A DNA stretch of 64,000 nucleotides from NCBI RefSeq assembly GCF_034009455.1, contig NZ_CP125380.1:6553001-6617000 (forward strand), in the 5' to 3' direction. This document shows, piece by piece, positions 1 through 64,000 of the stretch. Every line of letters starts with the position of its first letter. The first letter of the stretch is position 1. This DNA is from Pseudomonas sp. P5_109 (GTDB taxonomy: Bacteria; Pseudomonadota; Gammaproteobacteria; Pseudomonadales; Pseudomonadaceae). The notes under the pieces were generated by a model. It was not told the DNA's origin. It saw nothing but the letters and a program-made list of their open reading frames with translations, and did not search any database. The position numbers were made by a program, and so were the translations under genes.

Positions 1-1
1 C

Positions 2-1453
2 TGGTTCGGGGACGCACTGGCCAAGTTTGAAGAACTGGGAAAAGTCGATTCGACGCAAACAAGCGCCTACTACCCGCTGTATGAGGACGTGCCGTACTCC
101 AGGCGCCTTGAAATCGTGCCATTCGACCCAGTTCTCTATGCCGTAAAAAATAGCCCTGAACTGAAAGACGATCAGGAAACTCCTGCGAAAATTCACTTCC
201 TAGACGACCGGGACCTTGGCTCGGCAGCCACCGATACCCAGGCCTTCATCACCCACCACGACGAACTGATTCTGATTTCAATACGGGGCACCAGTGAAAA
301 AATCGCGGATGGCTTGCGCGATGCTGATGCGTTACAAGTGCCGTTTGAAGACACCAATGGAAAGGTGCACCGTGGTTTTTATGGGGCAGCACAGAAAGCC
401 TACGACTTCGCGGTGAAGTACCTCGACAAGTTTTATGCCGGTCAAAAGCTACTGATCTGCGGCCACAGCCTCGGGGGTGCAGTGGCGTTGCTGCTCTCGG
501 AAATGCTGCGCCGACGAGAAGGCTTCGACTACAACATCCAGCTCTACACCTACGGCGCCCCCCGCGCCGGCGACGCCAATTTCGCAAAAGGTGCGAAGCC
601 GCTGGTGCACTACCGCATGGTCGCCCATAACGACCCGGTGCCGAGCGTGCCCGGTACCTGGATGAACACCCGGGCAGACATCTACGGGGTGGGGGCAGTT
701 TTGACCTTTGCCAACGTGCCGGTTGGCCTCTCGGTCTTTGTAGCAGGCATCACTAACTGGAAAGGCGAACCCTACGAACATCACGGTACCCTGCGTCACG
801 CAATGCCGGTGCAGTTCAACGCCAGGGAAGCGTCCATGATCCTCTGGGAACCCGGATGCGACACGATTGCCCAGCATGCCGCCTGCTCGGTGGCCATCCA
901 GCAAAAAAACGGGCTTCCGGATCGACCTTTTTTGCTGGCCCAACTCTTCAGTGCCGGCAGCCACTCGATGACCGGCAGCTACATTCCAGCCTGCTGGGCA
1001 TCGTTCAAGCGTTCGCAGGAGGCTCAAGAGAGAAATCGCTCCCTCGTCACCGACCTGGAGTTTGAATGGATAGAGGATGCACTCAAGAACATTACCGATC
1101 AGTTGCGTTCAACTCGGCGTCACTTCTCGAACCAAACCATGAAGTATCAAGAAACCCACCAGGCGGATATCAACGCCCTCGTGCTTGAGACCGACAAAGT
1201 AAGTTCGACACTCGCCCGACTGAAAACCTTGCGCTACGAGCGCGTCACCGAACAAAAGGTCTACGGATCGCTTACGACTCAGCCCGAGCAGCTGGCCGAA
1301 AACCTGCAACGCTGGCTTGCCCATGCGGAAAATCAGGTCATTGAGCAGTTGGCCATGGCGCCAGCCAACGGAAATCATGACGAACTGCTGGCTTCGATCT
1401 ACGGCCATGCCATCGGTGCGCCCTACAACCTGGACATCGATTCGCTTATTTGA
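2..1453 (+). CDS. Class-3 lipase-fold protein, 5' end outside window
   Basis: The reading frame is open from base 2, so the true start lies before the window; a GTG at 89 is only an internal candidate. Numbered from that GTG, the protein shows the Lipase_3 alpha/beta hydrolase signature: oxyanion-type RGT near residue 66, nucleophile elbow GHSLGGA with Ser about 127, a probable catalytic Asp in HNDPVP (about 182) and His candidates in EHHGTLRH (231-237). About 200 residues of helical, charged sequence follow with no recognised domain. Likely an esterase or phospholipase. Class-3 lipases with long C-terminal extensions occur among type VI secretion lipase effectors (Tle2-type), but the upstream neighbour that would support this is not visible. 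Confidence 0.8.
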   Translation, partial: WFGDALAKFEELGKVDSTQTSAYYPLYEDVPYSRRLEIVPFDPVLYAVKNSPELKDDQETPAKIHFLDDRDLGSAATDTQAFITHHDELILISIRGTSEKIADGLRDADALQVPFEDTNGKVHRGFYGAAQKAYDFAVKYLDKFYAGQKLLICGHSLGGAVALLLSEMLRRREGFDYNIQLYTYGAPRAGDANFAKGAKPLVHYRMVAHNDPVPSVPGTWMNTRADIYGVGAVLTFANVPVGLSVFVAGITNWKGEPYEHHGTLRHAMPVQFNAREASMILWEPGCDTIAQHAACSVAIQQKNGLPDRPFLLAQLFSAGSHSMTGSYIPACWASFKRSQEAQERNRSLVTDLEFEWIEDALKNITDQLRSTRRHFSNQTMKYQETHQADINALVLETDKVSSTLARLKTLRYERVTEQKVYGSLTTQPEQLAENLQRWLAHAENQVIEQLAMAPANGNHDELLASIYGHAIGAPYNLDIDSLI

Positions 1454-1613
1454 AGGCCATGCAGCCCTATCGCCGGATGCGCGTTTTCCGGTGAGCTGCG
1501 ATTCAAGGCTCTTTCCAGAGAGTCAACGAGGTGTGATTTTGTGCGTGACGGCGGGCAGTTGGCAGCGGTTAAAGGCTCTCGTTATACAGTCGAGTCAAAG
1601 CGGCGCTTTTTGG

Positions 1614-1653
1614 GGCCGCTTCGCGACCCAGCGGGAGCAAGCTCCCTCGCCAC
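1614..1653. repeat. Solo D-type REP half-unit
   Basis: Matches the right arm of the D-type units at 18281-18371 and 52715-52847 (gcttcgcgac...gggagcaagctccctcgccac) with no partner arm nearby. Probably a decayed or half REPIN. Confidence 0.7.
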
Positions 1654-1687
1654 CGTAATGCTGTTCACTTAAGCGAATGTGGTCCTC

Positions 1688-1787
1688 TGTAGGAGCGAGC
1701 CTGCTCGCGATGGTCGTTAACGATAACGCGTATTTACTGGCTAAACGCGGCGCTCTTGAGTCCATCGCGAGCAAGCTCGCTCCTACA
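1688..1787. repeat. A-type REPIN (100 bp)
   Basis: Two inward-facing arms, tgtaggagcgagcctgctcg and its near complement ending in ctcctaca, separated by a spacer. It is exactly 100 bp, like seven of the eight other A-type units in the window. Confidence 0.9.
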
Positions 1788-1830
1788 ATTTCCTTAACTG
1801 AACAGCATTACCCTCGCCACAGGGGTTCGG

Positions 1831-2289
1831 TCAGATTAACCCCGCCCCCACCAGCAACGCTTCCAGCGCCAACAGATCCGGCACCTTCGCCACCTGATCC
1901 CCCACCTGCACCGCCGCCTGCTCCAGCGCACACAACGGCACATCCACATAACTCAACTGACTGTCGAGCTTGCAGGAGCGCGGAATGCCCTGCACCAGCA
2001 GGGCGATGAATTTCAGTTCGGGGCGCCCGCCGAGGGTGTTGAGGATGACAATCCGCGCACGCTCGCCAATGACGATTTTCTGCCCGCAGGCCGACTCGAA
2101 ACTCAGCAGCGCAATCTGTCGATCGCGCCACGTCACCAGGCCCAGGTACCACGGCGGCGTGTCGAGGTCGAAAGTCCCCGGTGGCTGGTAATCGATCAGC
2201 TCGGCAACGGCGACGTTGGGCAGGATCAGGTTGCGGTCGGCCAATGGCAGCAGCAGGCCGGTGAGGTTGCTGGTGCGGTGCTCAAGCAT
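1831..2289 (-). CDS. chpC: ChpC, CheW-like adaptor
   Basis: A single CheW-like domain of 152 residues. In P. aeruginosa ChpC is an accessory CheW-like linker of the Pil-Chp system, coupling receptor input to the ChpA kinase that controls type IV pilus twitching. The start codon overlaps the end of chpA (ATGCTTGA, 8 nt), so translation is probably coupled. In P. aeruginosa the methylesterase gene chpB lies between chpA and chpC; here they abut directly. It is the last gene of the operon, followed by an A-type REPIN. The assignment rests on position plus the CheW fold. Confidence 0.85.
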   Translation of the reverse strand: MLEHRTSNLTGLLLPLADRNLILPNVAVAELIDYQPPGTFDLDTPPWYLGLVTWRDRQIALLSFESACGQKIVIGERARIVILNTLGGRPELKFIALLVQGIPRSCKLDSQLSYVDVPLCALEQAAVQVGDQVAKVPDLLALEALLVGAGLI

Positions 2290-5200
2290 GGGTCTTGCTC
2301 CACAAGGCGATGCTTTCGAGCAGCACCGATTCCTGGTACGGCTTGCCGAGGTAGTCGTTGACGCCGATGGCCATGGCGCGATCGCGGTGTTTCTGTCCGG
2401 TACGTGAAGTGATCATGATGATCGGCAGGTGTTGCAGGCGTTCGTCGTTGCGCACCAGGGTCGCGACTTCGAAACCATCCATGCGTGGCATCTCGATGTC
2501 CAGCAGCATAAGGTCGGGCATGTGCTCTTCCAGCAGCAGCATGGCGTCGACTCCGTCCTTGGCGGTCAGCACGTTCATGCCGTGGCGTTCGAGCAAACGG
2601 CTGGTGACCTTGCGCACGGTGACCGAGTCGTCGACCACCATCACCAGCAGCGGCCGATGCGGTTCGGCCTCGACTTCTTGCCCCGCCGGACGCTGGGGCA
2701 CACGGGCCTGCATGGCACGGATCGGCGCCAGCAAATCCAGAATCAGCACCACCCGGCCATCGCCGAGAATTGTCGCTCCGGACACCCCTTGCACCGCCGC
2801 GAATTGCGCCCCCAGGCTCTTGACCACGATCTCACGGGTGCCGGCCATGGCATCCACCTGCACCGCGATGTGCCGTTCGTTGCACTGCACCAGCAGCACC
2901 GGCAACGGCAGGCTCTGGCCCAACAGCTTCGGGCGCGGGCTGGTTTTCAGCAGCTCACCCAGATAGCACAGCTCGTAACGTTGCCCGGCGTATTCGTAGG
3001 TGGGCGAATCGAAACGGAAATACCCTTCGAGTTCAATGGGCAGGACACGAACGATGCCGTCGATGGTATTGAGCGGAATCGCATATTGATCCTCACCGCA
3101 CTGCACCATCAACGCCCGGTTGACCGATACCGTGAACGGCAGGCGAATGCGGAAATGCACGCCTTGCCCGGGCACCGAGTCGATGCTCATGGTGCCGCCC
3201 AGTTGCCGCACCTCTTCGTGCACCACGTCCATGCCGACGCCGCGCCCGGAGATCTGGGTGACTTTCTCGGCGGTGGAAAACCCCGGCTGCAGGATGAACT
3301 GCAACACGTCGTGATCGCTGATGACGCTGTCCGGGGACAGCAGGCCGCGCTTGATCGCCTTGCGCCGCACGGCGTCCAGCGGCACACCGGCGCCATCGTC
3401 GCAGATATCGAAAATGATATCGCCACCTTCGCGCAGCAGATCGAGGGTGATCTTGCCCTTGGCCGGTTTCCCCGCCGCCAGCCGTGCTTCGACGGACTCC
3501 AGGCCGTGGTCGACGGCGTTGCGCAGCATGTGCTCCAGCGGCGCGGCCATGCGCTCAAGGACGTTGCGATCCATCTCGCCTTCGGCGTTATCGACGATGA
3601 AATCCACGTCCTTGCCAAGTTCGTCGGCCACCTGCCGGACGATGCGCTGCAAACGCGGGAGCATGCGCTCGAATGGCACCATGCGCGTACGCATCAGGCC
3701 TTCCTGCAACTCGGTGTTGATGCGGCCCTGCTGTTGCAGCAAATTTTCCGCATCCTGATTGCGTCGCTCAAGGGTTTCCTTGAGGTCGAGCAAGTCAGAG
3801 GCCGATTCGAACAGCGCACGGGACAGTTGCTGCAACTGTGAATGGCGGTCCATTTCCAGCGGGTCGAATTCTTCGTAGCCCAGGCGTTCGGCGTCGACCT
3901 GCTGACGGCTGAGGATCCGCCCCTGGGTTTCGGTATCGAGGCGGCGCAACTGGTCGCGCATGCGCTCGATGGTGGTCTCCATCTCACTCAGGGCGATGTG
4001 CGCATCGTTGACCTGCTGTTCGATGCGGCCACGCAAGATCGAGGTTTCACCGGCCAGGTTGACCAGATCGTCGAGCAGTTCCGCCGAGACCTTGACCATG
4101 TCGGCGCCGGCATCGGACGGCGACGCCAGCGGCTCGGCCTTGGGCGTGGTCGATGGCGCAACCGGCGTGGACGCTTCAGGCACCGCCGGGTGGCTGAAGT
4201 TCTTGATCGCATCGATCAAGCGGTCGGCCGGCGGCATCGGCTCACCGGCGCGGGCCGCGTCGAGCATCTGCGCGAGGCGGTCATGGCTGCGCTGCAACAG
4301 CGCAAACAACGGCGCCGTCGGTTGCAACATGCCAGTGGACAGGCCTTCGTAGAGGAACTCCAGTTCATGGGCCAGATCGCCAATCGCGGCGATTTCCACC
4401 ATGCGCGCGCCGCCCTTGAGGGTGTGCAGATCGCGCAGCAGGGTTTCCACTTCCTGGCGATTCGCAGGCTGGGCCTGCCAGCGCTCCAGCGCCGCCCCGG
4501 AGCTTTCGATGATGTCGAAACCTTCCTCGAGGAAGATCTCCAGCAATTCGGGATCATGGGCGGCCGAATCCTGGGTGGCCGCCGGTTCGCTGACCTCGGT
4601 GGTGCCCGCATGGCCCTGCCGGTAGGCGCGAATGGCCTCGATCAGTTCGGCGCAGTCGTCCAACGGCTGGCGGTGCTGTAGCTGCTCAAGGTACTGCGCC
4701 AAACGGTCATGGCTGTGCTGCAACAGCACCGCCAGTGACTCGCTGAAGGCATAGCGACGATCTACCAGCCCTTCGTAAAGGTTTTCCAGCTCATGGGCCA
4801 GATCGCCGACCGGCCCGACCTCGGCCATGCGCGCGCCGCCCTTGAGGGTGTGCAGATCCCGTTGCAGGGACGACAGCGGCGCGGCGTTGTCCGAATCGCG
4901 CAACCAGCGCTGCAAGGCCTGACCGGCGCTTTCGAGGATATCCACCGCTTCCTCAAGGAAGATCGCCACGATTTCATCGTCCAGCCCACGCCCCTCTCCT
5001 GTAGGAGCGAGCTCGCTCGCGATGGGCGTTAACGATGACGTGTTGTCATTGGATAAACGCGGCGCCTTTGAGTCCATCGCGAGCGAGCTCGCTCCTACAG
5101 GTGCAGGGGGCAGCGTGTGCTCCAGTTCGGCGGTGGCTGCGCCCAGTTCGCGGATGCTCAGGCTGCGGCTGCCATCGCTGCGGATCAGGCCCATGGCCGA

Positions 5201-8200
5201 CGGGTCGAGGCTCTCGTCGAGCAGCTCGCGCAAGGCCCTGATCCGTTGCGGTTGCGGGCTGACTTCCTGACCGGCGGCCAGTTCGTCGAGCATGTTGATC
5301 AGCGCTTCGTGAGCACCCTGTGCCTCATGGAAAAACCGCTCGCTGACCGCGAGGCTGCTTTCTTCCACGGCACCGTAGAGATCGAGCAACGCCTCGCACA
5401 ACTCATCCACCGGGTGCAAATCGGCCAGATGGGCGCCTTCGCCGAGGGTGGTCAATTCGTCCAGCAGCGCGCTGAGTTCCTGACGTTCGCCGGGGTGTTG
5501 CTGCCAGCGCTGCAACAGGCTTTCAGCATCCAGCAGGATGTCCATGCCCTGGGCGAGGAAGTTGTTGATCAGTTGCGGATCGCGCTTGACCCGCAGCCCG
5601 GTGTTCGGGGTATTCAGGAGGTTTTCCAGACGCTCGGCCAGCAGCGCCCTGGCGCGTTCGATCAAACTCCGCGCGCCGGGAATTTCCGCCAACGGATCGC
5701 GTTTGAGCTGGCGCAAACCAAGGCGGAACAGCCCTTCTGCCTCCAGCAGCAATTCGACTTCATCCAGGTCCAGTGCGATCAGGTGCGCCTTGTATTCCCG
5801 GGCCAGTTGATCCAGCGGTGTGGCCAGCTCGGCAATCGGCAAGACACCGGCCATGGAGGCACTGCCCTTGAGGGTGTGCAAGGCGCGCTGCAATTCGTCG
5901 CTGGCCTGCAGCGGTACATGTTCGGCGGCCTGATCAAGGAAGCGATTGAGGCTGCCCAGATGGGTTTCGGCCTCTTTGCGGAAGATCTCCAGCAACAGCG
6001 GGTCGAGGGCCGCGACGTCTTGGGTATCCTCATCGGACACCGGTTCATCGCCCTTGGCCAGGGCATGGGCACGGGCGGCCAACTGATCGACATCGTTGCG
6101 CTGACGCTGGGCATTGGCGGCATATTCAGCCACCAGCTCCGGCAGCAGATGCAGCACATCGCCGATCAGTTGCTGCACCGTAGCGCCCGGCTCCACGCTG
6201 TCTTCCAGTACGCGGTTGAGCAGGTTTTCCACCGCCCAGGCCAACTCGCCCAGTACCAGGGCGCGGACCATGCGGCCACTGCCCTTGAGGGTATGAAAGG
6301 CGCGGCGCAGCTCACTCAGGGCCGAGTGGTTGTCAGGGTTGGCCGACCAGCGCGGCAAGTACTCGCGCAGGATTTCCAGGACTTCGTCGGTTTCTTCGAG
6401 GAACACTTCGCGCAGTTCCTCGTCCACCGGCTCTTCGCCTGCGGGCGGCGGCAGCAGGCTGCCCGGGGTGTTCAGCGCGGGCGGGTTCAGGCTCGAAACC
6501 GGGCTGGCAAGCACATCGGCCAGGGTCTGGACGGTCTGCGGATCTTCCAGCTCCCGCATCATCTGCAGGACCTGCGCTTCGCTCGGGTTGAGCACCTCAT
6601 CAAGCACCGGCACATGCTGCTCACTGGGGAAAAAGCCGAGGCTCGCCAGGCTTTTTTCCGCGACATCGAGCAGGTTTTCGCCCTGCGCTTGCGGGTCATC
6701 ACTGAGACGTTCGAGGTAGTACTCGATGCTGGTGATCACGTCGGCAAGGCTGTCCAGCTCCTGCCAGCCCGGTTGACCCGGCTCGAACAACAGGTGCTCG
6801 CGAATGAAGTGATTGCAGGTTTCCACCAGGCTCGCCGCCCGGCTCAACGGAATCATCGCCAGGGCGCCGCGCACCTGGGTCAGCAAGGCCGGCAGCGCCT
6901 GCAAATGCTGGCGGTCCCAATCGGCGTCGATGTAGTCGACGATCATGTCCTTGGCCTGCTGTAAACAGATGCGGGCCTCCTTGATCACGATCTGATGGAT
7001 CTGCGTCAGGTCGGTGGTTGGCAGGCGATTGTCATCCTGGCTCTCCGGCTCCACGGTCCCGACCATGCCGGCCAGTGTCGCTTCGACGTACAGCAAGGCC
7101 CCGGCAACGTCCATGAGGATCGCATCGTTGGGTTCGCGCTGGCCCTGTGCGAGGCTGAGCACCACCGCCAGTTGGTCGATGATCACCTTGCGCGGCTGGC
7201 CGAAGCCCAGGACTGCCAGGGTGTCGGCGATTTGCCGCAGCGGCGCCAGCAGGCTTTCGAGGTCAGACGTGTGCTGGCGGTCACTGCGCACGAACAGATC
7301 CAGACGCTCCTTGACCCGCACCAGTTCTTCGCACAGCGCCGCCAGGACCGAGCGCATGGCGTCACGGTCAGGACCGGCCAGCCGCGCGCGTTCTTCATCG
7401 ACCATCGCGCTGTCAGGCAGCGCCTCGTCCAGTGAGTAGCGTTCTTTCATGGTCAGCATCTGCCCGGTGGGATGTTCGGCCTTGGCAATGTAGAAGAGCA
7501 AACTCTTGAGCAGCTCCGGCGGGGCCGATTGGTTGATGCCGTGCATGCCTTGTTCGAGCAGGCGCTTGAGTTCCTTGTCGGCATCCTTGAACAGGCTGCG
7601 CAAGGCCGGGCTGTTGGCGATCGCGCCGCCCTGCATGCCTTCGACCAGCGCCGATGCCACCTGCCACAACGGGCTCAGGGGCGCATTGGCGCACAGCGCT
7701 TCGAGGCGGGCGAAGACCTTGGCCAGGTAATCGAGGTTGGTGTCGTTGTCTTGCTCACGCAGGAAGCCGACCAGCGCCATTTGCAGCATCTGCCGCAACT
7801 TGCGCAGCACATTGGGTAATTCGGCCGGTTCCAGCTGCGCCAGCGCTTGTGCGTCCAGCGCTGGCAACTCCGGCAATTGCGGGCTGAACAGGCTGGTTTC
7901 CGACAGCAGGCTTTCACCACGGGCACTGCGCAGGTCGTTGATCAGGGGCAACACCACCAAGGGCAAATCGCGACGCGCGCCTTGCACCCGGTCCAGGTAG
8001 ATCGGCAACTGCCCGAGGGCCTGCATCAACAGGTGCAACGCCTCGTCGCGATGGCTGACACGATTGCCCTGCAAGGCCACGGCCAATTGTTCCATTTCTT
8101 CGGCGAGCAACGCCGCACCGTAGAACTCGACCATCTGCAAGCTGCCGTGGACCTGATGGATGCACGAAAGGCAATCATCCAGCGCTTGGGTCGCCTGCGG

Positions 8201-8302
8201 GTCATCGAGCAGGTTTTCAATCGCGTGATGAGCCTGTTTCAGCGTTTCGGCAATCTCGCCCTTGACCCACTCGAGGGCCACATAGTCGTGCCGATCACCC
8301 AT
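2282..8302 (-). CDS. chpA: ChpA, multi-Hpt hybrid histidine kinase
   Basis: A 2006-residue CheA-type kinase of the Pil-Chp pathway. A degenerate Hpt-like N-terminus (HQVHGSLQM, about residue 51) is followed by four HTLKG phosphotransfer motifs near residues 670, 809, 1150 and 1291. Then come the dimerisation helices, the HATPase (N-box NAVDHG about 1597, DDGAGVP, GRGVGMD), a CheW-like domain and a C-terminal receiver (VVDDS, phospho-Asp in LLDIEMP about 1932). P. aeruginosa ChpA is larger (about 2470 residues, more phosphotransfer domains). The start MGDRHDY is chosen over an 18-residue upstream extension that would run back to the pilJ stop. Residues 1068-1102 are encoded by an in-frame A-type REPIN. 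Confidence 0.93.
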   Translation of the reverse strand: MGDRHDYVALEWVKGEIAETLKQAHHAIENLLDDPQATQALDDCLSCIHQVHGSLQMVEFYGAALLAEEMEQLAVALQGNRVSHRDEALHLLMQALGQLPIYLDRVQGARRDLPLVVLPLINDLRSARGESLLSETSLFSPQLPELPALDAQALAQLEPAELPNVLRKLRQMLQMALVGFLREQDNDTNLDYLAKVFARLEALCANAPLSPLWQVASALVEGMQGGAIANSPALRSLFKDADKELKRLLEQGMHGINQSAPPELLKSLLFYIAKAEHPTGQMLTMKERYSLDEALPDSAMVDEERARLAGPDRDAMRSVLAALCEELVRVKERLDLFVRSDRQHTSDLESLLAPLRQIADTLAVLGFGQPRKVIIDQLAVVLSLAQGQREPNDAILMDVAGALLYVEATLAGMVGTVEPESQDDNRLPTTDLTQIHQIVIKEARICLQQAKDMIVDYIDADWDRQHLQALPALLTQVRGALAMIPLSRAASLVETCNHFIREHLLFEPGQPGWQELDSLADVITSIEYYLERLSDDPQAQGENLLDVAEKSLASLGFFPSEQHVPVLDEVLNPSEAQVLQMMRELEDPQTVQTLADVLASPVSSLNPPALNTPGSLLPPPAGEEPVDEELREVFLEETDEVLEILREYLPRWSANPDNHSALSELRRAFHTLKGSGRMVRALVLGELAWAVENLLNRVLEDSVEPGATVQQLIGDVLHLLPELVAEYAANAQRQRNDVDQLAARAHALAKGDEPVSDEDTQDVAALDPLLLEIFRKEAETHLGSLNRFLDQAAEHVPLQASDELQRALHTLKGSASMAGVLPIAELATPLDQLAREYKAHLIALDLDEVELLLEAEGLFRLGLRQLKRDPLAEIPGARSLIERARALLAERLENLLNTPNTGLRVKRDPQLINNFLAQGMDILLDAESLLQRWQQHPGERQELSALLDELTTLGEGAHLADLHPVDELCEALLDLYGAVEESSLAVSERFFHEAQGAHEALINMLDELAAGQEVSPQPQRIRALRELLDESLDPSAMGLIRSDGSRSLSIRELGAATAELEHTLPPAPVGASSLAMDSKAPRLSNDNTSSLTPIASELAPTGEGRGLDDEIVAIFLEEAVDILESAGQALQRWLRDSDNAAPLSSLQRDLHTLKGGARMAEVGPVGDLAHELENLYEGLVDRRYAFSESLAVLLQHSHDRLAQYLEQLQHRQPLDDCAELIEAIRAYRQGHAGTTEVSEPAATQDSAAHDPELLEIFLEEGFDIIESSGAALERWQAQPANRQEVETLLRDLHTLKGGARMVEIAAIGDLAHELEFLYEGLSTGMLQPTAPLFALLQRSHDRLAQMLDAARAGEPMPPADRLIDAIKNFSHPAVPEASTPVAPSTTPKAEPLASPSDAGADMVKVSAELLDDLVNLAGETSILRGRIEQQVNDAHIALSEMETTIERMRDQLRRLDTETQGRILSRQQVDAERLGYEEFDPLEMDRHSQLQQLSRALFESASDLLDLKETLERRNQDAENLLQQQGRINTELQEGLMRTRMVPFERMLPRLQRIVRQVADELGKDVDFIVDNAEGEMDRNVLERMAAPLEHMLRNAVDHGLESVEARLAAGKPAKGKITLDLLREGGDIIFDICDDGAGVPLDAVRRKAIKRGLLSPDSVISDHDVLQFILQPGFSTAEKVTQISGRGVGMDVVHEEVRQLGGTMSIDSVPGQGVHFRIRLPFTVSVNRALMVQCGEDQYAIPLNTIDGIVRVLPIELEGYFRFDSPTYEYAGQRYELCYLGELLKTSPRPKLLGQSLPLPVLLVQCNERHIAVQVDAMAGTREIVVKSLGAQFAAVQGVSGATILGDGRVVLILDLLAPIRAMQARVPQRPAGQEVEAEPHRPLLVMVVDDSVTVRKVTSRLLERHGMNVLTAKDGVDAMLLLEEHMPDLMLLDIEMPRMDGFEVATLVRNDERLQHLPIIMITSRTGQKHRDRAMAIGVNDYLGKPYQESVLLESIALWSKTHA
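4998..5101. repeat. A-type REPIN inside the chpA reading frame
   Basis: The 100-bp core at 5000-5099 has the same arms as the intergenic A-type units; the palindrome extends to cctgtag...ctacagg at 4998-5101. It is translated on the minus strand as a linker of about 34 residues, from PVGASSLAMDS to IASELAPTG, between the third and fourth Hpt regions of ChpA, without a stop or frame change. Confidence 0.93.
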
Positions 8303-8339
8303 AACCACTCCAGTCACAATAGTTCTACCTGCGGGCGGT

Positions 8340-10400
8340 TCACGCCTTGTCCACAACCTGCGCCTTGGCCGCCGGCAAGGTGAAGCCGGACACCGAACGG
8401 CGCAACTGGCTGGCCATTTTCGCCAGGTTGCCGATGCTGTCGGCCGTGGCAGTGGAACCCGACGACGTCTGCGAGGTGATCTGCTGGATCACGTTCATCG
8501 TCAGGGAGATCTGGCCGGCCGACGACGTCTGCTGCTGCGCCGCATTGGAAATGCTCTGGATCAGCGCCGCGAGCGTCTTCGACACGCCTTCGATTTCCTC
8601 CAGTGCCACACCGGCATCCTGCGCCAGACGGGCGCCACGCACCACCTCGGTCGTGGTCTGCTCCATGGAGATGACCGCTTCGTTGGTGTCGGTCTGGATC
8701 GCCCGCACCAGGGTTTCGATCTGCCGGGTGGCGGCGGATGAGCGCTCGGCCAGGCGTTGCACTTCATCGGCGACCACCGCGAAACCGCGACCGGCGTCAC
8801 CGGCCATGGACGCCTGGATGGCCGCGTTGAGGGCAAGGATGTTGGTCTGGTCGGCAATGTCATCGATCAGGCTGACAATGTCACCGATTTCCTGGGACGA
8901 CTCGCCCAGGCGCTTGATGCGCTTGGCGGTGTCCTGAATCTGCTCGCGAATGTTGTCCATGCCGTGGATCGTGTTATGCACCACCTCGTTGCCCTTGTTG
9001 GCGATCTCCACCGAGCGCTCGGCAACCGCCGAAGATTCCGCCGCGTTGGCCGACACCTGGTCGATGGACTCGGCCATGTCGTTGATCGCCGTGGAGGCCT
9101 CGGAAATCTGTTGGGCCTGGTGCTCAGACGCCTGGGCCAGGTGCATGGCGGTGGCCTGGGTTTCCTGCACGGCGGCGGCCACTTGGCCGGCGGTGAGGTT
9201 GATGGTCGCGACCAGATCGCGCAGCTGGTCGACGGAGTAATTGATCGAGTCGGCGATGGTGCCGGTAAAGTCTTCGGTCACCGAGGCCGTCACCGTGAGG
9301 TCGCCGTCGGCGAGGTCCTCGATCTCGTCGAGCAAGCGCATGATCGCGTTCTGGTTACGCTCGTTTTTCTCGGCGGTTTCGCGCAGCTGACGATTGGTTT
9401 CGCGCACCATCACCAGGCCGATCAGGATGATCGAAGTCAGCGCCAGCAAGCCCAGCACATAACCGCCAATGGTATCGGTGGTGCGTCCGCCGACCATGTT
9501 TTCAAAACCGCTGGCCAGGTGTGAGGCCTCGTCGAGCAGGGTTTGCGACAGGCTGAAAATGTTCGAGGCCGATTCGCGGACCTTGAACAGCTCCGGCGAG
9601 GTTTCGAGGATCTCGTCCACCGAGCCGGAGACGAACTCGAACAGCTCGGCGATTTCCGCGAGTCGCGCACGGGCGTCGTGGTCTTCGACCTGGCTGACCT
9701 TGAGCGCCGGGTCGCCCTGCAGCATGCCGTTGAGCACCTTGCCGAACTGCGTTGCGTCACGTCCGAACGCATCGGCGGCCTGCTGTGAGTTTTCGTCGCC
9801 GGCCAATACCGTGTTGACCGCGCCGAGGATCCGCTCGGCCAACAGTGATTGGCGCTGGGCCATCGCGACCTGGGCCGCCGGGGCGCCCCGCTGCAGGAGA
9901 ATCTCGACGACCTTTTCGTACTCGACCTGCAACTGCGGCACGGTTTCGGCCAGGGTCGCGGCGACCTGATGCAGCGACAATACGGTTTGTTCGCTGGAGA
10001 GAATCGCGTCGGTGTTTTTCAGCAGGCGTTCCCAGTCCTGTTGCACTGCGCGCATCTCTGGACGCACGGTGGCGGGGGCCGGCGGCAGGCCGGTGGCCGG
10101 GTCGCCCTTCTTCAGATAACCCCAACGCCGGGCAAAGTCGTTGCGCGCATCGCTGAGCAACTTGAACGCGGCAGCCTTGCCGGCGGCGGCTTCGGTGGCG
10201 TTCTTGGCAATGCGCTGGGACAGCACGCGCAGCTCGCCGGCGTGGCCGATGTACTGTTTGTCGTAGGTAGCCTGGGTGTTGAGGTACGCGAAGTTGGCGA
10301 ACAGCAGCATGATGAAGACGATCAGCGCGATGAACAGCACGATAATCTGCGACCGGCTGCGCGACCCTTCCATTGGCTTGCCTGCTTTTGCTTTTATCAT
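8340..10400 (-). CDS. pilJ: PilJ, type IV pilus chemoreceptor
   Basis: A methyl-accepting chemotaxis-type receptor of 686 residues feeding the Pil-Chp kinase. TM1 lies at about 19-40, a periplasmic domain of about 270 residues follows, and TM2 is at about 314-332 ([17 protein letters not shown]). Then come a HAMP-like segment and a long coiled signalling domain with the conserved hairpin tip ([19 protein letters not shown]). The sequence is very close to P. aeruginosa PilJ as I recall it. The start at 10400 is chosen because AGGA lies just upstream; the longer form adds 7 residues. A C-type REPIN separates it from pilI, and chpA begins 37 nt after its stop. Confidence 0.95.
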
Positions 10401-10443
10401 CGGTCCTCGCCTGTTAAGCAACTTCTGCGCTTACCCGAGACCC

Positions 10444-10532
10444 TGTGGGAGCGGGCTTGCTCGCGAAAGCGGTAGATCAGCCAATATCAATGTTGAATGG
10501 ACTGCCCTCTTCGCGAGCAAGCCGCTCCCACA
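10444..10532. repeat. C-type REPIN between pilI and pilJ
   Basis: Inward arms tgtgggagcgggcttgctcg and cgagcaagccgctcccaca. The right arm lacks one C, giving 89 bp against 90 for its siblings. It sits inside the operon. Confidence 0.9.
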
Positions 10533-10552
10533 TTGGTTCTCTGTTGTTCCGC

Positions 10553-11092
10553 TTACACCGCGACGCTCATGAATCCCTGGGACTGCGTCAACGCAAACGG
10601 GCTGAACACCTGCCAGCACTGCTCGCGCTGAAACCGGCCCTTGACGAACGTCGCCATCGGCCCCTTCAACTCGTCTGCCGGCACCGGCTCCAGGCTGTCC
10701 TGGGCAAAGTGCTGGAGGCCGAAGACTTCATCGACCAGCAGCCCGGCAAACACCTCTTCATGCTCCACCACCAACACCCGCCGCTGTCGGCGCACCGCCG
10801 AAAGCTCGTGCCCGAAGAAGCCGCACAAATCCATGATCGGCAGCAAACGCCCGCGCAGGTTGGCAACGCCCTTGACCCAGGACTTGACCCCCGGTAGCTG
10901 GGTGAAACGCGGCTCATGCAAGACTTCGCTGACTTCGCTCATGGGCGCGACATACCAGTGCTCGCCCAGGCGAAAACCGATGCCGCTCCAACTGTCCCGC
11001 CGGGGTGGCTGGGACGGCAAGTCCGCCGCCAGCAAACGACAGCGCTGGTCGATTTGCAGCAGCAGCTCGAAAGCCGTCAGCGACTCGTTCAT
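10553..11092 (-). CDS. pilI: PilI, CheW-like coupling protein
   Basis: A 179-residue protein with a CheW-like domain (GIGFRLGEHWYVAPM, GVANLRGRLLPIMDL). In P. aeruginosa PilI couples the PilJ receptor to the ChpA kinase. It lies 10 nt after the stop of pilH in the pilGHIJ-chpAC operon. The start MNESLTAFELL is the only good choice. The spacer to pilJ, which would normally be short, is enlarged by a REPIN. Confidence 0.93.
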   Translation of the reverse strand: MNESLTAFELLLQIDQRCRLLAADLPSQPPRRDSWSGIGFRLGEHWYVAPMSEVSEVLHEPRFTQLPGVKSWVKGVANLRGRLLPIMDLCGFFGHELSAVRRQRRVLVVEHEEVFAGLLVDEVFGLQHFAQDSLEPVPADELKGPMATFVKGRFQREQCWQVFSPFALTQSQGFMSVAV

Positions 11093-11102
11093 GACCTGAA
11101 GA

Positions 11103-11468
11103 TCAACCGGCCAACACGTTGTTCAGGGTTTTGATCAGGGTGTCTTCGTCGACCGGTTTGGTCAGGTAGTCCTTGGCACCCTGGCGCGTGCCCCAGACCT
11201 TGTCGGTGTCCTGATCCTTGGTGGTGATGATGATCACCGGAATGTGCCCGGTTTCGGGGTCCTTGGTCAGCTGACGTGTCGCCTGGAAGCCGTTGAGGCC
11301 GGGCATGACGATGTCCATCAGGACCGCGTCGGGTTTTTCCTGGCGGGCCAGGGCCACGCCGTCGGCGCCGTTTTCTGCTTTCAACACTTCATGACCGTGC
11401 TTTTCCAGCATGCCGGTCAGTTTGTACATTTCGGTCGGCGAATCATCGACGATCAGAATACGTGCCAT
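11103..11468 (-). CDS. pilH: PilH response regulator (CheY-like)
   Basis: A 121-residue single receiver domain: acidic pocket in LIVDDSPTEM, phospho-acceptor Asp in LMDIVMPGLNG, Lys in DYLTKPVD. In P. aeruginosa PilH receives phosphate from ChpA and dampens pilus extension signalling, opposing PilG. The start MARILIVDDS matches the family length; the open frame offers four extra residues (MGKT) that are probably untranslated. It lies directly downstream of pilG. Confidence 0.95.
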   Translation of the reverse strand: MARILIVDDSPTEMYKLTGMLEKHGHEVLKAENGADGVALARQEKPDAVLMDIVMPGLNGFQATRQLTKDPETGHIPVIIITTKDQDTDKVWGTRQGAKDYLTKPVDEDTLIKTLNNVLAG

Positions 11469-11525
11469 GGTCTTCCCCATTCTTGTCGACGCCGGGCCCG
11501 ATGGCCGAGCGTCACTGTGCGTGTC

Positions 11526-11930
11526 CTACTGCGGCAAAACGGCGGCGAAACCAGGAACATGAGCCTGGATCGCATCAAGCAATTCTTCCCTGCTGAAAGG
11601 CTTGGTCAAAAACTGGTCAGAGCCGACGATGCGCCCCTTGGCCTTGTCGAACAGGCCGTCCTTGGATGACAGCATAATCACCGGCGTGGACTTGAACGCG
11701 CTGTTGTTCTTGATCAGGGCGCAGGTCTGGTAGCCATCCAGGCGCGGCATCATGATGTCGACAAAGATGATGCCGGGGTGGTTGTCGGCAATCTTGGCCA
11801 AGGCATCAAAACCGTCGATGGCCGTGATGACCTCACAACCCACATTCTTGAGCAGCGTTTCGGCGGTGCGACGAATCGTCTTCGAATCATCGATCACCAT
11901 GACCTTCAAGGCGCTGGGGTGCTGTTCCAT
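11526..11930 (-). CDS. pilG: PilG response regulator (CheY-like)
   Basis: A 134-residue receiver domain: VMVIDDSKTIRR, phospho-Asp in FVDIMMPRLDG, Lys in FLTKPFS. In P. aeruginosa PilG is the output regulator promoting pilus extension and cAMP production through CyaB. It heads the Pil-Chp operon and is divergent from gshB. The start MEQHPSALK at 11930 matches the family. An ATG 29 codons upstream gives an unmatched N-terminus and is rejected. The operon promoter should lie in 11931-12148. Confidence 0.95.
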   Translation of the reverse strand: MEQHPSALKVMVIDDSKTIRRTAETLLKNVGCEVITAIDGFDALAKIADNHPGIIFVDIMMPRLDGYQTCALIKNNSAFKSTPVIMLSSKDGLFDKAKGRIVGSDQFLTKPFSREELLDAIQAHVPGFAAVLPQ

Positions 11931-12148
11931 AAAATGCTCTACCGTCGCCTTTGCGAAACTATTTGTCCGTTTGCCGGTTAACGCGGCTCGAAACCCTTGG
12001 TGCTCAAGGGCCAGCACGACATGGCAGCCTTTTTAGCACAGTCTCCAGAACCAATCTATCGGCCGACCCGCAAGGTGGTTTTTCCTTGACCGGGAACACA
12101 CTCAGCGCCACTCTGACGCCACTTTTATACGGCATCGCTGCTTTTAAT

Positions 12149-12248
12149 TGTAGGAGCGAGCCTGCTCGCGATGGACGTCAACGATGACGCGGGAAACCTG
12201 ACACCCCGCGGTGTCCTTGAGTTCATCGCGAGCAGGCTCGCTCCTACA
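12149..12248. repeat. A-type REPIN (100 bp)
   Basis: Standard 100-bp A unit in the divergent pilG/gshB spacer. It ends 39 nt before the gshB start, so it is probably inside the gshB leader if the promoter lies upstream. Confidence 0.9.
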
Positions 12249-12287
12249 GAAAGGCGGTTCTCGCCCCAAAATTTCGAGGAAAACCCA

Positions 12288-13241
12288 ATGAGCGTTCGCG
12301 TCGGGATTGTCATGGACCCTATCGCCAGCATTTCCTATAAAAAGGATAGCTCGCTGGCCATGTTGCTGGCCGCGCAGAAGCGTGGCTGGGAGCTGTTCTA
12401 CATGGAACAGCGCGACTTGTACCAAGGCGAAGGTGAGGCCCGGGCGCGGATGCGTCCGCTGCAGGTGTTCGCCAACCCGGAAAAATGGTTCGAACTGGGT
12501 GCCGAAAGCGATGCGCTGCTGAGCGATCTGGACGTGATCCTGATGCGCAAGGATCCGCCGTTCGACATGGAGTTCGTCTACTCCACTTATCTGCTGGAAC
12601 AAGCCGAGCGCGCCGGCGTGCTGGTGGTCAACAAGCCGCAAAGCCTGCGCGACTGCAACGAAAAGCTGTTCGCCACGCTGTTCCCGCAGTGCACCCCGCC
12701 GACCGTGGTCAGCCGCCGCGCCGACGTACTGCGCGAATTCGCCGCCAAACACGGCGATGTGATCCTCAAGCCACTGGACGGCATGGGCGGCACATCGATT
12801 TTCCGTCACCGCGCGGGCGACCCGAACCTGTCGGTGATCCTCGAAACCCTGACCGCCCTCGGCGCCCAGCAGATCATGGGCCAGGCCTACCTGCCGGCCA
12901 TCAAGGACGGCGACAAGCGCATCCTGATGATCGACGGTGAGCCTGTGGATTATTGCCTGGCGCGGATCCCGGCCCAGGGCGAAACCCGTGGCAACCTCGC
13001 CGCCGGTGGCCGTGGCGAAGCCCGCCCGCTGACCGACAAGGACCGCTGGATCGCCGCGCAAGTCGGCCCGACCCTGCGTGAAAAAGGCCTGTTGTTCGTT
13101 GGCCTGGACGTGATCGGCGAGCACCTGACCGAGATCAACGTCACCAGCCCGACCTGCATTCGCGAAATTGATAACGCGTTTGGCACCGATATTGGCGGCA
13201 TGTTGATGGATGCCATCGATCAGAAGCTCAAGGCACGTTGA
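12288..13241 (+). CDS. gshB: Glutathione synthetase
   Basis: A 317-residue ATP-grasp enzyme that joins glycine to gamma-glutamylcysteine, the last step of glutathione synthesis, in the cytoplasm. Recognisable segments are the N-terminal GIVMDPI, the substrate loop LMRKDPPFDMEF, ATP-grasp residues around DVILKPLDGMGGTSIF, and the C-terminal EINVTSPTC. The start at 12288 (MSVRVG) has GAGGA 7 nt upstream and gives the family length; an in-frame ATG at 12171 lies inside the REPIN. A hairpin and T-run follow the stop. Confidence 0.96.
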   Translation: MSVRVGIVMDPIASISYKKDSSLAMLLAAQKRGWELFYMEQRDLYQGEGEARARMRPLQVFANPEKWFELGAESDALLSDLDVILMRKDPPFDMEFVYSTYLLEQAERAGVLVVNKPQSLRDCNEKLFATLFPQCTPPTVVSRRADVLREFAAKHGDVILKPLDGMGGTSIFRHRAGDPNLSVILETLTALGAQQIMGQAYLPAIKDGDKRILMIDGEPVDYCLARIPAQGETRGNLAAGGRGEARPLTDKDRWIAAQVGPTLREKGLLFVGLDVIGEHLTEINVTSPTCIREIDNAFGTDIGGMLMDAIDQKLKAR

Positions 13242-13247
13242 TTAGCC

Positions 13248-13302
13248 AAACCAACATTGCGTTATCATGCGCGGCCTGTGAAAACGCGATGTTGGTTTTT
13301 TT
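13248..13302 (+). terminator. Probable intrinsic terminator of gshB
   Basis: Arms ccaacattgcg and cgcgatgttgg pair with one mismatch across a loop of about 23 nt and are followed by seven T. It ends 4 nt before the tonB3 ATG, so it may act as an attenuator for read-through into tonB3. Confidence 0.6.
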
Positions 13303-13305
13303 GTC

Positions 13306-14205
13306 ATGACCCTCCCGTCCGATCTGCCTGTCGAACTCGCCCATCGTGGCGTGCGCCCGGCCGATCGCCTCGGTTTTACCCTATTCCTGGCCGCGCTGAT
13401 CCATCTGGCCTTGCTGTTGGGTATCGGGTTTGCAGTGGTCGAGCCCAAGCAGATCAGCAAGACCCTGGAAATCACCCTCGCCACCTTCAAAAGCGAAAAG
13501 AAGCCCGAGAAAGCCGATTTCCTGGCCCAGGAGAATCAGCAAGGCAGCGGCACCCTGGCTAAAAAGGCGATTCCCAAGACCACCGAGGTCGCGCCATTCC
13601 AGGACAACAAGGTACAGAAAGTCACGCCACCGCCGGCCGCCAAGCCCGAAGTACAGGAAGCCCCGCCCAAGGCTGCCGTGACCACCGTGGCGCCGAAGCC
13701 GAAAAAAGCCCCGGCCAAGACCGAGGAACCCAAGACCGAGGTCAAGCCTCAGGTCCAGGCACCGACGTTCGACAGCGAGCAGCTGTCCAGTGACATCGCC
13801 AGCCTCGAAGCGGAACTGGCCGCCGAACAACAGCTGTACGCCAAACGCCCGCGCATTCACCGCTTGAGCGCGGCCTCGACCATGCGCGACAAGGGCGCCT
13901 GGTACAAGGACGAATGGCGCAAGAAAGTCGAGCGCATCGGCAACCTCAACTACCCCGACGAAGCGCGGCGCAAGCAGATCTACGGCAACTTGCGCTTGAT
14001 GGTGTCGATCAATCGCGACGGTTCGCTGTATGAAGTGCTGGTGCTGGAGTCTTCAGGCCAGCCCCTGCTGGACCAGGCGGCGCAACGGATCGTCCGGCTG
14101 GCGGCGCCGTTTGCACCGTTTACCGGTGATCTGTCGGATATTGACCGGCTGGAGATCATCCGCACCTGGAAATTTGCCCGCGGGGATCGACTCTCCAGCA
14201 ATTGA
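13306..14205 (+). CDS. tonB3: TonB-family protein (TonB3-like)
   Basis: A 299-residue energy transducer. A short cytoplasmic tail leads to one TM helix (about 24-44, FLAALIHLALLLGIGFAVV). A Pro/Lys/Glu-rich periplasmic spacer spans about 50-155. The C-terminal TonB domain contains the YPDEARR motif and ends in WKFARGDR. The gshB-tonB-yqgE order matches P. aeruginosa PA0406, reported there as tonB3 and needed for normal twitching and pilus assembly, which fits the pil genes on both sides. No Shine-Dalgarno is visible; the start sits directly after a terminator-like hairpin. Confidence 0.85.
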   Translation: MTLPSDLPVELAHRGVRPADRLGFTLFLAALIHLALLLGIGFAVVEPKQISKTLEITLATFKSEKKPEKADFLAQENQQGSGTLAKKAIPKTTEVAPFQDNKVQKVTPPPAAKPEVQEAPPKAAVTTVAPKPKKAPAKTEEPKTEVKPQVQAPTFDSEQLSSDIASLEAELAAEQQLYAKRPRIHRLSAASTMRDKGAWYKDEWRKKVERIGNLNYPDEARRKQIYGNLRLMVSINRDGSLYEVLVLESSGQPLLDQAAQRIVRLAAPFAPFTGDLSDIDRLEIIRTWKFARGDRLSSN

Positions 14206-14220
14206 TTCACCGCAACCCCC

Positions 14221-14310
14221 TGTGGGAGCGGGCTTGCTCGCGAATGCGGTCTGTCATTCAATATAAATGTCGACTGACACGACGCCTTCGCGAGCAAGCC
14301 CGCTCCCACA
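14221..14310. repeat. C-type REPIN (90 bp)
   Basis: Inward arms tgtgggagcgggcttgctcg and its complement, exactly 90 bp, between tonB3 and yqgE. Confidence 0.92.
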
Positions 14311-14385
14311 TTTGATCGGTGTCGACTACCAAAATGCGCCATCCCCAGCTTGTCAGTTCGCCCCTCGAACGCCACACTAGCGCAC

Positions 14386-14958
14386 ATGAAAAACGTCAGC
14401 CCCAGCTACCTCAAGCATCAATTCCTGATCGCCATGCCGCACATGGCCGACCCGAACTTTGCGCACACCTTGACCTATATCGTCGAGCACACGGCCAATG
14501 GGGCCATGGGGCTGGTCGTCAACCGTCCGCAAGAGCTGAGCCTGGCCGATATCCTTGAGCAATTGCGCCCGGATATCGAACCGCCAGCGCTCTGCCAGCA
14601 TGTGCCGATCTTTATCGGCGGCCCGGTGCAGACCGATCGTGGCTTCGTCCTTCACCCCAAGGGGCTGACGTTCCAGGCAACCGTTGATCTGGAAGACGAG
14701 TTATCCCTGTCGACCACCCAGGACATTCTGTTCGCCATCGCTGATGGCGTCGGCCCGGCAAAAAGCCTGATTGCCCTCGGCTATGCCGGTTGGGAAGCCG
14801 GGCAGCTGGAAGCCGAACTGGCACAGAATGCCTGGCTGAACTGCCCGTTTGACGCGGACATCCTGTTCAACACCAGCAGCGAACTGCGCCTGGAAGCGGC
14901 GGCCAAGCACCTGGGCGTCAACCTCAGCCTGCTGACCAGCCAGGCGGGGCACGCCTGA
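14386..14958 (+). CDS. algH: YqgE/AlgH family protein
   Basis: A 190-residue protein of the UPF0301 (YqgE/AlgH) family. Diagnostic stretches are FLIAMPHMADPNF, GAMGLVVNRP, GGPVQTDRGFVLH and SLIALGYAGWEAGQLE. The biochemical role is unsettled; algH was named as a regulator of alginate genes in P. aeruginosa. The start MKNVSPSYLKHQF matches the family; 12 upstream in-frame residues are discarded. The stop overlaps the start of ruvX (TGATG), so the two are translationally coupled. Confidence 0.93.
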   Translation: MKNVSPSYLKHQFLIAMPHMADPNFAHTLTYIVEHTANGAMGLVVNRPQELSLADILEQLRPDIEPPALCQHVPIFIGGPVQTDRGFVLHPKGLTFQATVDLEDELSLSTTQDILFAIADGVGPAKSLIALGYAGWEAGQLEAELAQNAWLNCPFDADILFNTSSELRLEAAAKHLGVNLSLLTSQAGHA

Positions 14959-15395
14959 TGGCCCTGCGGTTGATTCTCGGATTCGACTACGGCACCAAAC
15001 AGATTGGCGTTGCGGTCGGCCAGGTGGTGACCGGCCAGGCCCGTGAACTGTGCACCCTGAAAGCGCAGAACGGCATCCCCGACTGGAACCAGGTCGAAGC
15101 CCTCATCAAAGAGTGGAAGCCCGATGCCGTGGTGGTCGGCCTGCCGTTGAACATGGACGGCACGCCCAGCGACATGTGCGCCCGCGCGGAAAAGTTCGCC
15201 CGGCGCCTGAACGGCCGCTTCAACCTGCCCTTCTATACCCACGATGAACGCCTGACCACCTTCGAGGCCAAGGGCGAACGCCTGGCTCGTGGTGGCCAGA
15301 AAGGCAGTTACCGCGACAACCCGGTCGATGCCATCGCCGCCGCCCTGCTACTGCAAGGCTGGCTGGACGAAAACACCGCACTGTTTGAATCCTGA
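14958..15395 (+). CDS. ruvX: RuvX/YqgF Holliday-junction resolvase-like RNase
   Basis: A 145-residue RNase H-fold protein. The catalytic-type motif GFDYGTKQIGVAVG is N-terminal, VVGLPLNMDG is central and DERLTT follows. In other bacteria YqgF acts in 16S rRNA 5'-end processing and has nuclease activity on branched nucleic acids. It overlaps algH by one base and precedes pyrR, a conserved order in pseudomonads. Confidence 0.93.
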   Translation: MALRLILGFDYGTKQIGVAVGQVVTGQARELCTLKAQNGIPDWNQVEALIKEWKPDAVVVGLPLNMDGTPSDMCARAEKFARRLNGRFNLPFYTHDERLTTFEAKGERLARGGQKGSYRDNPVDAIAAALLLQGWLDENTALFES

Positions 15396-15425
15396 AGAGC
15401 CGCTGCGCGTCTCTCTTAGCTACAA

Positions 15426-15456
15426 CCCGAGCCACTCCCGCACAAGCCGGCTCGGG
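15426..15456 (+). promoter_or_regulatory. Hairpin upstream of pyrR
   Basis: Perfect 8-bp arms (cccgagcc at 15426-15433, ggctcggg at 15449-15456) with a 15-nt loop, ending 17 nt before the pyrR ATG. No T-run follows, so it is not a simple terminator. It is placed where it could modulate pyrR translation or protect a processed mRNA end. Confidence 0.4.
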
Positions 15457-15473
15457 CCCAAGAAGGAGCAACC

Positions 15474-15977
15474 ATGAGCCTGCCCAATCCCGCCGAACTG
15501 ATCAGCCAGATGGCAACCCGACTTGACGCCTATCTGGCCAAACGAGGCATCAGCGAACCGCGTTACATCGGCATTCGTACCGGCGGCGTCTGGGTGGCCC
15601 AAGCCCTGCTCAAGGAGCTGGGCAGCGATGAGCCCCTCGGCACCCTGGACGTATCCTTCTACCGCGACGATTTCAGCCAGAACGGCCTGCACCCGCAGGT
15701 TCGCCCTTCCGCGCTGCCGTTCGAGATCGAAGGCCAGCACCTGGTGCTGATCGACGACGTGCTGATGAGCGGCCGGACCATCCGCGCCGCCATGAACGAA
15801 CTGTTCGACTACGGCCGCCCGGCCAGCGTAACGCTGGTGTGCATGCTGGACCTGGACGCCGGCGAACTGCCGATCCGCCCGAACGTGGTTGGCGCGACCC
15901 TGTCGCTGGCTGCCCACGAACGGGTGAAGCTGTCCGGCCCGGAGCTCGCGCTCGAACTGCAAGACCTCGCCCTTTAA
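15474..15977 (+). CDS. pyrR: PyrR, pyrimidine operon regulator / uracil phosphoribosyltransferase
   Basis: A 167-residue type I PRTase with the PRPP loop [12 protein letters not shown]. In Bacillus PyrR is an RNA-binding attenuator; in Pseudomonas it heads the pyrRBC' operon and its mode of action is less clear. It has a strong Shine-Dalgarno (AAGGAG, 6 nt before ATG). pyrB starts 27 nt downstream, consistent with one transcript. Confidence 0.93.
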
Positions 15978-16004
15978 TTCGCCCTATTGAGAGTCCCCCT
16001 TGCG

Positions 16005-17009
16005 ATGACGCCTCTAGAAACCAAGCGCCCGCTGCAGCTCAATGATCAGGGCCAGCTGCGCCACTTCCTCTCGCTCGACGGTTTGCGCCGCGAGCTGTTG
16101 ACGGAAATCCTCGACACCGCCGACTCCTTCCTCGAAGTCGGCGCCCGGGCCGTGAAGAAAGTCCCGCTGCTGCGCGGCAAGACCGTATGCAACGTGTTCT
16201 TCGAGAACTCGACCCGCACCCGCACCACCTTCGAACTGGCGGCCCAGCGGCTCTCAGCGGACGTGATCACCCTCAACGTGTCGACGTCGTCGGCGAGCAA
16301 GGGCGAAACCCTGCTCGACACCCTGCGCAACCTCGAAGCCATGGCCGCCGACATGTTCGTCGTGCGTCACGGTGATTCCGGGGCCGCGCACTTCATCGCC
16401 GAACATGTCTGCCCGCAGGTGGCGATCATCAACGGTGGCGACGGCCGGCACGCGCACCCGACCCAGGGCATGCTCGACATGCTGACCATCCGCCGGCACA
16501 AGGGCGGATTCGAAAACCTTTCGGTGGCCATCGTCGGCGACATCCTGCACTCGCGGGTCGCACGCTCGAACATGTTGGCCCTGAAAACCCTCGGTTGCCC
16601 GGACATCCGTGTGATCGCGCCGAAGACCCTGCTGCCGATCGGCATCGAGCAATACGGCGTGAAGGTCTACACCGACATGACCGAAGGCCTGAAAGACGTC
16701 GACGTGGTGATCATGTTGCGCCTGCAGCGTGAACGCATGACCGGCGGCCTGCTGCCGAGCGAAGGCGAGTTCTACCGCCTGTTCGGCCTGACCACCGCAC
16801 GCCTGGCCGGCGCCAAGCCCGATGCCATCGTGATGCACCCGGGGCCGATCAATCGTGGCGTGGAAATCGAGTCCGCAGTGGCTGACGGCCCGCACTCGGT
16901 GATCCTCAACCAGGTGACCTACGGGATCGCCATTCGTATGGCCGTGCTGTCCATGGCCATGAGCGGGCAAACAGCCCAGCGCCAATTCGAGCAGGAGAAC
17001 GCCCAGTGA
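16005..17009 (+). CDS. pyrB: Aspartate carbamoyltransferase catalytic chain
   Basis: A 334-residue ATCase that condenses carbamoyl phosphate and aspartate in de novo pyrimidine synthesis. Carbamoyl-phosphate site [12 protein letters not shown], then [10 protein letters not shown] and MHPGPINRG. The N-terminus is longer than in E. coli PyrB, typical of the class A ATCases of Pseudomonas, which bind nucleotide there and assemble with PyrC'. The start [12 protein letters not shown] is preferred over an upstream TTG. The last bases overlap pyrC' (GTGA). Confidence 0.96.
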
Positions 17010-18277
17010 AGCTCAGCATTCTCGGCGCCCGCGTGATCGATCCGGCCAGTGGCCTGGATCAAGTTACCGACATCCATATTGAAGCCTGCAAAGTCGTCGC
17101 CCTTGGCGCTGCGCCAGCCGGTTTTGTCGCCGTCGACACGATCGACGCCAAAGGCCTGGTGGCCGCTCCCGGCCTGGTCGACCTCAATGTTGCCCTGCGC
17201 GAGCCGGGTTACAGCCGTAAAGGCTCGATCGTCAGCGAGACCCGCGCAGCGGCGGCTGGCGGCGTGACCAGCCTGTGCTGCCCGCCAAAAACCAAACCGG
17301 TGCTGGACACCTCGGCCGTGGCCGAACTGATCCTCGACCGCGCCCGTGAGGCTGGCAACACCAAAGTCTTCCCGATTGGCGCCCTGAGCAAAGGTCTGGA
17401 CGGTGAACAGCTGGCTGAGCTCGTGGCCCTGCGCGATGCCGGTTGCGTGGCCTTCGGCAATGGCCTGGAGAGCTTCCGCAACACCCGCACCCTCTGCCGC
17501 GCGCTGGACTACGCAGCAACCTTCGACCTGACGGTGATTTTCAACTCCCAGGATCACGACCTGGCCGAAGGTGGTCTGGCTCACGAAGGTCCGACTGCCA
17601 GCTTCCTTGGCCTGCCGGGCATTCCGGAAAGTGCCGAGACCGTCGCCCTGGCCCGGGATCTGCTGCTGGTTGAACAGACCGGCGTGCGCGCGCACTTCAG
17701 CCAACTCACCAGCGCTCGCGGCGTGGAGCTGATCGCCCAGGCCCAGGCCCGGGGCCTGAAGGTCACCGCGGATGTCGCCCTGTACCAGTTGATCCTGACC
17801 GACGAAGCTCTGATCGGCTTCAGCAGCCTGTATCACGTCCAGCCACCGCTACGCACCCGCGCCGACCGCGAGGGCCTGCGTGCTGCGGTGAAATCGGGGG
17901 TGATCTCGGCGATCTCCAGTCACCACCAACCCCATGAGCGTGACGCCAAATTGGCACCGTTCGGCGCCACCGAGCCGGGCATCAGCAGCGTCGAACTGCT
18001 GCTGCCGATGGCGATGACCCTGGTCGAAGACGGCCTGTTGGACCTGCCGACGCTGCTCAAGCGCCTGAGCACCGGCCCTGCCGAGGCCTTGCGCCTGCCG
18101 GCAGGCAAACTGGCGGTGGGTGGCGCGGCGGACATCGTGCTGTTCGACCCTGCGGCCTCGACCGTCGCCGGTGAAACCTGGTTGTCGAAGGGCGAGAACT
18201 GCCCGTTCATCGGCCACAGCCTGCCGGGTGTGGTGCGTTACACCCTGGTGGATGGGCGGATCAGCCACCAGGCGTAA
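17006..18277 (+). CDS. pyrC': Dihydroorotase-like PyrC', non-catalytic
   Basis: 423 residues with an amidohydrolase fold. Where active dihydroorotases have the metal motif D-x-H-x-H-L-R, this protein reads [12 protein letters not shown]: both metal histidines are gone. Pseudomonas pyrC' is known to encode an inactive dihydroorotase that forms a dodecamer with PyrB and is needed for ATCase assembly. It starts at a GTG overlapping the pyrB stop by 3 nt, which fits equimolar synthesis. An active dihydroorotase must be encoded elsewhere. Confidence 0.93.
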
Positions 18278-18280
18278 CAC

Positions 18281-18371
18281 TGTGGCGAGGGGGCTTGCCC
18301 CCGCTGGGCTGCGCAGCAGACCTGTTTTGGGGTCGCTTCGCGACCCAACGGGAGCAAGCTCCCTCACCACA
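18281..18371. repeat. D-type REPIN
   Basis: Arms tgtggcgagggggcttgccc and gggagcaagctccctcaccaca flank inner complementary ggtcgcttcgcgacc. It lies between the convergent pyrC' and TM2 genes and may serve as a transcript end. Confidence 0.88.
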
Positions 18372-18376
18372 ACTGA

Positions 18377-18805
18377 CTAAAAGGCGCCGCGACTCTGCGC
18401 GTTACGCACCGAAACCTGGTCATTCAACGTCCAGAAGTCATACAGCACGCCAATAAAGAACAACCCGCCCGTCAGCAGGTACAGCAACCCGCTGATCCAT
18501 TTCCCCTGATACATCCGATGCACACCGAACACACCTAGAAACGTCAGCAGAATCCACGCCACGTTGTATTCGATGGGGCCGGCGGTAAACCGCAGGTCAG
18601 CCTCGCGATCCATCGCCGGGATCAGGAAAAGGTCGATCAGCCAGCCGATCCCCAGCAAGCCAAAGGTGAAGAACCAGATCGTCCCGGTCACCGGCTTGCC
18701 GTAATAGAAGCGGTGAGCGCCGGTAAAACCAAAAATCCACAGCAGGTAACCGATCACTTTGCTGTGGGTGTCTTGTTGCGGGACAGCCTGTTGATAGGGG
18801 TTCAT
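18377..18805 (-). CDS. TM2 domain membrane protein
   Basis: A 142-residue inner-membrane protein. YLLWIFGFTGAHRFYYGK is the TM2 signature, and a related segment, LTFLGVFGVHRMYQGKW, follows later, so the protein carries two TM2-like halves with about four helices. Function unknown. The start MNPYQQAV is supported by GAGGT 6 nt upstream; 13 further upstream residues in frame are ignored. Transcribed divergently from the NlpC/P60 gene. Confidence 0.85.
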   Translation of the reverse strand: MNPYQQAVPQQDTHSKVIGYLLWIFGFTGAHRFYYGKPVTGTIWFFTFGLLGIGWLIDLFLIPAMDREADLRFTAGPIEYNVAWILLTFLGVFGVHRMYQGKWISGLLYLLTGGLFFIGVLYDFWTLNDQVSVRNAQSRGAF

Positions 18806-18951
18806 GAATGACCTCGATTCGCGCGATAGATAAATATTCTTCATTTCTTTGTGACTTTTTTACAGGCACCCGACGTATGGCAAATGCTAGCTTCGCACCT
18901 GTCAAAGCCTTGTAACACCGGACTTCTGTCCGACAATTGCGCCATTTTGCC

Positions 18952-19015
18952 GCTTTTTTGCCACCATTGCCCCCCGGGTTGAATCGACCAACGGCCTCGG
19001 AAGCGGCAAAAAAGC
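18952..19015. promoter_or_regulatory. 11-bp inverted repeat in divergent spacer
   Basis: Perfect arms gcttttttgcc (18952-18962) and ggcaaaaaagc (19005-19015), 42 nt apart, between the divergent TM2 and NlpC/P60 genes. A TATAAA-like -10 lies just after it, toward the plus-strand gene. Possible regulator site; unverified. Confidence 0.35.
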
Positions 19016-19056
19016 TGTTATAAAGTTGCGCGCTAACTTATTAAGAGCCTTGCCTA

Positions 19057-19674
19057 ATGCGTTCATTTTTCAAGACATGGCTAACCATTTGCCTTTTGAT
19101 GCCACTGGCCGCCCACGCCACCAATCGTGAGCAACGTCTTCCTAACGTTAATGGTTACACCCCAAAATCCCATGCCTCTGCTCCTTCGAGCAAAGACAAA
19201 AAATCCGCTAAACATGCTCCAACCCTGGCCAGCAACAGCGGCCTGGTTCCACCGATGGGCACCAAGGTCAGTAGCGACGTGCTGAGCCGCGCCGTGAACG
19301 TCCTTGGCACTCCCTATCGTTGGGGCGGCAGTAGCCCAAGCAAAGGCTTCGATTGCAGCGGCCTGGTGAAATACGCGTTCAACGACGCCACGTTCGACCT
19401 GCCACGCACCTCCAACGCCATGGCCAGCGGTCATGGGGAGAAAGTCGATCGCAACGACCTGAAGCCGGGCGACCTGATTTTCTTCAACATCAAGAGCCGT
19501 CGGGTCAATCACGTTGCCATTTACCTGGGTAACGACCGCTTCATCCACGCGCCACGTCGCGGCAAGTCGGTGAGCATCGACACTTTGAAGAAACCGTACT
19601 GGGAAAGCCACTACGTGGTTGCCAAGCGGGTTCTGCCGAAAGAGCCGAATCAGTTGCGTGTGGTTCAGCGTTGA
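19057..19674 (+). CDS. NlpC/P60 (C40) peptidoglycan endopeptidase
   Basis: 205 residues. A signal peptide of about 21 residues (TWLTICLLMPLAAHA) leads to a Ser/Lys-rich linker, then an NlpC/P60 domain from about residue 73: GTPYRWGG, catalytic Cys in FDCSGLV, His in VNHVAIYLG and a third polar residue near FIHAPR. Expected to cleave peptide cross-links of peptidoglycan in the periplasm. It resembles the Spr/MepS-type enzymes but lacks an obvious lipobox. It is transcribed alone; a D-type REPIN follows. Confidence 0.9.
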   Translation: MRSFFKTWLTICLLMPLAAHATNREQRLPNVNGYTPKSHASAPSSKDKKSAKHAPTLASNSGLVPPMGTKVSSDVLSRAVNVLGTPYRWGGSSPSKGFDCSGLVKYAFNDATFDLPRTSNAMASGHGEKVDRNDLKPGDLIFFNIKSRRVNHVAIYLGNDRFIHAPRRGKSVSIDTLKKPYWESHYVVAKRVLPKEPNQLRVVQR

Positions 19675-19704
19675 TTGGCTAATGCCCACCTGAAGGTGAG
19701 CACT

Positions 19705-19836
19705 TGTGGCGAGGGGGCTTGCCCCCGTTGGGGCGCGCAGCGCCCCCAAAGCCAGCTTAATGGTTTTATCAGGGACAACCCGCTGCCTGCTTTGCGTCTG
19801 CTCCGCAGCCGAACGGGGGCAAGCCCCCTCGCCACA
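19705..19836. repeat. D-type REPIN (long form, 132 bp)
   Basis: Outer arms tgtggcgagggggcttgccc and its complement ending gccaca, with a spacer larger than in the 91-bp copy at 18281. It lies between convergent C40 peptidase and pilT genes. Confidence 0.9.
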
Positions 19837-19850
19837 GGTCCCGCGCAACT

Positions 19851-20885
19851 TCAAAAACCATCCGGTGACCGCGCCTTCTCCCGCGCATGATCACGACTGA
19901 TCACCCCTCTGGCCACCAGGTCCTTCAAGCTCATATCCAGCGTCTGCATCCCCAGCGCCCCTCCCGACTGAATCGCCGAATACATCTGCGCCACCTTGTC
20001 CTCGCGGATCAGGTTGCGGATCGCCGACGTCCCCAGCATGATCTCGTGGGCCGCGATGCGCCCACCACCGACCTTTTTCACCAAGGTCTGGGATACCACC
20101 GCCAGCAGCGACTCGGAGAGCATCGAGCGCACCATCGACTTCTCGTCCCCCGGAAACACGTCGACCACCCGGTCGATGGTTTTCGCCGCAGACGTGGTGT
20201 GCAGCGTGCCGAACACCAGATGGCCGGTTTCGGCGGCGGTCAAAGCCAGGCGAATGGTCTCCAGATCGCGCATCTCTCCTACCAGAATCACATCGGGGTC
20301 TTCTCGCAGTGCCGAACGCAAGGCGCTGGCGAAACTACGGGTATCGCGATGGACTTCACGCTGGTTGATCAGGCATTTGCGCGGCTCGTGGACGAATTCG
20401 ATAGGGTCCTCGATGGTAAGGATGTGGTGATGACGATGAGTGTTCAGGTAATCGATCATCGCCGCCAGCGTGGTGGACTTGCCGGAGCCGGTGGGACCGG
20501 TCACCAGTACCAGGCCACGGGGCGCATCGGTCATTTTGCGGAACACATCCCCCATGCCCAGCTCATCCATGCTCTGCACTTTCGACGGGATGGTGCGAAA
20601 CACCGCGCCCGCGCCACGGTTCTGATTGAATGCATTGACTCGAAAACGCGCCACACCGGGCACTTCAAAGGAAAAGTCGGTTTCCAGATGGTTCTCGAAG
20701 TCCACCCGCTGGGCGTCATTCATGATTGCATCGATCAGCGCCTGCACCTGAGCATGATCGAGGGCCGGCAGGTTGATGCGCCGCACATCGCCATCTACCC
20801 GAATCATCGGCGGCAGGCCGGCGGACAAGTGCAGGTCGGATGCACCCTGTTTAGCGCTGAATGCCAGCAGTTCGGTGATATCCAT
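19851..20885 (-). CDS. pilT: PilT, pilus retraction ATPase
   Basis: 344 residues, the same length as P. aeruginosa PilT. Walker A GPTGSGKST, Asp box TIEDPIEFVH, Walker B ILVGEMRDLET, and His box FGTLHTTSAAKTIDR. A cytoplasmic hexameric ATPase that depolymerises type IV pili for twitching. The start MDITELL is chosen over an upstream MRGA extension. In P. aeruginosa pilU follows pilT; here a REPIN and an unrelated gene do. Divergent from yggS with 56 nt between. Confidence 0.96.
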   Translation of the reverse strand: MDITELLAFSAKQGASDLHLSAGLPPMIRVDGDVRRINLPALDHAQVQALIDAIMNDAQRVDFENHLETDFSFEVPGVARFRVNAFNQNRGAGAVFRTIPSKVQSMDELGMGDVFRKMTDAPRGLVLVTGPTGSGKSTTLAAMIDYLNTHRHHHILTIEDPIEFVHEPRKCLINQREVHRDTRSFASALRSALREDPDVILVGEMRDLETIRLALTAAETGHLVFGTLHTTSAAKTIDRVVDVFPGDEKSMVRSMLSESLLAVVSQTLVKKVGGGRIAAHEIMLGTSAIRNLIREDKVAQMYSAIQSGGALGMQTLDMSLKDLVARGVISRDHAREKARSPDGF

Positions 20886-20941
20886 TGCGCCTCTCAATTC
20901 CAGTAGAATGCCGCGAACCTTCAGACCGCTGGCGCCTCTTG

Positions 20942-21628
20942 ATGTCCACCATAGCAGACAACATTCTTCAGGTTAGTTCGCGCATAAACGCCGCAACACT
21001 CGCCGCCAACCGCGCCGAAAACAGTGTCCGGTTGCTGGCCGTGAGCAAGACCAAACCCGCACAAGACCTGCGTGAAGCCTACGCCGCCGGCCTGCGCGAC
21101 TTTGGCGAGAACTACCTGCAGGAAGCGCTGGGCAAACAATTGGAACTGGCCGACCTGCCCTTGATCTGGCACTTCATTGGCCCCATTCAATCGAACAAGA
21201 CTCGTGCTATCGCCGAGCACTTCGACTGGGTGCATTCCGTGGATCGTCTGAAAATCGCACAACGCCTGTCCGAACAACGTCCCGCCGACTTGCCGCCCCT
21301 GAACATCTGCATTCAGGTCAATGTCAGCGGTGAAGCCAGCAAATCCGGCTGTACCCCGGCCGATCTGCCGGCCCTGGCCAATGCCATCAGCGCCCTGCCG
21401 CGCTTGAAATTGCGCGGGCTGATGGCTATCCCTGAGCCGACTGAAGATCGCGCCGCCCAGGATGCCGCGTTTGCTGCCGTGCAAAGCCTGCAGGCCAGCC
21501 TGAACCTGCCACTCGACACACTTTCCATGGGCATGAGCCACGACCTTGAGTCGGCCATCGCCCAGGGTGCCACCTGGGTCCGTATCGGAACGGCCTTGTT
21601 TGGCGCTCGCGATTACGATCGGCCATAA
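20942..21628 (+). CDS. yggS: YggS-type PLP homeostasis protein
   Basis: A 228-residue single-domain PLP-binding alanine-racemase-like barrel. The Schiff-base lysine is in LLAVSKTKP, and later MGMSHDLESAI and GTALFGARDY mark the phosphate site. Members maintain free pyridoxal phosphate and amino-acid balance rather than catalyse racemisation. It heads the conserved yggS-proC-yggT-yggU cluster. The start MSTIADNI at 20942 gives the family length. Confidence 0.93.
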   Translation: MSTIADNILQVSSRINAATLAANRAENSVRLLAVSKTKPAQDLREAYAAGLRDFGENYLQEALGKQLELADLPLIWHFIGPIQSNKTRAIAEHFDWVHSVDRLKIAQRLSEQRPADLPPLNICIQVNVSGEASKSGCTPADLPALANAISALPRLKLRGLMAIPEPTEDRAAQDAAFAAVQSLQASLNLPLDTLSMGMSHDLESAIAQGATWVRIGTALFGARDYDRP

Positions 21629-21663
21629 CCCATGGCTGACTCTCTTCTTTATAAGGACCTGAC

Positions 21664-22482
21664 ATGAGCAAGACGCGTATTGCCTTTATCGGTGCCGGCA
21701 ACATGGCCGCCAGCCTGATCGGCGGCCTGCGGGCCAAGGGTCTGGAAGCGGCGCAGATCCGTGCCAGCGATCCGGGCGAAGAAACCCGTGCCCGCGTGAG
21801 CGCTGAGCACGGCATCGAAACCTTCGCCGACAACGCCCAGGCCATCGACGGCGCCGACGTCGTCGTCCTCGCGGTCAAGCCGCAGGCGATGAAAGCCGTG
21901 TGCGAAGCGATTCGCCCAAGCCTCAAGCCCCATCAGCTGGTGGTGTCGATTGCCGCAGGCATCACTTGCGCCAGCATGAACAACTGGCTCGGCGCCCAGC
22001 CGATCGTGCGCTGCATGCCCAACACCCCGGCGCTGTTGCGTCAGGGCGTGAGCGGCCTGTTCGCCACCGCCGAAGTGACTGCCGAACAGCGTCAGCACGC
22101 CCAGGAGCTGCTGTCCGCGGTCGGCATCGCCCTTTGGCTGAATGAAGAGCAGCAACTGGACGCCGTCACTGCCGTTTCCGGTTCGGGCCCGGCGTATTTC
22201 TTCCTGCTGATCGAAGCCATGACCGCCGCGGGTGTGAAACTCGGTCTGCCGGCGGACATCGCCGCGCAACTGACATTGCAAACCGCACTGGGCGCCGCCC
22301 ACATGGCTGTCTCCAGCGACGTCGACGCCGCCGAGTTGCGCCGCCGTGTCACCTCGCCTGCTGGCACCACTGAAGCTGCAATCAAGTCGTTCCAGGCCAA
22401 TGGTTTTGAAGCCATGGTCGAGAAAGCACTCGGCGCTGCCGCGCATCGCTCGGCCGAGATGGCCGAACAACTGGGTCAATAA
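21664..22482 (+). CDS. proC: Pyrroline-5-carboxylate reductase
   Basis: A 272-residue NAD(P)H-dependent enzyme for the last step of proline synthesis. N-terminal dinucleotide motif FIGAGNMAASLIGGL, then VVLAVKPQ, MPNTPALL and the C-terminal signature SGSGPAYFFLLIEAM. It lies 35 nt after yggS with a near-consensus ribosome site, followed 10 nt later by yggT, so it is very probably in one operon. Confidence 0.96.
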   Translation: MSKTRIAFIGAGNMAASLIGGLRAKGLEAAQIRASDPGEETRARVSAEHGIETFADNAQAIDGADVVVLAVKPQAMKAVCEAIRPSLKPHQLVVSIAAGITCASMNNWLGAQPIVRCMPNTPALLRQGVSGLFATAEVTAEQRQHAQELLSAVGIALWLNEEQQLDAVTAVSGSGPAYFFLLIEAMTAAGVKLGLPADIAAQLTLQTALGAAHMAVSSDVDAAELRRRVTSPAGTTEAAIKSFQANGFEAMVEKALGAAAHRSAEMAEQLGQ

Positions 22483-22492
22483 GGAGCTTTTC

Positions 22493-23083
22493 ATGATTGG
22501 ATTGAACACCGCAGCGGTCTACGTGCTGCAAACCCTCGGCAGCCTGTACCTGCTGATCGTGCTGATGCGCTTCGTACTGCAACTGGTGCGGGCGAACTTC
22601 TACAACCCGATCTGCCAGTTCGCCGTGAAAGCCACCCAGCCGCTGCTCAAGCCGCTGCGCCGAATCATCCCGAGCGTGTTCGGCCTGGACATGTCCTCGC
22701 TGGTGCTGGCGATCCTGGTGCAACTGGCACTGATGGCCCTGACCCTGTTGCTGACCTACGGCACCACTGGTAATCCGCTGCAACTGCTGATCTGGTCGAT
22801 CATCGGTGTGACCGCGCTGTTCCTGAATATTTTCTTCTTTGCCCTGATCATCAGCGTGATCCTGTCCTGGGTCGCCCCGGGCAGCCATAACCCGGGCGCC
22901 GAACTGGTGAACGACATCTGCGGGCCAGCCCTGGCGCCGTTCCGCAAGTTCCTGCCGAACCTGGGCGGGCTGGATCTGTCGCCGATCTTTGCGTTCCTGG
23001 CGATCAAGCTGATCGACATGCTGGTGATCAACAACCTCGCCGCCATGACCATGATGCCGGAAATCCTCCGCGTGTTGATCTGA
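22493..23083 (+). CDS. yggT: YggT family membrane protein
   Basis: 196 residues with two YGGT repeats, each a pair of hydrophobic helices: around residues 8-28 and 65-90, then 100-125 and 160-185. The YGGT repeat motif NP-x-C is seen in FYNPICQFAVKATQPLLKPLRRIIP. Function not established; linked by neighbourhood to membrane stress or division. AAGGAG precedes the start; yggU follows 4 nt after its stop. Confidence 0.9.
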   Translation: MIGLNTAAVYVLQTLGSLYLLIVLMRFVLQLVRANFYNPICQFAVKATQPLLKPLRRIIPSVFGLDMSSLVLAILVQLALMALTLLLTYGTTGNPLQLLIWSIIGVTALFLNIFFFALIISVILSWVAPGSHNPGAELVNDICGPALAPFRKFLPNLGGLDLSPIFAFLAIKLIDMLVINNLAAMTMMPEILRVLI

Positions 23084-23087
23084 CCCG

Positions 23088-23381
23088 GTGAGCTGGTTTC
23101 GCTGGGAAGGTGACGACCTGATTCTGGAGTGTCACCTGCAACCGGCAGCCCGTAGCGATGGTTTCTGCGGGCTGCACGGTGATCGCCTGAAGATCCGCCT
23201 GACCGCGCCGCCGGTCGAGGGCAAGGCCAACGCCTATCTGATGGCGTTCCTGGCCAAGGCCTTTGGCGTGTCCAAGAGCCAGGTCAGTTTGATCAGTGGC
23301 GAGTTGAACCGGCAGAAGCGGGTGCGAATCTGCTCGCCGAAGAAGTTGCCGGACTTGCCTGATCTGGTGCGTCCAGTCTGA
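23088..23381 (+). CDS. yggU: YggU / DUF167 family protein
   Basis: A 97-residue small basic protein with the DUF167 hallmarks LRLTAPPVEGKANAYL-like (here IRLTAPPVEGKANAYLMAF) and SQVSLISGELNRQKRVRI. GTG start 4 nt after the yggT stop. Function unknown. Last gene of the yggS-proC cluster, closed by an inverted C-type repeat pair. Confidence 0.9.
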   Translation: MSWFRWEGDDLILECHLQPAARSDGFCGLHGDRLKIRLTAPPVEGKANAYLMAFLAKAFGVSKSQVSLISGELNRQKRVRICSPKKLPDLPDLVRPV

Positions 23382-23398
23382 TCCACCGAGTCGTCTCA

Positions 23399-23462
23399 TT
23401 CGCGAGCAAGCCCGCTCCCACATTGGAATGCGATCTCCTGTGGGAGCGGGCTTGCTCGCGAA
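23399..23462. repeat. C-type REP pair, outward orientation
   Basis: Arm order is reversed relative to the 90-bp REPINs (ttcgcgagcaagcccgctcc first, then gggagcgggcttgctcgcgaa), span 64 bp. It lies between yggU and metX. Confidence 0.9.
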
Positions 23463-23565
23463 GGCCGCACCGCGGTTCTGCTGAATGAAATCAGGCCCGA
23501 TCGTTGCTTGCCGCTGACCCCAGCGGTCTTTAGACTTACGCCTCATTTCAATGAGAGCAGGGTCG

Positions 23566-24705
23566 ATGCCAGCTGCCTTTCCCCCCGATTCTGTTGGTCT
23601 GGTAACGCCGCAAGTGGCGCACTTCAGCGAGCCGCTGGCCTTGGCCTGTGGTCGTTCGCTCCCGGCCTATGACCTGATTTACGAAACCTACGGCACGCTG
23701 AACGCCACGGCGAGCAACGCCGTGCTGATCTGCCACGCCTTGTCCGGTCACCACCATGCCGCCGGCTACCACAGCACCGACGACCGCAAGCCCGGTTGGT
23801 GGGACAGCTGCATCGGTCCCGGCAAGCCGATCGACACCAGCAAGTTCTTCGTGGTCAGCCTGAACAACCTCGGCGGCTGCAACGGTTCCACCGGCCCCAG
23901 CAGCATAAATCCGGAGACCGGCAAGCCGTTCGGCGCCGACTTCCCGGTCTTGACCGTCGAAGATTGGGTGCACAGCCAGGCGCGCCTGGCCGATCGACTC
24001 GGCATCGCCCAGTTCGCGGCCGTGATCGGCGGCAGCCTCGGCGGCATGCAGGCGATGCAATGGAGCATCACCTACCCTGACCGCATCCGTCACTGCCTGG
24101 CCATCGCCTCGGCACCCAAGCTGTCGGCGCAGAACATCGCCTTCAACGAAGTGGCGCGCCAGGCGATCCTCACCGACCCCGAGTTCCACGGCGGTTCGTT
24201 CCAGGAACACAACGTGATCCCCAAGCGCGGCCTGATGCTGGCGCGGATGGTCGGGCACATCACCTACCTGTCCGACGACTCCATGGGTGAAAAATTCGGC
24301 CGCGGGCTCAAGAGCGAGAAGCTCAACTACGACTTCCACAGCGTCGAGTTCCAGGTTGAAAGCTACCTGCGTTATCAGGGTGAAGAGTTCTCCGGGCGCT
24401 TCGATGCCAACACGTACCTGTTGATGACCAAAGCGCTCGACTACTTCGATCCGGCGGCGAACTTCGACGATAACCTGGCAAAAACCTTTGAAGGTGCCAA
24501 AGCCAAGTTCTGCGTGATGTCGTTCACCACCGACTGGCGCTTCTCCCCTGCCCGCTCGCGGGAACTGGTGGACGCGCTGATGGCCGCGCGCAAGGACGTC
24601 TGCTACCTCGAGATCGACGCACCGCAAGGCCACGACGCCTTCCTGATTCCGATCCCGCGCTACCTGCAGGCATTCGGCAATTACATGAACCGCATTACGT
24701 TGTGA
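23566..24705 (+). CDS. metXS: Homoserine O-succinyltransferase (MetX type)
   Basis: A 379-residue alpha/beta hydrolase acyltransferase of methionine synthesis. The nucleophile lies in [12 protein letters not shown] (Ser about 149), with C-terminal Asp in FTTDWRFSP and His in GHDAFL. MetX enzymes were classically annotated as acetyltransferases, but the Pseudomonas ones use succinyl-CoA according to published work on the family. The start [12 protein letters not shown] is preferred to an ATG five codons upstream. metW begins 7 nt after its stop. Confidence 0.93.
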
Positions 24706-24712
24706 GAAAGCC

Positions 24713-25333
24713 ATGAGAGCTGATCTGGAAATCATCCAGGAATGGATCCCCGCCGGCAGCCGCGTGCTTGACCTCGGCTGCGGCGATGGCGAACTGCTGA
24801 CTTGGCTGCGCGACAACAAGCAAGTCACCGGCTATGGCCTGGAAAACGACGCCGACAACATTGCCGAATGCGTGGCCAAGGGCATCAACGTCATCGAACA
24901 GGACCTGGACAAGGGCCTGGGCAACTTTGCCAGCAACAGCTTCGATATCGTGGTCATGACCCAGGCGCTGCAAGCGGTGCACTACCCGGACAAGATCCTC
25001 GACGAAATGCTGCGGGTCGGCCGCCAGTGCATCATCACCTTCCCGAATTTCGGGCACTGGCGCTGCCGCTGGTACCTTGCGAGCAAGGGCCGGATGCCGG
25101 TTTCTGAATTCCTTCCTTACACTTGGTACAACACGCCGAACATCCACTTCTGTACCTTCGCGGACTTTGAAGCCTTGTGTCGCGAACGTGAAGCGAAGGT
25201 CATTGATCGGCTTGCCGTGGATCAACAGCATCGGCACGGGTGGGCCAGTAAGCTATGGCCTAATCTGTTAGGTGAGATCGGAATCTACCGCGTCAGCAGT
25301 CCGGGACTTTCCGACCACAAGGTCGCGGTCTGA
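24713..25333 (+). CDS. metW: MetW, methionine biosynthesis partner protein
   Basis: A 206-residue SAM-methyltransferase-fold protein: RVLDLGCGDGELL, then an LE-rich motif at GYGLENDADN and IVVMTQALQAVHYP. MetW is encoded next to metX in many proteobacteria and supports MetX activity, the two probably acting as a complex. The tight 7-nt spacing agrees. Cytoplasmic. Confidence 0.93.
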   Translation: MRADLEIIQEWIPAGSRVLDLGCGDGELLTWLRDNKQVTGYGLENDADNIAECVAKGINVIEQDLDKGLGNFASNSFDIVVMTQALQAVHYPDKILDEMLRVGRQCIITFPNFGHWRCRWYLASKGRMPVSEFLPYTWYNTPNIHFCTFADFEALCREREAKVIDRLAVDQQHRHGWASKLWPNLLGEIGIYRVSSPGLSDHKVAV

Positions 25334-25359
25334 TCCACCCTATTTCAAGGAGAACGATC

Positions 25360-25794
25360 ATGGGTCGTCTAGCGTTGCTTCTAATCACTGCCTGCCTGAG
25401 CGTCACCACCATGGCCGCCGACGCCATCAAGAGCGAACGCCAGGAAACCTTCGGTGACGTGACGGTGCATTACAACACCTTCAACTCCACCTACCTGCTA
25501 CCGGACGTTGCCAAAGCCGCCCAACTGACGCGCGCCAAGGACCAGGGCGTGATCAACATTTCGGTGATCAAGGCCGGCACGCCGATGATGGCCGAGGTCA
25601 GCGGCACCGTTAAAGACCTGACCAGCCAAAGCTACACACTGAACTTCAAACAAGTCACCGAGCAGGGAGCGATCTACTACATCGCCCAATACCCGGTACC
25701 CCAGCAGGAAATCCGCACCTTCGACATCAAGGTGCAGACCGGCGACAAAATCAACACCATCAATTTCAACCAAGAGCTCTTCCCCGGCCAATGA
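25360..25794 (+). CDS. DUF4426 secreted protein
   Basis: 144 residues. A signal peptide ([17 protein letters not shown], cleaved after about residue 20) leads to a beta-rich DUF4426 domain containing [13 protein letters not shown]. Probably periplasmic. No known activity; it recurs between metW and rdgB in pseudomonads. The end overlaps rdgB by 4 nt (ATGA). Confidence 0.88.
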
Positions 25795-26387
25795 CCAACT
25801 TCACGCAACTCGTATTGGCCAGCCATAACGCCGGCAAACTCAAGGAACTCCAGGCCATGCTCGGCGAATCGGTGCAACTGCGCTCGATCGGCGAGTTCAG
25901 CAGCGTCGAGCCTGAAGAAACCGGTCTGTCGTTCGTCGAGAACGCCATCCTCAAGGCCCGCAATGCCGCGCGTATTTCCGGCCTGCCGGCGCTGGCCGAC
26001 GATTCCGGGCTGGCCGTGGACTTCCTCGGCGGTGCGCCAGGTATCTACTCGGCGCGTTATGCCGACGGCAAGGGTGATGCGGCGAACAACGCCAAGCTGC
26101 TCGACGTGTTGAAAGACGTGCCTGAAGCCGAACGTGGCGCACAGTTCGTGTGCGTGCTGGCGCTGGTGCGTCACGCTGACGATCCGCTGCCGATCCTCTG
26201 CGAAGGTTTGTGGCACGGGCGCATCCTGACCCAGGCCAGCGGCGATCACGGTTTTGGCTACGACCCGCTGTTCTGGGTACCGGAGCGCGATTGCTCCAGC
26301 GCCGAGCTGGGCCCGGGCGACAAGAATCAGATCAGCCACCGCGCCCGTGCAATGGATCTGCTGCGCCAGCGTCTGGGCTTGAAATGA
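25791..26387 (+). CDS. rdgB: RdgB/HAM1 non-canonical purine NTP pyrophosphatase
   Basis: A 198-residue house-cleaning enzyme hydrolysing dITP, XTP and related nucleotides to monophosphates. N-terminal [11 protein letters not shown], metal/active-site [10 protein letters not shown], then GIYSARYA and HGFGYDPLF. Overlaps DUF4426 upstream and hemW downstream by 4 nt each, indicating coupled translation. Confidence 0.95.
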
Positions 26388-27589
26388 CCCGTGAATCATC
26401 CGCGTCGCCGCTGATCTTCGGCGGCGACGCTCAATCGCCTCGAGCGACCCTGCCTGTGCTGCCGCCACTGGCGCTGTATATCCACATCCCGTGGTGCGTG
26501 CGCAAATGCCCTTACTGCGACTTCAACTCCCACACCGCCAGCCCTGTGCTGCCGGAAGAAGAGTACGTCGACGCCTTGCTGGCCGACCTCGATCAGGACC
26601 TGCACGCCGTCTATGGTCGTGAGTTGAGCTCGATTTTCTTCGGTGGCGGCACGCCGAGCCTGTTCAGTGCTGATTCGCTGGGTCGATTGCTCAAAGGCGT
26701 CGAACAACGCATCCCGTTTGCCAGCGACATCGAAATCACGCTGGAAGCAAATCCGGGGACGTTCGAGCAAGACAAGTTCGTGGCGTACCGGAAGCTGGGG
26801 ATCAATCGCCTGTCGATCGGCATCCAGAGTTTCCAGCAAGAAAAGCTTGAGGCCCTGGGGCGGATTCACAACGGCGACGAAGCCGTACGCGCCGCTGGCA
26901 TGGCGCGGCAGGCCGGGTTCGACAACTTCAACCTGGACTTGATGCATGGCTTGCCGAATCAGTCCCTGGACGACGCCTTGGCCGACCTGCACACAGCCAT
27001 TGCCCTGAAACCGACACACCTGTCGTGGTATCAACTGACCCTGGAACCGAACACGGTGTTCTGGAACCAGCCGCCGACGCTGCCCGAAGACGATACGCTG
27101 TGGGACATCCAGGAAGCCGGGCAAGCGCTGCTGGCCGAACACGGTTACGCACAGTACGAAGTATCGGCCTATGCATTGCCCGGTCGCCCGGCGCGCCACA
27201 ACCTCAATTACTGGAGTTTTGGCGACTTCATTGGCATCGGCGCCGGCGCCCATGGCAAGCTCAGCCATCCGGACGGACGCATCATTCGCACCTGGAAGAC
27301 CCGCCTGCCGAAGGATTACCTGAATCCGGCAAAAAGCTTCCGGGCCGGCGAGAAAGCGCTGGGTAACGATGAAATGCCGTTCGAATTCCTGATGAACGCG
27401 CTGCGCCTGACTGAAGGCGTCGAATCGCGGCTGTACCCGGAACGTACCGGCATGACCCTGGAAAGCCTTGCCGAAGGCCGCCTTGAAGCCGAACAAAGCG
27501 GCCTGTTGCAGGTCGAACCGTCACGTCTGGTAGCCACCGCGCGCGGACAACTCTTCCTCAACGACTTGCTGCAGAAATTTCTGACATAA
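26384..27589 (+). CDS. hemW: HemW, heme chaperone (radical SAM)
   Basis: A 401-residue radical SAM protein: [17 protein letters not shown] carries the CxxxCxxC cluster motif. Formerly annotated as coproporphyrinogen III oxidase (HemN-like). HemW homologues lack that activity and bind heme for delivery to respiratory enzymes. GGGTPSL and [11 protein letters not shown] are further family marks. The start at 26384 (MTRESSASP) overlaps the rdgB stop; the open frame extends further upstream but inside rdgB. Confidence 0.93.
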
Positions 27590-27598
27590 GGAAATCCA

Positions 27599-27922
27599 AT
27601 GGATTTGGTACTCGACCTGCTTGCCACCGTGTCTCGCTGGAGCCGCAGCAACCTCTCGGAAATCGCCCTGGCCCTGGTGGGTTGCCTGCTGGTGCTGTTT
27701 GGTGCGGACTTCAAAGGCTGGGTCGAGCAGCGTCTGGGCAGCATCGCCGGCGCCTTGCGCGTGCCGCTGATGTCCCTGCTGTGCATGATCGGCAGCGGCG
27801 CGGCACTGATCTACGCCACACCGTGGGTCGTGCGCGGCTTGAGCCAGTTCAACAACTACAGCCTGGCACCGGTGTTACTGGTGGTGCTGGTGTTGATTGG
27901 CGTCGTGGCTGACCGCCGCTGA
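27599..27922 (+). CDS. DUF3392 membrane protein
   Basis: 107 residues with three hydrophobic segments (about 20-36, 57-77, 88-104), matching the small DUF3392 family found beside hemW/rdgB in pseudomonads. Function unknown. It starts 9 nt after the hemW stop with AAGGAAA upstream. A B-type REPIN follows and separates it from convergent trmB. Confidence 0.82.
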   Translation: MDLVLDLLATVSRWSRSNLSEIALALVGCLLVLFGADFKGWVEQRLGSIAGALRVPLMSLLCMIGSGAALIYATPWVVRGLSQFNNYSLAPVLLVVLVLIGVVADRR

Positions 27923-27943
27923 CTTCCAGGCGTAAAAAAAACC

Positions 27944-28027
27944 TGTAGGAGCCGGCTTGCTGGCGATGGGGGGTCAGACACTTCAGTGTTGACTGGCACA
28001 CCATCGCCAGCAAGCCGGCTCCTACAG
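27944..28027. repeat. B-type REPIN (84 bp)
   Basis: Arms tgtaggagccggcttgctgg and ccagcaagccggctcctaca. It differs from A type by GCCGGC/CTGGC in the arms. Lies between convergent genes. Confidence 0.9.
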
Positions 28028-28038
28028 GTTTGTACGGA

Positions 28039-28767
28039 TCAGGACAGTTTTTCGAACTTCAAATCCCAAACCCCATGCCCAAGACGTTCGCCACGGCGTT
28101 CGAACTTGGTAATCGGCCGCTCGACCGGGCGCGGTACGCACTTGCCGTCTTCGGCGAGGTTGCGGTAACCCGGCGCAGCGTTCATCACTTCCAGCATGTA
28201 CTCGGCATACGGTTCCCAGTCGGTGGCCATGTGCAGAATGCCGCCGACTTTCAACTTGCTGCGCACCAGCTCAGCGAAGGACGCCTGAACGATACGGCGC
28301 TTGTGATGACGGCTCTTGTGCCACGGATCCGGAAAAAACAGCATCAGGCGATCGAGGCTGTTATCGGCCACGCAGCGATTGAGCACTTCGATGGCATCGC
28401 AATCGTAGACTCGCAGGTTGGTCAAACCCTGGGTCAGTACGCCATTGAGCAGCGCACCGACACCCGGACGGTGAACCTCGACGCCGATGAAGTCCTGATC
28501 CGGCGCAGCCGCTGCCATTTCCAGCAGCGAATGGCCCATGCCGAAACCGATTTCCAGTGAGCGCGGTGCCGAGCGACCGAACACCTGGTCGAAATCCACC
28601 GGTGCGTCGGCCAACGGCAGCACGAACAGTGGCGTGCCCTGCTCCAGGCCCTTTTGCTGGCCTTCGGTCATGCGCCCTGCACGCATCACGAAACTCTTGA
28701 TGCGGCGGTGTTGGCGCTCGTCGCCTTCTTCCGTCTGGATTGGCGTGTCGTTCGATTCAGTCATCAA
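28039..28767 (-). CDS. trmB: tRNA (guanine-N7-)-methyltransferase
   Basis: 242 residues. Forms m7G46 in tRNA variable loops using SAM. SAM site [11 protein letters not shown], acidic GVEVHRPG, and the family signature [15 protein letters not shown]. The roughly 30-residue N-terminal extension is usual for the Pseudomonas form. Six bases separate it from thiG, so trmB is probably the last gene of a thiS-thiG-trmB transcript. Confidence 0.95.
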
Positions 28768-28773
28768 TGGCTC

Positions 28774-29568
28774 TTACTTGATCAGACCATCCAGCGGCGA
28801 AGAGGCGCTGGCATAGAGTTTTTTCGGCATGCGGCCGGCGAGATAGGCCAGGCGACCTGCGACGATCGCATGTTTCATGGCTTCAGCCATCATGACCGGC
28901 TGCTGGGCGTGGGCGATGGCCGAGTTCATCAGCACCGCATCACACCCCAGCTCCATGGCGATGGTGGCGTCGGAAGCAGTGCCGACACCGGCATCCACCA
29001 GCACGGGAATCTTGGCTTCTTCGAGGATAATCTGCAGGTTGTACGGATTGCAGATCCCCAGGCCAGAGCCGATCAGACCGGCCAGCGGCATCACCGCGAT
29101 GCAGCCGATTTCCGCCAATTGACGGGCGATGATCGGATCATCACTGGTGTAGACCATCACGTCGAAGCCTTCCTTGACCAGCGTTTCGGCGGCCTTGAGG
29201 GTTTCAATCACGTTGGGAAACAGGGTTTTCTGGTCGGCCAGCACTTCCAGCTTGACCAGGTTGTGGCCGTCGAGCAGTTCACGGGCCAGGCGGCAGGTGC
29301 GCACGGCTTCGATGGCGTCGTAGCAACCGGCGGTGTTCGGCAGGAAGGTGTAACGATCCGGCGACAGCACTTCGAGCAGGTTCGGCTCGCCCTCGATCTG
29401 CCCGAGGTTGGTGCGGCGCACGGCGAACGTGACGATCTCGGCGCCCGAGGCTTCGATGGCCAGGCGGGTTTCTTCCATGTCACGGTACTTGCCGGTACCG
29501 ACCAGCAAACGCGACTGGTAAGTACGACCGGCCAGGACGAAAGGCTTGTCGCTACGAACGATGCTCAT
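28774..29568 (-). CDS. thiG: Thiazole synthase
   Basis: A 264-residue barrel enzyme building the thiazole phosphate of thiamine from deoxyxylulose phosphate, dehydroglycine and the ThiS thiocarboxylate. The Schiff-base lysine is in LVKLEVLAD, and phosphate sites are in PLAGLIGSG and [11 protein letters not shown]. It lies downstream of thiS with a 60-nt gap. No thi-box (TPP) riboswitch was recognised upstream. Confidence 0.95.
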
Positions 29569-29628
29569 GGGAAATCCTCTGTAGGGGTGAGGTACTTGCA
29601 GAATTCTGTGGCCACTGGGCCGAGGTTG

Positions 29629-29829
29629 CTAGCCGCCGCCGATGGCGTGCACCACTTCGACGTTGTCGCCGTCGTTGAGCGTGGTATCGGCGTGCTGACT
29701 GCGCGGGACGATATCCAGATTGAGTTCGACTGCCACCCGGCGTCCGGTCAGTTCCAGACGGGAGATCAGGGCCGCAACGGTTTCACCGTCGGGCAGTTCA
29801 AAGGATTCGCCGTTCAACTGAATGCGCAT
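29629..29829 (-). CDS. thiS: ThiS sulfur carrier protein
   Basis: A 66-residue ubiquitin-like protein ending in the required Gly-Gly (AIGGG), which is thiocarboxylated to give sulfur to thiazole synthase. [15 protein letters not shown] is the proper N-terminus; the open frame continues 16 codons upstream without support. First gene of the thiS-thiG unit. Confidence 0.94.
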
Positions 29830-29920
29830 GCCGGATGCCGCCATCATTTTTAGGGGCAGGCATTCTAGCCCGATCAATCAGGCCGACCCAAGCCATTCGT
29901 CTTGAAATGGACAGACGAAC

Positions 29921-30007
29921 CGTAGGAGCCGGCTTGCTGGCGATGCAGGCGACTCGGTCTGTCTGTTTCACCGCGTCGTCCGTATCGCCAGCAAGCCGGC
30001 TCCTACA
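29921..30007. repeat. B-type REPIN (87 bp)
   Basis: Arms cgtaggagccggcttgctgg and ccagcaagccggctcctaca, between the minus-strand DUF423 and thiS genes. Confidence 0.9.
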
Positions 30008-30009
30008 GG

Positions 30010-30381
30010 TCAGGCCAATCGGTAGGCAGCGAGGCCCAGGCACAACCAGCCCACCAGAAAGGCCAGGCCACCGAACGGGGTGATGATGCCGAGTTTGCTG
30101 ATGCCCGTCAGCGTCAATAGATACAGGCTGCCGGAGAACAGCAAGATACCGATGACAAACGATGCACCCGCCCAAGTCACCAGACGCCCGGGGATCTGCG
30201 TGGCCAGCAACGCGACGCCCAACAATGCCAGGGTGTGCACCAGTTGATAGGTGACGCCGGTATGGAAGATCGCCAGGTACTCGGCGCTCAAGCTGTTTTT
30301 CAGGCCGTGGGCGGCAAAGGCCCCGAGGCCGACACCGGTGAAGCCGAAAAAAGCGGCCAGCATCAGAAAGCCACGCAGCAT
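30010..30381 (-). CDS. DUF423 membrane protein
   Basis: A 123-residue hydrophobic protein with four predicted helices and the family stretch GVGLGAFAAHGLK near the N-terminus. Inner membrane, function unknown (YgdD-like). It is divergent from mtgA across about 75 nt. The B-type REPIN starts right at its 3' end. Confidence 0.9.
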   Translation of the reverse strand: MLRGFLMLAAFFGFTGVGLGAFAAHGLKNSLSAEYLAIFHTGVTYQLVHTLALLGVALLATQIPGRLVTWAGASFVIGILLFSGSLYLLTLTGISKLGIITPFGGLAFLVGWLCLGLAAYRLA

Positions 30382-30455
30382 GCAGAACTCCAGTCAGTTT
30401 CGATCCAAAGGGTCTGTATAATGGCCCGCTCAACGGGTTCGGCCAAGCCATCTCT

Positions 30456-31178
30456 ATGCTGCGTATCTATTTCCGTCGCTTCACCAAGGCCGTGCTCTGG
30501 TTCATGGGTGGCAGCGTATTGCTGGTGCTGATCTTTCGCGTGGTGCCACCACCGGGGACGGCGTTGATGGTCGAGCGCAAGATCGAATCCTGGTTCGATG
30601 GCGAACCCATAGACCTGCAACGGACCTGGAAACCCTGGGACGAGATCTCCGATGACCTGAAAGTCGCCGTGATTGCCGGCGAAGATCAGAAATTCCCGGA
30701 GCACTGGGGCTTCGATATCGGCGCGATTCAGGCGGCATTTGCCCATAACGAGCGCGGCGGCTCGATCCGTGGCGCCAGCACCCTGAGCCAGCAGGTTTCG
30801 AAAAACCTGTTCCTGTGGTCCGGCCGCAGCTGGCTGCGCAAAGGCCTGGAGGCCTGGTTTACCGCGCTGATCGAAGTGTCCTGGCCCAAACAGCGAATTC
30901 TTGAGGTGTACCTCAACAGTGTCGAATGGGATGACGGCGTGTTTGGCGCCGAAGCGGCGGCCCGACACCACTTTGGCGTGAGCGCCAAAGGCCTCAGCCG
31001 CCAGCAGTCGAGCTTGCTCGCCGCCGTGCTGCCCAACCCGCGGGTCTGGAGCGCCAGCCATCCGACTTCCTATGTAGCGCGGCGGGCGGGGTGGATCCGG
31101 CAACAGATGAGCCAGCTGGGTGGCGACAGCTATCTGGTGGGGCTGAACGATTCGCGCCGGGCGCCTTGGGCCGAATAA
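30456..31178 (+). CDS. mtgA: Monofunctional peptidoglycan glycosyltransferase
   Basis: 240 residues. One N-terminal membrane anchor (about 9-30) precedes a GT51 transglycosylase domain with EDQKFPEHWGFD (catalytic Glu), GGSIRGASTLSQQ, KNLFLW and LEVYLNSVEW. It polymerises lipid II into glycan strands in the periplasm and lacks the penicillin-binding transpeptidase domain. Single gene, closed by a REPIN and a bidirectional terminator. Confidence 0.95.
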   Translation: MLRIYFRRFTKAVLWFMGGSVLLVLIFRVVPPPGTALMVERKIESWFDGEPIDLQRTWKPWDEISDDLKVAVIAGEDQKFPEHWGFDIGAIQAAFAHNERGGSIRGASTLSQQVSKNLFLWSGRSWLRKGLEAWFTALIEVSWPKQRILEVYLNSVEWDDGVFGAEAAARHHFGVSAKGLSRQQSSLLAAVLPNPRVWSASHPTSYVARRAGWIRQQMSQLGGDSYLVGLNDSRRAPWAE

Positions 31179-31192
31179 CACTGAAGATCCCC

Positions 31193-31282
31193 TGTGGGAG
31201 CGGGCTTGCTCGCGAAAGCGGTGTATCAGACAGCGTCAATGTCGACTGACAGGACGCCTTCGCGAGCAAGCCCGCTCCCACA
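31193..31282. repeat. C-type REPIN (90 bp)
   Basis: Standard inward 90-bp C unit 14 nt after the mtgA stop. Confidence 0.92.
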
Positions 31283-31318
31283 TTGGCTCTGTGGTGTACC
31301 AAGGCTCATCGAACAAAC

Positions 31319-31352
31319 AAAAACGCCCCGATCAATGACCGGGGCGTTTTTT
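31319..31352. terminator. Bidirectional intrinsic terminator (mtgA / rpoH)
   Basis: Stem aacgccccg / cggggcgtt with a 9-nt loop. A-run on one side and T-run on the other, so it can end both the plus-strand mtgA and minus-strand rpoH transcripts. Confidence 0.92.
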
Positions 31353-31368
31353 ATTGCCTGCTCGCCGG

Positions 31369-32223
31369 TTAGGCGGCGATCGACAACTTGAGCTTGTTCA
31401 TCGCGCTCTTCTCAAGCTGACGAATACGCTCGGCCGACACGTTGTACTTCTGCGCCAGGTCGTGCAGCGTGGCTTTTTCTTCCGCCAGCCAGCGCTGGTA
31501 GAGGATGTCACGGCTGCGGTCGTCCAGCACTTCCAGCGCTTCGTGCAGGTTGTGGTTGGAGTTGTCGCTCCAGTCTGCGTCTTCCAGTTGACGGGCCGGG
31601 TCGTACCGGTGGTCTTCCAGATAGTTGGCCGGCGACTGGAAAGCACTGTCGTCATCCGCTTCGGCAGCCGGGTCAAAAGCCATGTCATGGCCCGTCAGGC
31701 GGCTTTCCATCTCGCGCACTTCCCGAGGCTCTACACCCAGGCTTTCCGCCACACGATGGACTTCCTCGTTGTTCAACCAGGCCAGACGCTTCTTCTGGCT
31801 TCGCAGGTTGAAGAACAACTTGCGCTGGGCCTTGGTGGTCGCGACTTTCACGATGCGCCAGTTGCGCAGGATGAACTCGTGGATTTCCGCCTTGATCCAG
31901 TGCACGGCAAAGGACACCAGGCGCACGCCCATTTCCGGGTTGAAGCGCTTCACGGCCTTCATCAGGCCAACGTTGCCTTCCTGGATCAGGTCAGCCTGAG
32001 CCAGGCCGTAGCCGGAATAGCTACGGGCGATATGTACGACAAAACGCAGGTGGGCGAGCACCATCTGCCGAGCCGCCCCCAAATCCTGCTCATAATAGAG
32101 ACTCTCGGCCAGTTCACGCTCCTGCTCCGGCGACAGCAATGGAATGCTGTTGACGGTGTGCACATAGGCCTCCAGGTTCGCACCCGGGACCAGAGCATAT
32201 GCAGGTTGCAAAGAATTGGTCAT
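31369..32223 (-). CDS. rpoH: RNA polymerase heat-shock sigma factor (sigma-32)
   Basis: 284 residues. Region 2 contains [17 protein letters not shown] and the tryptophan-bearing promoter-melting helix. The RpoH box QRKLFFNLR follows. Region 4 helix-turn-helix is at the C-terminus ([19 protein letters not shown]). Directs transcription of heat-shock genes. The start [13 protein letters not shown] is standard; 29 upstream in-frame codons are leader. GGAGG lies upstream of the ATG. It is downstream of ftsYEX, the conserved order, and a candidate extracytoplasmic-stress promoter is present. Confidence 0.96.
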
Positions 32224-32270
32224 ACGAAAAAACCTCCGACTTACAAACTCGTGCAGTTCAGCACTGCGAA

Positions 32271-32298
32271 AATTGACCGGAAACCGAAAGACAAGTTC
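32271..32298 (-). promoter_or_regulatory. Candidate AlgU (sigma-E type) promoter for rpoH
   Basis: On the minus strand GAACTT (32298-32293), 16 nt, then TCAATT (32276-32271), close to the AlgU pattern GAACTT-N16-TCTGA. An AlgU-dependent rpoH promoter is described in P. aeruginosa. It would give a leader of about 40 nt. Confidence 0.55.
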
Positions 32299-32343
32299 CC
32301 TAAAACCCAAAAACGCTGAAAGGTCAATACGAGCAAAATGATA

Positions 32344-33366
32344 CTACTTAGGCGCAAGCTCCCTCAGGTGGCGTGCGACTGCAATCCATGCACCGATATA
32401 CCCCAACAGCACCGCGCCAAGCAAGAGAGACAGACCGTCGGCAACTGGCACTCCAGCCAGCGCAAAATCACTGCCGTACAAACCAGCCAGCCCTACTACC
32501 GCGTCGTTCAGCCAATCAAGGCCGAAAGCCAGCACCCCCCAGGACAGAATCCCCGCACCGAAGCCATACAACGCACCCATATACAGAAAGGGCCTGCGTA
32601 CATAGCTGTCAGTGCCGCCGACCAGTTTAATCACTTCTATCTCTGTGCGGCGGTTTTCAATATGAAGACGAATGGTATTGCCTATCACCAAAAGTAATGC
32701 AGAAACCAAAAGCACGGTCAGACCGAAGACAAATCGGTCACCCAGCTTGAGAATGGCTGCCAGACGCTCGACCCAGACTAAATCAAGTTGCGCCTGTTGT
32801 ACCTTCGGCAGCTCGGATAGTTTTTGTCTTAATGCTTCAAGGGCCGGCTTGTCGACTTCGTTCGGCGTCACCAGGACCACGCCCGGCAGCGGGTTCTCCG
32901 GCAATTCCTTGAGTGCCTCGCCCAGCCCGGACTGTTGCTGGAACTCTTCCAGCGCCTGCTCGCGGCCAACGTATTCGGCATCGGCCACACCAGGCATGCC
33001 CTTGATCTGATCGCGCAGCGATTCGCCTTCGGCCGGCTTGGCCTCAAGGTCCAGATACAGGGAGATCTGTGCCGCGCGCTGCCAGGAACCACCCAAGCGT
33101 TCGACGTTACTTAGCAAAAGTGACAGGCCCATGGGCAAACTCAGGGCCACCGCCATCACCATGCAGGTGAAAAAACTGCCGATCGGCTGCTTGCCCAGGC
33201 GGCGCAGGCTGTCGACCATGCTGGCGCGATGACTTTCGATCCAGGCGCGGAACAACGTGGCAAAGTCCGGCCCGTCATCATCATCGTGTTTCTTCTTTTG
33301 CGGCTGCGGATCGGCAGCCTTCGGGGCTACGCGCTCGGAAACCTTGGGGCTACGTGTCGCACTCAT
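32344..33366 (-). CDS. ftsX: FtsX, cell-division permease-like protein
   Basis: 340 residues. A charged cytoplasmic N-terminus (KKKHDDDDG) leads to TM1 at about 65-85 (FFTCMVMAVALSLPMGLSLL), a periplasmic loop of about 130 residues, and three C-terminal helices of the FtsX fold. With FtsE it forms an ABC-type complex at the septum that activates peptidoglycan hydrolases via periplasmic factors. The start overlaps the ftsE stop (ATGA). Confidence 0.94.
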   Translation of the reverse strand: MSATRSPKVSERVAPKAADPQPQKKKHDDDDGPDFATLFRAWIESHRASMVDSLRRLGKQPIGSFFTCMVMAVALSLPMGLSLLLSNVERLGGSWQRAAQISLYLDLEAKPAEGESLRDQIKGMPGVADAEYVGREQALEEFQQQSGLGEALKELPENPLPGVVLVTPNEVDKPALEALRQKLSELPKVQQAQLDLVWVERLAAILKLGDRFVFGLTVLLVSALLLVIGNTIRLHIENRRTEIEVIKLVGGTDSYVRRPFLYMGALYGFGAGILSWGVLAFGLDWLNDAVVGLAGLYGSDFALAGVPVADGLSLLLGAVLLGYIGAWIAVARHLRELAPK

Positions 33367-34034
33367 ACTGCCGCCTCCCCGTCACCGATCAATCGACCGC
33401 GTTGCAGCGTCAGCATGCGATGGCGCATGCGGGCAATCAGGGCCAGGTCGTGACTGGCGATCAGCACACTGGTGCCCAGGCGATTGATATCTTCGAACAC
33501 ACCCATGATCTCGGCGGCCAGACGCGGGTCGAGGTTACCGGTCGGTTCGTCCGCCAGCAGCAAGGCCGGGCGATGAACGATGGCGCGGGCGATGCCGACG
33601 CGCTGCTGCTGACCAGTGGACAGGTCGCCCGGATACAGATCGGTTTTATCCGACAACGCCACGCGCTCCAGTGCCGAGTCCACGCGCTTGGCGATCTCGG
33701 CCTTGGACAGCCCCAGGATCTGCAAAGGCAGCGCGACGTTGTTGAACACCGTGCGATCGAACAGCAACTGATGATTCTGGAACACCACGCCGATCTGCCG
33801 ACGCAAGAAAGGAATCTGCGCGTTGCTGATGGTGCTCAAGTCTTGCCCGGCGAGCAGCAGCTTGCCGCTGGTCGGGCGCTCCATCGCCAGCAGCAGGCGC
33901 AAGAGTGTGGATTTACCGGCGCCGGAATGGCCGGTGACAAACAAGAACTCGCCACGACGGACTCGAAAGCTCAGCTCATGCAAGCCGACGTGACCGTTCG
34001 GGTAGCGCTTACCGACCTGTTCGAAACGAATCAT
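33363..34034 (-). CDS. ftsE: FtsE, cell-division ATP-binding protein
   Basis: A 223-residue ABC ATPase: Walker A GHSGAGKST, signature LSTGQQQRVGIARA, Walker B LLADEPTGNLD, H-loop ASHDLALI. Partner of FtsX at the divisome. Overlaps ftsY upstream and ftsX downstream by ATGA, so the three are co-translated. Confidence 0.96.
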   Translation of the reverse strand: MIRFEQVGKRYPNGHVGLHELSFRVRRGEFLFVTGHSGAGKSTLLRLLLAMERPTSGKLLLAGQDLSTISNAQIPFLRRQIGVVFQNHQLLFDRTVFNNVALPLQILGLSKAEIAKRVDSALERVALSDKTDLYPGDLSTGQQQRVGIARAIVHRPALLLADEPTGNLDPRLAAEIMGVFEDINRLGTSVLIASHDLALIARMRHRMLTLQRGRLIGDGEAAV

Positions 34035-35560
34035 GAACGCTCCCGCTCGGCAAACAATGCCTGGACAAAGGGTTCTGCTTCAAAGGTACGCAAATCGTCG
34101 ATGCCTTCACCGACACCGATGTAGCGGATCGGCAGGCCGAATTGCTTGGCCAGGGCAAAAATCACCCCACCCTTGGCGGTGCCGTCGAGTTTGGTCAGCG
34201 CCAGGCCAGTCAGTTCGACGGTCTGGTTGAATTGCTTGGCCTGGTTGATGGCGTTCTGGCCGGTGCCGGCGTCGAGCACCAACAGCACTTCGTGAGGAGC
34301 GTCGGCGTCGAGCTTGCCAATTACGCGGCGAACCTTTTTCAGCTCTTCCATCAGGTTGTCTTTGGTGTGCAGGCGGCCGGCGGTGTCGGCGATCAGCACA
34401 TCGATGCCACGGGCCTTGGCGGCCTGCACGGCGTCGAAGATCACCGAAGCCGAGTCGGCGCCAGTGTGCTGCGCGATCACCGGGATCTTGTTGCGCTCAC
34501 CCCAGACCTGCAACTGCTCCACCGCCGCGGCGCGGAAGGTGTCGCCGGCGGCGAGCATGACTTTCTTGCCTTCCAGCTGCAGCTTCTTCGCCAGCTTGCC
34601 GATGGTGGTGGTCTTGCCGGCACCGTTGACGCCGACAACCAGAATCACGAACGGCTTGTTCTGCGAGGTGATTTTCAGCGGCTGCTCGACAGGCTTGAGC
34701 ATGGCGGCCAGCTCGGCCTGCAGGGATTTGTACAGGGCGTCGGAGTCGGCCAGTTCTTTGCGCGCGACCTTCTGCGTCAGGCGCTGAATGATCACCGACG
34801 TGGCTTCGACACCAACGTCGGCGGTCAGCAAGCGGGTTTCGAGGTCTTCGAGCAGTTCGTCATCGATCGCCTTCTTGCCCAGGAACAGGCTGGCCATGCC
34901 TTCGCCGATACTGGCGCTGGTCTTGGACAGGCCCTGTTTGAGTCGGGCGAAGAAACCGGCTTTGGTTTCTTCGCTGCGCACAGGCTCTACCGGGGTTTCG
35001 ACGGGCGCCGCGATCGATTCAGGAATCGGAGCGGGTGCAGGCGCCTGAGCAACCGGAGCAACCGGAGCAACCGGAGCAACCGGAGCAACGAATACCGGAA
35101 CCTCTGGCTGGCTGACAACGGGCGCAGGCTCGGTCACGATGACCGGTTCAACAATCGGCTCAACCACTGGCGCATGAACCGGCGCCGGCGTAAACGCTGC
35201 CGGAGCCGGAATCGGTGGAGTCACGTGAGGAGCCAGGTCATTCTCGACCAATGCCACGGGCTCTTCCGCCACAGGCAGGGTCAGCCACGGCTCGGCAGCA
35301 GTGCTCAGCGGTTGCTCGAAGATTTCACTGACAGGTTCGGCAACGACTTGGGCCTGCGGTTGCAGCACCGGCTCGGCAATCGGCAGGACCACCGGCGCGG
35401 GCGCTTCTTCTATTACCGGAGCCGCGACAGGCGCTGGCTCAGGAACGGCTTGTGGCTGTTCGACGACGGTTTCCTGCGGCTTTTTGCGCAGCCATCCGAA
35501 CAGGCTTTTCTTCTCGCCAGCCGCAGCTGGGGTCTTCTTGTCGTCGTTGGAACCAAACAT
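34031..35560 (-). CDS. ftsY: FtsY, signal recognition particle receptor
   Basis: 509 residues. An N-terminal acidic, Pro/Ala/Val/Glu-rich region of about 195 residues is followed by the SRP54-type N domain and the GTPase G domain: [31 protein letters not shown] and [11 protein letters not shown]. Receives SRP-ribosome complexes at the inner membrane. The low-complexity region holds a VAP tandem repeat from 9-bp DNA units. First gene of ftsYEX; a 343-nt divergent spacer lies upstream. Confidence 0.96.
35047..35091. repeat. 9-bp tandem repeat in ftsY
   Basis: Almost five copies of gagcaaccg in tandem, encoding repeated Val-Ala-Pro in the flexible N-terminal region of FtsY. In-frame length change would be tolerated, so copy number may vary between strains. 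Confidence 0.9.
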
Positions 35561-35903
35561 GGAGGACGGCTATCTCACGGTAGCGACGCGCCAATGGCGC
35601 CCCGGCAAATAAATAATCGATGCAGAACAGACTGCGATTGACCCAGCTTGTTCACGCGCAACATTTTGTCGAGGAGCCAACGGCGCCTCAAAGGTCGACT
35701 AACACGAAGGACTGGAACGGCATCGTCGGCGAAAACGCAGAGTTTAGCTGACAAACTCAAAGTCTCTGCCGGTAACCCATGCAACCCACAGGCCGGTCAA
35801 AGGCCTGATAGGCGTGGCCGCCAGTAAAACGGATCAGTATCCTAGCACCCTCTCGCCCGCTGACGCTAAGAACAAGCGGGCAGCCCCAAAGGTTTAAAAA
35901 CGA
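35561..35903. other. Divergent ftsY / M16 intergenic region
   Basis: 343 bases without a credible gene. It should hold the promoters for ftsY (leftward) and the first M16 pair (rightward). A hairpin with perfect 7-bp arms, gcccgct (35855-35861) and agcgggc (35875-35881), ends about 22 nt before the M16 start. No REP element is present. Confidence 0.6.
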
Positions 35904-37259
35904 ATGAATGCTCTTGCCCGCCGCGCCGCAGGCCTGCTGCTCAGCACGGTTTGCCTGCCCCTCTCGGCCCTGGCTGCCGACCCGCAACCCACCCACGAAT
36001 TCACCCTCGACAATGGTCTGAAGGTGGTCGTGCGTGAAGACCACCGTGCACCCGTGGTGGTTTCCCAAGTCTGGTACAAGGTCGGCTCCAGCTACGAGAC
36101 GCCGGGCAATACCGGCCTGTCCCACGCCCTGGAACACATGATGTTCAAGGGCAGTGAGAAAGTCGGCCCCGGCGAAGCCTCGCTGATCCTGCGCGACCTC
36201 GGCGCTGAAGAGAATGCATTCACCAGCGATGATTTCACCGCGTACTACCAAGTGTTGGCCCGGGATCGCCTGGGCGTGGCCTTCGAGCTGGAAGCCGACC
36301 GCATGGCCAGCTTGCGCCTGCCACCTGATGAGTTCGCCAAGGAAATCGAGGTCATCAAGGAAGAACGTCGCCTGCGTACCGACGACAAGCCGATGTCCAA
36401 GGCCTACGAGCGTTTCAAGGCCATGGCCTACCCGGCCAGCGGCTACCACACGCCGACCATCGGTTGGATGGCCGACCTTGAGCGGATGAAAGTCGAAGAG
36501 CTGCGCCACTGGTACGAAACCTGGTACGTGCCTAACAACGCCACGCTGGTGGTGGTTGGCGATGTCACCCCGGACGAAGTCAAAACCCTGGCCCAACGCT
36601 ATTTCGGCCCGATCGCCCGGCGTGAAGTGCCGGCCGCGAAAAAACCGCTGGAACTGGCTGAACCGGGCGAGCGCCAGATCACCCTGCATGTGCAGACCCA
36701 ACTGCCCAGCCTGATGCTGGCCTTCAACGTACCGAGCATCTCCACCGCCGACGACAAACGCCTGGTCAATGCCCTGCGCCTGATCTCGGCGCTGCTCGAC
36801 GGCGGCTACAGCGGACGCATCCCGACGCAACTGGAGCGTGGCGAAGAACTGGTGTCCGGCGGCTCGTCGAGTTACGACGCCTACACCCGCGGCGACAGCC
36901 TCTTCACCCTGTCGGCATCGCCAAACTCGCAGAAAAACAAGACCATTGCCCAGGCGCAAGCCGGTTTGTGGAAGCTGCTCGACCAGTTGAAAACCACGGC
37001 GCCAACCGCTGAAGAGCTTGAACGCGTACGTGCACAAGTCATCGCCGGCCTGGTCTTCGAGCGCGACTCGATCACCAGTCAGGCCACGGCCATTGGCCAA
37101 CTGGAAACCGTCGGTCTGTCATGGAAACTGATGGACACCGAACTGGCCGACCTGGAAAGCGTCACGCCGGAAGACATCCAGAAAGCCGCCAAGCTGTATT
37201 TCACCCGCGAACGTCTCAGCGTCGCCCATGTACTGCCTCTGGAGACGACTCATGAGTGA
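35904..37259 (+). CDS. M16 family zinc metallopeptidase, catalytic partner
   Basis: 451 residues. A signal peptide (RRAAGLLLSTVCLPLSALA) precedes an M16B pitrilysin-like fold. Inverted zinc motif HALEH in LSHALEHMMFKG (about residues 75-79), with the third ligand Glu in EIEVIKEERR. Expected periplasmic. The following gene lacks the zinc motif, so the two resemble the heterodimeric catalytic/regulatory M16 pairs (PqqF-like, mitochondrial processing peptidase-like). Substrate unknown. Corresponds in position to P. aeruginosa PA0372. Confidence 0.9.
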   Translation: MNALARRAAGLLLSTVCLPLSALAADPQPTHEFTLDNGLKVVVREDHRAPVVVSQVWYKVGSSYETPGNTGLSHALEHMMFKGSEKVGPGEASLILRDLGAEENAFTSDDFTAYYQVLARDRLGVAFELEADRMASLRLPPDEFAKEIEVIKEERRLRTDDKPMSKAYERFKAMAYPASGYHTPTIGWMADLERMKVEELRHWYETWYVPNNATLVVVGDVTPDEVKTLAQRYFGPIARREVPAAKKPLELAEPGERQITLHVQTQLPSLMLAFNVPSISTADDKRLVNALRLISALLDGGYSGRIPTQLERGEELVSGGSSSYDAYTRGDSLFTLSASPNSQKNKTIAQAQAGLWKLLDQLKTTAPTAEELERVRAQVIAGLVFERDSITSQATAIGQLETVGLSWKLMDTELADLESVTPEDIQKAAKLYFTRERLSVAHVLPLETTHE

Positions 37260-38742
37260 GCGTAAAAAATCCCGCCTGGCCCTGATCGGGTTGATCGCCG
37301 TTGCCGTGATCGGTTCTGCCGCGTTCTATTTGTCGCGCTCTGGCCAAACCAATGCCAGTGAAGCCCTGGACAAGGCCAAGGCCAGCCAGAAACTGCAGTC
37401 GCTGACCGAGCTCAACGGCAAGGCACCGGACCACCGCAAGCTGGACGTGCAGACCTGGAACACCGCCGAAGGCACCAAAGTGCTGTTTGTCGAAGCCCAT
37501 GAGCTGCCGATGTTCGACATGCGCCTGATCTTCGCCGCCGGCAGTAGCCAGGACGGCGACGCACCGGGCCTGGCGCTGTTGACCAACGCCATGCTCAACG
37601 AAGGCGTGGCCGGCAAGGACGTCGGTGCCATTGCCCAGGGCTTCGAAGGCCTGGGCGCCGATTTCGGCAACGGCGCTTACAAGGACATGGCAATCGCCTC
37701 GCTGCGCAGTCTCAGTGCCAAGGACAAACGCGAGCCGGCCCTGCAGTTGTTCGCCGAAGTCATCGGCAAGCCGACTTTCCCTGCCGATTCGCTGGAGCGC
37801 ATCAAGAACCAGATGCTCGCCGGTTTTGAATACCAGAAACAGAACCCCGGCAAACTGGCGAGCCTGGAACTGATGAACCGTCTGTACGGTGATCACCCGT
37901 ACGCGCATTCCAGCGACGGCACGGCGAAAAGCGTACCGGCGATCACCGCGGCACAACTGCGTGCTTTCCACGAGAAAGCCTACGCAGCCGGTAACGTGGT
38001 CATCGCACTGGTCGGTGACCTGTCCCGCGCAGAAGCAGAAGCCATTGCTGCGCAGGTTTCCAACGCCCTGCCCAAAGGCCCGGCCTTGCCGAAGATCGCG
38101 CAACCGGTCGAACCCAAGGCCAGCGTCGGCCACATCGAGTTCCCGTCCAAGCAGACCAACCTGATGCTCGCGCAATTGGGCATCGACCGCGACGACCCGG
38201 ACTACGCGGCATTGTCCATGGGTAACCAGATTCTCGGTGGCGGTGGCTTCGGCACCCGCTTGATGAGCGAAGTGCGCGAGAAGCGTGGCCTGACTTACGG
38301 CGTGTATTCGGGCTTCACCCCGATGCAGGTGCGCGGCCCGTTCATGATCAATCTGCAGACCCGGGCCGAGATGAGCGAGGGCACCCTGAAACTGGTGCAG
38401 GACGTGCTCGCCGACTACCTTAAAACCGGCCCGACGGAAAAAGAGCTCGACGACGCCAAGCGCGAACTGGCCGGCAGCTTCCCGCTGTCCACCGCGAGCA
38501 ATGCCGATATCGTCGGCCAACTGGGCGCCATCGGCTTCTATAACCTGCCGCTGAGTCACCTGGAAGACTTCATGCAACAGTCCCAGGACTTGACCGTCGA
38601 GCAGGTCAAAGCGGCCATGAACAAACACCTGAGCACGGATAAAATGGTCATCGTCAGCGCTGGCCCGACCGTGCCGCAAAAGCCGTTACCGGCCCCTACT
38701 GATAAACCTTCCGAGCAGCCGCTCGGGGTTCCGGAGCATTAA
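37252..38742 (+). CDS. M16 family protein, non-catalytic partner
   Basis: 496 residues. N-terminal membrane anchor (about 9-28), then an M16 fold in which the HxxEH position reads LLTNAMLNEG, so zinc cannot bind. The R/Y-type substrate-holding segment REKRGLTYGVYSG is kept, as in non-catalytic M16 subunits. Starts within the preceding gene (8-nt overlap, ATGAGTGA), consistent with complex formation. A Pro-rich tail ends the protein. rsmD overlaps its stop by one base. Confidence 0.9.
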   Translation: MSERKKSRLALIGLIAVAVIGSAAFYLSRSGQTNASEALDKAKASQKLQSLTELNGKAPDHRKLDVQTWNTAEGTKVLFVEAHELPMFDMRLIFAAGSSQDGDAPGLALLTNAMLNEGVAGKDVGAIAQGFEGLGADFGNGAYKDMAIASLRSLSAKDKREPALQLFAEVIGKPTFPADSLERIKNQMLAGFEYQKQNPGKLASLELMNRLYGDHPYAHSSDGTAKSVPAITAAQLRAFHEKAYAAGNVVIALVGDLSRAEAEAIAAQVSNALPKGPALPKIAQPVEPKASVGHIEFPSKQTNLMLAQLGIDRDDPDYAALSMGNQILGGGGFGTRLMSEVREKRGLTYGVYSGFTPMQVRGPFMINLQTRAEMSEGTLKLVQDVLADYLKTGPTEKELDDAKRELAGSFPLSTASNADIVGQLGAIGFYNLPLSHLEDFMQQSQDLTVEQVKAAMNKHLSTDKMVIVSAGPTVPQKPLPAPTDKPSEQPLGVPEH

Positions 38743-39338
38743 TGGCCAGTCCAAAAAAACCAGCACGCAACGTCCATAACGGCGTGAACCAACTGCGCAT
38801 CATCGGCGGCGAATGGCGCAGCCGGAAGCTGAGCTTCCCCGACGCCCCGGGCCTGCGCCCGACGCCGGACCGCGTGCGTGAAACCCTGTTCAACTGGCTC
38901 GCGCCGTACGTGCCGGGCGCCAAGGTGCTCGACCCGTTTACCGGGAGCGGTGCGCTATTCCTCGAAGCCTTATCTCGCGGCGCGGCCATGGGCCAGGCGC
39001 TGGATGCCAGCAATATCGCGGTGTCCAGCCTGAAGGAGCACCTGGGTACGCTGCGTTGCACCAACGGCCAGGTCCAGACCGCTGACGCCCTGCGCTACCT
39101 GGAAACCCAGACCGCAACGGCCTACGACCTGGTGTTCCTCGATCCGCCGTTCAACCAGAACCTGCTGCCCGCCGTCTGCAAGTTGCTCGAAGAACGCCAA
39201 TGGCTGGCCGAAGATGCCTGGGTGTATACCGAAAGCGAGTCGGCGCCTTCGACCCTGGGCCTGCCGGAGAACTGGCGCCTGCACCGGGAGCAAAAATCCG
39301 GGCGCGTGTATTACTCGTTGTGGCAACGCAGCGCCTGA
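38742..39338 (+). CDS. rsmD: 16S rRNA (guanine-966-N2)-methyltransferase
   Basis: 198 residues. Motifs LRIIGGEWRSRKL, RPTPDRVRETLFNWL, DPFTGSGALFLEALSRGA and the catalytic FLDPPFN. Modifies G966 of 16S rRNA. TAATG overlap with the M16 partner gene puts it in that operon, the same order as in P. aeruginosa. After it the order departs from P. aeruginosa: a second M16 pair follows. Confidence 0.95.
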   Translation: MASPKKPARNVHNGVNQLRIIGGEWRSRKLSFPDAPGLRPTPDRVRETLFNWLAPYVPGAKVLDPFTGSGALFLEALSRGAAMGQALDASNIAVSSLKEHLGTLRCTNGQVQTADALRYLETQTATAYDLVFLDPPFNQNLLPAVCKLLEERQWLAEDAWVYTESESAPSTLGLPENWRLHREQKSGRVYYSLWQRSA

Positions 39339-39414
39339 ATGCCTGGCGAGATGACAGCACCAAAGCCTACTTGGCAATGCCCTACATAGTTACCGCCTGA
39401 CACCCTCCCGGATC

Positions 39415-39456
39415 ATCCACAGTGGTTTGCGCAAATACCTGCAAACCACTGAGGAT
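39415..39456 (+). promoter_or_regulatory. Hairpin occluding the ribosome site of the second M16 pair
   Basis: Arms 39415-39430 and 39441-39456 pair at 15 of 16 positions with a 10-nt loop. The right arm contains GAGG, the only Shine-Dalgarno-like motif, 10 nt before the ATG at 39465. No T-run follows, which argues against a terminator. Confidence 0.6.
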
Positions 39457-39464
39457 GTACACGG

Positions 39465-40805
39465 ATGAACACTTCCCGCAGCACGTTTGTGCTGTCCTTT
39501 ATCGCCTGGCTGCCGCTCATGGCTAGCGCGGCGACACCCCCTGCGACACAAGACTTCGTACTGGATAACGGCCTCAAGGTTGTCGTGCGCGAGGACCACC
39601 GCTCCCCCATCGTCACCGCCCAACTCTGGATCAAGGTCGGTTCAAGCTACGAACCGCCCGGCCAGTCGGGCCTGTCCCACGCCCTCGAACACATGGTCTA
39701 CAAAGGCAGCAGCAAGGCCTGCGCCGGAGAGTTCTCGGCGATACTGGAAAAACTGGGCGCCAGCGAAAACGCAGTTACCGGCACTGACTTCACGGTATAT
39801 CACCAAACACTTTCTTCGGGCCGCGCTGGCGTCGCTTTCGAAATACTCGCCGACCTGATGAGTACGGCCAAGCTGGATGCACAGGACTTCACACCGGAGC
39901 TCAAGGTGATTCAGGAGGAGCGTCGGATGCACGTTGATGATGAAATCACCGTGCTGGCTCACGAACGACTGAACAGCATCGCCCACCCGGCCAGCGGCTA
40001 CCGCACCCCGACGATTGGCTGGATGCACGACCTGCAACGAATGAACGCCGTGCAATTGCAGCAGTGGTACCAGGCCTGGTACTCGCCGGGCAATGCAACG
40101 CTGGTGGTCGTTGGCGATGTTGCACCTGAGCAGATCAAGGCCCTGGCACAGCGGTACTTCGGACACCTTGAGCGGCGCGCGACACCTGTGGCGCCTGCAC
40201 CCGTCGAGCTGGCTTCTGCCGGTGAACGGTCACTGACCCTGCATGCACCGATAGCATCCCCGCGCCTGATCATGAGCTTCAACACGCCCAGCCTGGCCAC
40301 GGCCCTGGATCATCGGACCGCCCATGCCCTGCGTCTGCTTGATGTGTTGCTGGCCGGGTCCAACAGCGCGCGAATCAAAGAGCAACTGCAACTGGGCGAA
40401 GCAATATTCACTGAAGTCCACTCAGAGTACGACGCCTTCAATCGCGGCGATTCGTTGCTGACCATCAGCACACAGCTCAATCCGGACAAACTCAAAGACC
40501 CCGACGAGGCGCTCGCCCGACTCTGGAAAGTGATCAATGCACTAAAAGACAAGGCACCGGAAGCAGCAGAGCTGGAGCGCGCGAAAAACCTCCTGATCGC
40601 TAACGCGGTTTATGCGCAGGATGATCTGCAAGGGCAGGCAGGCACCCTGGGCCTGCTGGAAACCATCGGCCTCGACTGGCGGCTGGCCGATCAGGATACG
40701 GACGAGCTGAATAAGGTCACTCCCCTGGATATTCAACAGGTCGCAAAGACTTACCTGACGCGTGAACGCCTGAGTACCGCGACAATCTTGCCGGAGAAAA
40801 AATAA
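39465..40805 (+). CDS. M16 family zinc metallopeptidase, second pair, catalytic
   Basis: 446 residues, clearly paralogous to the gene at 35904: signal peptide (FIAWLPLMASA), zinc motif HALEH in LSHALEHMVYKG, and Glu in ELKVIQEERR. Catalytic residues are intact, so probably active in the periplasm. Codon and base use look slightly less GC-biased than the first pair. Translation may be held back by the hairpin at 39415-39456. The stop overlaps the next start (TAATG). Confidence 0.88.
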   Translation: MNTSRSTFVLSFIAWLPLMASAATPPATQDFVLDNGLKVVVREDHRSPIVTAQLWIKVGSSYEPPGQSGLSHALEHMVYKGSSKACAGEFSAILEKLGASENAVTGTDFTVYHQTLSSGRAGVAFEILADLMSTAKLDAQDFTPELKVIQEERRMHVDDEITVLAHERLNSIAHPASGYRTPTIGWMHDLQRMNAVQLQQWYQAWYSPGNATLVVVGDVAPEQIKALAQRYFGHLERRATPVAPAPVELASAGERSLTLHAPIASPRLIMSFNTPSLATALDHRTAHALRLLDVLLAGSNSARIKEQLQLGEAIFTEVHSEYDAFNRGDSLLTISTQLNPDKLKDPDEALARLWKVINALKDKAPEAAELERAKNLLIANAVYAQDDLQGQAGTLGLLETIGLDWRLADQDTDELNKVTPLDIQQVAKTYLTRERLSTATILPEKK

Positions 40806-42250
40806 TGGATAAGCTCAAAGGCCTGATCAATGGATTGATTCTGGCCGGCATGCTGTTGAGTACACAGGCCCTTGCCGCTGCAACCACGGCACCCCAGAAA
40901 CCAACGCTGCAATCGCTCAATGAACCACAGATTCAGGCGATCCACCGCACGCTGTCGATCAAGGGTTATAAAACTCTCAGTGGAACGAAGATCCTGTTCA
41001 TCCGCACCCCTGGCCTGCCGATGTTTGATGCCCTTGTGAGCTTTGCCGCCGGCAGCGCCCATACACTGCATCAACCCGGTCTGGCCGCGGTGACCTTCAG
41101 TCTTTTGAATGAAGGCGTAGCGGGCAAGGACGTCAACGCCATACAAGCGACCTTCGATAATCTGGGTGCAAGGGTGGCAATGGACATCAACCAGGATCGG
41201 ACCCTTTTTTCTCTGCGCAGCCTGAGCGACGAAGGCCGGCGCGCTCCAGCTCTGGAACTGTTTGCCCAAGTACTCGGCAAACCGCTGTTGCCGCAAGAGT
41301 CCCTGCCTAGGGTGAAATCCGAAATGCAGTACTTACTGGACCGTGAAGATCAGTCGCATGCAGCTCAAGCCCGAGAAGCCAATCTCGGCCAGCTATTTCC
41401 CGAACACAGTTATGCTCAGTCTCTCTACGGAACCCGGGCCGGACTAGCCTCCATCACCCGCACCCAGGTGCAAGACTTTCATCGCACGGCTTATGCCGCG
41501 GGCAATGCCCAGATCACACTGGTCGGTGATCTCACCGAGGAAGAAGCCCAGCGCATCGGCGCGCAGATATCCGCGGCCTTGCCCCTGGGACCGGCCACTG
41601 CCGCGATCCAGTCTGTGACAAGTCCAGCCGCTCCGGATCTGCTGCGTGTCGAGCGACCATCAACCCAGGCTTACTTGTACCTTGCCCAGCCAAGTGTCCT
41701 GCGCAGCAGTTCGGACTACCTCGCACTGCAGATGGCTACGCAAGTTTTCACCAAACGCCTGACTAATGAACTTCGTGAACGCCGAGGCCTGACCTACCAC
41801 GTTGAAGCCGACCTCTCATCCCTTCAGGCAAAAGGGATTCTGAGCATTAACTTGCAGACCCGACCGGATCAGGCCGATGCCGTGCTGGGCCATATCAAGT
41901 CGATGTTCAGCGACTTCCTCGCTCAAGGGCCGACCCAACAGGAACTCGACGACATCCAGCAGCATCTGGCCGGTAGCGCTCCATTGGGCCGCGCCACCAA
42001 TGCACAGATTTTGAGCCGACTGCACAACATCGGCATCCACAATCTGCCGCTGGATCTCGACTTTTCCATACAAGCCGCCCTGGAGCTGAACCTCGCATCA
42101 GTCAAGAATGCCCTCAAGCGACATCACCACGCCGACCAATGGCGCGTTGTCATCCTGGGGCCGAAGACAGATCAACAAGCGTTGCCAGCTCCAATCGAAA
42201 GCACAACCAACGCCATGTGTCGCGCACCTGAAGAGATTGTGGCAAGTTAG
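40805..42250 (+). CDS. M16 family protein, second pair, non-catalytic
   Basis: 481 residues with a signal peptide (LILAGMLLSTQALA). The zinc motif is replaced by VTFSLLNEGVAGKD while RERRGLTYHVEA is retained, exactly as in the partner gene of the first pair. One-base overlap with the catalytic gene. Two complete catalytic/non-catalytic pairs in a row point to duplication of the two-gene unit followed by marked divergence. The C-terminal tail is not conserved between paralogues. Confidence 0.88.
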   Translation: MDKLKGLINGLILAGMLLSTQALAAATTAPQKPTLQSLNEPQIQAIHRTLSIKGYKTLSGTKILFIRTPGLPMFDALVSFAAGSAHTLHQPGLAAVTFSLLNEGVAGKDVNAIQATFDNLGARVAMDINQDRTLFSLRSLSDEGRRAPALELFAQVLGKPLLPQESLPRVKSEMQYLLDREDQSHAAQAREANLGQLFPEHSYAQSLYGTRAGLASITRTQVQDFHRTAYAAGNAQITLVGDLTEEEAQRIGAQISAALPLGPATAAIQSVTSPAAPDLLRVERPSTQAYLYLAQPSVLRSSSDYLALQMATQVFTKRLTNELRERRGLTYHVEADLSSLQAKGILSINLQTRPDQADAVLGHIKSMFSDFLAQGPTQQELDDIQQHLAGSAPLGRATNAQILSRLHNIGIHNLPLDLDFSIQAALELNLASVKNALKRHHHADQWRVVILGPKTDQQALPAPIESTTNAMCRAPEEIVAS

Positions 42251-42329
42251 TTACTCGCGACGACGCGGTCGCGGCTCTGTCCCGCCGCGTCTTCGGGCAG
42301 ACTCATGAGCACTTTCTCCGAGAACCGCT

Positions 42330-43343
42330 GTGCACCCGCACTCCGCAATAGCCCAACCACTACCGTTCACCCCCGCCTTCGGCATTGGCAACCCGCACTT
42401 GCAAACCTTGTGGGGGCCGCTGTGGCGTAAAACCGTGCACATCGCCCGCGAGCGCGAACGCCTGTGGCTTGAAGATGGCGATTTTCTCGACCTCGACTGG
42501 CACGGTCCGCACAGCGCCGAGGCTCCCTTGGTGCTGGTGTTGCACGGGCTCACCGGTTCGTCGAATTCGCCTTACGTGGCCGGCATGCAAAAGACCCTGG
42601 GTGACCGGGGCTGGGCCAGCGTCGCGCTGAACTGGCGGGGCTGTTCGGGTGAGCCCAATCTGTTGCCACGCAGCTACCATTCCGGTGCCAGCGAAGACCT
42701 GGCCGAAACCATCCGGCATTTGCGCGCCAAACGGCCTCTCGCGCCACTGTATGCGGTGGGTTACTCCCTGGGCGGTAACGTCCTGCTCAAGCATTTGGGC
42801 GAGACTGGCACCGACAGCGGCGTGATGGCTGCCGTGGCGGTGTCGGTGCCGTTCCGCCTGGACCAGTGCGCCGATCGCATCGGCCAGGGCTTCTCGAAAA
42901 TTTACCAGGCGCACTTCATGCGCGAGATGGTCGCCTACATCAAGAACAAACAGCGACAGTTCCAGCACGACGGACGCGAAGAGGGACTGGCAGCCCTGGC
43001 GGCCCTCGGATCACTGGAAAACATGCGCACGTTCTGGGATTTCGACGGACGCGTCACCGCACCACTGCACGGTTTCGCCGATGCCGAGGATTACTATCGC
43101 CGCGCTTCCAGCCGCTATTTCCTTGGCGAAATTCGTACGCCGACCTTGATGATTCAGGCCGCGGACGACCCCTTCGTGTTCCCCCACAGCCTGCCGCACA
43201 TCGATGAACTGTCCGCTTGCACGCAATTCGAACTGCAAGCCAAGGGCGGGCATGTCGGCTTCGTCGACGGTACGCTCAGGCAACCGGGTTACTACCTGGA
43301 ACGGCGCATCCCCGAGTGGCTGGCCGCCATGGAGCGCGCTTGA
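42330..43343 (+). CDS. YheT-type alpha/beta hydrolase
   Basis: 337 residues. N-terminal GNPHLQTLWGPL and LDWHGP are YheT/AB-hydrolase-4 family marks; HGLTGSSNSPYV forms the oxyanion region, the nucleophile is in GYSLGGN, and later Asp in DDPFV and His in GGHVGF complete the triad. Substrate unknown, probably an esterase. GTG start; no better in-frame ATG exists. Three bases separate it from the AraC gene. Confidence 0.88.
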   Translation: MHPHSAIAQPLPFTPAFGIGNPHLQTLWGPLWRKTVHIARERERLWLEDGDFLDLDWHGPHSAEAPLVLVLHGLTGSSNSPYVAGMQKTLGDRGWASVALNWRGCSGEPNLLPRSYHSGASEDLAETIRHLRAKRPLAPLYAVGYSLGGNVLLKHLGETGTDSGVMAAVAVSVPFRLDQCADRIGQGFSKIYQAHFMREMVAYIKNKQRQFQHDGREEGLAALAALGSLENMRTFWDFDGRVTAPLHGFADAEDYYRRASSRYFLGEIRTPTLMIQAADDPFVFPHSLPHIDELSACTQFELQAKGGHVGFVDGTLRQPGYYLERRIPEWLAAMERA

Positions 43344-43346
43344 ATC

Positions 43347-44189
43347 ATGGATGCTGACCAGGGCGAGTCCATCCACTTCTGGCAAACCCCGCCGCTGGCC
43401 GGGGTCGAGTTGTTGTCCGCCCGTTACATCGATCATCGTTTCGCCCCCCACGTACATGACGGCTATGTGATCGGCATGATCATGGCCGGCGCCCAACGTT
43501 ATCGCTATCGCGGTGTCGAACACCTGGCGGGCAGCGGCACGCTGGTGCTGATCAACCCCGATGAACTGCACACCGGCCACAAAGGCACCGAGGATGGCTG
43601 GCTGTACCGGGCGTTTTATCCGGACAGCAGGCAGATAACCTCGCTGCTGGATGAACTCGAACTGCCGACCCACCACTTGCCGGCCTTCGGCGCCACGCTG
43701 TATCGCGACCAGGATCTGGTGAACGGCTTCTGCCAGCTCCACCGCCTGCTGGAAAGCCCGGCCACCGCATTGCAGCAACAAACGGTCTGGCGGGAACTGG
43801 TGCTGTCGCTGTTGCAACGTCATGCAGCAGTGCCCGATGCAGGCCAACCTGGCAAGGAACACCGGGCCGTGAGCCTGGCCAAGGAGTTGCTGCACGCACA
43901 ACTGGCGGCACCGCCCTCACTGGAGGCACTGGCGGCGGCGGTCAATCTCTCGCCATTCCATTTCACCCGGGTGTTCCGCCGGGCCACCGGCATGCCGCCG
44001 CACACATGGCTGATGCAACAACGCATCGCCCGGGCCCGGGCGTTGCTGCAAAGTGGTTGTCTGCCGCTGGAAGTCGCGATGCAACTGGGGTTTGCCGACC
44101 AGAGTCACCTGAGCCGGCAGTTCAAGCAGGTGTATGGGGTTGGGCCGGGGGCGTATCGCACAGCCCGGCAGTTACCTGGATCTCGATGA
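43347..44189 (+). CDS. AraC family transcriptional regulator
   Basis: 280 residues. An N-terminal cupin-like ligand-binding domain (HVHDGYVIGMIMAG, LVLINPDELHTG) and a C-terminal double helix-turn-helix of AraC type (LEALAAAVNLSPFHFTRVFRRATG, then ADQSHLSRQFKQVYG). Ligand and targets unknown. Immediately downstream of the YheT hydrolase and probably co-transcribed; no divergent partner gene that would be an obvious target. Confidence 0.9.
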   Translation: MDADQGESIHFWQTPPLAGVELLSARYIDHRFAPHVHDGYVIGMIMAGAQRYRYRGVEHLAGSGTLVLINPDELHTGHKGTEDGWLYRAFYPDSRQITSLLDELELPTHHLPAFGATLYRDQDLVNGFCQLHRLLESPATALQQQTVWRELVLSLLQRHAAVPDAGQPGKEHRAVSLAKELLHAQLAAPPSLEALAAAVNLSPFHFTRVFRRATGMPPHTWLMQQRIARARALLQSGCLPLEVAMQLGFADQSHLSRQFKQVYGVGPGAYRTARQLPGSR

Positions 44190-44203
44190 CAACAAAAATC
44201 CAT

Positions 44204-44293
44204 TGTGGGAGCGGGCTTGCTCGCGAAAGCGGTGGTTCAGTCAACATCTTCTTTGACTGTCACACCGCTTTCGCGAGCAAGCCCGCTCCCACA
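44204..44293. repeat. C-type REPIN (90 bp)
   Basis: Standard inward C unit between the convergent AraC and sseA genes. Confidence 0.92.
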
Positions 44294-44307
44294 GGGTTGT
44301 GTGGTGA

Positions 44308-45162
44308 TTATTCGCCGGTGGCGACGCCCCGCGCAGGTTCGTTGATCCACTCGCTCCACGACCCGGCATACAACGAACCCAACGGATAACCGGCCAGGCA
44401 CAACGCAAACAGGTTGTGGCACGCCGTCACGCCGGAACCGCAGTACGCCACCAGATCATTCGGCGAACGATCGCCCAGTTTGGCGGCAAAGCGCTGCTTG
44501 AGTTGATCGGCCGGCAGGAAGCGACCGTCACTGCCCAGGTTGTCGGTAAACGCCGCACACTGGGCACCGGGAATGTGTCCGGCCACTGGATCGATCGGCT
44601 CCACTTCGCCCTTGAAACGCGGCAATGCGCGGGCATCGAGCAGGGTCAGTTCCGGCCGGGAGAGGCGCTTTTGCAATTGCTCGGCACTGATCAGCAACGC
44701 CGTGTCAGGCTTGCCAGTGAAGGAACCACGGAGGATCGCCGGCGCATCCAGGCTCAGCGGCAAACCGGCTGCGTGCCAGGCCTTGAGCCCGCCATCGAGG
44801 ATGAATACACCGTCACGCTTGCCCAGCCAGGCCAGCAACCACCAGGCCCGCGCCGCATAGGCACCCGGACCGTCGTCATACAGCACCACTTCGCTATCGG
44901 CGTTGACGCCCCAGGCTTGCAGGCGCTCGATCAATTGCGCCGGCTCGGGTAACGGATGACGCCCGGTCACGCCCTTGACCACGGCGCCACTCAGATCACG
45001 CTCAAGGTCGGCATAGCGCGAACCGGCGATGTGCCCTTCGGCATAGCTGCGCTGGCCGTAATCCGGGTCTTCGAGAGCAAAACGACAATCCAGAATCACC
45101 AGCCCCGGCTGGTCCTTTTTCAGGTCCAGTGCTTGCGGGCTGATCAGTTGCGCAATGGGCAT
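44308..45162 (-). CDS. sseA: 3-mercaptopyruvate-type sulfurtransferase
   Basis: 284 residues with two rhodanese domains. The active-site loop CGSGVTAC with catalytic Cys is of the mercaptopyruvate sulfurtransferase type (CG[ST]GVT), not thiosulfate rhodanese. GQRSYAEGHIAGSRY marks the N-terminal domain. Likely moves sulfur from 3-mercaptopyruvate to thiols or cyanide in the cytoplasm. Convergent with AraC, 32 nt from laoR on the same strand. Confidence 0.9.
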   Translation of the reverse strand: MPIAQLISPQALDLKKDQPGLVILDCRFALEDPDYGQRSYAEGHIAGSRYADLERDLSGAVVKGVTGRHPLPEPAQLIERLQAWGVNADSEVVLYDDGPGAYAARAWWLLAWLGKRDGVFILDGGLKAWHAAGLPLSLDAPAILRGSFTGKPDTALLISAEQLQKRLSRPELTLLDARALPRFKGEVEPIDPVAGHIPGAQCAAFTDNLGSDGRFLPADQLKQRFAAKLGDRSPNDLVAYCGSGVTACHNLFALCLAGYPLGSLYAGSWSEWINEPARGVATGE

Positions 45163-45194
45163 AACGGGCTCCTGTGATTAAGTCGGTCTTGATC

Positions 45195-45866
45195 CTACTG
45201 TACTTCTTCCAGTGCCTGGGCCAGGGGCACGTAAAACTCTTCGAACAAGGCGTTGACCGCATCGCGGGACTGATCCGTGACGAACCCCGCTTCCAGCACC
45301 AGAACCTGATAAACCCCGCGTTTAATGGCCTGTTCGCTCAAGTGACTGGAGTTCTCCCGCGTGGTGCACAGGAAGCGCACCCATGACGTGAGGATGATCC
45401 AGGCATTGAGGGTCAGGGATTCGATCTGCACCTTGTCCATTTTCAAAATGCCGGCGGCGACAAAACCTTCGTAGATCGCCCCACCCTGGATCAGGCAACG
45501 CTGGGAAAAGCGTCGATAGCGGTCGGCCAGCTCGGGGTCGCTATCGAGCAAATGTTCGAGATCGCGATGCAGAAACCGGTAGCGCCACATCGCCGACAGC
45601 AGCTCCTTGAGGTAGAAGCGTTTGTCTTCCACCGTGGCGGCACGGCCCTGGGGCGGGCGCAGGAAGCTGTCCACCAGGCTTTCGTACTCGCTGAACAAAA
45701 CGGCGATGATCGCCTGCTTGTTAGGGAAGTGGTAGTACAGGTTGCCCGGGGAAATTTCCATATGGGCAGCAATGTGGTTGGTACTGATGCTGCGCTCGCC
45801 CTGCTGGTTGAACAGCTCCAGGCTGTTCTGCACGATGCGCTCGCTGGTTTTGATCCGTGGGGCCAT
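45195..45866 (-). CDS. laoR: TetR family regulator, LaoR-like
   Basis: 223 residues. N-terminal TetR helix-turn-helix (ERIVQNSLELFNQQGERSISTNHIAAHMEISPGNLYYHFPNK), then a helical ligand domain. Divergent from an aldehyde dehydrogenase, a Tat-signal protein and a GMC oxidoreductase, exactly the arrangement of laoR-laoCBA in P. aeruginosa (PA0367-PA0364), where LaoR represses the operon and responds to lauroyl-CoA. Symbol inferred from synteny and family. Confidence 0.82.
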   Translation of the reverse strand: MAPRIKTSERIVQNSLELFNQQGERSISTNHIAAHMEISPGNLYYHFPNKQAIIAVLFSEYESLVDSFLRPPQGRAATVEDKRFYLKELLSAMWRYRFLHRDLEHLLDSDPELADRYRRFSQRCLIQGGAIYEGFVAAGILKMDKVQIESLTLNAWIILTSWVRFLCTTRENSSHLSEQAIKRGVYQVLVLEAGFVTDQSRDAVNALFEEFYVPLAQALEEVQ

Positions 45867-45910
45867 GGCTTGAGCTTTAATTCAGAGTGCGTTGACGGGC
45901 ATCTTAGATC

Positions 45911-45926
45911 TATCCGCGAGCGGATA
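45911..45926. promoter_or_regulatory. Palindrome, candidate LaoR operator 1
   Basis: tatccgcgagcggata has perfect 7-bp arms around a 2-nt centre, 45 nt upstream of the laoR start in the divergent spacer. A typical size and position for TetR autoregulation. Confidence 0.55.
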
Positions 45927-45951
45927 AAACAAAGCTGTTCCAGGATGTCAT

Positions 45952-45980
45952 TTGACTTTCTAGAGCATAGACTCTAAAAA
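45952..45980 (+). promoter_or_regulatory. Candidate laoCBA promoter with inverted repeat
   Basis: TTGACT (45952-45957), 17 nt, TAAAAA (45975-45980). Between the boxes lies TAGAG-CATAGA-CTCTA (45961-45976), extended to ttt...aaa on either side, a natural spot for a repressor to block RNA polymerase. Inferred by eye. Confidence 0.5.
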
Positions 45981-46011
45981 GTGCTTCATTACAATAAATC
46001 CGGAGCCGACC

Positions 46012-47442
46012 ATGACTGCTGAAATTTCCTACCTGCAGAACCTACAGCAGCCGCTGGAAGAGCTTCAGGCTCTGTTCGACGCCCAGCGTGCCGCGTACGC
46101 CGTCAACCCGATGCCACCCGCCGCGCAGCGTCAGCAATGGCTCAAGGCGCTGAAGGATTTATTGAACAATGAACGCCAGGCCCTGATCGATGCGATCAGC
46201 CAGGACTTCAGCCATCGCAGCGCCGATGAAACCCTGCTCGCCGAACTGATGCCCAGCCTGCACGGCATCCATTACGCCAGCAAACACCTCAAGGGCTGGA
46301 TGCGAGCCTCGCGACGCAAGGTTGGCGCCGCTTTCCAGCCCGCCTCTGCCAAAGTCGTTTACCAACCGCTGGGCGTGGTCGGGGTCATCGTGCCGTGGAA
46401 CTACCCGCTCTACCTGGCCATCGGTCCGCTGGTCGGCGCGCTGTCCGCAGGCAATCGGGTGATGCTCAAGCTCAGTGAGTCGACCCCCGCGACCGGTCTG
46501 CTGATGAAGCAACTGCTGGCGCGCATCTTCCCTGAAGACCTGGTTTGCGTGGTGCTGGGCGAGGCTGATATGGGCGTGGCCTTCTCGCGGCTGCCGTTCG
46601 ATCACCTGCTGTTCACTGGTGCCACCAGCATCGGCAAACACGTCATGCGCGCCGCCGCGGAAAACCTGACCCCGGTGACCCTGGAACTGGGCGGCAAGTC
46701 CCCGGCCATCGTTTCCCAGGATGTACCGCTCAAGGACGCCGCCGAGCGCATCGCCTTCGGCAAGACCCTGAACGCCGGCCAGACCTGCGTGGCCCCGGAT
46801 TATGTGCTGGTGCCGGAGGATCGCGTCGGTGGTTTCGTCGAGGCCTATCGCACCGCCGTCCGCAGTTTTTATCCGACACTCGCCGACAACCCGGACTACA
46901 CCGCGATCATCAATGAGCGCCAACTGGCGCGCCTCAACGGCTACGTCAGCGACGCCACCAGCAAGGGTGCGTTGCTGATGCCGCTGTTCGACCAGGGTCA
47001 AGGCCGCCGCATGAGCCATAGCCTGCTGCTCAATGTCACTGACGACATGACGGTGATGCAGGACGAGATCTTCGGGCCACTGCTGCCGATCGTGCCGTAC
47101 AAGGATCTGGATCAGGCGTTTGCCTACATCAACCAGCGCCCTCGCCCACTGGCGCTGTATTACTTCGGCTACGACAAGCGCGAACAACAGCGTGTGCTGC
47201 ACGAAACCCATTCCGGCGGTGTGTGCCTGAACGACACCCTGCTGCACGTTGCCCAGGACGACATGCCGTTCGGCGGCATCGGTGCCTCGGGCATGGGTCA
47301 TTACCATGGCCATGAAGGCTTCCTGACCTTCAGCAAGGCCAAGGGCGTGCTGATCAAACAGCGGTTCAACGCGGCGAAACTGATCTACCCGCCGTACGGC
47401 AAGTCGATTCAAAAGCTGATCCAGAAGCTGTTCATCCGCTAA
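46012..47442 (+). CDS. laoC: Aldehyde dehydrogenase, LaoC-like
   Basis: 476 residues of the NAD(P)-dependent ALDH superfamily (coniferyl aldehyde dehydrogenase-like). Nucleotide site FTGATSIGKHVM, general base Glu in LELGGKSP, catalytic Cys in NAGQTCVAPDY. The C-terminal basic/hydrophobic tail (YGKSIQKLIQKLFIR) suggests membrane association. In P. aeruginosa LaoC oxidises the long-chain aldehydes produced by LaoA. First gene of the operon. Annotation tools may call it calB; the neighbourhood favours lao. Confidence 0.85.
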   Translation: MTAEISYLQNLQQPLEELQALFDAQRAAYAVNPMPPAAQRQQWLKALKDLLNNERQALIDAISQDFSHRSADETLLAELMPSLHGIHYASKHLKGWMRASRRKVGAAFQPASAKVVYQPLGVVGVIVPWNYPLYLAIGPLVGALSAGNRVMLKLSESTPATGLLMKQLLARIFPEDLVCVVLGEADMGVAFSRLPFDHLLFTGATSIGKHVMRAAAENLTPVTLELGGKSPAIVSQDVPLKDAAERIAFGKTLNAGQTCVAPDYVLVPEDRVGGFVEAYRTAVRSFYPTLADNPDYTAIINERQLARLNGYVSDATSKGALLMPLFDQGQGRRMSHSLLLNVTDDMTVMQDEIFGPLLPIVPYKDLDQAFAYINQRPRPLALYYFGYDKREQQRVLHETHSGGVCLNDTLLHVAQDDMPFGGIGASGMGHYHGHEGFLTFSKAKGVLIKQRFNAAKLIYPPYGKSIQKLIQKLFIR

Positions 47443-47470
47443 CAATCATCACAGTCGGGTAATAACAACA

Positions 47471-48016
47471 ATGACCCCCAGCCTGTCCGATACACCCGCG
47501 CTGTCACGGCGCGGGCTGCTTAAATTCAGCCTCGGTGCCACAGCTTTCCTCGCTACCGCCGGGCTCGGAGCCAGCCTCAGCGGTTGTTCGCCGAGTGCGC
47601 CAGCCAGTGGTTTCGTCACGCTGCGCAGCGGCGATCTGCCGTTTTTACGGGCGTTGATTCCGGTCATGCTCGAGGGTGCGGCGCCCTCCGAACGGAGGCC
47701 CGAGGCGGTCGAAGGCACACTGAAAAGCCTGGATTACAACCTCGCCCATCTGTCGCCGCAAATGCTCAAGCTGACCCAACAACTGTTCGATGTGCTGGGC
47801 ATGGCCGTGACTCGCGGACCGCTGACCGGGATCTGGGGCAGTTGGGAAAACGCCAGCGCCGACGATATTCGGCGCTTTCTCGATCGCTGGGAAAACAGCT
47901 CGTTGAGCCTGTTGCGCATGGGCCACAGTTCATTGCTGCAACTGGTGATGATGGCCTGGTACGGACGCAAGGAATCGTGGGCGCATTGTGGGTATCCCGG
48001 GCCGCCTACCGTTTGA
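47471..48016 (+). CDS. laoB: Tat-signal lipoprotein-like small subunit, LaoB-like
   Basis: 181 residues. N-terminal twin-arginine motif SRRGLLKFS, hydrophobic stretch, then LSGC, which could be a lipobox. The rest resembles the small subunit of membrane-bound GMC-type dehydrogenases (gluconate dehydrogenase subunit 3-like). Needed with LaoA for alcohol oxidation in P. aeruginosa. It lies 28 nt after laoC; a 62-bp C-type REP pair follows. Confidence 0.82.
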   Translation: MTPSLSDTPALSRRGLLKFSLGATAFLATAGLGASLSGCSPSAPASGFVTLRSGDLPFLRALIPVMLEGAAPSERRPEAVEGTLKSLDYNLAHLSPQMLKLTQQLFDVLGMAVTRGPLTGIWGSWENASADDIRRFLDRWENSSLSLLRMGHSSLLQLVMMAWYGRKESWAHCGYPGPPTV

Positions 48017-48031
48017 TACCGAGTCGACGCC

Positions 48032-48093
48032 TTCGCGAGCAAGCCCGCTCCCACATTGACCGCATGACCCTGTGGAGCGGGCTTGCTCGCGAA
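48032..48093. repeat. C-type REP pair, outward, inside lao operon
   Basis: ttcgcgagcaagcccgctcc followed by tgtggagcgggcttgctcgc; the second arm has lost one G. Span 62 bp, between laoB and laoA. Confidence 0.88.
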
Positions 48094-48146
48094 GGCGTCG
48101 GTCGCATCACCACAGAACCTAACCATAATAAAAAGAGAACCCGAAG

Positions 48147-49742
48147 ATGCCCGTACCCGATCCGTTCCGCGAAGGCATGGCCCGAGGCTGGAAAACCTAC
48201 AACGGCTCGCAACTGACCCAGGACCTGACACTCGAAGCGGACGTGGCGATCATCGGCAGCGGTGCCGGCGGCGGCACCACCGCTGAAATCCTCAGCGCGG
48301 CCGGCTACAAGGTGCTGCTGATCGAGGAAGGCCCGCTCAAGACCAGCAGCGACTTCAAGATGCTCGAAGACCAGGCCTACGCCAGCCTTTACCAGGAAGG
48401 CATCGGCCGCATGAGCAAGGACGGCGCGATCACCATCCTGCAAGGCCGGGCGGTGGGCGGCACCACGCTGATCAACTGGACCTCCAGTTTCCGCACGCCG
48501 GAGCCGACCCTGGAACACTGGGCCAAAGAACACAACGTCAAGGGTCACAGCCCGACGGACATGGCGCCGTGGTTCGAAAAAATGGAGCAGCGCCTGGGCG
48601 TCGCGCCGTGGATGGTGCCGCCCAACGCCAACAATGACGTGATCCGCAAGGGCTGCGAAGCACTGAATTACTCATGGCACGTCATCCCGCGCAACGTACG
48701 CGGCTGCTGGAACCTCGGCTACTGCGGCATGGGCTGCCCGACCAACGCCAAGCAATCGATGATGGTCACCACCATTCCAGCTACCCTGGAAAAAGGCGGT
48801 GAGCTGCTTTATCTGGCCCGCGCCGAAAAACTCACGATCAGCGGCGACAAGGTCACCGGTCTGCAATGTTCGGCGATGGATGAGCGCTGCGTCGCACCGA
48901 CCGGGCGCACCATCACGGTCAAGGCACGGCATTTCGTGCTGGCCGGTGGCGGTATCAACAGCCCGGCCTTGTTGATGCGCTCCAGTGCGCCTGACCCACA
49001 CAAGCGCCTGGGAAAACGTACGTTCCTGCACCCGGTGAACATGTCCGCCGCGTTGTTCGACGAAGTGGTCAACCCGTTCTACGGCGCGCCGCAGTCGATC
49101 TATTCGGACCATTTCCAATGGCAGGACGGCACCACGGGCAAGATGTCTTTCAAACTGGAAGTCCCGCCCCTGCACCCGGCGCTGGCCACGACATTGCTGG
49201 GTGGTTTCGGCCAGGAAAACTCGCAGCACATGGCCAATCTGCCGCATACCCACGCCATGCTCGCGTTGCTGCGCGATGGTTTTCACCCGGACAGCCCCGG
49301 TGGCAGCGTCGAATTGCGCAGCGATGACACGCCAGTGCTGGATTACCAACTATCACAGTACGCCTGGGATGGATTGCGCCGGGCGTTCCACACCATGGCC
49401 GAGATCCAGTTTGCCGGTGGCGCCAGGGCTGTCATGCCAATGCACGCCGACGCCCGCTACGTGAAGACCCTAGCCGAAGCCCGCACGCTGATCGACGGCC
49501 TGAGCCTGGAGTTGTATCGCACACGCCTGGGCAGTGCCCATGTGATGGGCGGTTGCGCCATGGGTGAAGACCCGGTGAACGCCGTGACCGACAGCCTCGG
49601 CCGGCATCATCAACTGGGCAATCTGTCGATCCACGACGGTTCGCTGTTCCCCACCAGCATTGGCGCCAATCCGCAGCTGTCGGTCTATGGACTGACGGCG
49701 CAACTGGCGACATCCCTGGCCGAACGTTTAAAAAAACCATGA
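48147..49742 (+). CDS. laoA: GMC family alcohol oxidoreductase, LaoA-like
   Basis: 531 residues. FAD-binding motif AIIGSGAGGGTTAEIL, then RAVGGTTLINWTSSFR and C-terminal GMC segments GGCAMGEDPV and NPQLSVYGLTAQLA. P. aeruginosa LaoA oxidises long-chain alcohols (from alkyl sulfate surfactants) to aldehydes. A Cys-rich stretch around residues 190-200 (RGCWNLGYCGMGCPTNAK) is typical of this GMC branch. No signal peptide of its own, so export would have to ride on the Tat signal of LaoB. Confidence 0.85.
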   Translation: MPVPDPFREGMARGWKTYNGSQLTQDLTLEADVAIIGSGAGGGTTAEILSAAGYKVLLIEEGPLKTSSDFKMLEDQAYASLYQEGIGRMSKDGAITILQGRAVGGTTLINWTSSFRTPEPTLEHWAKEHNVKGHSPTDMAPWFEKMEQRLGVAPWMVPPNANNDVIRKGCEALNYSWHVIPRNVRGCWNLGYCGMGCPTNAKQSMMVTTIPATLEKGGELLYLARAEKLTISGDKVTGLQCSAMDERCVAPTGRTITVKARHFVLAGGGINSPALLMRSSAPDPHKRLGKRTFLHPVNMSAALFDEVVNPFYGAPQSIYSDHFQWQDGTTGKMSFKLEVPPLHPALATTLLGGFGQENSQHMANLPHTHAMLALLRDGFHPDSPGGSVELRSDDTPVLDYQLSQYAWDGLRRAFHTMAEIQFAGGARAVMPMHADARYVKTLAEARTLIDGLSLELYRTRLGSAHVMGGCAMGEDPVNAVTDSLGRHHQLGNLSIHDGSLFPTSIGANPQLSVYGLTAQLATSLAERLKKP

Positions 49743-49770
49743 AAATGACGATAATTCCCATCGTCTATAG

Positions 49771-50337
<567 letters not shown>

Positions 50338-50348
50338 TCCCCGCAAAC

Positions 50349-50795
<447 letters not shown>

Positions 50796-50820
50796 GGCAT
50801 CCGGCGCCTGTCAGGCCACC

Positions 50821-50886
50821 TTCGCGAGCAAGCCCGCTCCCACAGGGGAAATGCATTCCAAATGTGGGAGCGGGCTTGCTCGCGAA
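50821..50886. repeat. C-type REP pair, outward (66 bp)
   Basis: ttcgcgagcaagcccgctcc then gggagcgggcttgctcgcgaa, between fdx and convergent mutM. Confidence 0.9.
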
Positions 50887-50921
50887 GGCGTCATCAGCCT
50901 CACTGAAAATCTAACTGACTT

Positions 50922-51734
50922 TCAGCTCTGACAGCGCGGACAAAACACACTCGCACGCTGCCCAAGCTTCACTTCCCGCAGCCCCGTGCCACAGACCTTG
51001 CAGTGTTCACCGCCACGGCCGTACACGAACAGTTCCTGCTGGAAGTAGCCAGGCTGACCGTCACCACCGATAAAGTCCCGCAACGTGGTACCGCCGCGCT
51101 CGATGGCGGCTGCCAGAATGCGCTTGATTTCGATGGCCAGCTTCAAGTAACGCGCCCGGGAAATGCTCCCGGCTTCGCGGCGCGGGTCGATCCCCGCGGC
51201 GAACAACGCTTCAGTCGCGTAGATATTGCCAACGCCAACCACCACCGCGTTATCCATGATGAACGGCTTGACCGCCATCGAACGGCCACGGGACTGCTGG
51301 AACAGACGCTCGCCGTCGAACAGGTCGGTCAGCGGCTCCGGCCCCAGGCGGATCAGCAACTCGTGATTGAGCGGATCCAGACTCCAGAGCATTGCGCCAA
51401 AGCGCCGCGGGTCGGTGTAACGCAGGGCCAGGCCCGACTCCAGCTCGATGTCCACGTGCTCATGCTTGGCCGCCGGCAACCCGGCTTCCACCAGGCGCAA
51501 GTTGCCTGACATGCCCAAGTGGCTGATCAAGGTACCGACTTCGGCGTTGATCAGGAGGTACTTGGCCCGCCGCTCCACCAACACGATGCGTTGCCCGGAC
51601 AGGCGCACATCGAGGTCTTCGGGAATTGGCCAGCGCAAGCGCCGATCACGCACGATCACCCGGCTGACGCGCTGGCCTTCCAGGTACGGCGCGATACCGC
51701 GACGGGTGGTTTCGACTTCTGGCAATTCAGGCAT
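50922..51734 (-). CDS. mutM: Formamidopyrimidine-DNA glycosylase
   Basis: 270 residues. Starts with the catalytic N-terminus [13 protein letters not shown] (Pro2 Schiff base, Glu3). The helix-two-turn-helix domain follows, then a C-terminal zinc finger with four Cys (HCKVCGTG ... FCPRC). Excises 8-oxoguanine and related lesions. The open frame extends 34 codons upstream, but the mature N-terminal proline fixes the start at 51734. Downstream of the HDOD gene on the same strand, 31 nt apart. Confidence 0.96.
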
Positions 51735-51765
51735 GGTGCTCTCTTGAAAGAAGAAAGCCCGGTAC

Positions 51766-52635
51766 TCAGCGATGAGTACCGAGGTCGCGAATCGTCTGCT
51801 TGAGGGTCTCGAAGTCGTAGTCCGAGAGGCCGACATAATCGAGCACCAGCGGCGCGATGCTGTTCCACTCGTGATCTTCGGTCTGATTGCCCAGCACCCG
51901 GTACGACGCGCAAATGTGCTCGGCCATCTTCAGGATCGCCAGCAGGTTCTTCAACGAACTGTTGCGCGAAGATTCATCGCTGAAAATCGCCAACGCATTG
52001 TGGTGATTGGCGATCGCCGCGCTCACGTGTTCCGGCAGGCGCCACGACTTGGCCGTGTAATAGCCAACCACCGAATGATTGGTATTGAACACCTGATTTT
52101 CCGTATCCACCACCCGGCATTCGGCACTGGCATTGGCATAGGCCTGCTCCAGAACGCCCATGTAGTTGGGGAAACGCTGGAGCATCAAGGGCACGCCGCA
52201 GTCGTGGAACAGGCCCAGGGCATAGGCTTCGTCGCCATTTTCAATGCCAATGCGCTTGGCCAGGGTCAGGCAGGTCATGGCCACGTCCTGAGCGGTGTCC
52301 CAGAAACGGTTCAGGGTGACAATGGTGTCGTCATTCATTTCGCCCTTGATCGACTGCGCGTTGATCAGGTTGATGACCGAGCGGCTGCCCAGCAGATTCA
52401 CCGCGCGCTGGATCGAGGCAATCTTGTTGCTCAGCCCGTAATACGGCGAATTGACGATCTTCAACAGGGAACCGGAAAGCCCCGGATCCTGGGAGATCAG
52501 CTTGGCGATGACTTCCAGATCCGGGTCGGGCATGTACTGCTCCATCTGCAAATCCACCATGATTTGCGGCTGGGCCGGTACGCTGATGCCCTGCAGGGCT
52601 TGTTGGATCTGTTCGGAAGTCAGCTCTTGGGACAT
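51766..52635 (-). CDS. HDOD domain protein
   Basis: 289 residues made almost entirely of an HDOD domain (a divergent HD output domain), with segments [31 protein letters not shown] and [18 protein letters not shown] proteins are found in signalling and stress regulation; no catalytic activity is established for most. Equivalent in position to P. aeruginosa PA0356, next to mutM. Role unknown. Confidence 0.88.
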
Positions 52636-52714
52636 TTGTGCACACTCTGGGTCAGACGGCGATTCTAACCTTTATGAAGTTGGATCCGACATACCAAATC
52701 GCATGACAAGTCTC

Positions 52715-52847
52715 TGTGGCGAGGGGGCTTGCCCCCGTTGGGCCGCGAAGCGGTCCTGAAATCTGCACCTGCGGTTTGTCAGGCAGACTCCATTCGTCTG
52801 CTTGACGGCCGCTTCGCGACCGAACGGGGGCAAGCCCCCTCGCCACA
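52715..52847. repeat. D-type REPIN (long form, 133 bp)
   Basis: Outer arms tgtggcgagggggcttgccc and its complement ending cgccaca, in the divergent spacer between the HDOD gene and rlmI. Near-identical in size to the copy at 19705. Confidence 0.9.
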
Positions 52848-52914
52848 TGTCCACCATTGAACCGGCGTACGCTTCAACACGCTATACTCCCGCTCTTTTT
52901 TCCGGAGCGACGAC

Positions 52915-54111
52915 ATGTCCCTGCCTAGCCTGCGCCTCAAAGCCAACGCCGACCGTCGTCTGCGCAACGGTCACTTGTGGGTCTACAGCAACGAAATCGA
53001 TGTAGCCGCTACGCCTTTGCACGGTTTCAAGGCCGGCGACCAGGCGATCCTCGAAGCCGCCGGCGGCAAGCCGCTGGGCATCGTCGCCATGAGCCCGAAC
53101 AACCTGATCTGCGCCCGTGTGCTGTCGCGCGACATCAAGCTGCCGCTGGACAAGTCGCTACTGGTACACCGCCTGAACGTGGCCCTGTCCCTGCGCGATC
53201 GCCTGTTCGACAAGCCGTTCTATCGCCTGGTCTACGGCGATTCCGACCTGCTGCCAGGCCTGGTGGTTGACCGTTTCGGCGACATCCTGGTGGTGCAGAT
53301 CGCCTCGGCGACCATGGAAGCCCACAAGGACGACGTGATCGCGGCGCTGACCCAAGTGCTCAAGCCAAGCGGCATCCTGTTCAAGAACGACTCCGCCGCC
53401 CGTGATGCCGAAGGCCTCACCCGCTACGTCGAAACCGTGTTCGGCCTGGTGCCAGAGTGGGTTGCTCTCGAAGAGAACGGCGTGAAATTCGAAGCCCCGG
53501 TCATCCAGGGCCAGAAAACCGGCTGGTTCTATGACCACCGCATGAACCGTGCCCGCCTGGCACCGTATGCCAAAGGCAAACGCGTACTGGACCTGTACAG
53601 CTACATCGGCGGCTGGGGCGTACAAGCCGCTGCATTCGGCGCCAGCGAAGTGTTCTGCGTCGACGCCTCGGCCTTCGCCCTCGACGGCGTCGAGCGCAAC
53701 GCCGCGCTGAACGGCTTCGCCGAAAAAATGACCTGCATCGAAGGCGACGTGTTCGAAGCCCTCAAAGAACTGAAAGCCAGCGAAGAACGCTTCGACGTAA
53801 TCGTGGCCGACCCGCCGGCGTTCATCAAACGCAAGAAAGACATGAAAAACGGCGAAGGCGCCTACCGCCGCCTGAACGAGCAAGCCATGCGCCTGCTCAC
53901 CAAGGACGGCATCCTGGTCAGCGCCTCCTGCTCGATGCACCTGCCGGAAGACGACCTGCAAAACATCCTGCTGACCAGCGCCCGCCACCTGGACCGCAAT
54001 ATCCAGATGCTCGAGCGCGGCGGCCAGGGTCCGGATCACCCGGTTCACCCTGCTATCGCTGAAACCCGTTACATCAAGAGCATCACCTGCCGGTTGCTGC
54101 CAAACAGCTAA
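52915..54111 (+). CDS. rlmI: 23S rRNA (cytosine-1962-C5)-methyltransferase
   Basis: 398 residues. An N-terminal PUA domain (LRLKANADRRLRNGHLWVYSNEI), then a Rossmann methyltransferase domain with VLDLYSYIGGWGVQAAAFGA, catalytic DPPAFIKRKK and SASCSMHLPED. Forms m5C1962 in 23S rRNA. Single gene preceded by a D-type REPIN. Confidence 0.94.
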   Translation: MSLPSLRLKANADRRLRNGHLWVYSNEIDVAATPLHGFKAGDQAILEAAGGKPLGIVAMSPNNLICARVLSRDIKLPLDKSLLVHRLNVALSLRDRLFDKPFYRLVYGDSDLLPGLVVDRFGDILVVQIASATMEAHKDDVIAALTQVLKPSGILFKNDSAARDAEGLTRYVETVFGLVPEWVALEENGVKFEAPVIQGQKTGWFYDHRMNRARLAPYAKGKRVLDLYSYIGGWGVQAAAFGASEVFCVDASAFALDGVERNAALNGFAEKMTCIEGDVFEALKELKASEERFDVIVADPPAFIKRKKDMKNGEGAYRRLNEQAMRLLTKDGILVSASCSMHLPEDDLQNILLTSARHLDRNIQMLERGGQGPDHPVHPAIAETRYIKSITCRLLPNS

Positions 54112-54122
54112 AGCCCTACCCC

Positions 54123-54235
54123 TGTAGGAGCGAGCTTGCTCGCGATGGACGTCAACGATAACGCTGGCAACCTGACGCCCCACGGCGCTCTCAGGCTCAT
54201 CGCGAGCAATCGAGCGTCGACCGGCTGCTCCTACA
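54123..54235. repeat. A-type REPIN with disrupted right arm
   Basis: The left arm is perfect A type. The right arm starts gcgagcaa but then diverges (tcgagcgtcgaccggctg) before ctcctaca, making the unit 113 bp rather than 100. A 13-nt gain in the arm has broken the palindrome. Confidence 0.85.
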
Positions 54236-54319
54236 GAGGCTCCCGGCATCAAAACAGGAAGCCTCCTACAGCGCTTCTGATTGAATTGCCTGCGTCCCAG
54301 ACTAGTATCGGTTTCTGGT

Positions 54320-54339
54320 TTCAAGCATGAACGCTTGAA
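54320..54339. promoter_or_regulatory. Inverted repeat before efflux gene
   Basis: TTCAAGC-ATGAAC-GCTTGAA: perfect 7-bp arms, 6-nt spacer, ending 20 nt before the MFS start. Candidate repressor operator or 5' UTR hairpin. Confidence 0.5.
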
Positions 54340-54359
54340 CACTCCGGAAAACAAAAACA

Positions 54360-55556
54360 ATGTCTGAGTCCTCTTACCCAGCTCTAAGTGGCGACCTGAA
54401 ACGCCAACGGGCCTCCCGCTTTATCCTGATTACCAATATTTCGTTAATCAGTTTTTTCCCGCTGAATATCCTCCTGCCTTCTTTTCCTGCCCTGGCCGCG
54501 AAGTTCAACACTTCAACTGCAGAAATCGCCCTATCCACCAGCCTGTTCACGCTGGTTTTTGCGATTTCTCAATTAGTAACCGGCCCACTCTCAGATAAGT
54601 GGGGGCGCAAGGAAGTTCTTCTTGGTTGCATCGTTGTTTCTACGCTCGGCTCAATAGGGTGCGCGCTGGCTACGGACTATCTGGGCTTCCTGCTATTTCG
54701 CATCATGCAGGCAATCGGGTGTGGTTTTTTTGTGCTGGGTCACGCATTGGTGGAAGACTTGTTCGAAGAACAGGATCGGGCCCGGGTGCGCATTTATTAC
54801 ATGACGCTGAGCGGTTCCTTTGTTGCACTGTCACCGCTACTGGGATCATGGTTGCAAACCACGTTTGACTGGCAGGGAAGTTTTTATGGTTTTGCGCTCA
54901 TGGCGCTTGGCATGTTTATCCATGCCCAAGTGATACTACCCTCCAAAGCAGTCAACCATCAAAGAACACCCGTTTCCGTTCTACGCACGCTGAAATCCAT
55001 TGTTGGAAATCGAGACTTCATCCGGTACTGGTGGATAGCCGCGTTAGTGTTCGCTTGCTATTTCGCGTTGATCAGCGTGACACCGCTGATCTTCATGGAT
55101 GAGTTGAAACTGTCCGAGTACCAGTACGCTTGGGTACTTATGGTGTATGGGGTCGCCTATTTCCTGGGCGGAGTCGTTGCCAGCACTGTGCAGAAACATA
55201 TTTCCCTCTCTCTGCAAATCAACATCGGCCTCGGTTTACTGGGTGCCGCTGGCGTATTGTTGGCGTTGATCATCCGTTATGAGGCGATGACAACCATCAC
55301 CTTGCTCATACCGATGCTGATCAGTGCTCTGGCAGTCACCCTGGTTCGCCCTGCCGCCATTTCCGCAGCCATGTTGCTGTTCTCAAGCAGTGCCGGAACG
55401 GCAGCATCCGCAGGCAACAGCATCATGTTCATCACCGCGGCCGTCAGCAGCGCCGCCCTCGCACAAGCCGGGGACAATTTGCTGATCGCCATTGCCGTCA
55501 GCTACATCGTATTCAGTCTTTGGGGTTTGCTGACGAACACCAGGATCGGGCGCTGA
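54360..55556 (+). CDS. MFS drug efflux transporter, Bcr/CflA type
   Basis: 398 residues with about 12 helices. The MFS motif A GPLSDKWGRKEV follows helix 2, and the N-terminal half matches drug/proton antiporters of the Bcr/CflA (DHA1) family. Substrate cannot be read from sequence. The DNA is visibly more AT-rich than its neighbours, especially in the first 400 bases. It has no counterpart in the otherwise syntenic P. aeruginosa region and lies next to a RAYT gene, so transfer into this spot is likely. Confidence 0.85.
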   Translation: MSESSYPALSGDLKRQRASRFILITNISLISFFPLNILLPSFPALAAKFNTSTAEIALSTSLFTLVFAISQLVTGPLSDKWGRKEVLLGCIVVSTLGSIGCALATDYLGFLLFRIMQAIGCGFFVLGHALVEDLFEEQDRARVRIYYMTLSGSFVALSPLLGSWLQTTFDWQGSFYGFALMALGMFIHAQVILPSKAVNHQRTPVSVLRTLKSIVGNRDFIRYWWIAALVFACYFALISVTPLIFMDELKLSEYQYAWVLMVYGVAYFLGGVVASTVQKHISLSLQINIGLGLLGAAGVLLALIIRYEAMTTITLLIPMLISALAVTLVRPAAISAAMLLFSSSAGTAASAGNSIMFITAAVSSAALAQAGDNLLIAIAVSYIVFSLWGLLTNTRIGR

Positions 55557-55558
55557 CT

Positions 55559-55658
55559 TGTAGGAGCGAGCTTGCTCGCGAAAAACGTCAACAATGACGC
55601 AGCGCTTCTGGTAACCAGCGTTGTCTGTAGGTTCATCGCGAGCAAGCTCGCTCCTACA
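55559..55658. repeat. A-type REPIN, left flank of RAYT
   Basis: Standard 100-bp A unit starting 3 nt after the MFS stop and ending 91 nt before the RAYT start. Confidence 0.93.
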
Positions 55659-55749
55659 GATATAAGACACATCTGGAACTACTGTCGGACCGACAGGCTC
55701 CCCTTCCTCACCTACCGTTTCTCTTCCAATCGCAGAAGAGGACCAAGGA

Positions 55750-56208
55750 ATGTCCAACGCACCCCATGCCCATCACTTACGCACCGGCCGCTACTCGGAA
55801 AACGGCCGGATTTATTTGCTCACAGCTGTCACCCACCAGCGACAACCCGTCTTCAAGGACTTGCATATGGGTCGTACGGTGGTAAGCGAATTCAGGAAAG
55901 CAACTGAGGACGGCCAAGCCTCTTCTATTGCCTGGGTGATCATGCCAGATCACTTTCACTGGCTGGTCGAGTTGCATAGCGGTGATTTGCCGAAACTGAT
56001 GCAAGCCACCAAATCTCGAAGCGCCCGCGCTATCAACAAAGCGAGAGGCTGTCACGAGACGCTATGGCAAAAAGGTTATTTTGACCGGGCGCTGCGTCGC
56101 GAGGACGACCTGAAAGCGATGGCCCGATACATCGTTGCCAACCCATTGCGAGCAGGGCTAGTCGACCATATCGGCAAATATCCGCTATGGGACGCCATCT
56201 GGCTCTGA
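55750..56208 (+). CDS. REP-associated tyrosine transposase (RAYT)
   Basis: 152 residues of the Y1/HUH transposase family. The HUH motif is His68-Phe-His70 in MPDHFHWLVEL, the candidate catalytic tyrosine is Tyr127 in ARYIVANPLRAG, and the RAYT-typical LWQKGYFDRALRRED precedes it. Related to IS200/IS605 TnpA but a single-copy chromosomal type that processes REP palindromes. Flanked on both sides by complete 100-bp A-type REPINs, the usual RAYT arrangement. Start ATG at 55750 with AAGGA directly upstream. All catalytic residues look intact. Confidence 0.93.
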   Translation: MSNAPHAHHLRTGRYSENGRIYLLTAVTHQRQPVFKDLHMGRTVVSEFRKATEDGQASSIAWVIMPDHFHWLVELHSGDLPKLMQATKSRSARAINKARGCHETLWQKGYFDRALRREDDLKAMARYIVANPLRAGLVDHIGKYPLWDAIWL

Positions 56209-56220
56209 AACGCAGCCAAC

Positions 56221-56320
56221 TGTAGGAGCGAGCTCGCTCGCGATGGTCGTCAACGATAACGCGTTTATTCTGGATGAACGCGTTGCCCGCTGGTTCATCG
56301 CGAGCAAGCTCGCTCCTACA
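56221..56320. repeat. A-type REPIN, right flank of RAYT
   Basis: Standard 100-bp A unit starting 13 nt after the RAYT stop. Confidence 0.93.
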
Positions 56321-56594
56321 GATAATCGTTCCATGTGAAGTTCCGCAGGCCTGCCCGCACGTCTTGTGAATGCTGCCTCCACGCTTACGACCATTCCCTC
56401 CAGCCGCCAGCCGTGTAGAATCGCGAACATTCATCGCCAGTCATCCCCGGCGGGTTTATGAGCTCAAGCTGAAGCGCGCGGCGATCCCGCAAAGTTATCG
56501 GCAACTTCCGGACACGCGGCCATTTCTGAGTGTTCCAGACGTCAATAGAAGCTCACTTCCCTTTTGATACCTGATTAGCCGCCCGGAGTGTTTC
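56321..56594. other. Spacer upstream of ilvD
   Basis: 274 bases after the RAYT flank REPIN, expected to hold the ilvD promoter and leader. No leader peptide rich in branched-chain residues or attenuator was recognised. Confidence 0.5.
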
Positions 56595-58436
56595 ATGCCT
56601 GATTACCGCTCGAAAACATCCACCCACGGCCGCAACATGGCCGGTGCCCGCGCACTGTGGCGCGCCACGGGGATGAAAGATGACGACTTCAAGAAGCCGA
56701 TCATCGCCATTGCCAACTCCTTCACCCAGTTCGTACCGGGCCACGTCCACCTCAAGGACCTGGGCCAGCTGGTTGCCCGCGAAATCGAACGCGCTGGCGG
56801 CGTGGCAAAGGAATTCAACACCATCGCTGTCGATGACGGCATCGCCATGGGCCACGACGGCATGCTGTATTCGCTGCCGAGCCGCGAGATCATCGCCGAC
56901 TCCGTCGAGTACATGGTCAACGCCCACTGCGCCGACGCCATCGTCTGCATTTCCAACTGCGACAAGATCACCCCTGGCATGCTGATGGCGTCCCTGCGCC
57001 TGAACATCCCGGTGATCTTCGTTTCCGGCGGTCCGATGGAAGCCGGCAAGACCAAACTCGCTTCCCACGGCCTCGACCTGGTCGACGCCATGGTGATCGC
57101 CGCCGACTCCAGCGCTTCTGACGAGAAAGTCGCTGAGTACGAGCGCAGCGCCTGCCCGACCTGCGGTTCGTGCTCCGGCATGTTCACCGCCAACTCGATG
57201 AACTGCCTGGTCGAAGCACTGGGCCTGGCACTGCCTGGCAACGGTTCGACCCTGGCCACCCACAGCGACCGCGAGCAGCTGTTCCTGCAGGCCGGCCGCA
57301 CCATCGTCGAGCTGTGCAAGCGTTACTACTTTGATAACGACGAGTCGGTATTGCCGCGCAACATCGCCAACTTCCAGGCGTTCGAGAACGCCATGACCCT
57401 GGACATCGCCATGGGCGGTTCCACCAACACCATCCTGCACTTGCTGGCCGCCGCCCAGGAAGCCGAGATCGATTTCGACCTGCGCGATATCGACCGTCTG
57501 TCCCGTCACGTGCCGCAACTGTGCAAGGTCGCGCCGAACATCCAGAAGTACCACATGGAAGACGTGCACCGCGCCGGCGGCATCTTCAGCATCCTCGGTT
57601 CGCTGGCCCGTGGCGGCTTGCTGCACACCCAGCTGCCGACCGTGCACAGCCGCAGCATGGAAGAAGCCATCGCCAAGTGGGACATTACCCAGACTAACGA
57701 TGAAGCCGTGCATCACTTCTTCAAGGCTGGCCCTGCGGGCATCCCGACGCAAACCGCGTTCAGCCAGTCGACCCGTTGGGAAACCCTGGACGACGACCGT
57801 GAGAACGGCTGCATCCGCAGTGTCGAGCACGCGTACTCGCAAGAAGGCGGCCTGGCCGTTCTCTACGGCAACATCGCCCTGGACGGCTGCGTGGTGAAAA
57901 CCGCCGGCGTCGACGAGTCGATCCACGTGTTCGAAGGCAACGCCAAGATCTTCGAAAGCCAGGACAGCGCCGTGCGCGGCATCCTCGCCGACGAAGTGAA
58001 GGAAGGCGACATCGTCATCATTCGCTACGAAGGCCCGAAAGGCGGCCCGGGCATGCAGGAAATGCTCTACCCGACTTCGTACCTGAAATCCAAAGGCCTG
58101 GGCAAAGCCTGCGCCCTGCTCACCGACGGCCGTTTCTCCGGCGGCACCTCGGGCCTATCCATCGGCCACGCTTCGCCTGAAGCGGCTGCCGGTGGTGCGA
58201 TTGGTCTGGTGCAGGACGGCGATAAAGTGCTGATCGACATTCCGAACCGCTCGATCAACCTGTTGGTCAGCGACGAAGAACTGGCGGCACGCCGGGTCGA
58301 GCAGGACAAGAAAGGCTGGAAACCGGTGGAAGTGCGTCCACGCAAAGTGACCACCGCGTTGAAAGCCTACGCCCTGCTGGCCACCAGTGCCGACAAGGGT
58401 GCTGTGCGTAACAAGGCGATGCTTGACGGGCTGTAA
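56595..58436 (+). CDS. ilvD: Dihydroxy-acid dehydratase
   Basis: 613 residues. Penultimate step of valine, isoleucine and leucine synthesis. Iron-sulfur ligands in [12 protein letters not shown] and [18 protein letters not shown], with Cys in the C-terminal half and [14 protein letters not shown] near the active site. Single gene with its own terminator. Cytoplasmic. Confidence 0.97.
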
Positions 58437-58456
58437 GCGTTAACCGTCGAACATGA

Positions 58457-58487
58457 AAATGCCCCGCCAAGTGCGGGGCATTTTTTT
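58457..58487 (+). terminator. Intrinsic terminator of ilvD
   Basis: Stem gccccgc / gcggggc with a 5-nt loop, extended by A/T pairs, followed by seven T, 20 nt after the ilvD stop. Confidence 0.95.
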
Positions 58488-58499
58488 GCGCCGATCCCC

Positions 58500-58599
58500 T
58501 GTAGGAGCGAGCTTGCTCGCGATGGTCGTCAACGATAACGCTGGCATCCTGACACCCTGCGGCGTTCTCAGGTTCATCGCGAGCAAGCTCGCTCCTACA
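58500..58599. repeat. A-type REPIN (100 bp)
   Basis: Standard A unit between convergent ilvD and the DUF6124-like gene. Confidence 0.93.
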
Positions 58600-58615
58600 G
58601 TGGGCGTCACATCGA

Positions 58616-58864
58616 TCAGTCCTGCGGGTCGAGATTATCCAGCGCCTGATTCACCGCCAATTCGCCCAGCATGATCACCTGTGCAATCCCCAGCATCGTG
58701 CTGCGTTGCGAACCTTCCAGCAGTGCGGCGAAATCGCTGGCCATGACATTGGCCGAGGCGAGGGATTCGCAGGCGTGGGCCAACAGGGTTTCGGTGTCGA
58801 GGCCGGGGGCGATGACGAATGTTCGGCTGGGTTTGCGCGGAGGATCGGGGGTAATTTTGAGCAT
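58616..58864 (-). CDS. Small DUF6124/DUF3077-like protein
   Basis: 82 residues, no signal peptide or TM segment. The segment ETLLAHACESLASANVMASDFA and the ending ELAVNQALDNLDP resemble, from memory, a family of small Pseudomonas proteins labelled DUF6124 (or DUF3077); many of those have a longer N-terminal half. Function unknown. Strong ribosome site AAGGAG 8 nt before the ATG, and this site is complementary to sequence within the upstream structured region. REPIN downstream. Confidence 0.75.
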   Translation of the reverse strand: MLKITPDPPRKPSRTFVIAPGLDTETLLAHACESLASANVMASDFAALLEGSQRSTMLGIAQVIMLGELAVNQALDNLDPQD

Positions 58865-59220
58865 AGATAAAACTCCTTACACCATAAGACAAGGAGCCAT
58901 CACCCTCGCTACCAAACGAAGGGTGGCGGCCATGCGCAGGTTGGTAGACCGGGGTGTAAGGAAACCGGCGCGCCCGAAAGCGCCCTGTGCATGACCACCA
59001 TAAAAAGCAGAGACGCAAGAACGCCTGCAAATCATGATGCTTTGCACCCTACACAGCCGGGCTACCAAACCCGATCACTGATGCTCAGTGACAGGTAGAC
59101 GGTAGATTCCAGGAGTAAGGCGCACAAGCCGGCGGATTCTGGCGTAGTCGTAGGCCCTTACGCAAGAATGCGTAGGTTGCGACTGTAAGGAGATGTCGTT
59201 CGAGCGGAGGCTTTCATTGC
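58865..59220 (-). promoter_or_regulatory. Structured leader of the DUF6124-like gene
   Basis: Read on the minus strand. TCCTTACACC (58962-58953) is the exact complement of GGTGTAAGGA (58883-58874), which contains the Shine-Dalgarno. A second anti-SD copy, CTCCTTAC, lies near 59192-59185. Other hairpins: TCACTGA/TCAGTGA (around 59075-59091), GGCGC/GCGCC (58967-58984), CACCCT/AGGGTG (58901-58925). The string GTTTGGTAGC occurs twice. A reading frame (59068-58877, or from ATG 59035) stops with the TAA of TAAGGAG. It looks like a cis-acting translational control element. Confidence 0.5.
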
Positions 59221-59231
59221 ACCGATTGGCC

Positions 59232-59257
59232 CCATCGCGGGCAAGCCCGTTCCCACA
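59232..59257. repeat. Solo REP, C/B-like
   Basis: Single arm ccatcgcgggcaagcccgttcccaca without a partner; a mixed variant of the C and B arms. Beside the structured leader. Confidence 0.7.
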
Positions 59258-59302
59258 GGGGATCTTCGGTGTTCACACGGCCTGGGTTTCACCCGAGAAC
59301 TT

Positions 59303-59402
59303 TGTAGGAGCGAGCTTGCTCGCGATGAACGCAAAGACACCGCGCTAAATCAGAAAGCACGCGCCATCGTTAACGACCATCGCGAGCAAGCTCGCTCCTA
59401 CA
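59303..59402. repeat. A-type REPIN (100 bp)
   Basis: Arms as in other A units, but the inner spacer is in the opposite orientation relative to the copies at 12149 and 58500 (gttaacgaccatcg near the right arm). Lies 14 nt after the pchP stop. Confidence 0.92.
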
Positions 59403-59416
59403 GTAGCTACCCGGTC

Positions 59417-60472
59417 TTACTGGATTTCTTCAGGCTTGACGATCACCCAGTTCTTGTCGGCAGTCACGGTGAGCCCTTCCTTGGCCTGGGCTGCGGCGTT
59501 CTTGGCCATCATGCCCTGGATCTGGGTCATGTACTTGTCCTTGCGGTTGACCCACAGGTGGATGCCGCCCTTGGCCACGTCAACACTGTGGAACAGCATG
59601 TAGCCGTCACTGGTCGGGGTATCGCCGCCGACCAGCACCGGTTTTTTCCACTCATCGATGTAGGTCAGGATCGCCGCTTGTTTGCCGGCCATCCAGGTCG
59701 CCGGGGTCCACAGGTACGGGGTCAGTTCCAGGCCGAGGTTGGCCTTCTCGTCATATTTGCCGGCGGTGATCTGCTTGCGCGCGGTGGTCAATTCGCCGGT
59801 TTTTTGATCCTTGAGCAGCAGCGACACGCCGATCACGTTCTGCGGTTTGACGTTGTAGCCGTACTTCGGATCGGCCGCGACCATGCGCACCAATTCTTCG
59901 GAGGCGGCGGTCATCACGTAGACCTCGATGCCGTTCTCCATCAGTTTGTTGTACAGCTCTTGCTGGCCGGTGAAGATTTTCGGCGGGTTGACGTCGAGTT
60001 TCTTGACCACATCGCCTTCGTAATAAGTGGCCGGTACCGGTTTGCCGGACGCCATCATTTCGTCAACATAGCCCTTGAGTTCCTTGAGCGTAAAGCCAGA
60101 GAACACCTGGGCGACCCATGGGTAGCAGACCATGTCGTCGACTTCGCAGAGGCGGTAGTAGTAGCTGAACAGGCTTTCCTTGTGATCGGCAGTGTCTTTG
60201 AACGGCATCAGCTTCAGGGAGGGATCGAGCTTGTCGCGGGTGATCAGGCCTTTGTTCTCCATGAACGGCAGCAACGACTCTTCGAGGTCGTAGCGGTAAC
60301 TGGTGTTGTCCATGTCGAACACCGCGTAGTTACCCTTGTTGGCGTTAGCCGCGATCATCGCGTCCAGCACCTTGGCCTGATCGGCCGGCCAGTGTTTCAG
60401 ATCCGTTGCGAGAACCTGGCCGGCAAGGCCAAGGCAAATTGCTGCAGCCAGAAATTTCGGTGCGAACTTCAT
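59417..60472 (-). CDS. pchP: Phosphorylcholine phosphatase
   Basis: 351 residues with a signal peptide (FLAAAICLGLAGQVLA). A HAD-type phosphatase: motif I FDMDNTSYR, motif II around VYVMTAAS, motif III GGDTPTSDGY. These match the residues described for P. aeruginosa PchP, a periplasmic enzyme releasing choline from phosphorylcholine. The start is placed at the second ATG of MHMKF because GGAG is 8 nt upstream of it; the open frame extends 58 codons further without support. Divergent from the cystine transporter across about 240 nt. Confidence 0.88.
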   Translation of the reverse strand: MKFAPKFLAAAICLGLAGQVLATDLKHWPADQAKVLDAMIAANANKGNYAVFDMDNTSYRYDLEESLLPFMENKGLITRDKLDPSLKLMPFKDTADHKESLFSYYYRLCEVDDMVCYPWVAQVFSGFTLKELKGYVDEMMASGKPVPATYYEGDVVKKLDVNPPKIFTGQQELYNKLMENGIEVYVMTAASEELVRMVAADPKYGYNVKPQNVIGVSLLLKDQKTGELTTARKQITAGKYDEKANLGLELTPYLWTPATWMAGKQAAILTYIDEWKKPVLVGGDTPTSDGYMLFHSVDVAKGGIHLWVNRKDKYMTQIQGMMAKNAAAQAKEGLTVTADKNWVIVKPEEIQ

Positions 60473-60713
60473 GTGCATATCTCCCTGAATGAAAGACATC
60501 GACGCTAACAAATAAGTGTGACAGTCCTCGTCTGTCAGCGACCGCCCACGTCCCTTTCGCGTCAGTTGCATTTCTGACAGCGACATCCGCTTATTCCAAA
60601 AACGACAGTCACCATACGTTTTTGATATTAATTCATTAGTTTTCAAGCTGTTAGGCTTGCCGGTTCACAGCTGCCCCGGAAGGTGGCTGGCACAAGTCTC
60701 ACTCGGAGTTCTC

Positions 60714-62105
60714 ATGAATCTGCCGCTGATCCTCAATCTGCTGGTGTTCCTCGCCCTGCTCTTCGGCTTGGCGCAAACCCGCCACACCACATGGAGCCTG
60801 GCGAAAAAAGTCCTGCTCGCTCTGGTGCTGGGCGTGGCGTTCGGTGTGGCGTTGCACACTGTCTATGGTGCCGGCAACCCGGTATTGAAAGCCTCGATCG
60901 GCTGGTTCGATCTGGTGGGCAACGGTTATGTGCAACTGCTGCAAATGATCGTGATCCCGCTGGTGTTCGCCTCGATCCTCAGCGCCGTGGCGCGCCTGCA
61001 TAACGCCTCGTCCTTGGGCAAGATCAGCTTCCTGACCATTGGCACGCTGCTGTTCACCACGTCCATCGCGGCGCTGATCGGCATCGGCCTGACCAACCTG
61101 TTCGGCCTGACCGCCGAAGGCCTGGTGGCCGGCACCCAGGAAATGGCGCGCCTGCAAACCATCCAGACCGACTACGCCGGCAAGGTCGCCGACCTGAATG
61201 TGCCGCAGTTGTTGCTGTCGTTCATTCCGCAAAACCCCTTCGCCGACCTGGCGCGAGCCAAGCCGACGTCGATCATCAGCGTGGTGATTTTCGCCGCGTT
61301 CCTGGGTGTCGCCGCGCTGCAACTGCTCAAGGATGACGCCGAGAAAGGTCAGAAAGTGATCAACGCCATCGACACCCTGCAAGCCTGGGTGATGCGTCTG
61401 GTACGCCTGGTGATGAAGCTGACCCCGTACGGCGTGCTGGCGCTGATGACCAAAGTGGTTGCCGGTTCGAACCTGCAAGACATCATCAAGCTCGGCAGTT
61501 TTGTCGTGGTGTCGTACATCGGCCTCGGTCTGATGTTCGTGGTGCATGGCGTGCTGGTGTCGGCCGCCGGGATCAACCCACTGCGCTTCTTCCGCAAGAT
61601 CTGGCCGGTGTTGACGTTTGCCTTCACCAGCCGCTCCAGCGCCGCGACGATTCCGTTGAGCATCGAAGCGCAGACCAGTCGCCTGGGCATCCCGCAGTCC
61701 ATCGCCAGTTTCGCCGCTTCGTTCGGTGCGACCATCGGCCAGAATGGCTGTGCCGGTCTGTACCCGGCGATGCTGGCGGTGATGGTGGCGCCGACCGTGG
61801 GCATCAACCCGCTGGACCCGCTGTGGATTGCGACGCTGGTGGCGATTGTCACGCTGAGTTCGGCCGGTGTGGCCGGGGTCGGTGGCGGCGCGACCTTTGC
61901 CGCGCTGATCGTGCTGCCGGCGATGGGTTTGCCGGTGTCACTGGTGGCGTTGCTGATTTCAGTCGAGCCGCTGATTGATATGGGGCGTACGGCGTTGAAC
62001 GTCAGTGGTTCGATGACGGCGGGGGCGATTACCAGTCAGGTGATGCAGCAGACTGATAAGGCGCTGCTGGATTCGGATGAGCATTCGGAGTTGGCTCACG
62101 CTTAA
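60714..62105 (+). CDS. tcyP: L-cystine symporter, TcyP type
   Basis: 463 residues, a sodium/dicarboxylate symporter (DAACS) fold with about eight helices and re-entrant loops. [17 protein letters not shown] is the serine-rich hairpin 1 and [18 protein letters not shown] the following transport segment. Length and motifs match the TcyP/YdjN cystine carriers. Start [12 protein letters not shown] at 60714; upstream in-frame codons are leader. Inner membrane, cystine/sulfur uptake. Confidence 0.88.
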
Positions 62106-62130
62106 GTCTTTCAGCGACTGAGCCGGCCTC

Positions 62131-62205
62131 TTCGCGAGCAAGCCCGCTCCCACAGGGGATTTGTGTCGATCACAGATCCAATGTGGGAGCGGGCTTGCTC
62201 GCGAA
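62131..62205. repeat. C-type REP pair, outward (75 bp)
   Basis: ttcgcgagcaagcccgctcc then gggagcgggcttgctcgcgaa, between convergent tcyP and folA. Confidence 0.9.
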
Positions 62206-62209
62206 GCTT

Positions 62210-62722
62210 TTAAGCTTTTTCCCAGACTTCGAAGCTGTATGCCGGCTTATCGCCTTCCGCCGGATTCGGAACATTCGAAACCAGTTTCCACTGGTTCAAA
62301 TCAAACTCCGGAAACCACGCATCCCCTTCCGGGCTCAGCGCCACGCGGGTCAGGTACAAGCGATCGGCCTGCGCCATTCCTTGCGCATACAACTGCGCAC
62401 CGCCAATCAGCATCAGCTCATCGACGCCCTGTTCCTTCGCCCATTCTTCAGCGCGAATAACGGCAGCTTCCAGCGATGGGTAAACCTCCGCACCTTCCAA
62501 CACCAGATCCGCCTGCCGGCTGACCACGATGTTCAAGCGGCCCGGCAACGGCCGACCGAGGGAATCCCAGGTCTTGCGCCCCATGATGATCGGCTTGCCG
62601 AGGGTGGTGGCCTTGAAGTATTTGAAGTCCCCCGGCAGGTGCCAGGGCATGCTGTTGTCGACGCCGATCACGCGGTTTTCACCGAGGGCTGCGATCAGGC
62701 TGAGGGGGAGTGATTTAGTCAT
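62210..62722 (-). CDS. folA: Dihydrofolate reductase
   Basis: 170 residues. NADPH-dependent reduction of dihydrofolate. Family marks: ALGENRVIGVDNSMPWHLPGDFKYFK (Met20-type loop and acidic active-site residue), IMGRKTWDSLGRPLPGR, LMLIGGAQLYA. This is the target of trimethoprim; nothing in the sequence suggests a resistant allele. Start MTKSLPLSLIAA at 62722. The last codons abut the C-type repeat. Confidence 0.96.
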   Translation of the reverse strand: MTKSLPLSLIAALGENRVIGVDNSMPWHLPGDFKYFKATTLGKPIIMGRKTWDSLGRPLPGRLNIVVSRQADLVLEGAEVYPSLEAAVIRAEEWAKEQGVDELMLIGGAQLYAQGMAQADRLYLTRVALSPEGDAWFPEFDLNQWKLVSNVPNPAEGDKPAYSFEVWEKA

Positions 62723-62807
62723 GCCGGCGAGGATAGCAGAGCCGGGCTTTCGCCGATAAGCGCCACAGCGGTTATGCTCACAGCTCAATTAAGCGACGGG
62801 ATGCCGC

Positions 62808-64000
62808 GTGACTGAACTCAATACCCTCTGGCTGACAGAAACCATTCGACTGCGCGAAGAACACGCAGGTCCCCTGGAAGACCTTGAAGCCAACCGACTG
62901 GCCCGCAGCGCGGGCGGCGATTTGCCGTCGCGCATTCAACGCCGGGCCTTGTGGCTGGCTGAACGCGATGGCCTGGCTGCGGCCCTCAAGCACTGGCTGC
63001 AAGGCGCACGCCTGGCGCTGATCGTTATGGCGGTGTTGGCCGTGATCAGCGGCGCCGGCCTGGCCTTCGCGGCAATGGGCGATGGCCTGCACCCGGTGAA
63101 CGTATTCTGGGCCTTGGGCAGCCTGCTCGGGCTCAATCTGATCCTGCTGCTGAGCTGGGCACTGGGCCTGATGTTTGCCGGTGAACATGGCGCCAGCCTC
63201 GGGCGCCTGTGGCTATGGCTCAGTGAAAAGCTCGCCCGGGACGCCAAAGCCGCGCAACTGGCCCCTGCCTTGCTCCTGTTGCTGCAACGCCAGAAACTCA
63301 ATCGCTGGGCCATCGGCGTGCTGGTCAACGGCTTGTGGTTGCTGGCGATGCTCAGTGCCTTGGTGATTCTGCTGACACTGATGGCGACCCGACGCTACGG
63401 CTTCGTCTGGGAAACCACGATCCTCAGTGCCGACACCTTTATTGCCGTCACCCAGGCCCTTGGCGCGCTACCGGCTCTGCTCGGCTTCAGCGTGCCGACC
63501 GAGGAGATGATCCGCGCCAGTGGTGATGCTGCACTGAACATTGAAAGCGCCCGGCAGGCCTGGGCCGCGTGGCTGGTGGGGGTGCTGCTGGTCTACGGCG
63601 TATTGCCGCGCTTGCTGCTCGCACTGTTTTGCCTGTGGCGCTGGAAAGCGGGGCAAACCGCCCTGCGCCTGGACTTGAACCTGCCCGGTTACGCGCAATT
63701 GCGCGAGCGCTTGATGCCTACCAGCGAGCGCCTCGGTGTCAGCGATGCGGCACCGGCGCAATTGCATCGCGTGGAAAGCGGCGTCAGCGAACAGCAAAGC
63801 GACGGCGCGCTGTTGGTTGCCATCGAGCTGGATGACCAGCGCCCGTGGCCGCCGCAATTGCCGAAAAACGTCAGCAACGCCGGCATCCTCGACAGTCGCG
63901 AATCGCGGCACAAACTCCTCGAACAACTGAGCCGCTTTCCCCCGGCGCGCCTGGCCATCGCCTGCGATCCACAGCGCTCGCCGGATCGCGGCAGCCTGGC
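62808..64000 (+). CDS. DUF2868 membrane protein, 3' end outside window
   Basis: The frame stays open from GTG 62808 to the window end (at least 397 residues), so the gene is cut. The N-terminus TELNTLWLTETIRLREEHAG is followed by four hydrophobic segments: about residues 66-90, 102-124, 163-192 and 246-272. A soluble C-terminal part begins after that. Matches the DUF2868 family, often paired with a DUF3482 GTPase gene downstream, which would lie beyond the window. Divergent from folA. Function unknown. Confidence 0.85.
   Translation, partial: MTELNTLWLTETIRLREEHAGPLEDLEANRLARSAGGDLPSRIQRRALWLAERDGLAAALKHWLQGARLALIVMAVLAVISGAGLAFAAMGDGLHPVNVFWALGSLLGLNLILLLSWALGLMFAGEHGASLGRLWLWLSEKLARDAKAAQLAPALLLLLQRQKLNRWAIGVLVNGLWLLAMLSALVILLTLMATRRYGFVWETTILSADTFIAVTQALGALPALLGFSVPTEEMIRASGDAALNIESARQAWAAWLVGVLLVYGVLPRLLLALFCLWRWKAGQTALRLDLNLPGYAQLRERLMPTSERLGVSDAAPAQLHRVESGVSEQQSDGALLVAIELDDQRPWPPQLPKNVSNAGILDSRESRHKLLEQLSRFPPARLAIACDPQRSPDRGSL

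Follow-up and report, generated by a model that had tools for sequence, protein, structure and literature searches.

Results

A C4-type module precedes a DUF6124 gene

The window is a 64,000-nucleotide stretch of the Pseudomonas sp. P5_109 chromosome. On its minus strand, a small gene of the DUF6124 family lies downstream of a compact structured module. The order on this strand is a predicted promoter, a c4-a1b1 element, a C4 antisense RNA, a short leader containing a2 and the Shine-Dalgarno (SD) sequence, and the DUF6124 gene. The features are as follows.

59136..59165, minus strand: putative sigma70-type promoter, predicted from the sequence; -35 TTGCGT (59165-59160), 18-nt spacer, -10 CAGAAT (59141-59136)
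59054..59105, minus strand: c4-a1b1 element (RF03163), 47.0 bits, marginal against the gathering threshold of 46.7
59068-59062, minus strand: a1, TTGGTAG, in the hairpin loop of c4-a1b1; complements a' of C4
59054-59047, minus strand: b1, GTGTAGGG, running beyond the 3' edge of the RF03163 match; complements b' with G-U pairing
58919..59005, minus strand: C4 antisense RNA (RF01695), 83 bits, gathering threshold 45, E 6.4e-17, full length 1-87
58953..58963, minus strand: b' loop of C4, UUCCUUACACC, antisense to the SD region; pairs with 58883-58873
58941..58947, minus strand: a' segment of C4, CUACCAA, 7-bp partner of a2 and a1
58909..58915, minus strand: a2 target, UUGGUAG, within a hairpin loop of the leader; covaries with a' at all seven pairs
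58891..58896, minus strand: putative local anti-SD, CUCCUU (DNA CTCCTT), which could form a hairpin with AAGGAG
58873..58883, minus strand: b2 target, GGUGUAAGGAG, containing the SD AAGGAG (58878-58873)
58616..58864, minus strand: DUF6124 gene, 82 aa (PF19619, 87.9 bits, cut-off 27)

In the C4 fold, a long outer stem encloses two hairpins, the first of UUCG type and the second carrying b' in its loop; a' comes next and is single-stranded. The a'-a2 helix is 7 bp long in the window, and the b' helix covers the SD with 10-11 bp. GGCUCC is the majority sequence of the aligned leaders at the local anti-SD.

A first-pass annotation of this DNA had called a DUF6124-like gene here, which the family score bears out. 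It had also described a 10-nt anti-SD. The segment at 58962-58953, TCCTTACACC, is indeed the exact complement of 58883-58874, GGTGTAAGGA, which contains most of the SD, and the helix reaches 11 bp when one G-U pair is counted. Among 5000 dinucleotide shuffles of the upstream transcript, 6 contained an exact 10-nt complement to any part of the 20-nt SD window. In C4, this anti-SD corresponds to the b' loop. The string GTTTGGTAGC is indeed duplicated as well, at 59070-59061 and 58917-58908; the two copies carry a1 and a2, each complementary to a' of C4. A proposed second anti-SD, CTCCTTAC, is found at 59192-59185, but it is probably not in the transcript because it lies upstream of the predicted promoter.

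The neighbors of the module are ilvD, a HAD-like gene (15.3 bits, below the cut-off) and a symporter gene. Inverted pairs of a GAGCGAGCTTGCTCGCGATGG-type repeat, which we take to be REP/REPIN-like, are located on both flanks of the module (window positions 59410-59290 and 58605-58500). An IS200-like Y1 transposase gene (PF01797) at 55750-56208 may encode the matching REP-associated transposase of these repeats.

Covariation in C4 and between C4 and the leader

Compensatory double changes occur at 15 of 26 predicted C4 pairs among the 28 copies of this genome. A broader alignment contained 71 modules, after near-duplicates were removed and 2 of 73 modules were then taken out by hand. C4 and a'-a2 together are paired in 97.6% of its cells, compared with 86.4% in shuffled and at most 39.5% in slid controls. 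The a'-a2 helix alone is paired in 97.0% of cells and shows double changes at 7 of 7 pairs. It contains 123 double-change cells versus 27.9 in shuffled alignments; such counts are inflated by related sequences, and the slid controls preserve this relatedness. Seven double-changed pairs were reached in 3 of 500 shuffles, and the other four measures in 0 of 500. The three-pair stem beside the a2 loop is paired in 97.2% of cells, with double changes at all three pairs.

Compensatory changes, whose absence the first-pass annotation had named as evidence against its reading, are clearly present in the C4 stems and a'-a2. They sit where an antisense RNA needs them, in the stems of C4 itself, in a'-a2 and in b'-SD. 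The b' loop is among the least conserved parts of C4. In this genome b2 and the SD share nucleotides in 22 of the 28 modules and none in the other 6.

Most C4s are matched best to their own leader

Complementarity between C4 and leader is largely private to each copy. For the 28 C4s of this genome, pairing of a' and b' with the own leader averages -27.2 kcal/mol, compared with -15.1 (sd 0.71) for permuted combinations, a difference reached by 0 of 20000 permutations. Across 106 modules, the values are -27.8 and -19.0 (sd 0.31). Strong pairs, at -25 or better, make up 18 of 28 own combinations and 1 of 756 non-cognate combinations. Ranked by contiguous-helix energies, with b' boundaries placed by eye, 24 of 28 C4s fit their own leader best. 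The own leader ranks second for L013 and L028, third for L010 and 22nd of 28 for L014. The match to the upstream a1/b1 is weaker, with the own element first for 18 of 28. Duplex energies that allow internal loops are less specific and place the own leader first for 11 of 28.

The L014 copy (C1:471990-472076) has a normal C4 structure and a leader that no longer fits a' or b'. It is possibly a natural escape from control.

Copies in this genome

The genome (6.96 Mb, one contig) contains 29 C4 matches, 28 of them above the cut-off, and 30 a1b1 matches, of which 12 are above the cut-off. By coordinates, 20 of its 22 DUF6124 stretches lie directly downstream of a C4. The other eight C4s above the cut-off are upstream of genes for three DUF3077 proteins, one Bro-N protein and four small proteins without an above-cut-off Pfam family. 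These last four (L010, L012, L022 and L027) are about 90-100 aa long, and those of L010 and L027 look alike by eye. The Bro-N protein, encoded at L009 (C1:6775166-6778253), matches phage anti-repressor Ant families. A second Bro-N gene, at L134 (C1:1276700-1278000; 38.3 bits, cut-off 25.6), is preceded by matches that all fall below their cut-offs (C4 37.1, a1b1 35.9 and isrK 37.3 bits).

Two of the 22 DUF6124 genes are without C4. L133 has an intact gene and an above-cut-off a1b1 with no C4 match, and L136 (C1:4677600-4678900) has neither a C4 nor an a1b1 match. The L136 gene is located just before a PrrF small RNA (RF00444, 159.5 bits, L136:985-1132). Two copies, L132 and L137, have decayed: each has a deletion that begins within C4 and reaches the codons for the C-terminus of DUF6124. 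L137 is the 29th C4 match (34.3 bits). A weak a1b1 match at L135 (29.6 bits), beside a tRNA-Ser gene, may be due to chance.

An intrinsic terminator between a1b1 and C4 was considered as a general feature and rejected. It was found in 6 of 28 own modules and 27 of 106 overall, versus 39 of 560 shuffles. Single loci, among them L001, L004 and L008, do carry one.

A promoter-like motif is shared by 13 sites

The 21-mer CAGAATCCGCCGGCTTGTGCG, with up to three mismatches, has 13 sites in the genome, all just upstream of a1b1/C4 loci. Twelve have an above-cut-off C4, and the remaining site belongs to the decayed L132. The reversed control gave 0 sites at up to three mismatches. A longer pattern, in which a CTTGCG-like sequence ends 19 nt before CAGAAT, returned the same 13 places. 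In other genomes, 60 of 78 modules have CAGAATCCGCCGGCTTGTGCG, with up to four mismatches, in the 300 nt that precede them. The remaining own copies carry other upstream sequences.

The motif would represent a shared promoter, judging from its sequence and position, and the copies that bear it could answer to a common regulator. Transcription in the window would be expected to start near 59129. A start downstream of 58960, which the first-pass annotation named as incompatible with its reading, is opposed solely by this predicted promoter. At three mismatches, a longer operator-like pattern has no match in the window. We do not claim a shared palindromic operator, because the window copy differs in the longer pattern.

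Conservation and spread

The annotation had further suggested that leaders like this one recur before related small genes of Pseudomonas, which proved correct in other genomes as well as in this one. At least 453 stretches are related to the window protein, and the best 80 of these were analyzed. As top matches to that protein they are biased to close relatives, and all 80 are in Pseudomonas. C4 is found at most 400 nt upstream in 78 of the 80; the exceptions are L102 and L119. In L119, the promoter motif is joined directly to the SD. With 2 of 22 genes in this genome and 2 of 80 loci elsewhere being without C4, we conclude that C4 is not required for persistence of a DUF6124 gene.

In 15 of the best 80 loci, the HAD-like and symporter genes of the window are found upstream, and 11 of the 15 also have ilvD downstream within the stretch examined. 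These loci represent the same chromosomal site, since they share the same neighbor genes. At this site in related species, b'/b2 varies between sequences that are unrelated to one another yet matched within each pair: it is CUUACACC/GGUGUAAG in some loci and CCUGGA/UCCAGG or CUGGUGA/UCACCGG in others. The a' segment stays constant as CUACCAA while b' and the SD change jointly. L053 is an exception; its C4 is followed by an insertion, and it does not pass the pairing test with fixed windows.

C4 was detected in 110 of 119 Pseudomonas genomes, this one included. Copies were counted up to 33 per genome in this survey, so the top value is at least 33. A deeper run detected C4 in all of the 12 other Pseudomonas genomes it covered, with copy numbers from 1 to 42, and in one of six genomes from other genera, as a single copy. 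Among 184 other genomes of the class, C4 is present in 6, with 1-3 copies each. DUF6124 was found in 95 of the 119 Pseudomonas genomes and in 0 of the 184 others.

Of 50,697 phage records, a single one, from P. fluorescens Q8r1-96, contains DUF6124, and there it lies at the record's edge; none of 72,556 plasmid records contains it. Among IMG/VR viral contigs, 80 of 97 stretches examined contain C4 modules in the same order, 88 modules in total, which counts against a purely chromosomal life of the device. The proteins of 6 of the 88 modules were scanned and belong to DUF3077, DUF6124 (two), Rha, AntA and Bro-N. The two DUF6124 copies may be genuine phage genes or may belong to host DNA flanking predicted prophages. 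Four C4s follow one another over some 2.7 kb of a single IMG/VR contig, L154. The genes that follow them have similar starts by eye, and the one downstream gene scanned is Rha.

Discussion

A C4-type antisense unit in the chromosome

The leader is very probably a C4-type antisense unit that represses translation, resides in the chromosome and has been multiplied in Pseudomonas. A transcript from near 59129 would carry a1/b1, C4 and then the DUF6124 gene. C4 would fold into its two-hairpin structure, and a nuclease probably frees it from the precursor; in phage P1, C4 is excised by RNase P. In the folded C4, a' would bind a2 and b' would bind the SD region in b2, blocking translation of DUF6124. 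The upstream a1/b1 could compete for the same C4 segments. Alternatively, the 3' arm of C4 may pair with the leader, forming the a2 hairpin. Given this competition and the arm-leader pairing, the precursor could therefore switch between active and inactive C4. Ordinary chromosomal genes surround the unit, and most copies retain an address of their own. The sequence comparisons show the family membership, the structure, the self-matched complementarity and the spread, while the promoter, processing, repression and switching are inferred.

The arm-leader helix is likely, not proven; it would exclude the folded C4 and show a2 in a loop. Together with the a2 stem it is paired in 90.5% of cells in the 71 rows, with 59 double-change cells versus 9.8 in shuffles. 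The number of pairs with double change was equalled in 56 of 500 shuffles. At pair 87-128, CG is found in 28, UA in 25 and UG in 15 of the 71 rows.

This helix gives weight to a different reading, which we regard as possible but unlikely, in which the module is mainly a cis-acting folding switch of one mRNA. The folded C4 would leave the SD to CUCC in the leader, and pairing of the 3' arm with the leader would open the SD. A short a1/b1 RNA could then activate in trans, as does IsrK in the Salmonella prophage Gifsy-1. PMC4825925 shows that IsrK and orf45-anrP act through alternative structures and coupled translation, and weak isrK matches are found at several loci (window 15.8, L134 37.3 and L132 36.6 bits). 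However, every such match is below the 50-bit cut-off. Part of the arm-leader pairing is simply conserved sequence, and pair 90-126 is unpaired in 28 of 71 rows. A cis switch alone would not need the strict matching of a' to a2 and of b' to b2, and no general terminator closes the a1b1 part before C4.

The near-absence of strong non-cognate pairs also suits a type I toxin-antitoxin-like arrangement. The small DUF6124 protein would be harmful and C4 would act as its antisense antitoxin, one RNA per small gene, with orthogonal addresses separating the copies. The neighboring P1 gene icd blocks cell division, according to PMC8198154. We consider this arrangement improbable. C4 is upstream on the same strand rather than overlapping or opposite to the gene, and the DUF6124 protein, predicted to be a helical hairpin with flexible ends, is not an obvious membrane peptide. 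A strong toxin is also hard to reconcile with the intact gene without C4 at L133 and with L119, where the promoter motif leads straight to the SD.

The first-pass annotation was right that the leader is conserved and structured, that its SD can be hidden by pairing and that alternative pairings are available. It missed that the genome holds about 28 such copies. Its assignment to a riboswitch or a leader controlled by an RNA-binding protein is very hard to sustain: conservation would be expected of a site for a ligand or protein, and b' is instead poorly conserved and varies together with the SD. Rfam gives a C4 antisense RNA with an a1/b1 element instead, and no riboswitch family is among the four Rfam 15 matches in 56000-62000 at E<=1. 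The riboswitch idea is not needed, because C4 and a1b1 account for the features that were named, except for CTCCTTAC upstream of the predicted promoter.

Relationship to phage systems

In phages P1 and P7, c4 RNA binds the ant mRNA around the ribosome-binding site, blocks its translation and is essential for heteroimmunity (PMC12197685). The c4, icd and ant genes form one operon (PMC8198154). The antisense unit described here belongs to the same RNA family by covariance-model score (RF01695, RF03163) and has the same order of a1b1, C4, a2/b2 and gene, with an a' and a b', the latter over the ribosome-binding site. Unlike the phage version, it is chromosomal, lies between ordinary genes and precedes DUF6124 rather than icd and ant. 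The immI arrangement of C4, icd and an antirepressor gene within a phage is thus not found at this locus, where the next gene is DUF6124. In this genome, L009 and L134 alone have an antirepressor-like gene downstream. Copy number differs as well, with up to 42 copies per Pseudomonas genome, most with their own address.

IsrK-orf45-anrP of Gifsy-1 is similar in its short upstream RNA, its alternative structures and its coupled short ORF. The window differs from it in scoring 15.8 bits against RF01394 (cut-off 50), in having a different cargo, and in the lack of a general terminator before C4. The sar RNA of phage P22 is likewise an antisense RNA that blocks antirepressor translation (PMC12197685). 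It is a different RNA, with no sar match among the Rfam matches, and the likeness rests on the description.

With about 28 C4 copies, most of them best matched to the gene directly downstream, a silencing device of phages appears to have been turned into an array that controls host genes. One chromosome would thus hold a natural set of near-orthogonal translational repressors, with about 28 separate genes under C4, and the array is a clear case of antisense-target co-evolution. C4 is already known from phage P1/P7 immunity, and a 2010 survey (PMC2864571) reportedly lists it. Among the matches listed in a search of open-access titles and abstract openings, we found no description of a chromosomal C4 array in Pseudomonas.

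At its most speculative, the domesticated phage device could be an orthogonal, antisense-locked array that senses incoming or waking phages, an idea to which we give little credence. RNAs made by phages, a1/b1-like or C4-like and bearing a matching address, would strip C4 from a host copy so that a DUF6124 or DUF3077 protein is released, and host C4s could silence matching phage antirepressors in trans. When host C4s were compared with viral leaders, 22 of 2184 pairs reached -25, compared with 1 of 756 among the non-cognate pairs of this genome. The top six all fit one host copy, L024, and are mostly located before DUF6124-like genes.

Proteins encoded downstream

If they are controlled by C4, DUF6124 and DUF3077, so far families without an assigned function, gain a regulatory handle. 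The predicted DUF6124 model (mean pLDDT 84.8) places helices at 24-46 and 51-78. A fold search with it returned no match at E<=0.001 in the PDB or among viral models, and the best E for DUF6124 against PDB sequences was 0.72. NCBIfam gave no family for the four proteins tried, and PHROG gave none for DUF6124. Assigning a function from the two-helix fold was rejected, as no structure, sequence or family match was informative. DUF6124 was not mentioned in the open-access literature searched; DUF3077 was, in one paper.

At L001 and L004, two of the DUF3077 copies, the SD serves a short ORF that overlaps the DUF3077 start. This resembles the orf45-anrP overlap of Gifsy-1 (PMC4825925). In L003, DUF3077 starts directly, without a short ORF. 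The DUF3077 proteins of L001 and L003 show a weak resemblance to DUF6124 as well, scoring 15.0 and 12.5 bits against its cut-off of 27, a hint from their sequences that the two families may be related.
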